From an uncultured Ignavibacteria bacterium (GTDB lineage Bacteria; Bacteroidota; Ignavibacteria; Kapaibacteriales; UBA2268): a stretch of DNA of 34,222 nt. The notes beneath the pieces were generated by a model. The model was not told the origin of the DNA. It worked only from the letters and a program-made list of their open reading frames with translations, and did no database searches. The DNA lies in assembly GCA_903862655.1 (NCBI GenBank), contig CAIOZA010000076.1:1-34222 (forward strand), read 5' to 3'. Shown here piece after piece: positions 1 to 34,222 of this stretch (the stretch's first letter is position 1; each line of letters opens with the position of its first letter). Both the position numbers and the translations under genes were made by a program.

Positions 1-52
1 CGCTCTTGCTGGTATAATTTGGGGGTGATTTTGTAATATCCTAATATCAATC

Positions 53-98
53 AATATCTATAATATCAATGACGATATTAATTGATATTATAGATATT
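53..98. repeat. AT-rich perfect inverted repeat upstream of the first gene
   Basis: An 18-base arm at 53-70 is repeated as its exact reverse complement at 81-98, around a 10-base spacer. The stem is almost pure A/T and has no following T-run, so it is not a standard intrinsic terminator. It could be an operator, a recombination remnant or the end of the preceding transcript. Apart from this I see nothing in positions 1-219. Confidence 0.7.
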
Positions 99-219
99 TA
101 GACCCTTATATCTAATCCTATGGCTAACATCTAGCAATATGTTGCTCCCAGTTGTTTTGAAATATTGGGTGGATTATTCATAAAAGTTTAAAGCTTCTTT
201 TAACAAAGCGAAAGTAATA

Positions 220-1308
220 ATGCACGAATCGTTACCCGATTTGATAATCGGAAATTTGAAAATAAATCCTCCTTTTATACTTGGCGGAATGGGCGTTAGA
301 GTTACGGAACATAAACTTTGCGCCGCAGCAGCAAATACAGGAATGGGCGGTACAATTGCCAGTGTTGGATTAGGGCACAATGCAGTCAAAGGTAAAAATT
401 ACGTTCAGGGATCTAACAACGCTCTAGCCAAAGAAATTAAGCTTGCAAGAAAGCTTACCAAAGGTGTTATCGGCGTTAATATTATGGTTGCTCTTACGAA
501 TTATGCAGAAATGTGTACTACGGCAGCCAAAGAGAAAGCAGATTATATAATTTCCGGCGCAGGGTTGCCAATGAAGCTGCCTGAATATGTCGGAGATTCT
601 AAAATAGCATTGATCCCAATAGTTTCCTCCGGAAGAGCCGCGAAAATTCTCTGCAATAAATGGCTGACCAGCTATAACCGCTTACCAGACGCTTTCGTAG
701 TTGAAGGTGTTGATGCTGGCGGGCATCTGGGCTTCAACATGGCGGAAATTGAAGCTTGGAATGAAGATAGCCACGTAAGAGTCTGCAAGGAAGTCATTCA
801 GGTCGCTAAAGACTATGAGGAAATTTCAGGTAAACACATTCCAGTGATAGCTGCTGGTGGTATATTCGATGGGAATGACATCGGTAAAATGCTTGAAATT
901 GGCTGCGAAGGCGTTCAGATGGCGACCAGGTTCGTAACCACCGAAGAATGCCAGGCTCCCGACAATTTCAAACAGGCAATCATCAATTCAACAATTGACG
1001 ACATGGTCATTATCAAAAGTCCTGTCGGAATGTTGGGACGCGCGATTAAGAGTCCATTCACTGAAAGAGTTAATGCCGGAGAGACAATACCTTTCAAATG
1101 CCCTTTCCATTGCATAAGCGTTTGCAAACCCAAGGAAGTTCCCTTCTGTATAGCTGTTGCTTTGCTTAACGCTGTTGATGGCGATATCGACAACGGAGTC
1201 ATGATGGCTGGACACAATGCCTACAGGGTGAAAGAAATAGTGCCGATAAAAACTCTTGTGGATGAATTAACTTCTGAAGCAGTTGCTTATCTCAACAGAG
1301 AAAAATAG
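220..1308 (+). CDS. Nitronate monooxygenase / 2-nitropropane dioxygenase-like flavoprotein
   Basis: The 362-aa product looks like an FMN-dependent TIM-barrel enzyme of the nitronate monooxygenase (NPD) family. Family members oxidise nitronates or act as related enoyl reductases. An N-terminal glycine-rich segment (PPFILGGMGVRV, near residue 17) matches the FMN-binding opening of the family. A central EGVDAGGHLGF (near residue 162) matches the EGxxAGGHxG signature. IPVIAAGGIFDG followed by a GCEGVQMATRF segment (about residues 208-240) matches the phosphate-binding loops. The length is normal. The ATG at 220 leaves only a short tail before the first motif, and no strong ribosome binding site precedes it. 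A strong terminator follows, and no partner gene is nearby. The exact substrate cannot be read from sequence; an FabK-like role is also possible. Confidence 0.85.
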   Translation: MHESLPDLIIGNLKINPPFILGGMGVRVTEHKLCAAAANTGMGGTIASVGLGHNAVKGKNYVQGSNNALAKEIKLARKLTKGVIGVNIMVALTNYAEMCTTAAKEKADYIISGAGLPMKLPEYVGDSKIALIPIVSSGRAAKILCNKWLTSYNRLPDAFVVEGVDAGGHLGFNMAEIEAWNEDSHVRVCKEVIQVAKDYEEISGKHIPVIAAGGIFDGNDIGKMLEIGCEGVQMATRFVTTEECQAPDNFKQAIINSTIDDMVIIKSPVGMLGRAIKSPFTERVNAGETIPFKCPFHCISVCKPKEVPFCIAVALLNAVDGDIDNGVMMAGHNAYRVKEIVPIKTLVDELTSEAVAYLNREK

Positions 1309-1331
1309 AAATTCTTAGATTCAAATAAGCT

Positions 1332-1370
1332 AATGGGGATTCATTCTACAACGAATCCCCATTTTTTTTT
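1332..1370 (+). terminator. Rho-independent terminator after the nitronate monooxygenase gene
   Basis: An 11-base perfect stem (AATGGGGATTC at 1332-1342 with its complement at 1353-1363) runs straight into a T-tract ending at 1370. The T-run is on the + strand, so it ends the upstream + gene. The convergent - strand aldolase gene has no equivalent. Confidence 0.92.
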
Positions 1371-1442
1371 GTTATTCTATGTTACCAATCATCTGGTTTC
1401 AGTTTACAAGATTTATATTAATTATTAATTCTCAATTATTAA

Positions 1443-2102
1443 TTAACTTCTCGCCGCTTTCATCTTCTCATAGTCTGCTGTGAAGGCTGCGACTCCGGCA
1501 TCTGTCAATGGATGCTTCAGCGATTGAATGATAACGTTATAAGGTACTGTCGCGATGTGTGCGCCTGCTTTTGCGGCTTCTATCATGTGAATCGGATGAC
1601 GTACCGATGCGGCGATAATCTGTGACTCATAGCCCTGAATGTCCCATATATCGCAGATGTCTTCCAGTACTGCACTGCTTGGAATTGCTATATCATCGAG
1701 TCTGCCCATGAATACCGAGACATAAGTTGCACCTGCATTGTTTGCCGCGATTGCCTGAGTAGGACTGAAGACGAGCGTAACATTTGTCGGGATTTCCTGC
1801 TTCGAAAGTGCATTGCATGCTGCTAATCCGGCAGGAAGCATTGGTAATTTAATCGTTGCATCGGGGAACCAGCTGAGAATTTCGTCTGCTTCTTTGAGCA
1901 TACCCTTTGTGTCGAGAGCATTAACCTCAACTGAGAGATGTCCGCCGATGAGATCGTATATCTCGAGGATTCTCTGCTTGACGTCCACACTGGGGTCTTC
2001 CTTAGCCAAAAGCGATGGGTTGGTTGTTACGCCCGAGATGAAGCCAAGTTCTGCACAATGGCGAATGTGACCTATATTAGCGGTATCGACATAAATATCC
2101 AT
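1443..2102 (-). CDS. fsa: Fructose-6-phosphate aldolase / small transaldolase (FSA/TalC type)
   Basis: The 219-aa protein belongs to the short transaldolase subfamily, which interconverts fructose 6-phosphate with dihydroxyacetone and glyceraldehyde 3-phosphate, or acts as a transaldolase in the pentose phosphate pathway. The N-terminus MDIYVDTANI and the GVTTNPSLLAKE segment (residues 24-35) are typical of class I aldolases of this group. Lys85 in TIKLP is at the position of the Schiff-base lysine. VFSPTQAIAANNAGATYVS and FMGRLDDI (about residues 110-140) are family signatures. The length is canonical. The gene stands alone on the - strand, convergent with the preceding gene. Whether it acts as an FSA aldolase or a true transaldolase cannot be told from these motifs. 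Confidence 0.93.
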   Translation of the reverse strand: MDIYVDTANIGHIRHCAELGFISGVTTNPSLLAKEDPSVDVKQRILEIYDLIGGHLSVEVNALDTKGMLKEADEILSWFPDATIKLPMLPAGLAACNALSKQEIPTNVTLVFSPTQAIAANNAGATYVSVFMGRLDDIAIPSSAVLEDICDIWDIQGYESQIIAASVRHPIHMIEAAKAGAHIATVPYNVIIQSLKHPLTDAGVAAFTADYEKMKAARS

Positions 2103-2209
2103 TTCTACTCCTTATAATAAATATTAATATTTGGTTTGTTCATTGGGAAAAAGACAAATTAAGTATAAATCCTAAAAAAAGTAAATGTAAATTGAATTCT
2201 TTCCATACA

Positions 2210-2228
2210 TTGTCCCCCTTTTTCCATT
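2210..2228. repeat. Copy 1 of a shared 19-base motif
   Basis: TTGTCCCCCTTTTTCCATT occurs here and again at 7471-7489, identical and in the same orientation. Both copies are intergenic and AT-rich around them. It may be the conserved core of a dispersed repeat; its role is unknown. Confidence 0.6.
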
Positions 2229-2265
2229 CAGGGCTGATTCGTTCTCTAAAAAATATTATGGAATC

Positions 2266-2403
2266 AATAGCCACGAGCTTTAGCTCGTGGAAAATTTCTA
2301 ATTATTTTCATTGACTTTAGTCGAAATTACTCTTTTTATGGGGATAAATCCCCAAATAAAATCATTTTTATCTTTTCACCACGAGCTAAAGCTCGTGGCT
2401 ATT
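2266..2403. repeat. REP/MITE-like element bounded by 25-base inverted repeats
   Basis: The two ends, 2266-2290 and 2379-2403, are perfect 25-base reverse complements. Each end contains its own near-palindrome (CCACGAGCTTTAGCTCGTGG and its complement). Two further short palindromes lie inside: GACTTTAGTC (2313-2322) and GGGGATAAATCCCC (2340-2353). There is no coding potential. The structure resembles REP-type elements mobilised by REP-associated tyrosine transposases (TnpA-REP/RAYT), but no transposase is in the window. It accounts for most of the structure in the 451-base stretch 2103-2554; the rest looks featureless. Confidence 0.75.
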
Positions 2404-2554
2404 CATTGATTAACAGAGAATGAACAAACCCTGCTTTATTCCATTAATTTGTTCATATAGAAAAATAGATAGTTTAATATTTTGGTTAATTTGTTATTTC
2501 ATTTTAACTTAGCTAAGTTTGTACAGCTTAATAAAATGTTTGAGATAGCACTTT

Positions 2555-2920
2555 ATGAAAATTATTAAAACGAAATCACTTCTTTTTACTCATATCCTAA
2601 TATTGATAATAATATTGGGAGTTTTCAATCCATTCAGTGGTGTACTATTTCAGTACAGTTTATTTTAAACGATAGCAAGATTAGCAGGTTCAGTAATCGC
2701 AATTTTGAGTACATCATTATTTATTTTTTTTCCGGATATTTCAGAATTTTGGAAAAAAAGAATCATATTAATATCACAAAATTTTATTATTCCATTGTTA
2801 TTGATAATCCCTATATTGATAAATACTAAAGATAGCATTATTTTTCTTTTATATACTATTGTTTCTTATACCGGATACTTTTGGTTATTATATTGGATGA
2901 ATAAAAGTGATTCAAAATGA
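2555..2920 (+). pseudogene. Small multi-span membrane protein gene interrupted by an in-frame stop
   Basis: An ATG at 2555 opens a frame coding for a hydrophobic segment (MKIIKTKSLLFTHILILIII...). The frame hits TAA at 2666-2668 and then stays open, in the same frame, to the stop at 2918-2920. Ignoring the TAA, it reads as one roughly 121-residue membrane protein. It has an N-terminal span, a second span after the stop, and two more near FIIPLLLIIPILI and IIFLLYTIVSYTGYFWLLYW. The downstream part alone could only start at a weak TTG (2705), giving 71 residues without the first span. A nonsense mutation in a former gene is the simplest reading. I do not recognise the family, and a two-gene arrangement is not excluded. 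Confidence 0.55.
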
Positions 2921-3001
2921 TTTGATAATTCTGAGAGGATTGCATAAATTTATGCTTTCCTCTTTGTATTTTTGAATTTTCTGGATAATTGATAGAATAT
3001 T

Positions 3002-3508
3002 ATGAAGAAGTTCCTTGGTCTCATCACTATAATTCTAATTACCTCCATTTCTTTGTCATTTGCAGAGAGTCTTCAGGTAAAGCCCAAAAAAGAGAAAACA
3101 ATCGATAGTACTGAAAAGCCAATAAAGGGGAATGTTTATTTTGGATTTAGCATTTTTAGACCTAGTGGCTATGATTTTGGTTTATGTGCTTTAGGAGCAA
3201 GATCAGGACCATTTGGTGTTAGTGGAATATTCGCATCTCTTGGACATATCAGCTGGTATTCCATCGAGCCTAGTCTTTTCCTTCAGTTGAACAAAGGCTT
3301 CGCTTTGCAGGCTCTTGTTGGATATACACGTATCAGCATGGGGCAAAACGGATTTTATATTAATGATTATGCAGGAACAATATATGGTTTAGGTTTTCAG
3401 ATATATGTTAAAAAACTTATGCTGGGCTGCACTTTTAGGACATTAGGTCGATCTAACTCAATAACCAACGGATTCTTTATGCTGAACTTCGGTGCGAGTA
3501 TTAAATAA
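3002..3508 (+). CDS. Small exported protein, probably outer-membrane barrel-like
   Basis: This 168-aa protein begins with a clear Sec signal peptide (MKKFLGLITIILITSISLSFAES), probably cleaved after residue 22. The mature part starts with a charged Lys/Glu-rich stretch. It then consists of short alternating segments rich in Gly, Phe and Tyr (for example FGFSIFRPSGYDFGL, GFALQALVGYTRISMG, IYGLGFQIYVKKLMLG), as in small beta-barrels, and ends in FGASIK. No named family is recognised. It precedes the HicB-like gene by 50 bases on the same strand, with no sign of a functional link. Export is well supported; the barrel fold is inference. Confidence 0.7.
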   Translation: MKKFLGLITIILITSISLSFAESLQVKPKKEKTIDSTEKPIKGNVYFGFSIFRPSGYDFGLCALGARSGPFGVSGIFASLGHISWYSIEPSLFLQLNKGFALQALVGYTRISMGQNGFYINDYAGTIYGLGFQIYVKKLMLGCTFRTLGRSNSITNGFFMLNFGASIK

Positions 3509-3558
3509 AAACTCAATATATGTGTCTTATAACTAACTGAATAATCTATGAGTATGTT

Positions 3559-3732
3559 ATGAAATATGGAATATTATTAGAAAAAATATCCGAAGGAGAG
3601 TTTCCTGATGGATATTTTTATGCACATGTGCCTACTTTAGGACTAACTACCCATGGTGAAGGAATTGAACGAGCATTAGAAGCTGCGAAGGATCTAATTT
3701 CATTATGGATTGAAGAGAAAAGAATAATTTAA
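3559..3732 (+). CDS. HicB-like antitoxin domain protein, apparently orphan
   Basis: A 57-codon gene starts at ATG 3559 and stops at 3730-3732. The product has the HicB pattern: a degenerate ribonuclease-H-like strand pair with FPDGYFYAHVPTLGLTTHG, then a helix ERALEAAKDLISLWIEE. HicB proteins neutralise HicA RNA-cleaving toxins. The copy is short and has no C-terminal DNA-binding extension, like the stand-alone 'HicB-like' subfamily. No HicA-type gene (small, with a GSHH motif) is seen on either side. The upstream neighbour is an unrelated exported protein, and the downstream gene is convergent and only 7 bases away. It may be a solitary antitoxin left after toxin loss, or a regulator in its own right. 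Confidence 0.7.
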   Translation: MKYGILLEKISEGEFPDGYFYAHVPTLGLTTHGEGIERALEAAKDLISLWIEEKRII

Positions 3733-3739
3733 ATTAGAA

Positions 3740-5839
3740 TTAATCTCGCTTTAAGACTGATGCCGGTTGTTTATTTGCTGCCTTAATCGCATGATAACTA
3801 ACACTAATAACCAATACAAGTACGGAAATTAATGTTGGAATGATAAATTCTGATATTCCGAAATCACTAATTCTTTCTGAAAATTTCATTAACCAGGTAC
3901 TAGTAGTTATTGCAACCGTAATATGGGCTGTAATTATCGCTAAAAGAGAAATTATCATAAATTCTTTCAAAATCAGAAAATATATATTTGTTGAAGTAGC
4001 TCCAAAAGTCTTTCTGATTGCTATTTCAGCTTTTCTTTGTTCTGACATGAAGCTGGAAAAGCAAAATAGCCCAAGAGCCATAATAAATAAAGAAGCAAGA
4101 GTGAAAAAATTAAAAGTACGACTCATAGCTGTTTCAATTCTGAATTCCTTGTTCATATCAATGTCAGTAAATCTATAATCAAAAGGATTTTTAGAATCAT
4201 AACTTTTGAGAATATTACTTATATAGCTTATATTATCAGCAATTTGTATTGATTTAAAGCAAATTATAATATGTGCCTTTTCATTATTCTTAATGACGTT
4301 GTCGTTATAAGCCTCAGTTGAAGGCTTATTTATGCTTGTGTTTACTGAAATAATATTCTTATTCAATTTCAAATCTGCTTGAATTGAATTGAATTTATTT
4401 CTTAAATTGTCAGTTAAAGGTAGAAAAATTGAACATTCCGAATCATATCCCATTTTCGTATTTCGTAAATGATTCAATTGCTTGTCAACTTTAAATGCGG
4501 CAATTAGTAAAGCAAGGGAAATTGAGATTTGCAGGTATACAATCACCTGTCTAAATCCTACGCTTCTACTTCCTGCTCTTAATGTACTAGAAAATATCCG
4601 GGTTGGAGCTAATGTGGAGAAATAGAAAGCAGGATAGCTTCCTGAAATCAAACCTAAAATGAGAGTGATAATGATACATTTGGCAATAATAGTAAAATCA
4701 TTAAATATGTCAAATTGTATATTTTTTGATGCTAATGAATTAAACTGAGGTAGGAGTATATGGACTAGCATTATTGCAAAAATCAATGATATGGTAGATA
4801 AAATCTGGCTTTCAAGTAGAATTTGAAAAACAATATCTGATTTAGAAGCTCCAAATGTCTTTCGAATCGCAATTTCTTTGGCTCTATTGGCAAACTGGCT
4901 TATTGAAATAATAAAATAATTCATACAAGCTATGAATATAATAAAGATGGAGATCGCTGAAAAAATATAAATATACTGGATATAGGTGCTAAGTCCTCTA
5001 TCAGCCCTGATTGCATTATAAGTGTGCATCATCGTTAGGTGGTGAAAATAATATTCATCTGCTTTGATATTTGCATTCTTCTTAAGTATTGAGTTCAAAT
5101 CATTACTCAATTCTTGTATTGAAGTTCCTTTTTTCACGAAGATATAAGTATTGACACGCTTTGTTTTCCAATCTTCAATTAATTCTTTGCCGTTTACTAA
5201 TGTTATCGGTGCTATAAAATCAAATTTAACTTTATAATATTCGGGTATATTTTTAATAACTGCAAAAACTCTTAGAAAATATTTACCATCGATTTCAATA
5301 TTTTTTCCTAATGGATTTTCGGTTCCAAAATATTTTGTAGCCATGGCTTTGGTAATAATAACAGAATTAGTGTCCTTGAATGAAGAAATACTGTTCCCAT
5401 CTAAAGTACGAAATTTGTAAAAGCTGAATATTGCATTGTCAGCAAAAGCAAATCTTTTTTCAGTGTGTTTTTCATTCTGATAAATAATTTTCTTGTCGCC
5501 AAAGAATCCAAACCTAACAGCCTCCTGTATATCCGGAATTGTTTTTTTTAGAAATGGTGCCATTGGGAATGGTGTCTCAGGATACAACCTAGAATGAAGT
5601 ACCTCATTCGAATCTAACCATACTTCATTAACTTCGTCAATTTCATCATTACCGACTCTTAACATTTCTACTTCTGCATCTAATGAATCTCCGGATGGTT
5701 TTTTCAGTTCTTCATCCAACCACAGTGTAACAAAAATCCATGATGCAATTGCAATTGAAAAACCAATAATTATAATAACAGAATAGAACTTCTTGTTAAG
5801 AAGTTCTTGAAATGCAATCTTGATATAATACTTAAGCAA
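3740..5839 (-). CDS. MacB/FtsX-type ABC transporter permease, shortened
   Basis: The 699-aa membrane protein opens with MLKYYIKIAFQELLNKKFY, a positively charged start before a transmembrane helix (about residues 18-40), as in the Bacteroidota FtsX permease family. A large periplasmic MacB-type domain (about 41-285) follows, then helices near 285-310, 340-365, 385-410 and 430-455. A second soluble region (about 455-575) and three C-terminal helices complete it. The duplicated FtsX unit is marked by two near-identical cytoplasmic motifs, AKEIAIRKTFGASKSDI and KAEIAIRKTFGATSTNI. Family members are usually near 780-800 residues. The shortage is in the second periplasmic domain, which lacks the usual middle part. 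It lies 51 bases downstream of its ATPase gene and is probably co-transcribed. The likely role is ATP-driven export or mechanotransmission of a peptide, lipoprotein or drug substrate. Confidence 0.88.
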   Translation of the reverse strand: MLKYYIKIAFQELLNKKFYSVIIIIGFSIAIASWIFVTLWLDEELKKPSGDSLDAEVEMLRVGNDEIDEVNEVWLDSNEVLHSRLYPETPFPMAPFLKKTIPDIQEAVRFGFFGDKKIIYQNEKHTEKRFAFADNAIFSFYKFRTLDGNSISSFKDTNSVIITKAMATKYFGTENPLGKNIEIDGKYFLRVFAVIKNIPEYYKVKFDFIAPITLVNGKELIEDWKTKRVNTYIFVKKGTSIQELSNDLNSILKKNANIKADEYYFHHLTMMHTYNAIRADRGLSTYIQYIYIFSAISIFIIFIACMNYFIISISQFANRAKEIAIRKTFGASKSDIVFQILLESQILSTISLIFAIMLVHILLPQFNSLASKNIQFDIFNDFTIIAKCIIITLILGLISGSYPAFYFSTLAPTRIFSSTLRAGSRSVGFRQVIVYLQISISLALLIAAFKVDKQLNHLRNTKMGYDSECSIFLPLTDNLRNKFNSIQADLKLNKNIISVNTSINKPSTEAYNDNVIKNNEKAHIIICFKSIQIADNISYISNILKSYDSKNPFDYRFTDIDMNKEFRIETAMSRTFNFFTLASLFIMALGLFCFSSFMSEQRKAEIAIRKTFGATSTNIYFLILKEFMIISLLAIITAHITVAITTSTWLMKFSERISDFGISEFIIPTLISVLVLVISVSYHAIKAANKQPASVLKRD

Positions 5840-5890
5840 TTAAGGTTACCAGATTATTTTATTTAATTTTGTTATTTCAGAATTATTCAG

Positions 5891-6571
5891 TTATTTTTTA
5901 ACCACTACATTACCATCAAGGATATTAATTATTCTATGACAATAACTTGCAAAAGCTTCTTCATGAGTAACAAGTATGATAGTCTTGCCTCCTTGATTCA
6001 AATCGGACAAAATTTTCATAATATTTTGAGAACTCTTATAATCAAGATTACCGGTTGGCTCATCAGCAAATATTATTTTAGGTTCAAATACAACAGCCCT
6101 TGCTATTGCTACTCTCTGCTGTTGTCCTCCGGAAATCTGATAAGGGAATCTCTGTTTAAGATCAATTAATTGTGTTTTTTCTAGAATTTCATTTACCATG
6201 GATTTACGTTCTTTTTCGGGTTTTTTCATATACATCAATGGTAATTCAACATTCTCGTAAACTGTCAAGTCATCAATCAGATTAAAACTTTGAAATACAA
6301 ATGCAATATTACCTTTTCTAATCGCCGATCTTCCTGACTCAGTCAGATTTGTAACATTTTTCTCCATGAAATAATATTCTCCGGTGGTGGGACTGTCAAG
6401 CATTCCCAGAATATTGAGCAAAGTCGATTTCCCGCAACCTGAAGGACCCATTATAGCTATAAATTCACCTTCATTTACATTAATTGAAATGTTTTTAATT
6501 GCTAAAGTACTTATGCTATTAGTTTGATATGATTTTGTCAGATTATTTGCTCTGATTATACTAGATGTCAT
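5891..6571 (-). CDS. ABC transporter ATP-binding protein (MacB/LolD family)
   Basis: This 226-aa protein is a complete ABC ATPase. Walker A is GPSGCGKST (residues 42-50) and the Q-loop is FVFQSF (Gln94). The signature is ISGGQQQR (146-153), Walker B is [12 protein letters not shown] (166-177) and the H-loop His is at 203. The EPTGNLD form and the length are typical of the LolD/MacB/FtsE group that pairs with FtsX-like permeases. Its stop lies 51 bases before the permease gene on the same strand, so the two form an exporter operon. Bacteroidota-type systems often also have a periplasmic adaptor and TolC; neither is adjacent here. Start choice: the ATG at 6571 gives a normal N-terminus before the NLTKSYQ motif. 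Confidence 0.95.
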
Positions 6572-6610
6572 TCTTTTTTAATAACTTTATAAGTATGTTA
6601 AATAATGTTT

Positions 6611-6804
6611 CTAATTATTATTGGACTGGCTTTGTTCTTTTCTTTCAATAAAAAAGTTAAACAATTCGTTTTCTTTTAACATTTTGTCATGAAGATCCAG
6701 CAACCCTTTAAACGTAGATCCGCCTTCAATCCAGAGTTTCTCTTGAATATCAAGTTCATCTGAACACAATCGAATTCTTTTTTAGTCTTCACTTTGCAAT
6801 ACAT
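6611..6804 (-). pseudogene. Frameshifted small antitoxin-like gene
   Basis: Two overlapping - strand frames together look like one small gene. From ATG 6804 (or 6840) one frame reads MYCKVKTKKEFDCVQM. From about 6754 the adjacent frame continues with LDIQEKLWIEGGSTFKGLL through to FNFFIERKEQ and a stop at 6611-6613. Joined by restoring one base near 6754, the product would be about 64 residues. It would carry a (K)FDCVxMK..IQEKL pattern that I associate from memory with short antitoxin-like proteins found beside toxins. Unjoined, each frame gives only an abnormal stub. It lies 49 bases past the nucleotidyltransferase gene stop, on the same strand. This could be a pseudogene, a sequencing error or chance; family assignment is tentative. 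Confidence 0.42.
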
Positions 6805-6853
6805 CCCTTGGTGTTCGTATTTCAATAATTGAATACCCATTTGTCAAATTGAT

Positions 6854-7171
6854 TTATACGATTCGGATTCCACTTTTATTAATTTCTCTTACGAATAAAT
6901 CATCATTTGTGAAATCTTCCGGACGGTAGGGTAATGGCGATATATCAGTATCAACCATGAATTGAGCATCTGTCAGTTTGTCTAAATCATAATATCTATT
7001 CCCTTCGAAATTCGAAGAGACTAAAGCCAGATCGATGTCACTCCATTTATTCTGGGTGCCGTTAGCATAAGATCCAAAAAGAATTGCCTGCTCGATGTGA
7101 ATTTGAGATTTCTCGAGCAAATCAATAAATCTTTTGATTTTATCTGCTATTTCTTCAGGGATTTTAACCAT
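6854..7171 (-). CDS. Minimal nucleotidyltransferase (MNT) domain protein, MntA/antitoxin type
   Basis: The 105-aa protein is a stand-alone DNA polymerase beta-like nucleotidyltransferase. FGSYANGTQNKWSDIDLALVS (from residue 32) contains the GSx10DxD catalytic signature: Gly33, Ser34, Asp45 and Asp47. A likely third metal ligand is Asp76 in DTDIS. Such minimal nucleotidyltransferases commonly act as antitoxins that AMPylate HEPN-domain RNase toxins. No HEPN gene is found next to it: upstream is a repeat-rich region, and downstream lies the frameshifted antitoxin-like fragment. The C-terminus (FVREINKSGIRIV) is typical of the group. It may be an orphan or may work with a partner elsewhere. Confidence 0.85.
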   Translation of the reverse strand: MVKIPEEIADKIKRFIDLLEKSQIHIEQAILFGSYANGTQNKWSDIDLALVSSNFEGNRYYDLDKLTDAQFMVDTDISPLPYRPEDFTNDDLFVREINKSGIRIV

Positions 7172-7278
7172 TTGTACATTTCTTTTGTTTTATCAAATTT
7201 AATGAATTATTATTGAAATCGCAAATTATACTATTAGCTTTAGTATGTAAGAAATTCTTCATTCATGCAAATGAACCT

Positions 7279-7410
7279 GTGTGAAAAGTCTGTTTATGAG
7301 GTCATTCTGAACAAAGTGAAGAATCCATGTATTAGCATTTTCTTGTAAAACAGTCTGGATTCTCACGGTCGCTACGCTCCCTCAGTATGACCTAATCGTA
7401 ATTTTCACAC
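7279..7410. repeat. Long imperfect hairpin repeat of the GTCATTCTGA family
   Basis: Nested complementary blocks form a hairpin-like element: GTGTGAAAA (7279-7287) with TTTTCACAC (7402-7410); AGGTCATTCTGA (7299-7310) with TCAGTATGACCT (7382-7393, one mismatch); and GAATCCA (7321-7327) with TGGATTC (7356-7362). The GTCATTCTGA...GTGAAGAATCC word recurs in reverse orientation at 14241-14260 and 30250-30284. It is non-coding and fills much of the gap 7172-7552. The remainder holds only the second 19-base motif. Confidence 0.7.
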
Positions 7411-7470
7411 TGCAATAAATGATTTGAATGTTACAAAATTCGTTCAACCCAAAAAATACTTTTCTATTAT

Positions 7471-7489
7471 TTGTCCCCCTTTTTCCATT
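7471..7489. repeat. Copy 2 of a shared 19-base motif
   Basis: Identical to 2210-2228 (TTGTCCCCCTTTTTCCATT), here 64 bases before the ECF sigma factor start. Position alone would allow a regulatory role, but the other copy is not placed in the same way relative to a gene start. Confidence 0.6.
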
Positions 7490-7552
7490 AAATTGCACTT
7501 ACCCTTTTGTACATCTGAAATTTCTAAATTATTTGAATCAGTATGAATCGGG

Positions 7553-8104
7553 ATGACAAATAAGCAAAAAATATTCCTTGATATGTTCGATCCGCTGAGG
7601 GACAATCTCTGGCGGTTCTGCTTATCGATGACAAGGAATAGAGATCAGGCAAAGGATTTACTGCAGGAAACCATTGCCGGTGCTTATTCCGCTTTCGATT
7701 CATTGACTCAACCGGGTGCCTTCTTAAGCTTTTTGTTCACAATTGCATCGCGTCAGTATCAGAAAATGTCTGTCAGGACTAACGGGAATGTTCCTCTCGA
7801 TGAGTGGGATTGTTCTTCGCTTGTGTCCGACACGGTTTCTCCGGAAACTCTGACTGATATTACCCTGATGTATCGTGCTCTCGATCAGTTGCCTCACGAG
7901 CAGAAAACAGCTATCGTGCTGTTCGATCTCATGGGTTACTCTCAGCTCGAAGTTACTACGATACAGGACTGCTCGCTCGATGCACTGAAGAAACGGCTAT
8001 ATCGTGGCAGGAAGCAGCTGGCAGAGCTTCTCGGAGCGAATGATGATATTTCAGATGATATTGATCTACCGGTTCATCCAATCCTGGGAGAGGTTACAAA
8101 ATGA
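7553..8104 (+). CDS. ECF-type RNA polymerase sigma factor
   Basis: The 183-aa protein has the two-domain ECF layout. Region 2 (about residues 8-75) includes DPLRDNLWRFCLSMTRNRDQAKDLLQET-like sequence, with the conserved D-x-x-DLLQET motif that contacts core polymerase and the -10 element. Region 4 (about residues 110-165) includes LDQLPHEQKTAIVLFDLMGYSQLEV and LKKRLYRGRKQL, a helix-turn-helix for the -35 element. The region-4 turn is somewhat divergent (TTIQDCSLDAL instead of the usual LGIS-GTVKSR form). The stop overlaps the next gene's start (ATGA), so the two are translationally coupled, as is usual for a sigma factor and its membrane regulator. The start at 7553 is the only ATG giving a complete region 2. 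Confidence 0.93.
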   Translation: MTNKQKIFLDMFDPLRDNLWRFCLSMTRNRDQAKDLLQETIAGAYSAFDSLTQPGAFLSFLFTIASRQYQKMSVRTNGNVPLDEWDCSSLVSDTVSPETLTDITLMYRALDQLPHEQKTAIVLFDLMGYSQLEVTTIQDCSLDALKKRLYRGRKQLAELLGANDDISDDIDLPVHPILGEVTK

Positions 8105-9969
8105 AAAAGGATTTATCCAATATAATCAAAAATGTGCAGAATACCGATATTCCGCCCTTCCCCCTCGACAATTCAGAGCTGGCAAGTGTTCTGGAAAGAG
8201 TAGACAGGAGCGAATCATCCGGCAATTCTAAACTATTTACAAAAAGGGGAATAAAAATGACATCTATAATAACATCAATCTTAATGCTGGGTATATTTGG
8301 TATAAACTACTTATCCAATGACCCGCAACCAGCCACAGTCAAATCGCAGACCGCGAATGTGAAGCAAGAGAATACATTGAATGAGGAAAAGGGGAATATG
8401 AATGTTGCGGAGGTAGGAAAGAAGCAAAAAAAGGAAGAAATAAGTACCAAAAATGAAATTGTGAATACAGAACTTAAAAATAATAAATTTAGAGCTATTA
8501 CAATTGGTCAAGAAACATTTGACATTGCAAGATACGATACAATGCCTGGATGGGAAAAGCTCGGCTATGATAATTATAGTAATAAATTCTTCTATACCTG
8601 CAAAATTTATTTTAGCAGAATAGATTCATCGCAATCTCAAACCATTGAATATTACTCTTTTATAGAAACTTCCGTAGCATTAACACACTATAAAGAATTA
8701 TACTCAAGTTTAGTAGCTCAGAAAATACCAAATTTGGATAAAATTGGATTTGCTAAAAATGACACAGAATTTAAGGAATTATACGATGAAGCAACAAAAA
8801 CAATCAGTTTACAGGATAATGCAATTGAAAATACTAAAAAATTCTCTAAATATGTTTTGTTAGTGACTGTATTGAATAATAAACCAACTTCTATAAATGT
8901 TATCAATCTTGATATTAATGAACTTAAAAATTTGGGAATAAATTATAATGATACATCAATGTATTACAATACTGAGTCATATTATGCAAATCTTAAAGAT
9001 GAAAATGTTTTATCTGATATTATTTCAAAATATAAGGATAGCCCTGAACCTGCGTTAGTAAAACACAAACAAGAAATACTCTGGAAATGCAATCCAAAAG
9101 GTATAGGTACTGTTATGTTTATAGGTTCAGATGACTATCAATTGAGAAAAGAAAAAAACATCTTTATTCCAAAAGACAATATAATACCATACGATGGCTG
9201 GAGCAATAAAGAATTCTGTATGACATGTCCTATTATGACAGGAACAGGAAAAAGTATTAAGTATGACTACTCCCCACTAGCTTTTGAAAATATTCTTTTT
9301 AAAGAATTATATATAAAATACACAGAAGCAGAGTTTTTTAATTCGATAATCAATAAACCCAGCGATTCATTGGGAAAATCTCTAATATCTCGAGTAGCAA
9401 ATAATCGCTTATCTGTATTTCAAGCTTATCAAAATCGAATTTTAATGAACTATTTGATTCCAGTAGAAATTATGTTCCCTTATCAAAAATCAACAGATTC
9501 TTCTTATGATCAAATATCTGAAGTACTATGGTATTTACCGACCAAAGAGTTTGTTGAAGCACTGCCCGAAAGATACCGAAATGTTTTAAGCAGGGAATTG
9601 AAAGCTATTGAGTTGATAGAATCAGGTAAGATGATGCCCGAAGAAGCATGCAAGGGACTCAGCGTCGATGAAACATTCTTTGAACTGTGTAAATTATCTT
9701 CCGAATCGGTCAAGGATATCAATGTATTTCCAAATCCATTCAATGATAATGGCAAAATTAAGTTCTTCCTTCTCAATGATCGAATTGTAAATATGACAAT
9801 CCATGATGTATCAGGTAATTATATCAAGACATTGATCAACTGGGAAAAATTGCAAAAAGGTGAAAAGACAATTGACTTCGATATGAATGGATACCAAAGT
9901 GGAACATACATCATTAATATCTCAACCGATAATTCTGAGCGAGTTAACAAGCGGTTTGTGAAATTATAA
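8101..9969 (+). CDS. Membrane protein with anti-sigma-like N-terminus and T9SS sorting domain
   Basis: The 622-aa product begins inside the sigma factor gene (ATGA overlap). Residues 1-50 are cytosolic and include IIKNVQNTDIPPFPL, resembling the I..V..V.PPPF opening of Bacteroidota anti-sigma-like proteins. No HxxxCxxC zinc motif is present. TKRGIK precedes a single hydrophobic span (about 54-71), predicting N-in/C-out topology. A Lys/Glu-rich linker (about 72-125) leads into a large unrecognised extracytoplasmic region with scattered Cys. Residues from about 540 form a type A T9SS C-terminal domain (INVFPNPFNDNGKI ... YQSGTYIINIS ... VNKRFVKL). An alternative start, Met53 at 8257, follows a good Shine-Dalgarno (AAAAGGGGAATAAAAATG) and would make the span an N-terminal signal. 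A role as regulator of the adjacent sigma factor is inferred from coupling and topology, not shown. Confidence 0.85.
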   Translation: MKKDLSNIIKNVQNTDIPPFPLDNSELASVLERVDRSESSGNSKLFTKRGIKMTSIITSILMLGIFGINYLSNDPQPATVKSQTANVKQENTLNEEKGNMNVAEVGKKQKKEEISTKNEIVNTELKNNKFRAITIGQETFDIARYDTMPGWEKLGYDNYSNKFFYTCKIYFSRIDSSQSQTIEYYSFIETSVALTHYKELYSSLVAQKIPNLDKIGFAKNDTEFKELYDEATKTISLQDNAIENTKKFSKYVLLVTVLNNKPTSINVINLDINELKNLGINYNDTSMYYNTESYYANLKDENVLSDIISKYKDSPEPALVKHKQEILWKCNPKGIGTVMFIGSDDYQLRKEKNIFIPKDNIIPYDGWSNKEFCMTCPIMTGTGKSIKYDYSPLAFENILFKELYIKYTEAEFFNSIINKPSDSLGKSLISRVANNRLSVFQAYQNRILMNYLIPVEIMFPYQKSTDSSYDQISEVLWYLPTKEFVEALPERYRNVLSRELKAIELIESGKMMPEEACKGLSVDETFFELCKLSSESVKDINVFPNPFNDNGKIKFFLLNDRIVNMTIHDVSGNYIKTLINWEKLQKGEKTIDFDMNGYQSGTYIINISTDNSERVNKRFVKL

Positions 9970-9985
9970 AAACTATTCAATCTCT

Positions 9986-10022
9986 AACCCGCTTCAAGTC
10001 CATATTTGGAGCGGGTTTTCAA
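9986..10022 (+). terminator. Terminator after the sigma/regulator operon
   Basis: AACCCGCT (9986-9993) pairs with AGCGGGTT (10010-10017), followed by a short T-run (TTTTC). The T-tract is weak, but position directly after the gene and the GC stem support it. It separates this operon from the next gene. Confidence 0.7.
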
Positions 10023-10159
10023 TTAACATATAATTAATAAATATTAATTGCTTTGAAGTAAGTTGTAAATATTATAAATTACAGATGCTACAAATCTGAA
10101 ATCAAATTATCTTTCTGACATAGATCTGAATTTTCAATTCTTACATACATGAGGTTAAT

Positions 10160-11464
10160 ATGAAACTGAAGAGTATCTTGTTGATTGGTCTTTTGATTTT
10201 GTCTGCATTGCCTGCTTTTTCTCAGTTTTCGCAGTCGGGCACAGATTTCTGGCTCTGCTTTATGCAGAATTATAAGGAAAGCAAACCATCAACATCCGGA
10301 ACCATAACCGGTCCACCATCATCAGCCTTAACTCTAACCCTTTATATTTCATCAGAAAGCAAGGCTAAAGTTGAAATCACCTGCAAGGGAGAGAACTACA
10401 GCACAAGCTTGGAGCTGGAACCCAATAAAATGTCAACTGTTATGCTTCCAACTGAATTGCAGATAACATCGAACAACGTCAAAAGCGTGCAGGGTATTCA
10501 TATCACTTCGGATGCTAAGATCGTTGTCAATGCCCTAAGTTCCAGATTACAGACGACAGATGGATTCACAGTCCTGCCTGTTCAATCAATAGGCAATGAG
10601 TACACTGTAATAAGCAGACCTGATAATGAGGGATTACTTTCTGAATTTGCAATAGTAGCAACTGAGGACGGCACCGAAATAAAAATAAAATCTGATGATA
10701 TTAGAAAAGCAAGCAGAGGAATAAACGAGGTAAATGAAATAAAATTAAATAAGGGTGAAACATTTCAGTTAAACTCTGATTATAACAAAAATACTCTAAA
10801 TGATCTGTCTGGAACAATCATTACTTCAAATAAAAAAATATCCGTGTTCAGCGGGCATCAGTGCAGTTATGTGCCTGAGAAGATTATGGCATGTAATTTT
10901 TTAGTAGAGCAGTTGCTTCCCAAAAATTTCGCAGGAACTACTTTCTTTATCTCCCCATTATCTATGCGCTCAAAATATTCGATTAAGATAGTGGGACAGG
11001 ATGAAAATAATATACTCGTAATTAACGGTAATGAGGGTATATTGCTTAATCGCGGTGAGTCTTATGAAAATGACGCTTTGAATGAAAATGTTACCATTAA
11101 ATCCGGTAAACCTGTAATTGTCACTCAATTCAGTCAGGGCAACAGAAACGGAGATAGCGTTGGAGATCCGATGATGTTACTGGTACGCCCTGAGAGCATT
11201 TATCAGATGAGCTACCTTGTGAATGTGCCAGAATTGCCAAGTTTCGAGAGTTTTGTCAATATTTCAATTCCTAAAGATGGGCTGGCTGCATTGACGATTG
11301 ACGGAGTGAAAGTTGACACACAAAAGTTCAACGAATTTTATGATACAACTATGATGACCGGAACCATAAAATTAACACCGGGTGCGCATATCATTAAATC
11401 TTCTGTCCCGTTCGGAATTAGTACTTATGGATTTGGAAGTTTCGATGCCTACGGCTGGATGTAG
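10160..11464 (+). CDS. Secreted IgGFc-binding-domain protein
   Basis: The 434-aa protein starts with a signal peptide (MKLKSILLIGLLILSALPAFSQF). The mature part is a single copy of the IgGFc-binding N-terminal domain type. It opens with GTDFWLCFMQNY and has the central VNALSSRLQTTDGFTVLPVQ and IGNEYTVISRP segments. A long beta-rich body follows (FSGHQCSYVPEKIMACNFLVEQLLP, GKPVIVTQFSQGN), closing with YGFGSFDAYGWM. In Bacteroidota this domain usually belongs to large surface or adhesin-like proteins; the antibody-binding name comes from animal FCGBP and does not imply that function here. No T9SS tail follows; the protein stops at the domain boundary. A GAGG Shine-Dalgarno at 10151-10154 supports the start. 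It is monocistronic, with terminators on both sides. Confidence 0.85.
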   Translation: MKLKSILLIGLLILSALPAFSQFSQSGTDFWLCFMQNYKESKPSTSGTITGPPSSALTLTLYISSESKAKVEITCKGENYSTSLELEPNKMSTVMLPTELQITSNNVKSVQGIHITSDAKIVVNALSSRLQTTDGFTVLPVQSIGNEYTVISRPDNEGLLSEFAIVATEDGTEIKIKSDDIRKASRGINEVNEIKLNKGETFQLNSDYNKNTLNDLSGTIITSNKKISVFSGHQCSYVPEKIMACNFLVEQLLPKNFAGTTFFISPLSMRSKYSIKIVGQDENNILVINGNEGILLNRGESYENDALNENVTIKSGKPVIVTQFSQGNRNGDSVGDPMMLLVRPESIYQMSYLVNVPELPSFESFVNISIPKDGLAALTIDGVKVDTQKFNEFYDTTMMTGTIKLTPGAHIIKSSVPFGISTYGFGSFDAYGWM

Positions 11465-11481
11465 AGGAAGGTAACTCTTAT

Positions 11482-11520
11482 AAAAAAAATCCCGCTGAAT
11501 AATCAAATATCCGGCGGGAT
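11482..11520 (-). terminator. Rho-independent terminator of the elongation factor G gene
   Basis: Read on the - strand, ATCCCGCCGG-type sequence (11511-11520) pairs with CAGCGGGAT (11489-11497) and is followed by eight T residues (A-run at 11482-11489 on the + strand). It lies 26 bases beyond the fusA stop. The + strand gene ending at 11464 has no clear T-run, though the stem could still act on it. Confidence 0.88.
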
Positions 11521-11545
11521 TGTCTATTTAAATAATCTATACGAT

Positions 11546-13630
11546 TTATTTCAGGCTTTTCTTGTATTCTTCTATGATGTCTTCCTGAACGCTCTTAGGC
11601 ACGGGAGCATATTTGAGGAATTCCATTGTGAATTCGCCCTTGCCCTGTGTCATTCCGCGTAAATCCGAGGAATAACCGAACATATCCTTCAATGGAACTT
11701 CAGTCTCAACAACAACAAATCCAACTTCGTTACTTGTGTTGATGATGATTCCTCTGCGCTGATTGATCTGACCGATAACAACACCCTGAAATTCTTCCGG
11801 AGCAGTTGTTTCGAGCTTCATAATCGGCTCAAGAATGATAGGCTTTGCTTTGGGGAAAATTTCCTTTAGAGCATATTTTGAAGCAATCTTGAATGCCATT
11901 TCCGATGAGTCAACTGCATGTATCGCGCCGTCGTTCAGAACGGCTCTAACGTTTACCATTGGTTGATCGATAAGGAATCCTTCTTTCAACTGTTCGTGGA
12001 ATCCCTTGTCGCAAGCTGGAATGTATTCTCTCGAAATAACACCACCAACGATTTTATCAACGAATTCATAATTTTTATTTTCTTCTGCTGGAATTGGTTC
12101 AATGTATCCGCCCACACGTGCGAACTGACCGGATCCACCTGTCTGCTTCTTGTGTGTATAGTTGAACTCAGCTCTCTGAGTTATTGTTTCGCGGTAAGCA
12201 ACTTTGGGTTTACCGATAATAACTTCGCAATTATATTCACGTTTGATACGCTCAACGTAGATCTCAAGATGAAGTTCGCCCATACCGCGGATAATTGTTT
12301 CACCGCTGTCTTCATCGCGTTTCACCTGGAAAGTAGGATCTTCCTTAGTGAATCTGTTGAGTGCTTTCGAAAAGTTAACCTGTCCTGATTTATCCTTGGG
12401 AGAAACAGCTAACTCAATAACCGGACTTGCGACGAACATCGATGTCATTGAGTAGTTTACTGAATCATCTGTGAATGTATCACCCGATGAACATTCTACT
12501 CCGAATAAAGCCACGATATCTCCTGAGCCTGCTTCATCGATGTCATGCATTTCATTTGCATGCATACGAACCAAACGAGGAACTTTGATTTTCTTTTTTG
12601 TTTTAATATTGTGGATGAAGTCACCCTTTTTGACTTTACCCTGATATATGCGCATATAAGTAAGCTGACCGAAACGCCCGTCCTCAAGTTTGAATGCAAG
12701 ACCAACAAAAGGCTTTGAATCATTTGTTTCGAGAGTAACTTTCTCTTCGTTATTATCAAGATCGAGTGCGAAATTTTTCTTTTCATTAGGAGCAGGAAGG
12801 AAATCTCCGACTGCATCGAGCATCAGCTGGACACCTTTATTCTTCTTTGCTGTTCCAACAAGAACAGGAGTAATGTGCAAAGCTATTGTCTGACGTCTGA
12901 TCGCCGGCACAAGTTCTTCTATTGTAACAGGCAGATCAGCTAAAAATTTCTCTGCTATACCATCTTCAAAGTCAGATAACTTCTCGATGAGCTGATTTCT
13001 GCGATTTTTCGCCTCTTCCAACAGATGTTCGGGGATCTCGGCATAGCGAATATCTTCGCCGCTTTCGCCGTCGAAGTAGACAGCCTGCATTTTGAGCAGA
13101 TCTATAACACCTTCGAAAGCATCTTCGAGACCAATTGGAATATTAATCATTACAGGGCTGATATGGAGCTTTTCGTCTAATTGCTGAACCACTCTGTCAG
13201 GATTAGCACCCGAACGGTCAACTTTGTTAATGAAGGCGATTCTGGGAACTGCATAGCGGCGCATCTGTCTGTCGACTGTTGAAGTCTGACTCTGGACACC
13301 TGCTACTCCGCAAAGAACAAGAACTGCACCATCGAGAACACGAAGCGCACGTTCAACTTCGACAGTAAAATCGATATGACCCGGAGTATCAATCAAGTTA
13401 ATATGATAATCTTTCCACTTCGCATAAGTAGCGGCGGATTGGATTGTTATTCCCTTTTCTCTTTCGAGGTCCATCGAGTCCATTGTCGGACCTGAACCGC
13501 TTTTGTCGCGGACTTCGATAATCTGGTGAATTTTTCCGGTATAGAACAGAACGCGTTCGCTGAGGGTTGTTTTACCCGAGTCGATGTGCGCTGCTATACC
13601 TATGTTCCTGACTTTTGATATGTCAAGCAT
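11546..13630 (-). CDS. fusA: Elongation factor G, EF-G1 of mitochondrial/spirochaete type
   Basis: The 694-aa GTPase catalyses ribosomal translocation. G1 is AHIDSGKT (residues 14-21), G3 is DTPGH (81-85) and G4 is NKVD (135-138). Domains II to V follow at full length, including [19 protein letters not shown] and the C-terminal [20 protein letters not shown]. Several features match the mtEFG1/spdEFG1 subgroup better than the usual bacterial EF-G: Ser instead of Ala in AHIDSGKT; the [20 protein letters not shown] switch-I form; and [25 protein letters not shown]. That assignment is from recalled sequence similarity. No ribosomal protein or tuf gene is adjacent, unlike the str operon, so this is a solitary copy. 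No strong Shine-Dalgarno precedes the ATG at 13630. Confidence 0.96.
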
Positions 13631-13899
13631 TGTCGTAACTTTCGAAAATTAAAAAAAGTAAAATTCTATTCCATATTGAACAGTATAGAAATATTGTTAA
13701 CGATTATAATAAAAATATATTATTTTAAATAACAGAAAAACATTAATTGTCCAAAAGGAAATTGCAATTTGCACTTTTTTTGTTAATAAAGTATAAATTC
13801 CGTAAAGATTGTTTTTTTCGTACTTCGGCAGGATATTAAACATTTGATCTGGGAATGATTTTTGGAATCAATTGAATTAGCCTTCTGTGTTTGATTTTT

Positions 13900-14325
13900 G
13901 CATCGAAGATGCTGAATATGAATATCCGCGGGTAAAACTCGTTGAGAGCCAGAATCAATACCAACCAGCCCTTCGGGGAAGTATTGGGAAAAACAACAGA
14001 TCGCATCAATTAAGTGGTTTTTTTGAATTTCTCTCCCGCTAGGGAGAACAGGTCGGTAGAAAATCGTTCATCGTTTGATTAGTTCCGTCCCGTACGGGAC
14101 GGCAGCAGATAGTGTGGATTGATTGATTCTACCGATCTGTTGTGCCAACGGCACAGAATACAGAGATACCTGCATGAGCAGGTATGACAGCATTTTAGAG
14201 AATAGGGTTTAGGGATTAGTTTAGGAAGAATACAACTGGATTCCTCACTTCTTTCGGAATGACACGCTCGAGAGATTCGCTCCGTTAGGCATACGGCATC
14301 CTCATGCGCAGGCATGACAAGTTAA
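13900..14325. repeat. Cluster of short palindromic repeats in a 783-base intergenic gap
   Basis: Between fusA and the tricorn gene (13631-14413) no gene is seen. From 13900 on, the DNA is a mosaic of hairpins. They include GCATC-GAA-GATGC (13900-13912), CGGGT-AAA-ACTCG (13929-13941) and TCTCCC-GCTA-GGGAGA (14032-14047). An 18-base perfect palindrome, CCGTCCCGTACGGGACGG, lies at 14085-14102, with TGTGCC-AAC-GGCACA near 14141-14155 and ATACCTGC-ATGA-GCAGGTAT at 14166-14185. An outer pair, 14048-14061 with 14127-14140 (13 of 14 complementary), encloses the 18-base palindrome. A copy of the GGATTC..GAATGAC repeat follows at about 14241-14265. The first part (13631-13899) is plain AT-rich sequence. 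Confidence 0.75.
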
Positions 14326-14413
14326 AAATACAATGATTCCCAACTTTTTTGAAACTTTTTGGGGAAATATCAGTAATTTGAACTAATCTCCATTAATTAA
14401 TCTGAGGAAAAAT

Positions 14414-17400
14414 ATGAAAATACGGTCAACTACTCTGTTGGTGCTATGTTTGATAACAATTCAATTGCTGCAGTTGTCTGCTCAATCGTCTCCTAGCGAG
14501 AGCCGGATGATGTTCCAGCCTGCAATATCGAAAGATAAAATTGCATTTATTTATGGAAATGATCTCTGGACTGCTAACCCAGATGGATCTAATTCGAGAA
14601 GATTGACTGCAGATGTTGGAATCGAATCAAATCCATTCTTTTCTCCTGACGGGAAATTTATTGCATTCTCAGCTCAGTATGACGGAAACGTTGATGTATT
14701 CATAGTTCCAGCCGATGGTGGTATTCCCAAAAGGCTTACATGGCATCCGATGGGCGATGTCTGCTGTGGATTTACCCGTGACGGAAAGAATGTTCTGTTC
14801 ACTTCGGCTATGAATTCATTCACAGGAAGATACTCTCAATTTTATACTGTGCCAATCGAAGGCGGTTTCCCTGTCTCGCTGAATATTCCCACAGGATTCA
14901 AGGGCAGTTATTCACCCGATGGTACGAAACTGGCATACACTCCCAAACGTGAGGTATATCATCAATGGAAGAAGTACCGAGGCGGAACATTCGGTACGAT
15001 CTGGATTTGCAACCTGAAGGATTTGGCAATCGAGAAAATTCCACAACCTGCTGAAACATGCAATGATGCCGATCCAATGTGGGTTGGGGATAATATTTAT
15101 TTCAATTCGGACAGAAACGGTGAATTCAATATCTTCCAGTTCAATACCAAAACAAAGGAAATTAAACAGTTAACAAATTATACTGATTTTCCGATCAAAA
15201 CCTGCGGAGTCGGTGACGGAAAGATAATATTCGATCATTCAGGTTACCTGAACGTTCTCGATCTAACAACTGAAAAAGTTCAAAAACTGACTTTGAATCT
15301 CAATGCCGATCTCGTAACTCTAAGAAAGAAATATATCAAAGGCTCCGATTACGTAAGAGAATTTGGGCTTTCTCCATCGGGGGCGAGAGCAACATTCAAC
15401 ATGAGAGGCGAGATCGTTACGGTTCCCGCAGAAAAGGGAGATGTTCGCAATCTTACAAGAACTATGGATTCGCATGAAAGAAGTCCATCTTGGTCACCCG
15501 ACGGACAGAAGATTGTATGGTTTTCTGATGAGGGCGGAGAATATATTCTGAATGTGTCACATCAGGACGGCAAAGGCGAGGCAAGGAAATATAAGCTGAT
15601 GGGTGCAGGATTCTACGATAGTCCTGCATGGTCGCCGGACGGCAAGAAAATTTGTTATCACGACAACAGCAACACATTATTCATAATTGACCTTGAATCA
15701 GGAAAATGCAAAAAATTCAGCGATTATGAAGCGTACAATCAAGCTCAGAATGCCGCATGGGCACCTGACTCAAAGTGGATTACTTACACACTAGTGGATA
15801 AAAACTGGCTTCAGAGGGTTTTCATTTATTCACTCGATAAAGATAAAACTTATCCCATTACAGACGGTATGAGCGACGTTTTCGAACCAAGATTCGATGC
15901 TTCCGGAAAGTATCTCTACTTCTTCGGCTCAACTAACGCAGGTCCCGTCAGACAGTGGTTTGATCAGTCGAATGCAGACATGAAGATGACCTCCAATCTA
16001 TATCTTACTGTTCTTAACAAAGATTCGCTGTCACCATTAGCAAAAGAAAGCGATGATGAGAAACCGAAAGCTGAAGAAACCGACAAAAAGAAGGACGATA
16101 AGGATAAGGACAAAGATAAAGGAAAAGCCGACGCAGATAAGGATAAAGAAGTAAATACTATTATTGATTTAGATGGAATTGCAAACAGGATTATTTCTAT
16201 TCCTATCCCCGAGGGCAACTATTCTAATCTTCAGACAGGCAAAGAGGGTGAAATCTACTATATAGAATCACCATTCTCAGATTTGGGTGGATCAGGAGCT
16301 CAACCTGAATTATTCATGTTCAATCTGAAAAAACGCAAATCAGAATCAATTCTGAATGTATGTAATAATTATTTAATATCCCCCGATGGAAGCAAGATTC
16401 TGTATCAGAGCGGTTCATCGTGGGGCATATCCAATGCCGGAGCGAAGGTTGATCAATCACAGGGGAAACTTAACATGGATGCTATCGACATTCAGATCGA
16501 TCCTCAGGCAGAATGGAAGCAAATATTCAATGAAGTCTGGAGAATTAACCGCGATTATTTCTATGATCCAAATTTCCATGGTGCAGACTGGCAAGCAATG
16601 AAGACCAAGTATGAGCAATTTCTGCCCTATCTGTCATGCAGAGCTGATTTGAACCGACTTATTCAGGCACTTTGCTCAGAACTAGTTGTTGGACATTCAT
16701 ACAGTGGTGGTGGAGATTATTTCATTAACAAAAAAGGAGTTCCGGGTGGCTTGCTTGGTGCTGACTATCAGATTAAGTCTAACAGATACCAATTTAAGAA
16801 GATTTATGGTGGTCTGAACTGGACACCAAGTCTTCGCTCTCCACTAACTGAACCTGGTGTAAAGGTAAATGAAGGTGACTATCTGATCAAAGTCAACGGT
16901 CAGGAAATCACTGCATCGGACAATATCTATGCAGTATTCGAAAATACTGCCGGAAAAATTTGCGAAATTACAGTTTCAAACAATTCAAACGGTAAGGATT
17001 CACGCACTTATCAGGTTACTCCGATTGCAAACGAAGGCTCATTGCGTAACCGCAACTGGGTGGAATCCAATATTAAAAAAGTACACGATGCTACAAACGG
17101 AAAAGTTGCTTATGTCTGGGTGCCCGATACACATATTGGCGGTCATGAGTCATTCAAGCGTTACTTCTTCCCACAGGCAGATAAAGATGCCATAATCGTC
17201 GATGAACGCTTCAATGGCGGAGGTTTAGTCGCAGATTATTATATTGATATATTGAAAAGACCATATATATGCTCCAATTCTGGCAGATACGGCACTGATT
17301 CCAAAGTTCCCGGTGCATCGATTCAGGGTCCAAAGGTCATGCTTATAGACGAGAATGCCGGCTCAGGTGGAGATTTGCTTCCATGGATGTTCCGCAAGTT

Positions 17401-17704
17401 CAATATGGGAACAATGATAGGCAAACGCACTTGGGGAGGATTAGTAGGAATTGGTGACTATCCTGTATTGATGGACGGAGGTTTCATCACATCACCAAAC
17501 TTAGGTTTGTGGGCTGAATCCGGTTGGATATGTGAAAACGAAGGTGTTGCCCCTGATATCGATATCGAACAGTTGCCGCAGGAAGTTGCACAGGGCAAAG
17601 ACCCACAGCTGGACAAAGCGATAGAGGTGATATTGAAACAAATGGAGAAGAATCCACCTGTTCAGCATATCAAACCACCATTCCCGGTAAAAGTTAAAAA
17701 ATAA
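14414..17704 (+). CDS. Tricorn-like S41 protease, exported
   Basis: The 1096-aa protein has a signal peptide (MKIRSTTLLVLCLITIQLLQLSAQ) and then WD40-like/PD40 propeller repeats with SPDGxKI/A motifs (SPDGKFIAFS, SPDGTKLAYT, SPDGQKIVWF, SPDGKKICYH) over about residues 35-540. A Lys/Asp-rich linker (about 545-580) leads to the tricorn core, a PDZ domain (about 780-870) and an S41 protease domain. His761 in VVGHSY and Ser984 in DENAGSGGDLLPW sit where the tricorn catalytic His and Ser are expected. Family members degrade peptides; bacterial homologues with signal peptides work in the periplasm. The length is normal. A GAGG ribosome binding site precedes the ATG. It is monocistronic, ending at a terminator facing the flagellar operon. 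Confidence 0.93.
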   Translation: MKIRSTTLLVLCLITIQLLQLSAQSSPSESRMMFQPAISKDKIAFIYGNDLWTANPDGSNSRRLTADVGIESNPFFSPDGKFIAFSAQYDGNVDVFIVPADGGIPKRLTWHPMGDVCCGFTRDGKNVLFTSAMNSFTGRYSQFYTVPIEGGFPVSLNIPTGFKGSYSPDGTKLAYTPKREVYHQWKKYRGGTFGTIWICNLKDLAIEKIPQPAETCNDADPMWVGDNIYFNSDRNGEFNIFQFNTKTKEIKQLTNYTDFPIKTCGVGDGKIIFDHSGYLNVLDLTTEKVQKLTLNLNADLVTLRKKYIKGSDYVREFGLSPSGARATFNMRGEIVTVPAEKGDVRNLTRTMDSHERSPSWSPDGQKIVWFSDEGGEYILNVSHQDGKGEARKYKLMGAGFYDSPAWSPDGKKICYHDNSNTLFIIDLESGKCKKFSDYEAYNQAQNAAWAPDSKWITYTLVDKNWLQRVFIYSLDKDKTYPITDGMSDVFEPRFDASGKYLYFFGSTNAGPVRQWFDQSNADMKMTSNLYLTVLNKDSLSPLAKESDDEKPKAEETDKKKDDKDKDKDKGKADADKDKEVNTIIDLDGIANRIISIPIPEGNYSNLQTGKEGEIYYIESPFSDLGGSGAQPELFMFNLKKRKSESILNVCNNYLISPDGSKILYQSGSSWGISNAGAKVDQSQGKLNMDAIDIQIDPQAEWKQIFNEVWRINRDYFYDPNFHGADWQAMKTKYEQFLPYLSCRADLNRLIQALCSELVVGHSYSGGGDYFINKKGVPGGLLGADYQIKSNRYQFKKIYGGLNWTPSLRSPLTEPGVKVNEGDYLIKVNGQEITASDNIYAVFENTAGKICEITVSNNSNGKDSRTYQVTPIANEGSLRNRNWVESNIKKVHDATNGKVAYVWVPDTHIGGHESFKRYFFPQADKDAIIVDERFNGGGLVADYYIDILKRPYICSNSGRYGTDSKVPGASIQGPKVMLIDENAGSGGDLLPWMFRKFNMGTMIGKRTWGGLVGIGDYPVLMDGGFITSPNLGLWAESGWICENEGVAPDIDIEQLPQEVAQGKDPQLDKAIEVILKQMEKNPPVQHIKPPFPVKVKK

Positions 17705-17724
17705 ATATTTGGATTTATTTAAAC

Positions 17725-17766
17725 AATGGGCTGCAGATCAAAAGATAGGCAGCCCATTTTCATTTT
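17725..17766. terminator. Bidirectional-type terminator between tricorn and flgE
   Basis: AATGGGCTGC (17725-17734) pairs perfectly with GCAGCCCATT (17749-17758), then TTCATTTT follows on the + strand. On the - strand the trailing sequence is GTTTAAAT, a weaker T-run. It ends the tricorn gene and probably also the flagellar operon, whose last stop is at 17802. Confidence 0.85.
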
Positions 17767-17801
17767 ACATTATATTGTCTAACTTTTCAAGCTAACAATT
17801 T

Positions 17802-19106
17802 CTATCTCTTCAACTGATTCAATTCAGCAAGCATAGTGTCACTGACAGTTATTGTTCTTGAAGCTGCTTCAAAGGCTCTTTGCGTAGATATCATTTCAGT
17901 AAATTCAACTGTCATGTCCACATTGGATTGTTCCAAAGCTCCACCAACAATTTTTGTTGAAGGGAAGATATCTCCTGCTGTTCCTACATTTGCTAATCCA
18001 CTATTGGGGGATTCAACCAGAAAGTTATTTCCAGTTCTAACAAGTGCCGCAGGATTGACAAATTTTGCAATCGCTATTTGTCCGAGAACTTCTGACTGAC
18101 CATTGGTAAACGAGCCCAAAAGCTTTCCACCCTGATCGACGCTCATGTCAATTATATTACCTGGTTCATAGCCGTTTTGTTCCAAGGCAGTTGCCGAGCT
18201 TGGAGCAGAATATTGGGTCAAACCACCGATAGCATTTGCTGGATCTGCTAGCTGGATTTTAAGATCTTTCTGGAAGGGTGTGCCGGTAAGTGCTGTATTA
18301 ATATCTCCAAATGCCATAGTAACATTTGTTGGAGTATTGATCGAACCGTCATTGTTAAAACTAATTATTTGCTGAGTGCCAACTGCTAAATTATCAACTT
18401 TGACGTCAAGAGTGTATTCGTCTGCATTAGCTGTTTTAGTAAAGGACATTAACAAGCTATGGGGAGCACCTTTTACATCATAAATCGTTATACTTGTATC
18501 GCGGCTTGTTCCTGTAGAACCTGAGGAATTTAAATTACCGGTTAAACTCACAGTTGTAGTCTGGCTGGGAGGAGAAATTAAGTTTGGACTAACGACTAGA
18601 TTGTTATAATTCTTATCAAGTATATTTAATCCATCTGCATCTTTTTGAATCATCCCGTTGGTATCAAGAAGTAATCCGTAACCTTGCAGATAAGCACCCG
18701 TTGATGAGTCAACTATGTTGCCAGATTTATCTGCTGTGATTATGCCGGCTCTTGAATAAACCTGACGTTCACCATTATTATAAATGAAATATCCTTCCCC
18801 CGAAATGGCAAGATCCATAGGTCTGCCTGTGGTTTCAATAGAACCCTGAGTCATGTCGGTTGTAATACCAGCTAATCTAACACCGAGCCCGAACTGTAGA
18901 GGCATTACACCACCCACACCTTTGGCTGTTGAATCAACAGATTTACCGACGTTGTAGACTTGATTAAACTGCTCGACAAAGTTACCGCGGCTAGATTTGT
19001 AGCCTACTGTGTTAACGTTAGCCAAGTTATTAGAAATAAAATCGAAGCGGCGTTGGAATGTCCTTAACGCACTTGTTCCTGTAGATAAAGAACGGGATAG
19101 TCCCAT
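17802..19106 (-). CDS. flgE: Flagellar hook protein FlgE
   Basis: The product is a 434-aa hook protein. MGLSRSLSTGTSALRTFQRR followed by FISNNLANVNTVGYKSSR is the conserved N-terminal flagellar rod/hook motif. GRPMDLAISGEGYF marks the FlgE/F/G core. A variable D2-like middle (NLNSSGSTGTSRDTSITIYD...) fits the hook surface, and NVDMTVEFTEMISTQRAFEAASRTI is the C-terminal helix. The frame is open 21 codons further upstream, but I place the start at 19106. There GGAGGG lies 5 bases before ATG, and the motif begins at once. It is the last gene of the operon, separated from the preceding gene by 133 bases. Confidence 0.93.
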   Translation of the reverse strand: MGLSRSLSTGTSALRTFQRRFDFISNNLANVNTVGYKSSRGNFVEQFNQVYNVGKSVDSTAKGVGGVMPLQFGLGVRLAGITTDMTQGSIETTGRPMDLAISGEGYFIYNNGERQVYSRAGIITADKSGNIVDSSTGAYLQGYGLLLDTNGMIQKDADGLNILDKNYNNLVVSPNLISPPSQTTTVSLTGNLNSSGSTGTSRDTSITIYDVKGAPHSLLMSFTKTANADEYTLDVKVDNLAVGTQQIISFNNDGSINTPTNVTMAFGDINTALTGTPFQKDLKIQLADPANAIGGLTQYSAPSSATALEQNGYEPGNIIDMSVDQGGKLLGSFTNGQSEVLGQIAIAKFVNPAALVRTGNNFLVESPNSGLANVGTAGDIFPSTKIVGGALEQSNVDMTVEFTEMISTQRAFEAASRTITVSDTMLAELNQLKR

Positions 19107-19111
19107 AAATA

Positions 19112-19117
19112 CCCTCC
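19112..19117 (-). promoter_or_regulatory. Shine-Dalgarno site fixing the flgE start
   Basis: Read on the - strand, GGAGGG is followed by TATTT and ATG at 19106. It is among the strongest ribosome binding sites in the window. It argues against the longer frame beginning at 19169, whose extra residues (MKNSDFKKSKFFLILLPWRV) have no place in hook proteins. Confidence 0.85.
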
Positions 19118-19239
19118 ATGGTAATAATATTAAAAAAAATTTACTTTTCTTAAAGTCAGAGTTCTTCAATCAGTCGGAACTCTTTGGAGGGAGCTTCCTG
19201 CCTTGAAGATATAAGGCGAGGTCCGGCTCCATTAATTTT

Positions 19240-19626
19240 TCAGGCAATCACTGCCGAATCAATATTTGTTATCACATTCGAACTTAGCATACTTTTGTTT
19301 ACTGCTGTGATAACAGTCCTGTTGGCAACAGACACTATGAAAGCTTTATCATCCATGAGAATAAGCGATTCCTTAGCACCTTTTGCCTGAGCTTTGTCAA
19401 CTGCCTGATTCAGCCTCAATGCGTCAGCCTGACCAAAGTCGATTTCGCGGCTGTTGATTCTTGCTTTAGCATGAGCTGAAAACTTCAAACTATTTAATTC
19501 ATCTTCAAAAATCTTATTGAACGTTACTTTAGACTCCTGCTGTTCAGCCACTTGGGGCTTCTTCTGCAGGTCATTAATGCCCCCAACGGGCATGAACGGC
19601 AATCTGATTCCATTAATTTCTGTCAT
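19240..19626 (-). CDS. Flagellar operon protein of the flg_new (TIGR02530) type
   Basis: A 128-aa protein between flgD and flgE. Its C-terminal two-thirds fits the conserved flg_new pattern: KFSAHAKARINSREIDF, then LNQAVDKAQAKGAKESLIL, then MDDKAFIVSVANRTVITAV, ending in SNVITNIDSAVIA. Proteins of this family occur at this operon position in Firmicutes, spirochaetes and other phyla; their precise role in hook assembly is not settled. The gene starts 8 bases after the flgD stop, so it is co-transcribed and probably translationally linked. The N-terminal 40 residues are variable and look disordered. Confidence 0.88.
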   Translation of the reverse strand: MTEINGIRLPFMPVGGINDLQKKPQVAEQQESKVTFNKIFEDELNSLKFSAHAKARINSREIDFGQADALRLNQAVDKAQAKGAKESLILMDDKAFIVSVANRTVITAVNKSMLSSNVITNIDSAVIA

Positions 19627-19634
19627 TGCTTTTC

Positions 19635-20321
19635 TTAACTTTCACGAATATCTACAATATTCGATAATTTATATTCTTTTTCACCTATGACAAGCACAGT
19701 GCCTTCTGCCTTAAAGCGGATAGCATCAATTTTGCCATAAACAAATGACTCTGCTTTTGTAGCAATTCCCTTGCCAATCCCATAAGTTACTTTAAAAGTA
19801 TATTCCCCTGATGCCAACATGGATCCGGCATCATCCTTGCCATCCCATTGTGCTTTTTGCATGCCTTGTTTCAGATTGTTTCCTTCGAGGTTGATAGTCC
19901 TTAGCACTTTGCCTGCGCTGTCCATTATTTCAACCTTGCCATTCAGGGAATTCTCAGGTAATGAATATCCTAAATCAACCTTTTTGTCGCCATCAAAAGC
20001 AAAAGTATCAGAAGCAATTGTTGCATTCTTACCCAACATACCCGGCAATGATGTGTTTGATATTTGTTCTGCAAGTACCTGATACGTTTTCATCTGATCT
20101 TCCAGCAAAGAACGAATCCCTGTCAACTGCTCCAACTGGGAGAACTGTGCTATCTGAGCCGCAAATTGTTGATTATCAACCGGTTTCATCGGATCCTGAG
20201 ACTTCAACTGATAGGTCAAAAGCTTCAGGAACTGATCCCTTCCTAAATCCTTAGTTGGTGTAGCCACAGTAGTTTTCTCCGTTGTAGTTGAAGATGTAAT
20301 ATTTGAAATGGGCTGTGTCAT
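19635..20321 (-). CDS. flgD: Flagellar hook-assembly (cap) protein FlgD
   Basis: The 228-aa protein caps the growing hook and promotes polymerisation of FlgE. The N-terminal signature LGRDQFLKLLTYQLKSQDPM then KPVDNQQFAAQIAQFSQLEQL (about residues 26-70) is typical of FlgD. A tudor/FnIII-like region follows (about 100-200), including GKVEIMDSAGKVLRTINL and AQWDGKDDAGSMLASGEYTF, the FLGD-Ig ligand-like domain. The length is normal. AGGAG four bases before the ATG supports the start. It lies 31 bases after fliK and 8 before the flg_new gene, in the usual FliK-FlgD-FlgE order. Confidence 0.95.
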   Translation of the reverse strand: MTQPISNITSSTTTEKTTVATPTKDLGRDQFLKLLTYQLKSQDPMKPVDNQQFAAQIAQFSQLEQLTGIRSLLEDQMKTYQVLAEQISNTSLPGMLGKNATIASDTFAFDGDKKVDLGYSLPENSLNGKVEIMDSAGKVLRTINLEGNNLKQGMQKAQWDGKDDAGSMLASGEYTFKVTYGIGKGIATKAESFVYGKIDAIRFKAEGTVLVIGEKEYKLSNIVDIRES

Positions 20322-20352
20322 ACAACTCCTTTCTATAAATTAATTATTTAAT

Positions 20353-21765
20353 CTAGTTACTGTAAATCTGATTTATTTTCATCATTCTCAGGAAATTTCC
20401 TGGCTTAATCAAGTCATCTGTATGTTCAGCACTCATATTCTGTAGCATCCTGTAAGATTTCAGAAGCTCTTCTTTAGTTTCCCTGTCATCTTTTGCAGTT
20501 TGCTGATGATGTTCACTAAAATTCTTAGTCAAATCCTTATCATTGCCAAAGCTGACTTCAACAGATTGCGTTTGTATTCCGTTTGCGGACAATTTCTCAG
20601 TAAGATTTGCCAATTGACTTTCTATCGCCCTAGCGACTTCTGCACTCTCCGCCTTGAAGCTAATGTTTACCATATTGTTTTTTAATGTCATCTCAATTGT
20701 TACCGATCCGAGTGATTCAGGATTCAAATGCAGAATAGCTGTGTAATTGCCATTCTCAGGTAATTTTGAGGCAAGATTATTTGTAACATTAGATACATCA
20801 TTTAGATTGAATTTTTGATTCAAAGTCAGTGGACGTACCTCCTTTGGCATATCAGACTCAACTGTGGGTGCCTGAACTTCAATCTGTTTTGTAATCGGAG
20901 TTCCATAGATCAATTCCTCAATCTTGCGAATACTGTCAACAATCTTTGCTTCTTTTACAAATTTCGTATTCTCAAAAACAAGCTTTTGTTCGGGAGTATC
21001 AGTGTTTTGCTTACTGTCCGGATTTTTATTCTCAACAGGTTGAATGTCTTTATTCATCTGTGCAATTTTTGAATTGAAATTCAGTTCTCGCGTAAAGCTT
21101 GATATAAGCAAGTCTTTGTCTGCCTGAACGGGTGCAGGCATATTGTTCAGAGTAGCAATCTGAGGCAATTCTTTTTTAATGGCAACAAGGCTAAGACTGT
21201 CAGTAAGTTCTTTTATATCTTTATCTGAATATTTTTGCAGTGAAGATAATATTTTCTTCATGTCTCCCGCATTAGCCTGAAGATTAGCAGACTCTAAACG
21301 AGGCATCTTTCCTTTGTAGATTTCCGGATCGAGCTTTGCGCCTAATACTTTGGATTTCTTGGACATTATTTCAGATTCATCTGGGCTAACGAATTTGATA
21401 TTCTTTTCCTGAATGGCTTTGGGTATCGCCAAAAGAATTGTATTTTTTTGTGATTCCTGGGTTAGCTCAGATTTTTCTTTTTTAGGTTGAATTTTATCTT
21501 TGACGATTTCCAAAGGTGAATTTGTAAGAACATTGGCTATTGCCTGATCAAAATTTTCTTGTTTGGACTCCAAATTTGATTCAGACTTTTTTTCATCCTT
21601 TAGCTCAACTTTAGTTACAACTTTGGATTGAGGTTTATTAACATTATCCAACTGCTCAGATTTGGCCAGTAAATTCTGTTTTTGAACAGAGTTTTGGATA
21701 ATATTGTTATTGTTTATATTTAGAACAGTTGCATCCATGCTTTTATCTAAATTTAATTTTGGCAT
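20353..21765 (-). CDS. fliK: Flagellar hook-length control protein FliK
   Basis: The 470-aa protein has the expected FliK build: a long, polar, low-conservation ruler region (residues 1 to about 330, rich in Lys, Gln, Ser and Asn) and a C-terminal domain. The latter carries AILHLNPESLGSVTIEMTL, the LxPexLGxVxV motif of the Flg_hook family, plus AEVARAIESQLANLTEKLSANG and VEVSFG. It measures hook length during export and switches the FlhB gate to late substrates. FlhB itself is not in the window. The gene lies between the motE-like gene and flgD, the conserved position. The weakly conserved N-terminus is normal for the family. Confidence 0.9.
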   Translation of the reverse strand: MPKLNLDKSMDATVLNINNNNIIQNSVQKQNLLAKSEQLDNVNKPQSKVVTKVELKDEKKSESNLESKQENFDQAIANVLTNSPLEIVKDKIQPKKEKSELTQESQKNTILLAIPKAIQEKNIKFVSPDESEIMSKKSKVLGAKLDPEIYKGKMPRLESANLQANAGDMKKILSSLQKYSDKDIKELTDSLSLVAIKKELPQIATLNNMPAPVQADKDLLISSFTRELNFNSKIAQMNKDIQPVENKNPDSKQNTDTPEQKLVFENTKFVKEAKIVDSIRKIEELIYGTPITKQIEVQAPTVESDMPKEVRPLTLNQKFNLNDVSNVTNNLASKLPENGNYTAILHLNPESLGSVTIEMTLKNNMVNISFKAESAEVARAIESQLANLTEKLSANGIQTQSVEVSFGNDKDLTKNFSEHHQQTAKDDRETKEELLKSYRMLQNMSAEHTDDLIKPGNFLRMMKINQIYSN

Positions 21766-21812
21766 CCTGCCGAATTAAGTATTTATTATTGAGCTACTTA
21801 GAAAATTATACT

Positions 21813-22505
21813 TTATTTATTGCCACCCAAAAGCATAATTGTCTCTACCTTCTCAGGCTTCATAGCTTCAATTATCTTGCCAGCTTTTTTCTTTGACATC
21901 ATTTTTAGTATCTTAGCTGCGGCTGCGCCATCTATCTTTTCAAGTATTTTTGCAACATCAGCCGGATTGGAGGTTTCATACATTTTGGCGAAATCCTTTA
22001 GATTTGCCAGATGCAGTGAATCGTCTTTTGATGCCATTAATTTCTCAAGCAGATCAACCTTGTTCTTAGTTGAAACTAACTCAGTTTTTAATGCAGAAAC
22101 AAGGATATTCAATCTACCGAGTGAATCTTTCATTGCTTTTGGACTCAATATCTTCGTGGTATTTCCATCGGCATTATCAGTCGGACTAGCTGTAAGTGCT
22201 TTATTGAACAGATCTAAAGAATCTTTAAGGATTTTATTCTTCTTAGTTAGAACTGTTCTATCGTCAACTGCAATTTCACCTTTGAGAATCTTGGTTTGAA
22301 TCTGGTCGAACTCACTTTTGTTGATTGTAAGTTTAGGATCGTAGTATGGTTTAGAATTTTTGTTGTTCCCTGCTGTCGCCGACCTTTTGGGTGGCAAGCC
22401 TAGTATATCCGGAGCGAATAGAAACAGAAAGTATAAACTAATCGAAAAGAATAAAAATATCCCGATCACTCCTGATACTAATAATAATAATTGTTTAGTT
22501 GTCAT
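21813..22505 (-). CDS. MotE/YlxF-like membrane protein of the flagellar operon
   Basis: The 230-aa protein has one N-terminal transmembrane helix (about residues 6-30: LLLLVSGVIGIFLFFSISLY). A long predicted coiled-coil or helical linker follows (about 55-170). The C-terminus is an MgtE-N-like helical repeat: NPADVAKILEKIDGAAAAKI, LKMMSKKKAGKIIEAM. This matches MotE, a periplasmic chaperone of the stator protein MotC described in rhizobia, and YlxF, found between fliJ and fliK in Bacillus. The position here, 16 bases after fliJ and before fliK, is the same. A role in stator or export assembly is inferred. AAGGA just before the ATG supports the start. Confidence 0.82.
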   Translation of the reverse strand: MTTKQLLLLVSGVIGIFLFFSISLYFLFLFAPDILGLPPKRSATAGNNKNSKPYYDPKLTINKSEFDQIQTKILKGEIAVDDRTVLTKKNKILKDSLDLFNKALTASPTDNADGNTTKILSPKAMKDSLGRLNILVSALKTELVSTKNKVDLLEKLMASKDDSLHLANLKDFAKMYETSNPADVAKILEKIDGAAAAKILKMMSKKKAGKIIEAMKPEKVETIMLLGGNK

Positions 22506-22521
22506 CTTCCTTGATGTATAA

Positions 22522-22965
22522 TTATTGTGTGATTTTCTTTTTTGTGAATCTCATTTGTGAGATTTCATCTAACGTAAGAACTTCTTCATGCTTTGAATCT
22601 TCATCATGATCGTATTTTCTTTTTTCCTTGAGTTTTTCAAGAACTTTTTCGTCTTTCATTGCTTCTGTCAGTCTTACCCTGCGAAGCTCCTCAATCTCCT
22701 TAAGCTGATCAATTTCTTCCTCCAGCTTTTTAATTTCATCCTGGATGAAAGTCCTATGCTGATGATGAGCCTGAAGCATAGAAACCTGACCTTTATTATG
22801 CTTTACCTTTTTTAGTTCATCCTGATAATCATTTTGAGTCTGGGCTTCCTGCTCCTTATTCAAACGTAAAGATTGTATCCTTCCCAGAGCCAGTTTTTCT
22901 TGTGTAACTTTCTGCGTTCTAAGACTTAGGATTTTTTCCAATCTAAATTCAAACTTCTTGCCCAT
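22522..22965 (-). CDS. fliJ: Flagellar export protein FliJ
   Basis: The 147-aa protein is almost entirely charged heptad-like helix (LEKILSLRTQKVTQEKLALG, QDEIKKLEEEIDQLKEIEEL), typical of FliJ. FliJ is the coiled-coil stalk that sits in the FliI hexamer and recycles chaperones. It starts MGKKFEFRLEKIL, a common FliJ beginning (the F.F.LE.vL motif). It lies 27 bases after fliI and 16 before the motE-like gene. Low-complexity coiled coils limit direct recognition; context settles the identity. Confidence 0.88.
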   Translation of the reverse strand: MGKKFEFRLEKILSLRTQKVTQEKLALGRIQSLRLNKEQEAQTQNDYQDELKKVKHNKGQVSMLQAHHQHRTFIQDEIKKLEEEIDQLKEIEELRRVRLTEAMKDEKVLEKLKEKRKYDHDEDSKHEEVLTLDEISQMRFTKKKITQ

Positions 22966-22992
22966 TGTAATAAATTATGATTGTTGAAAAAA

Positions 22993-24309
22993 TTATGCTG
23001 TTATATTCAATAGTAAATCTTCAGTTTCATCGAATGTCATCGATTCATGTACCTTCTGCTTCAAAAATTCATTTATCACATCATTCATCATGATGGCTTT
23101 GTCGATTTTCGGATTTGAGCCTTTATGATAAGCACCAACACTTATCAAATCCTCTGCACCTGCATAAGTCGCTAATAATTCGATTAATTGACCCGATGCC
23201 ATATTATGTTCATCCGAAATAATATCTCCTTTTACCCTGCTTATGCTTTGGAGTATGTCAATCGCAGGATAATGGCGCATCGCAGCTAATTTCCTAGAAA
23301 GAATAATATGACCGTCTAAAATTCCTCGTACTGCGTCTGATACCGGTTCATTAAAATCGTCACCTTCGACGAGAACAGTATATAAACCTGTAATTGATCC
23401 TAGTTCAGAAGTTCCGGCACGTTCCATTGTTTTCTGAAGAACCGAAAAAACAGATGGAGTATAGCCCTTAGTTGTTGGTGGTTCGCCAATAGTCAAACCA
23501 ACTTCACGCTGAGCCATAGCCAGCCTGGTCGCAGAATCCATCATAAGCATAACGTCCAGACCTCTGTCGCGAAAGTGCTCAGCTATAGAAGTAGCAACTA
23601 ATGCAGCTTTAACTCTTACAAGCGAAGGAGCGTCAGAAGTGGCAACCACTACAATAGATCTCTCCAAACCTTCGGCACCAAGATCTTTTTCAATGAACTC
23701 TCTAACTTCTCTCCCGCGCTCTCCTATTAGAGCTATAACATTGATGTCTGCACTCGTATTCCTGGCAATCATACCTAAAAGAGTTGACTTGCCGACACCT
23801 GATCCGGCGAAAATTCCTAATCGTTGCCCCTTGCCTAATGTTAGCAAACCATCAATAGCTCTGATCCCGGTAGAAAGCGGCTCTGTTATCCGCTTCCTCT
23901 GAAGAGGGTTAGGCGGAACAGCATAAATAGTTCTTCGAGCATTAGTATTAAGTTTTCCTTTGCCATCAATTGGATTCCCTAATCCATCAACTACTCTGCC
24001 TAAAAGACCGTCGCCTACATTAACCTTCAGTGTATCTCCGGTTGCAGCAATTTCCATACCAGGAGAAAGCTCGTCTACGTCGCCAAGAACCATAGAAAGT
24101 ATAATATTGTCACGAAAACCAACAATTTCTGACTTGGAAACTTCCCGACCTAATCTATCTTTAAGAATGCAAACTTCGCCAATCTTTGCTTTTGGTCCTT
24201 CGCTTTCAAGCACTAATCCAATAACCTTGGTTACCCTGCCGGTCATTTGAATCGGATTGACTTGTTTCACAATTTTGCTAAAATTATCTAATAGATTCGC
24301 TTCAAGCAT
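22993..24309 (-). CDS. fliI: Flagellum-specific export ATPase FliI
   Basis: The 438-aa protein is an F1-beta-like ATPase that powers early steps of flagellar export. Walker A is AGSGVGKST (residues 168-176). INVIALIGERGREVREFIEK and LDVMLMMDSATRLAMAQREVGL (Walker B region) match the FliI/YscN family. GYTPSVFSVLQKTMERAG and LVEGDDFNEPVSDAVRGILD are specific to it. An N-terminal beta-barrel domain (MTGRVTKVIGLVLES) is present. The length is typical. It lies between fliH and fliJ, its regulators. All catalytic motifs are intact. Confidence 0.97.
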   Translation of the reverse strand: MLEANLLDNFSKIVKQVNPIQMTGRVTKVIGLVLESEGPKAKIGEVCILKDRLGREVSKSEIVGFRDNIILSMVLGDVDELSPGMEIAATGDTLKVNVGDGLLGRVVDGLGNPIDGKGKLNTNARRTIYAVPPNPLQRKRITEPLSTGIRAIDGLLTLGKGQRLGIFAGSGVGKSTLLGMIARNTSADINVIALIGERGREVREFIEKDLGAEGLERSIVVVATSDAPSLVRVKAALVATSIAEHFRDRGLDVMLMMDSATRLAMAQREVGLTIGEPPTTKGYTPSVFSVLQKTMERAGTSELGSITGLYTVLVEGDDFNEPVSDAVRGILDGHIILSRKLAAMRHYPAIDILQSISRVKGDIISDEHNMASGQLIELLATYAGAEDLISVGAYHKGSNPKIDKAIMMNDVINEFLKQKVHESMTFDETEDLLLNITA

Positions 24310-24342
24310 TTACTTTTCTTTTAACTCAAAAATAATAAAATT

Positions 24343-25185
24343 TTATGATAATTCCTGATTAAATAGATTATTTTCAAGAGTTGATTTTAATTTTTCCAAT
24401 TGTGCCGAGAAAGAAGCATCAATGATGCCAACAGAGGTCTCGAGCTTGCAGCTTCCCTGATTTATGGATTCGTCGGCTACAATTACTACCCTATCAAGAT
24501 TCGATCCTTCAGTAAGCAATTCATGTTTTACACTCTCCAGCGTTTCAAGACTTAAGGGATTAATATGAAGAGAGAAAACACTTTCCTTGTCTATCATCTG
24601 CAATGCTTTGCGAATCTGATCAATAACTATTCCCTCGTCAAGGGATACTTCACGTCCAATTATATACTCAGCAATCTGAATAGCCAAAGGGATTGAGAAT
24701 TCCTGAAGTTTAAGCAGCTCCTTGCTGTATTCCTTACGCATTTGGTGGTACATAGTCTCGAAGTTCACAATCTGTAATTCTCTTTTTTGCAATTCGATTT
24801 CGAATGTAGTTCTTGTCTGTTGCTGAGCATCACTAAATCCATGATTATAAGCATGCTCAACTTCTTCCTGAGATTCCTTAAGATTTTTATTTTTTTTATT
24901 TATTTTGGACAAATCTATTTGCAGAAAGCCAGAGCAACCGGCAATAGCGGATTCTTCGTAAATCTTATATTTTTCTTTTTGACGAAATGATTTTTTGCGT
25001 TGGGTTTGACGGCTTTTTATCCGATAAAGATAATCCTGCTTTTTTTTTAATTCCTGTAGGAAGAAGTCTTCGTCATGATTATCCATGGGTAGAAATGGAA
25101 GAAGGGCTGATGTGTTACTTTCATCAGCCTTTATTACCTCGATATTAGATACCTTTTTTCTTGCTTTTATTACAACATTTTCCAT
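24343..25185 (-). CDS. fliH: Flagellar assembly protein FliH
   Basis: The 280-aa protein fits FliH, the peripheral stalk and inhibitor of FliI. An N-terminal charged tail with KSRQTQRKKSFRQKEKYKIY is followed by a long helical middle with EVEHAYNHGFSDAQQQTRTT (about residues 115-155). The C-terminal V1-ATPase E-like domain includes SIPLAIQIAEYIIGREVS and DQIRKALQMIDKESVFSLHINP. The ending, through EGSNLDRVVIVADESINQGS then CKLETSVGIIDASF, is the conserved FliH/YscL motif. The N-terminal 110 residues are longer than in many homologues. It sits between fliG and fliI, 33 bases before fliI. Confidence 0.9.
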   Translation of the reverse strand: MENVVIKARKKVSNIEVIKADESNTSALLPFLPMDNHDEDFFLQELKKKQDYLYRIKSRQTQRKKSFRQKEKYKIYEESAIAGCSGFLQIDLSKINKKNKNLKESQEEVEHAYNHGFSDAQQQTRTTFEIELQKRELQIVNFETMYHQMRKEYSKELLKLQEFSIPLAIQIAEYIIGREVSLDEGIVIDQIRKALQMIDKESVFSLHINPLSLETLESVKHELLTEGSNLDRVVIVADESINQGSCKLETSVGIIDASFSAQLEKLKSTLENNLFNQELS

Positions 25186-25214
25186 TTTTCAGGTTGTTCT
25201 CAAGTTTAATTATA

Positions 25215-26237
25215 TTATACAAATACATCATCTTTACCGCGTCCTCCGATTGAAATTTCTTCCTGCTCTTCAAGATTCTTTACTATGTCCACAATTCGCA
25301 TCTGAGCCCCTTCAACTTCTTTTAGTTTGACAGGACCCATAAATTCGAGTTCTTCTTTAACAACTGCCGAAGCACGTTCAGACATATTCTTGAATATTTT
25401 TGCTTTGATTTTTTCGTCTGCGACTTTCAAGGCAAGTGCAAGGTCTCGTTTATCTACATCGCGCAGCAACCTCTGAATGCCTCTGTCGTCAATACCGACA
25501 ATATCATCGAATAAGAACATTAATCGTTTAATTTCGAGGGCTAGGTTATAATCCTTTTCTTCAATTGCCTCAATCATAGCCTTAGCAGTAACATTATTGG
25601 TTTTATTCAATATATTGGCTACAAGCTGAGCACCACCAGAAACTGTCATATTTTGAGACAAGGTAGATTCAGCAATCTGATCGACAACATGCTCTATCTG
25701 AGCCAAAAGCTGAGGTGCAACTTTCCCAAGTTTTGCGATTCTTATTGCGGTCTCATTGCATAATTTGGGATTGAATTCCGCCAAAACTGCTGCAGACTGA
25801 TCAGGAGGAAGATGAGATAAAATGAGAGCTATTGTTTGCGGATGTTCCTTATTCAAAAAATTTGCTAGCTGCTGTGGATCGGCCTTCTTAAGAACGCTGA
25901 ATCCACGGACTGTTGTAAGTACCCGAATCTTCTCAACAATTTCGCGGGCTCTTTCCATGCCATAAGTTTTTTCAAGTAGAGACTGAGCAGCATCAATACC
26001 GCCCTCGACCATATAATTCTGAGCTGTGATTATCTGATAAAACTCTTCGATGACACTTTCAACGATATTGGAAGGGAGATCCCTCATGTTGGTTATCTCT
26101 ACAGCTATACCTTCAACTTCCTTAATATCCAGTTCTTTGAATATCTTAGAAGATGCTTCCATGTCCAAAGACATTAATAAAGCCGCTGCTTTTTGCTTAC
26201 CGGTAAGTTGATCAAACGTAACGCTTTGTTTTTTCAT
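25215..26237 (-). CDS. fliG: Flagellar motor switch protein FliG
   Basis: The 340-aa protein is full-length FliG, which links the MS ring to the C ring and takes the torque. The N-terminal domain (LTGKQKAAALLMSLDMEASS) binds FliF. The middle domain has the EHPQ motif (131-134) and the C-terminal domain has the charged torque helix (FDDIVGIDDRGIQRLLRDVD and KRDLALALK). The C-terminal extension (EEQEEISIGGRGKDDVF) is ordinary. It lies 80 bases after fliF and 29 before fliH. No FliM or FliN gene is in the window, so the rest of the switch is encoded elsewhere. Confidence 0.97.
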   Translation of the reverse strand: MKKQSVTFDQLTGKQKAAALLMSLDMEASSKIFKELDIKEVEGIAVEITNMRDLPSNIVESVIEEFYQIITAQNYMVEGGIDAAQSLLEKTYGMERAREIVEKIRVLTTVRGFSVLKKADPQQLANFLNKEHPQTIALILSHLPPDQSAAVLAEFNPKLCNETAIRIAKLGKVAPQLLAQIEHVVDQIAESTLSQNMTVSGGAQLVANILNKTNNVTAKAMIEAIEEKDYNLALEIKRLMFLFDDIVGIDDRGIQRLLRDVDKRDLALALKVADEKIKAKIFKNMSERASAVVKEELEFMGPVKLKEVEGAQMRIVDIVKNLEEQEEISIGGRGKDDVFV

Positions 26238-26317
26238 TATAGGTGCTTGATTTTTAATATTATTGACGTTTTTATTACAAATTAATGTAGTTATTAATTT
26301 GTTTATAAATTAAATTA

Positions 26318-28090
26318 CTAATTTTTCTGACCCATCTTTTCAACATCGGCATCCTGGTTCATCAGCATTCGTATAATCTTTACAGCTTCCTGAGGCTGCT
26401 CAGTTATATAAGCCTGAATTTGGTTTTTCAATTCAGATTTCATCATCGATTCTTCGCTCAATTGAGCATACTTAGGTTTATCGAGATTACCGGTTTTATC
26501 TGCATACCCTGTAGTATCATAATCAGCACCTGTCGTCAGCATAGAATCTGATTGCATAAGAGATTTTTCTCCCGATAAAAGCCATTGATCAGGAAGTTCT
26601 GTCGGCAATAGAAGCATATCTCCAGTGTCAATAGAAAGTTCATTCATCCTATCGGTCTCGAGTTGCTCAATGTTTATATCTTCATCCTCTACCGAGGCTT
26701 TTTCCGGGAGTGCATAAGCGATTCTGAATCTTTCTTTAACTGCTCTGGAATTGAGAATACTGTAAATCATTACCATAACAATAAGGATTACACCAATAAG
26801 AATGAATAGTTTAATGTTTTCAGGAGATTTATACCATTCAATAAGTTTTACCTCTTTTATGTCATTTTCTAGATATGAATTATCGAATGGGACACTGAGC
26901 ACACTAATCTGATCGTTGCGAGTAGGATTGAATCCGACAGCATTCTTAACAACGTCGTTGAGTTTTTGTAGTTCTTCTTCGGATCTGGGTGTGTATTGAA
27001 TAGTCTTCACACCATTTTTATCAAGGATCTTATTTGTTCCGTTTATAAGTGCGGCGACTGTAAGCCTTTTGATATTTCCAACTTCCTGTATAGTTTTTTC
27101 TTCTGTTTTGGAAATTTCATAATTTGATATAGTATTTTGTTGCTGTCTGTCCTGACTAACATTTGGATAACTGAGGGAATCAACTGATTTACTATTTTCG
27201 GCTACATTCTGTTCACTTCTAACCACCTGACGCTCGGGATTAAAATCAGTAGTTGTTCTTTCTATCTGAGTGAAATCCAGCTCAGCACTGACTCTAACTT
27301 CTGAGTTTCCCTGACCCAGAACCCCATCCAGCAACGACTGCACTTTCTGAGATATATATTCTTCAGCTCTGATTTTCTGTTCCATTTGAAATTCGGTTTT
27401 GCCAGCAGATGATTTCCTGTCGGTTGGTTTTACTGATAGAATTTTAGCTCTATTGTCAACAATAGTTACATCTCCCGGGGACATGCCTTCAATACTGCTG
27501 GCTATAAGATTTTGAATACCATCAATATCAACCTTTTGCATAGATTTTTCGTTTTTCATATGAAGGGTAACTGAAGCTGTAGGAACCTTCTGATCTTTTT
27601 CGAATAAGGTTTTTTCCGGTATGACAATATGTACTCGTGCTTTTTTAACCTGCTCCATTGATTGAATTGTTTTGGACAATTCACCTTCGAGGGCACGCCT
27701 ATAATTCAATTTCTGAACAAATTCTGACATACCGAGATTAGTTTTATCAAATAGCTCAAAACCAACTGTTCCTGACTCGGGTAAACCCTGGCCGGCAAGA
27801 TCCATCCTGGTTTCATACACTTTTGTTTTATCAACAAGAATAGTCTGGCCATTATCAGTCACCTTATAGTCAATTTTCATTTCCTTAAGTTTGGCAACTA
27901 TTTTTCCGGCTTCGGCATTATCAACATTGCTGAACAGTACTGACATTTCTTTGTTAGAAGCACTTATGGACAATATCCAAATAATAGAGGCTATCACGCC
28001 AATAGCACCACCAACAATTATGGTCTTTTGCCACCATTCTAATCTTGAATTCAGAGTTTTTACCTGATCTAAAAAGTCATTCTTAGCCAT
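26318..28090 (-). CDS. fliF: Flagellar MS-ring protein FliF
   Basis: The 590-aa protein has two membrane spans, about residues 24-43 and 437-457, bracketing a periplasmic region with two ring-building motifs. VLFSNVDNAEAGKIVAKLKE, YETRMDLAGQGLPESGTVGF and QKLNYRRALEGELSKTIQSM are YscJ/FliF signatures. MEQVKKARVHIVIPEKTLF and ASSIEGMSPGDVTIVDNRAK are FliF-specific. The acidic cytoplasmic tail ends in QEAVKIIRMLMNQDADVEKM, the FliG-binding segment. The GGAAG site before ATG at 28090 supports the start. It forms the inner-membrane base on which FliG and the export gate assemble. Confidence 0.97.
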   Translation of the reverse strand: MAKNDFLDQVKTLNSRLEWWQKTIIVGGAIGVIASIIWILSISASNKEMSVLFSNVDNAEAGKIVAKLKEMKIDYKVTDNGQTILVDKTKVYETRMDLAGQGLPESGTVGFELFDKTNLGMSEFVQKLNYRRALEGELSKTIQSMEQVKKARVHIVIPEKTLFEKDQKVPTASVTLHMKNEKSMQKVDIDGIQNLIASSIEGMSPGDVTIVDNRAKILSVKPTDRKSSAGKTEFQMEQKIRAEEYISQKVQSLLDGVLGQGNSEVRVSAELDFTQIERTTTDFNPERQVVRSEQNVAENSKSVDSLSYPNVSQDRQQQNTISNYEISKTEEKTIQEVGNIKRLTVAALINGTNKILDKNGVKTIQYTPRSEEELQKLNDVVKNAVGFNPTRNDQISVLSVPFDNSYLENDIKEVKLIEWYKSPENIKLFILIGVILIVMVMIYSILNSRAVKERFRIAYALPEKASVEDEDINIEQLETDRMNELSIDTGDMLLLPTELPDQWLLSGEKSLMQSDSMLTTGADYDTTGYADKTGNLDKPKYAQLSEESMMKSELKNQIQAYITEQPQEAVKIIRMLMNQDADVEKMGQKN

Positions 28091-28111
28091 TTAATTCTTC
28101 CGGAAATTTTA

Positions 28112-28417
28112 TTAAACTTGCGTTCTCATCACTTCGCGATATGTATCAACGAACTTATTTCTTAGTTCCATTAGCAGTTGAAATGTAGTTTTAGCCTTTT
28201 CGGATGCTATCATAACATTATGTAGATCAACAGGTTCTCCCTTGACAAATCTATCATTTAGGTCTTTTGATTCTTTTTGAGCATTATTCACATCTCCGAT
28301 TAGCTCGTTGAGCGTATCGACAAACGTAGTATCCTTGGGTTTGGCTTCCGTGAGATTGTTAAATTGTTCTACCTGAGGCAGAAATAATTTATTTGCTTGA
28401 AGTTCACTAACTAACAT
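28112..28417 (-). CDS. fliE: Flagellar hook-basal body complex protein FliE
   Basis: A 101-aa FliE, which joins the MS ring to the proximal rod. The C-terminal half is diagnostic: FVKGEPVDLHNVMIASEKAKTT, then FQLLMELRNKFVDTYREVMR. I start it at ATG 28417, where AAAGGA lies 5 bases upstream. This gives the standard family length and an N-terminus MLVSELQANKLFLPQ. The frame is open to an ATG at 28474, but that would add 19 residues without a ribosome binding site. It lies between the unknown 102-aa gene and fliF (21 bases apart). Confidence 0.92.
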   Translation of the reverse strand: MLVSELQANKLFLPQVEQFNNLTEAKPKDTTFVDTLNELIGDVNNAQKESKDLNDRFVKGEPVDLHNVMIASEKAKTTFQLLMELRNKFVDTYREVMRTQV

Positions 28418-28422
28418 GGAAA

Positions 28423-28428
28423 TCCTTT
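28423..28428 (-). promoter_or_regulatory. Shine-Dalgarno site fixing the fliE start
   Basis: On the - strand AAAGGA is followed by TTTCC and ATG at 28417. The upstream in-frame ATG at 28474 has no such site. Confidence 0.75.
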
Positions 28429-28490
28429 CCAATAGTTCATCCTGAAAAAAGAAACGCCTGTGCAGGTATTGCATAAGCAGTATTTATTTG

Positions 28491-28799
28491 CTAGACCCGT
28501 CCGTCTATTATCATACCCTTGTTTAGATTCTGTATCTGGAGTCTGCCGTCACGATTGAACAGAACATGGTTTGCAAGCTGAGTTGAATTATCAGGGAACA
28601 TTTTCATAAAGAAACTGCGTTCTTCGGAATTGACAATCCTGTCGGAATTCTTCAAATCGGACATACTAATCTTTGAAGCTGTCAGCCTGATTTCATCCAG
28701 CTTTTGAGTTACAGGTCCTGGCAATAAAGATTCCTTAGAATCTTTAAAATTCATTTGCCGAGGTTCTCTATAAACTTTTATTGCGTCAACAGTTCTCAT
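28491..28799 (-). CDS. Conserved-looking 102-aa protein of unknown function between flgC and fliE
   Basis: I do not recognise this gene as a named flagellar component. The product is soluble, with no signal or span. The N-terminal half is basic and polar (MRTVDAIKVYREPRQMNFKD). The C-terminal half is compact: SEERSFFMKMFPDNSTQLAN, then HVLFNRDGRLQIQNLNKG and MIIDGRV. The EExxFFxxMFP...GxxIDxR layout looks like a defined domain. It is spaced 29 bases from flgC and 16 from the fliE-side region on the same strand, so it is clearly part of the operon. Since its neighbours make the rod-MS ring junction, a role in rod or FliE assembly, or as a chaperone, is plausible but unproven. Confidence 0.8.
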   Translation of the reverse strand: MRTVDAIKVYREPRQMNFKDSKESLLPGPVTQKLDEIRLTASKISMSDLKNSDRIVNSEERSFFMKMFPDNSTQLANHVLFNRDGRLQIQNLNKGMIIDGRV

Positions 28800-28828
28800 A
28801 ATTCAATCTAAATTATTATCCAAATTTA

Positions 28829-29314
28829 TCAAATTTCTAATGAATCTCTAACTATATTTTTTGCGGCTTCTATTACTCCTGCATTTGCTTCGAAAGCTCT
28901 TTGCGCAGTAATCATTTCGACCATCTCGGTTACTACATTGATATTCGGCATCTTGACATATCCATTTTCGTCTGCATCGGGGTGAGACGGATCGTACACT
29001 ATACGTGCCGGTGTCGAATCCTTAGCCGATATTGCCTGCATTGTATTATAATCAGGAGCATCACCGGGTATCCCGATATTTGGTGAATGGACCTGATTGG
29101 TTCTAACTAACCCTAATTGTCCATTTAATTCATTTTCGAATGGACTGTTCGGAATTGACCTCACAACTACAACTTCGCGCTGATAAGGGTTACCATCGGC
29201 TCCTTTAGTTGTGTTCGCATTGGCTATGTTGTTAGCTACAGCATTCAGTCTCATTCTCTGAACGCTCATTCCCTGACCGCTAATCTTGAAAGTAGCAAAA
29301 ATATTTTCTGGCAT
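28829..29314 (-). CDS. flgC: Flagellar basal-body rod protein FlgC
   Basis: The 161-aa protein has the N-terminal rod motif GMSVQRMRLNAVANNIANAN and the FlgC-specific YQREVVVVRSIPN segment. ARIVYDPSHPDADENGYVKM, then PNINVVTEMVEMITAQRAFE, is the conserved ending, closing with NAGVIEAAKNIVRDSLEI. Length and order after flgB are canonical. It forms the proximal rod with FlgB and FlgF. It starts 25 bases after flgB. Confidence 0.96.
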   Translation of the reverse strand: MPENIFATFKISGQGMSVQRMRLNAVANNIANANTTKGADGNPYQREVVVVRSIPNSPFENELNGQLGLVRTNQVHSPNIGIPGDAPDYNTMQAISAKDSTPARIVYDPSHPDADENGYVKMPNINVVTEMVEMITAQRAFEANAGVIEAAKNIVRDSLEI

Positions 29315-29339
29315 ATCTATATCAGTATTTCTTAATTAT

Positions 29340-29762
29340 CTATTCTCTGAACCCTGAAACTGCAGAGTTAATACCCGTAAAGAATTTTTTTACTAATCTG
29401 GAAGCAAACCTAAATCTAATCTGATTCTCTGCCAGATCTGACATTTCTTTATCAATATTAACATGTGAATCCCCTGAAAAATAAATTTCAGGTTGAGGAA
29501 CCGGCTTACTTGCAAGTTCACCCTGAATTTCTCCAGTTGTTGGTGGTCCGATCGGTATATGATTCTCATTTGTGATCGAACCTGTTGTTGCAATTTCCTG
29601 ATTTTTAAAGAACTCTTCGAACTTCACCATCTCCGGTTTGTAGTGCGGAGAAGAAGTGTTAGCAATGTTTTTCGCTATGGTTCTCTCTCGCAGCGCATAC
29701 GTATCGAGTGCTCTGCTGTAGAGAGGTAGTTTGTCATTAAAAAGATGATAGCGAAAAATCAT
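29340..29762 (-). CDS. flgB: Flagellar basal-body rod protein FlgB
   Basis: The 140-aa protein is the first gene of the operon. LPLYSRALDTYALRERTIAK then NIANTSSPHYKPEMVKFEEF is the FlgB N-terminal motif. VNIDKEMSDLAENQIRFRFA and SRLVKKFFTGINSAVSGFRE form the conserved C-terminal helix. Length is normal. No strong Shine-Dalgarno is visible before ATG 29762. A sigma-54-like element lies about 40 bases upstream, suggesting operon control from there. Confidence 0.95.
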   Translation of the reverse strand: MIFRYHLFNDKLPLYSRALDTYALRERTIAKNIANTSSPHYKPEMVKFEEFFKNQEIATTGSITNENHIPIGPPTTGEIQGELASKPVPQPEIYFSGDSHVNIDKEMSDLAENQIRFRFASRLVKKFFTGINSAVSGFRE

Positions 29763-29802
29763 TGGTCAAAATATCAAAATTATACTTAACACAAAACATA
29801 TC

Positions 29803-29818
29803 TACAATTTCAATGCCA
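29803..29818 (-). promoter_or_regulatory. Candidate sigma-54 (-24/-12) promoter before flgB
   Basis: On the - strand TGGCATTGAAATTGTA compares with the consensus TGGCACRNNNNTTGCW. The GG element and TTG are at exactly the right spacing, with GT instead of GC at -12. Transcription would start about 28-30 bases before the flgB ATG. Sigma-54 control of rod/hook genes is known in many flagellated bacteria, but one site with a -12 deviation is weak evidence. Confidence 0.35.
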
Positions 29819-30194
29819 TTTTTAATATCTTCTGAAGCTAAACCTTTAATAATAGTAATTTATGAGAAAACATCGTGAATCAAATCAAATAAATAATCAA
29901 ATATCATCTGGTCAATATTATCTGGTGGCTAAAATAAGCCATCATAATAATCATAATATTCAATTTTCAAACATCTTCCATTCCACAATCAAATTTAACT
30001 CCATATTTTGTCAATAAAAATAGAGAAAAGTACGTACATATATTTGCTAATGAGAAGCTAATTCTTGATTACCTTGGTGGTAAAACCACAGGAAAAAATT
30101 TAAGCCGTGAGCAGTAAAATATATCTAGAAGGTTTACTGACACTGCCCTGCACTATGGAGATGTACTGCGCTGGATTATGTGGAGGCATGACAA
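29819..30194. other. Intergenic stretch with no supported gene
   Basis: Between the flgB promoter region and the next terminator the DNA is AT-rich. It shows only small symmetry (for example TGGCT-AAAAT-AAGCCA near 29927-29942) and a start-less open frame on the + strand ending at 30117. I see no promoter or RNA gene that I can support. Confidence 0.6.
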
Positions 30195-30231
30195 TAAAAA
30201 AGGTGGGAATGGTTTAAGAACCCCGCCACCT
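30195..30231 (-). terminator. Terminator downstream of the metalloprotease gene
   Basis: On the - strand AGGTGG (30226-30231) pairs with CCACCT (30201-30206), with further G-C pairing inside, and is followed by a T-run (A-run on the + strand at 30195-30201). It lies about 70 bases beyond the stop of the 1159-aa gene, past a dispersed repeat copy. Confidence 0.7.
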
Positions 30232-30249
30232 GTATTAAAAATTACGTTG

Positions 30250-30284
30250 GATTCTTCGCTTCACTCCGTTCTTTTCAGAATGAC
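30250..30284. repeat. Copy of the GGATTCTTCGCTTC..GAATGAC dispersed repeat
   Basis: The reverse complement of this stretch (GTCATTCTGA...GTGAAGCGAAGAATCC) matches the left arm of the hairpin at 7301-7326 and, less well, 14241-14260. It sits between the metalloprotease stop and its terminator. Confidence 0.65.
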
Positions 30285-30300
30285 ACTTTTGATACAACCT

Positions 30301-33300
30301 CTATCTCATTACAACAAATTTAACCAATCGAGAGCCTGTCTCTTTTCTCAACTTCAGGAAATAGACTCCTGATGCCAGATTAGATGTATTTATATCAAGT
30401 TTATGAAATCCAGGTGCCCAATATATATTCTTAGTTTCAAAACCAGTCGGGCTTCCGAATGAATCAAATAATGTAATTGTTACTATTTCATCTTTTATAT
30501 TGGAATAAGATAATGTAACTTTGTCGTCACATGGAATCGGTGCAATCTTAATATTATAATCATACAACATACCTTCGTCAACATTTACAGGATTGTTGAC
30601 CGTAAATAAAGCATAAGTTCCTGTTGCTGTGATTTGAGATCTAACATAATGATTCGAAGTATCTACAATACCTCCAATAACTATCCATTGCAAGGCTGTA
30701 GTATCCCACTTGTAAATTCGAAGCCATTCCTGAGGCTTTTTATCAAGATCTTCAGGGTAGTACCCAATCTGAAGAATAATTGGTTTTTCTTTACTTATAA
30801 GATTGGGATAGCATGTTATCGAATGAACATTACCTGATTGCACAGCTCCAGTATCGAGCCCACTATTGCTTGTATGGAATCCGCAGGATAAAATAGCAAA
30901 TTTAGAAATTTGATTACTATCCTGATCAAGTAGCAGACCTACATCGCCCTCAGAACCGGATAACATCGGATTAAAACCGGTTATTAAATAACTGATTGGG
31001 ATAAAGAATGAATCTCGGGAATCATCATAAGCATTTATTAAAAACAGACCACTAGATTTTATTGTTGTATCAAGAACGCTACTGTAAATTAGATTGCTAT
31101 ATGTAAAATCTCTGTAATCAGTCAAATCCAGTCCTGATGGTATTTTAAATGATGGAGATTGCGAAAACTCCTTATTGACATAAGATTTGAACTTTAGATT
31201 AGAATTCTCATCATAATCCCAAGTATTAACCTGATTAAAATTACCATTCACTCTCCTCAAAATAATTTCAACAGGTTCATCAGCTAAAGGATGATCCTGA
31301 TCTTTTAATGTGCCGGATACACTTGTGACTTTAACTGTTTGTTCGTATATCAAATTTGAATCTCTATCTCTGGAAGTAAGCAGCAAGGCATCGTCCACAT
31401 TTGCTCCTAGAACCTTGAATGCACCAGTATGTGTATTTATACCTTGATAAATGGTAGTCTTAGGTTTGTACAATAAAACATGTGTTCGCATTAAAGTATT
31501 GCCTAATTTATCCTTGACGATAATATCATTATCTCCGGCACCGTTATTATTATCATAAAATTTAGTAATTAAGTCCTTGCCAACATCCATTATCGGACCG
31601 GGCAAAAATGTAAACCCCGGATTTAATATTCTTTCTGATGGTTTAATTATTGGACATAAAACTCCGTTATAGGTATTTTCATAATGTGATTCTAAATCTG
31701 ACCAACAGTCTTTATGATTCCAGAGCCATTGGTCAGTGGTTTTATAAGAATTATTTGGATATTGACTTGCATTGGACATTTCTGTTGACCAGTCACCCCA
31801 ACCCGGATATTGTTTATCCATATACCCGAAATTATACCCGGCCGGTAAACTATTAGCATGATTATATTCATCATAAAATCCCAACATATAATGTCCAAGC
31901 TCATGTCCTATAGTTGTCCAAAAAACATCATTTTGTGTAGTAAGCCAGTCATTTTTCGAAGTAAAGTATCTATTATCGCCGAAATTCCCATAAAACTTAC
32001 GGGGAATCCTTACATGAAAAGCTGCATCTTTGCTGAAAATACCATTGATCGTGGCAACAGGCCATTGCATGTTATTTGCGTAGATACGAATATCGCAATC
32101 GTCCCATTTCTGAGCATTGTCATATATATCTATCTCATGAAAGAATAACTGCCCATCCGTCACATCATAATAATAATTGCATAATTCCCTGCACCAGCTG
32201 GCAAGGCTATCCATGTACTCTCGCTTTGCGTCCCATTCGATAGAAATTATCAGACTGAATTTAATGGTTGTATGATCCATGATAATTTTGGGATTCATAT
32301 CAGGTCCTAGTTCGAAATATGATAAATTTCCACCACCATCGAATTTGCCATTGTCAAGAATAATATAAGACATCGTATCACCATGACATTTCTCATGTCC
32401 GGCTTTGACTGCTGTCCTGTATGACGGATAATGCTCTACTTTGATCGTATCTTCTGCCTGTGCCGAAAGACGATACTTCCCGTTAACATCTGTACTAAAA
32501 GTATCAATTTTACACCCATTTTTATACAGTACAAATGTTCTCTGGGCAATTGGTTTATTATTGATATCAACTAAATTTAGTGTGTATTTACTCTTTGTAG
32601 CAATCACATCAGCCCACTGCACATCCTGAATATATATCTTACTGATTTCCTTCTTCATTATAATCTGCCCATCCGAACATTCTCGTGAGTAACCTATTGT
32701 TCCATCATCTTCATTCTGGTACAATAGTCTGCCACCGGAAGATGACCATGGATTCAATGCCCAGTATTGCTTCGATGGGTCGCCTGCTATAATCATTCCC
32801 TTACCTCTGTCTCTACCGGAACTACTTTTCTTTGGATTTGCCATAAAAATATGCCATCTGTTATTTACTATGACATTAAAAGCAAGTGTTTGCCCCGATG
32901 GAGAGAAGAAAAATCTTTCGGGATGCTCTACTGTGTAATTAGTCGGCGAATATATCGTTCGCACTGATCCAGATGAAGTATTGACAACTAAAATGCCTTG
33001 GCTACCCATCGTGTAGAATCTTGTTGTATCATTTGGGTACTTTCTCTGGAAGCTCACTGTTCCGTAACAAGCTATATATTCACCACCCGCTGACCAGCTC
33101 AGATGTCGGATTGTCATGGGATATTGCGGTCCTGCTGCAAGATTTACTTTTAACTCAAGGCTGTCATCAACAATGTTGTTCTCATCAGGCTTAACAAGTG
33201 GTCTTTCTGATCCGGCGTCGATATCATAAATATAAATCGATAATCCTTTTAAATATGCTATTTTCTTACCGTCATTACTGAGAGCTCCTGCTCCAAGACC

Positions 33301-33780
33301 AGGGTCAGATGCAGGATAGTATTGGTCTCTTAATTCAGCAATTTTAGTGTCTGCACCGGAGGAAACATCTATTGATCTGCACTCTGTTACACCGCCAACC
33401 GGAGCTTTTTCATAATATAGTTTCCCTGAACTCCCTATCCATTGCGGATTGAACCCTTCAACATCAAACTCATTCACAAAACTTCCGTCAGATGCTTTTC
33501 TTACTATAAGTTTTGTTCCCTGTGGATTAGTCTCAAATCTCACGAATACATCGGAGTTTCCTGAGTACAGTGGATAGGAGGCATAATAGACATTAGTTAA
33601 ATAATAACTGTTATAAGCAAAGGTAAAGTTAGCGGAAATTAACGAATTTGTTCCATATATCCCCGGAGGAGTTAGTGAATTACTCGATAATGCAATTCTA
33701 AAACTCTGTGACTGTAGATTCGAAACGAACAGTAGAACGATGATTATTAATTTAATCATTACTTTGTAATTACTTTTCAT
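30301..33780 (-). CDS. Secreted zinc metalloprotease with propeller and T9SS sorting domain
   Basis: The 1159-aa protein has a signal peptide (up to about residue 26, SNLQSQSFRIA). A TolB/PD40-like propeller follows (about 35-395; DGKKIAYLKGLSIYIYDID, SPSGQTLAFNVIVNN). A carboxypeptidase-regulatory-like beta domain (about 400-470; INNKPIAQRTFVLYKNG) precedes a metalloprotease domain. There TIGHELGHYMLGFYDEY gives HExxH at 626-630 with DE at 637-638. This HExxHxxxGxxDE form resembles that of CLCA-type proteases. Beta-rich modules follow, and the last about 85 residues are a type A T9SS domain (PIPCDDKVTLSYSNI, SNLASGVYFLKLRKE, KFVVMR). AGGGG before ATG 33780 supports the start. The predicted role is a cell-surface or released protease; substrate unknown. 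It is monocistronic. Confidence 0.9.
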   Translation of the reverse strand: MKSNYKVMIKLIIIVLLFVSNLQSQSFRIALSSNSLTPPGIYGTNSLISANFTFAYNSYYLTNVYYASYPLYSGNSDVFVRFETNPQGTKLIVRKASDGSFVNEFDVEGFNPQWIGSSGKLYYEKAPVGGVTECRSIDVSSGADTKIAELRDQYYPASDPGLGAGALSNDGKKIAYLKGLSIYIYDIDAGSERPLVKPDENNIVDDSLELKVNLAAGPQYPMTIRHLSWSAGGEYIACYGTVSFQRKYPNDTTRFYTMGSQGILVVNTSSGSVRTIYSPTNYTVEHPERFFFSPSGQTLAFNVIVNNRWHIFMANPKKSSSGRDRGKGMIIAGDPSKQYWALNPWSSSGGRLLYQNEDDGTIGYSRECSDGQIIMKKEISKIYIQDVQWADVIATKSKYTLNLVDINNKPIAQRTFVLYKNGCKIDTFSTDVNGKYRLSAQAEDTIKVEHYPSYRTAVKAGHEKCHGDTMSYIILDNGKFDGGGNLSYFELGPDMNPKIIMDHTTIKFSLIISIEWDAKREYMDSLASWCRELCNYYYDVTDGQLFFHEIDIYDNAQKWDDCDIRIYANNMQWPVATINGIFSKDAAFHVRIPRKFYGNFGDNRYFTSKNDWLTTQNDVFWTTIGHELGHYMLGFYDEYNHANSLPAGYNFGYMDKQYPGWGDWSTEMSNASQYPNNSYKTTDQWLWNHKDCWSDLESHYENTYNGVLCPIIKPSERILNPGFTFLPGPIMDVGKDLITKFYDNNNGAGDNDIIVKDKLGNTLMRTHVLLYKPKTTIYQGINTHTGAFKVLGANVDDALLLTSRDRDSNLIYEQTVKVTSVSGTLKDQDHPLADEPVEIILRRVNGNFNQVNTWDYDENSNLKFKSYVNKEFSQSPSFKIPSGLDLTDYRDFTYSNLIYSSVLDTTIKSSGLFLINAYDDSRDSFFIPISYLITGFNPMLSGSEGDVGLLLDQDSNQISKFAILSCGFHTSNSGLDTGAVQSGNVHSITCYPNLISKEKPIILQIGYYPEDLDKKPQEWLRIYKWDTTALQWIVIGGIVDTSNHYVRSQITATGTYALFTVNNPVNVDEGMLYDYNIKIAPIPCDDKVTLSYSNIKDEIVTITLFDSFGSPTGFETKNIYWAPGFHKLDINTSNLASGVYFLKLRKETGSRLVKFVVMR

Positions 33781-34081
33781 AAATCACCCCTGATATTTTT
33801 ATATACGGTATCTTAAAAAATTAAATAAAGGTTCAGATAGCCGATAGCAAACAAATTCTTCAAACCAGAAAGAAAATTGATTATCAGGTAAAAAGTAATT
33901 ACTATAATTTTTGTAAAACTAAAAAAAATATTACTTAAAACAAAATGAATTATCTTAATTCACTTAAAAATAATATTATTAACCCAAAAATTGAAATTGA
34001 GTAGATAAGCTAGGAACAGTAAATTTCATATTTACCCACCTTTGCTATGATATGTCACGAAATGGCGGGGTGGTGTAGTAT
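33781..34081. other. AT-rich intergenic gap
   Basis: No gene is visible. It separates the metalloprotease start from the stop of the next - strand gene, so it should hold the metalloprotease promoter and the end of the next transcript. A weak stem (CCACC at about 34035 with GGTGG at about 34071) has no T-run. I cannot identify a promoter with confidence. Confidence 0.55.
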
Positions 34082-34222
34082 TTATATCTTCACAAACTTC
34101 CCGACTTTATCCCCAATCCTCACAAAATACATACCCGGTGCCAATCCGGAAACATCTATCTTTACTCCCTCTCCACTCGTGGAGAGGGTTGGGGTGAGGT
34201 CGCAGTTTTGTCCAAAGATATC
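34082..34222 (-). CDS. C-terminal end of a T9SS cargo protein (partial, runs off the window)
   Basis: The last 46 codons and the stop of a - strand gene are present, and the frame is open to the window edge. VKIDVSGLAPGMYFVRIGDK then VGKFVKI is a classic T9SS type A sorting-domain ending, preceded by DIFGQ, the usual turn before the final strands. Between these, residues CDLTPTLSTSGEG are encoded by a palindromic repeat (see 34167-34188). It keeps the frame and lengthens a loop of the domain. The passenger part of the protein lies outside the window, so its function cannot be told. Confidence 0.85.
   Translation of the reverse strand, partial: DIFGQNCDLTPTLSTSGEGVKIDVSGLAPGMYFVRIGDKVGKFVKI
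34167..34188. repeat. Palindromic repeat inside a T9SS sorting-domain coding region
   Basis: CCCTCTCCAC (34167-34176) and GTGGAGAGGG (34179-34188) are perfect complements around two bases, followed by TTGGGGTGAGG. This CTCACCCCAACCCTCTCC-type sequence is a dispersed intergenic repeat in many bacterial genomes. Here it is translated, in frame. Confidence 0.8.

Follow-up and report, generated by a model that had tools for sequence, protein, structure and literature searches.

A sigma-coupled membrane protein family of Kapaibacteriales with a T9SS type A tail and a putative second start

Introduction

RsgI-type anti-sigma factors of Clostridium thermocellum consist of a short cytosolic anti-sigma domain, one membrane span and variable sensors, and form many paralogous pairs with sigma factors within one genome. 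Proteolysis releases the sigma factor in other membrane anti-sigma systems. We know of no anti-sigma factor described as using a T9SS sorting signal, and none with a T9SS tail is named in the literature covered, made up mostly of titles and the opening lines of abstracts. Two isoforms are made from one gene by means of an in-frame internal start in the cases of AerR, SpaO and ClpB; in the available parts of the sources, none of the three is described as an anti-sigma factor or as a membrane protein with a tail.

The dual-membrane-spanning (Dma) anti-sigma factors are laid out as a sigma-binding domain, a helix, a disordered tether and a barrel, according to the accessible part of PMC13088901. 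In P. gingivalis, the T9SS-tail protein PorA lies upstream of an ECF sigma factor in the PorA-PorXY-SigP pathway, and crosslinking suggests that its tail binds PorV; the available sections describe a cell-surface protein with a signal sequence, placed upstream of the two-component system PorXY, and no anti-sigma factor (PMC7712824).

The locus considered here lies on a stretch of 34,222 nucleotides from an uncultured Ignavibacteria bacterium (order Kapaibacteriales; CAIOZA010000076.1), referred to below as the window. Like RsgI, the protein family to which it belongs has a short cytosolic segment, one span, variable sensors and paralogous sigma pairs; RsgI, in contrast, is Gram-positive and without T9SS, and no Pfam match to RsgI_N was found in 87 members of the present family at E 0.01. 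As with AerR, SpaO and ClpB, two products may arise from one gene.

Results and Discussion

The sigma gene and its overlapping partner

The features of the locus are the following:
7477..7502 (+), putative sigma-dependent promoter of the sigma gene, CCCTTTTT - N11 - CACTTAC
7553..8104 (+), ECF sigma factor gene, 183 aa (Sigma70_r2 and Sigma70_r4_2 matches)
8101..9969 (+), gene for a 622-aa anti-sigma-like membrane protein that ends in a T9SS type A tail
8101..8256 (+), N-terminal cytosolic segment, putative minimal anti-sigma domain, aa 1-52 (AF2, conservation)
8241..8250 (+), internal Shine-Dalgarno (SD) site AAAAAGGGGA, duplex energy -8.0 kcal/mol with the anti-SD
8257..8259 (+), conserved in-frame internal ATG (Met53) at the start of the span, putative second start
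8257..8313 (+), membrane span (hydropathy; AF2 helix aa 49-71)
8317..8682 (+), probably disordered, low-confidence tether, aa 73-194 (pLDDT <50)
9448..9705 (+), conserved pre-tail module with Cys517 and Cys530, aa 450-535 (alignments A1/A4)
9709..9966 (+), T9SS type A sorting domain, seven-strand beta-sandwich, aa 537-622 (PF18962/TIGR04183)

Profile searches matched the product of 7553-8104 to Sigma70_r2 (E 1.8e-9) and Sigma70_r4_2 (E 5e-9). The ATG of the partner gene overlaps the sigma stop codon (TGA 8102-8104), verifying the ATGA overlap reported in the first-pass annotation; the two genes are co-directional and form a conserved pair, the arrangement of an ECF sigma/cognate anti-sigma operon. 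No terminator was found 3' of 8101-9969 by the pattern scan used. The IgGFc-like gene downstream is absent from the other fetched loci, which reach a median of only 1609 bases past the gene.

The partner has a single hydrophobic span near residues 50-71 of its 622, a short segment before it and a long extracytoplasmic region with a T9SS tail behind it, an architecture that had been read correctly from the start. The N-terminal segment contains helices at aa 2-14 and 24-36 in the AF2 model. In the long form the first hydrophobic stretch begins near aa 50, and a crude rule found no AXA-type site after it.

Family spread and coupling to sigma

The pre-tail module was found in 54 of the 123 genomes of the order, and the window protein is, as judged by sequence, a member of an order-wide family. 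The loci fetched, which are part of all module matches, contain 95 non-redundant module ORFs (exact duplicates over the last 120 bases were removed). A sigma gene of a single clade precedes 87 of them, and one more (L066) is fused to it in frame. A score gap splits this clade, to which the window's sigma factor belongs, from other ECFs. The seven uncoupled ORFs comprise three that are cut by contig ends, one (L046) that lies behind another module ORF, itself following a sigma gene, one (L070) about 1 kb away from a sigma gene, and two standalone homologues (L077 and L080) with signal-peptide-like N-termini, module and tail and no sigma gene. Left out of the set of 87 used below are the ORFs truncated at a contig end, any that lack a sigma gene upstream, and the fused L066. 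The distance between sigma gene and partner falls between -30 and 40 bases in 76 of these 87, -4 being the commonest value (26 genes). Sigma and module distances are correlated (Spearman 0.34 over 85 pairs), a value reached in none of 300 permutations.

Some 50 residues before the span are kept in the homologues, a result on which the proposed chimera depended, and the segment is conserved among sigma-coupled members. Its consensus is loose, N-L-D-x-Y-F-x-x-A-R followed later by P-L-x-S-x-x-E-L, with many positions below 50%, and differs from the PPF motif first suggested as the family signature, which was not borne out. None of the 87 members matched a known anti-sigma domain in Pfam at E 0.01, FecR and zf-HC2 included, so that an anti-sigma role for the segment would rest on position and conservation. 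The L066 fusion was folded with sigma rows alone, as the short N-terminal segments of its relatives aligned onto the sigma part or scattered. With a pTM of 0.41 and an anti-sigma segment to which no relatives were aligned, this model supports no sigma/anti-sigma interface and was rejected as evidence of one.

At its other end, the window protein matches Por_Secre_tail (PF18962) over aa 542-618 with 39 bits (cut-off 27) and TIGR04183 with 38.1 bits (cut-off 23), and thus carries the C-terminal type A sorting domain of T9SS cargo. A match to Por_Secre_tail at E 0.01 is found in 80 of the 87 sigma-coupled members and is absent from the other seven and from the fused L066 (a count of 57/58 refers to a hand-picked subset). 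The tail assignment thus stood the profile test that could have undone it, and the sigma-coupled chimera proposed earlier is a real and conserved one. The same genome encodes at least 150 tail matches and a SprA_N match (E 7.7e-45), indicating that a T9SS translocon gene is present; in a genome-wide PF18962 search (304 candidates, 150 scored and listed), the window's tail scored 44.5 bits, within the range of 34.8-59.6 spanned by the matches listed.

Alternative partners and a trans-envelope reading

In five cases, the partner of a sigma factor from the same clade has a different C-terminal half instead of the tail. The N-terminal segment is shared by three of these partners (E 6e-6 or better), and the other two match it only at E 0.09 and 0.14. 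The alternative half is putatively a barrel of the outer membrane, like that of Dma anti-sigma factors. Against a barrel, only two of the five lie above the 95th percentile in a simple alternation score, and none matches a barrel family above cut-off in Pfam or NCBIfam. Exchange of the tail for a barrel-like end points to a distal end that has to reach the outer membrane. The first-pass annotation had regarded a sorting domain on an uncleaved anchor as paradoxical; with a barrel-like end replacing the tail within one sigma clade, much of this paradox would go.

As far as the Dma layout is set out in the available source, the window protein resembles it in having a putative sigma-binding part at the N-terminus, one span, a tether, an outer-membrane-directed end and a cognate ECF sigma factor. 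A conserved segment is encoded beside the ECF sigma gene, its binding to sigma being putative, and the single span is followed by a stretch (aa 73-194) whose disorder is inferred from low model confidence (pLDDT <50). It differs from Dma in its putative second start and in ending with a T9SS type A beta-sandwich, not a beta-barrel.

The reading we prefer, which in our judgement stands about an even chance of being correct, is that of a trans-envelope cognate anti-sigma factor in which a T9SS tail takes the place of the Dma barrel, accompanied by an anti-sigma-free twin made from the second start. Residues 1-52 would hold the ECF sigma factor of the overlapping gene at the inner membrane, with the single span as a permanent anchor; the disordered tether would cross the periplasm, and the type A tail would place the distal end at the secretion machinery of the outer membrane, the job done by the barrel in Dma. 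Initiation at Met53 would yield a twin that lacks the sigma-binding segment but keeps everything else, from the span and the tether to the sensor module and the tail; this twin would probably compete or pair with the long form. The ratio of long to short form and the state of the distal end would set the amount of free sigma factor, a change of state releasing it, probably by proteolysis. Against this reading, the tail of an uncleaved anchor could jam the translocon.

The extracytoplasmic part carries inserts that differ among members; TonB_C and parvulin domains are among these putative sensors in some paralogues. It seems conceivable, if only tentatively, that the gene is a two-product switch, in which a tether from sigma to the T9SS and its twin would compete for the same outer-membrane place and paralogues with TonB_C or parvulin inserts would read different surface conditions; sigma activity would then report occupancy of the secretion port or of the cell surface. 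If the second start is real, few anti-sigma genes would resemble this one in having two products in frame that are maintained by selection at the RNA level, and the arrangement would tie a secretion address tag to transcription control via direct protein contact. The occurrence of a barrel-like end or a T9SS tail on one sigma clade amounts to a natural swap, by which the role of the outer-membrane end in trans-envelope anti-sigma factors could be probed.

Promoter motif and the sensing of T9SS function

Dyads are enriched 5' of the sigma genes in the window's own family (f1), the best being present at 22 of 43 genes compared with a maximum of 13 in ten shuffles. The strict form of the promoter pattern has a single site in the window's own genome, the putative promoter of the sigma gene itself, against three sites for the reversed control. 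A relaxed form gave 17 sites in eight genomes (12 for the reversed control), of which six, the window's own included, are followed by a family sigma gene; the remaining ones precede short or varied ORFs or no ORF by the rule used. One genome taken alone (G032) has five sites and none in the reversed control. A site in that genome considered as the promoter of a tail-protein gene (L197) was rejected, as it lies inside the ORF. Apart from the sites of the sigma genes themselves, no regulon was seen, either with the strict form in the window's own genome or with the relaxed form in the eight.

These data bear on a suggestion of the first-pass annotation, that the protein senses T9SS function: engagement of the tail, or its failure, would pull on or cleave the anti-sigma factor, and a secretion block would change sigma activity. 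The tail model matches in 80 of 87 members, the window's tail scores like the others listed from its genome, and PorA, also a tail protein, acts upstream of PorXY-SigP; in the accessible sections, however, PorA is proposed to act via PorY and not as an anti-sigma factor (PMC7712824). Barrel-like ends replace the tail within the same sigma clade, and no T9SS gene was seen behind the promoter motif (strict in the own genome, relaxed in the eight), the G032 site lying within a tail-protein gene. On balance we consider this suggestion unlikely.

A putative second start at the membrane span

The internal ATG at 8257 is preceded by a strong SD, as the first-pass annotation had described. In f1, a Met is found at the start of the span in 40 of 43 genes, 35 of the 43 having an SD of -4 kcal/mol or better; in all, 66 of the 87 sigma-coupled genes have a Met at this position. 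The mean SD energy is -4.58 at the span-start Met, compared with -3.46 at the 87 gene starts and -1.16 at 729 other internal Met codons. None of 300 synonymous recodings reached the internal SD (z -6.9), and neither did any of 300 recodings of f1 genes that preserved dipeptides (z -7.0). Taking one gene per genome, the internal SD had a median p of 3e-8. The per-family counts, the test with one gene per genome and the dipeptide recoding used the strongest-SD Met where there were several, which slightly favours the claim; analysis of the nearest Met points the same way, with the signal in the mean, the median gene by itself not being extreme (median 0.30 against recoding; below 0.2 in 20 of 66). 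An SD of -5 or better lies near the span in 40 of 66 genes with the Met but in only two of 21 without it, and its position is about that of SDs at gene starts (profile averaged after clipping infinite, no-duplex values). In the fused L066, there is no SD before the anti-sigma segment (-0.3) and the internal SD is kept (-8.4). A second start is thus probably in use in f1, on statistical grounds. Outside f1 the internal SD is patchy (f2 1/12, f3 1/3, f7 4/11, f8 2/4, f9 2/10, f10 1/4), which makes the two starts look like a lineage trait.

The short form had been imagined as an exported one. Of that idea the start is supported in f1; export is less so. If the gene had two targets, the long form would be the anti-sigma factor and the short form, with the span as its signal peptide, true surface-released T9SS cargo; the conserved SD and ATG would fit, as would the existence, away from sigma genes, of the standalones L077 and L080 with signal-peptide-like N-terminus, module and tail. 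K or R, however, occurs within the first five residues in only three of 40 f1 short forms, and their hydrophobic stretch has a mean length of 17.0 residues, compared with 13.3 for ten tail ORFs of signal-peptide-like type (those with a signal-like stretch among 19 non-family tail ORFs, L077 and L080 included). The simple -3/-1 rule, a crude one, passes 25 of the 40 short forms and eight of the ten controls and finds no AXA-type site in the window's short form. We regard dual targeting as doubtful. Given the scarcity of K and R in f1 and the lack of an AXA-type site in the window, an anchored twin appears more likely than a cleaved, secreted short protein.

It is quite improbable that the internal SD is no start site at all and instead makes translation pause, or merely results from a Lys-Gly motif beside the span. 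In favour of this view, 27 of 66 genes have a Gly at position -4 relative to the Met, and in 24 of 35 f1 genes the GG of the SD falls in a single codon phase; yet recodings that keep the amino acids or dipeptides do not reach the internal SD, and the Gly codon is GGA in 19 of 27 cases before the Met, compared with 58 of 231 at other [KR]G sites. Also against it, the internal SD has about the position of SDs at gene starts and co-occurs with the Met, and a Met with such a site is found in four of 36 other membrane ORFs of the loci.

Fold of the tail and the pre-tail module

In a fold search with the window model, the tail aligned with the T9SS tails of mirolase (8qb1; Z 10.2, rmsd 2.0, 77 residues aligned) and PorZ (5m11; Z 9.8, rmsd 2.4, 80 residues aligned), and many unrelated Ig-like folds had similar or higher Z. 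The least probable reading, that the tail is merely Ig-like, with no sorting signal, and the protein a conventional anti-sigma factor with one span and a sensor in the periplasm, could draw on these folds and on members whose scores lie close to 27 bits, the Pfam cut-off, or below it (L060 and L156 at 27.4, L184 at 25.5), but two curated T9SS models score above cut-off in the window protein and the tail profile finds 80 of the 87 members at E 0.01. The search covered the tail alone, the pre-tail module falling outside its coverage. That module is mostly of high pLDDT and contains exactly two cysteines in 41 of 43 f1 members.

A family of sigma-coupled proteins ending in a T9SS sorting domain

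The 622-residue membrane protein is encoded directly behind an ECF sigma gene:

7553-8104, plus strand: ECF sigma gene, both ECF regions matched
8101-9969, plus strand: gene of the 622-residue membrane protein, sharing an ATGA overlap with sigma gene 7553-8104

A T9SS type A sorting domain at the C-terminal end (the tail) is the protein's sole above-cut-off match in Pfam and is matched by NCBIfam too. The architecture proposed in the first-pass annotation is confirmed: ATGA overlap, N-terminal segment, membrane span and T9SS tail. In an AlphaFold2 model made with 58 aligned members (mean pLDDT 61, pTM 0.50), N-terminal helices occupy residues 2-14 and 24-36 and the span corresponds to helix 49-71. 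Confidence is low for residues 73-194, mostly good for a conserved pre-tail module (about 450-535) and good for the tail, which is modelled as seven strands (537-621). In a search of solved structures, the modelled tail resembled the T9SS tails 8qb1 (Z 10.2, rmsd 2.0, 77 residues aligned) and 5m11 (Z 9.8, rmsd 2.4, 80 aligned); because alpha-2-macroglobulin and complement domains gave scores equal to or above these, the fold by itself is not diagnostic. The protein's own genome encodes SprA_N and gives at least 150 tail-protein matches, all scored ones above cut-off. The module profile has a single match in that genome, the window's protein. Judged from their surroundings, none of its 14 other genes with a Sigma70_r2 match is followed immediately by a protein of this layout; five further places match region 4 only.

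Within the order, a profile built without the tail matched the module in 54 of 123 genomes. Across a sample of the phylum, 17 of 296 genomes were matched; 15 belong to the order, the own genome included, and the other two, from the same class but outside the order, gave weak matches (best E 1.4e-8 and 1.5e-4). Sixteen of the relatives' loci derive from MAGs. The family loci were picked via the protein match and not via the sigma gene. The fetched loci contain 95 non-redundant module ORFs, of which 87 are preceded by a sigma gene like the window's (gap between -30 and 40 bases for 76 of the 87); in one more, L066, the two are fused in frame. The tail model matches 80 of these 87 members at E 0.01. 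What had been taken from the window as a possible chimera recurs in its relatives: the tail-bearing sigma partner belongs to a family and is not an accident, and both its coupling to the sigma gene and its architecture are nearly certain. Of the remaining seven module ORFs, contig ends truncate three, L046 comes second in a row of two module ORFs behind a sigma gene, and L070 has its sigma gene about 1 kb away. The last two, L077 and L080, stand alone: they have a signal-peptide-like start, the module and the tail without a sigma gene, and may be secreted relatives of the sensor.

A likely second translation start at the membrane span

A Met codon stands at the beginning of the span in 66 of the 87 sigma-coupled genes; in the window it is Met53 (ATG 8257). 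Shine-Dalgarno (SD) strength was scored by pairing the 16 bases from -20 through -5 with the anti-SD letters and taking the duplex energy. The mean is -4.58 kcal/mol at the internal Met and -3.46 at the genes' own starts; the 729 remaining internal Met codons in these genes average -1.16 (internal versus other Met, Mann-Whitney p 2e-14). Synonymous recoding with each gene's own codon usage never reached the observed mean (0/300; z -6.9), nor did recoding of f1, the window's family, with dipeptide-drawn codons from the f1 gene set (0/300; z -7.0), and the signal persists with one gene per genome (median p 3e-8). The site lies at -16 to -12, approximately as at gene starts. An SD of -5 or better is found in 40 of the 66 genes with a span-start Met versus 2 of the 21 without. 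Although the residues that carry it vary (KG, RR, WR, GG and LG, for example), one codon phase is kept in 24 of 35, and Gly before the internal Met is coded GGA in 19/27 cases versus 58/231 at other [KR]G sites. The internal start lies in weaker predicted structure (-4.91) than the other Met codons do (n 340; -6.74); at gene starts the value is -4.34. SD-preceded Met codons of this kind occur in 4 of 36 other membrane ORFs of the same loci.

The trait is strong in f1, with internal Met and SD in 35 of 43 genes and a mean energy of -6.35 versus -4.2 at f1 gene starts, and patchy in other families (f2 1/12, f3 1/3, f7 4/11, f8 2/4, f9 2/10, f10 1/4). A second translation start is thus likely in the window's family. 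Its product would lack residues 1-52 and keep all else. In f1 the mean net charge is +2.4 in the 15 residues before the Met and -0.65 in the 15 after the span, so that the N-terminus of the long form should lie in the cytosol. This positive flank would be missing from the short form: Lys or Arg occurs within the first five residues of only 3 of 40 f1 short forms, and a simple rule finds no AXA-type site in the window's. Judged from these sequence features, and with moderate doubt, the short form would stay anchored as a twin of the long one and not be secreted. The earlier proposal of a second form starting at 8257 is retained; that this form is exported, as also suggested, is less likely.

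Sigma partners with other distal ends

When 12 chosen genomes were searched with the sigma factor, its clade was set apart by score (46 matches at or above 157 bits, one at 114, the next at or below 95.7). A module protein follows 38 of the 46 clade genes, counting fused L066 and distant L070. Of the eight other partners, L208 and L213 have the tail with a weak module, L207 and L209-L212 a different C-terminal half, and L214 is a 914-residue protein without tail. A profile built from the family's first 45 residues matches four of the six tail-less partners (L210, L211, L207 and L214; E 3e-8 to 6e-6), while the matches to L212 and L209 are weak (E 0.09 and 0.14); the best match among 371 background ORFs (E 4e-5) was the family member L070, and the second best had E 0.02. 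Hence at least four partners of the sigma clade retain the short N-terminal segment but have another distal end.

In L207 and L209-L212 the C-terminal half resembles a small outer-membrane barrel and may be one. Three of the five end in Phe, and a simple alternation score places only L209 and L210 above the 95th percentile; no Pfam or NCBIfam model matches any of the five above cut-off. If the barrel reading holds, they represent a natural domain swap, a barrel-like end replacing the T9SS tail. None has an SD-preceded Met at the span start (L212 has one eight residues into the span); since none belongs to f1, lineage and tail type are not separable as the cause.

Dma2 and its relatives, dual-membrane-spanning anti-sigma factors of Bacteroides, are described as a sigma-binding domain, a helix, a disordered tether and a C-terminal barrel (PMC13088901), a layout matched by the sigma partners with a span and putative barrel-like ends. 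By analogy, tail or barrel would place the far end at the outer membrane, which would make it understandable that a sorting tail sits on an anchor that is not cleaved, a combination regarded as paradoxical in the first-pass annotation. The observation made there stands, and its interpretation holds in part and is extended. A trans-envelope role via the T9SS tail is plausible, if tentatively so; that the 622-residue protein reads out T9SS function, as had been suggested, is possible but rather unlikely.

Several further ECF genes in the window's genome are followed, at L090, L092, L094, L096, L098 and L100, by proteins of about 390-500 residues with one span near residue 90-109. By eye their C-termini appear barrel-like, as in Dma-like anti-sigma factors; the two that were scanned gave no above-cut-off match in Pfam or NCBIfam.

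The tail protein PorA of P. gingivalis has been placed upstream of a sensor kinase (PMC7712824). No tail-bearing anti-sigma factor is described in the titles and abstract beginnings among the matches listed, in which subscription journals are little covered; PMC11216935 and PMC12045153 mention both terms, and neither describes such a protein in the portions available. Nor did the literature accessible in part, with the same thin coverage of subscription journals, yield a dual-product anti-sigma factor with an internal or alternative start.

Domain variation, promoter and neighbouring features

TonB_C is matched in 7 of the 87 members; in four f7 members (L057, L060, L155 and L156) the domain follows the span and covers roughly residues 174-257 (best E 7.9e-20). 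These four combine a TonB C-terminal domain, in the extracytoplasmic part, and a T9SS tail in one sigma-coupled protein. The fused locus reads:

L066 (G050:C130), 1864-4287: single open frame comprising sigma, anti-sigma segment, span, parvulin-type PPIase (E 2.8e-26) and pre-tail region

It has no tail match at E 0.01. Its anti-sigma segment lacks an SD (-0.3) and the internal site is present (-8.4). L066 would be a natural sigma/anti-sigma fusion, tethering its own sigma to the membrane.

The pre-tail stretch contains exactly two Cys in 41 of 43 f1 members (55 of 87 overall), suggesting a disulphide. A dyad, [CA]CTTTTTT-N11-14-CACTTA, precedes many f1 sigma genes. The window's instance, at 7477-7502, is most simply the sigma's own promoter; no regulon was seen beyond the sigma genes' own sites.

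Other features of the window are:

10160-11464: IgGFc_binding-domain gene (E 5e-58) with a signal-peptide-like start
7300-7400: GTCATTCTGA ... TCAGTATGACC element, by eye resembling a dispersed inverted repeat between two genes
6854-7171, minus strand: 105-residue protein, by eye resembling a minimal nucleotidyltransferase

The IgGFc_binding-domain gene was not found in the remaining fetched loci, where little sequence downstream of the family gene is covered. Minimal nucleotidyltransferases, which the 105-residue protein resembles, form the antidote side of one known kind of toxin-antitoxin system.
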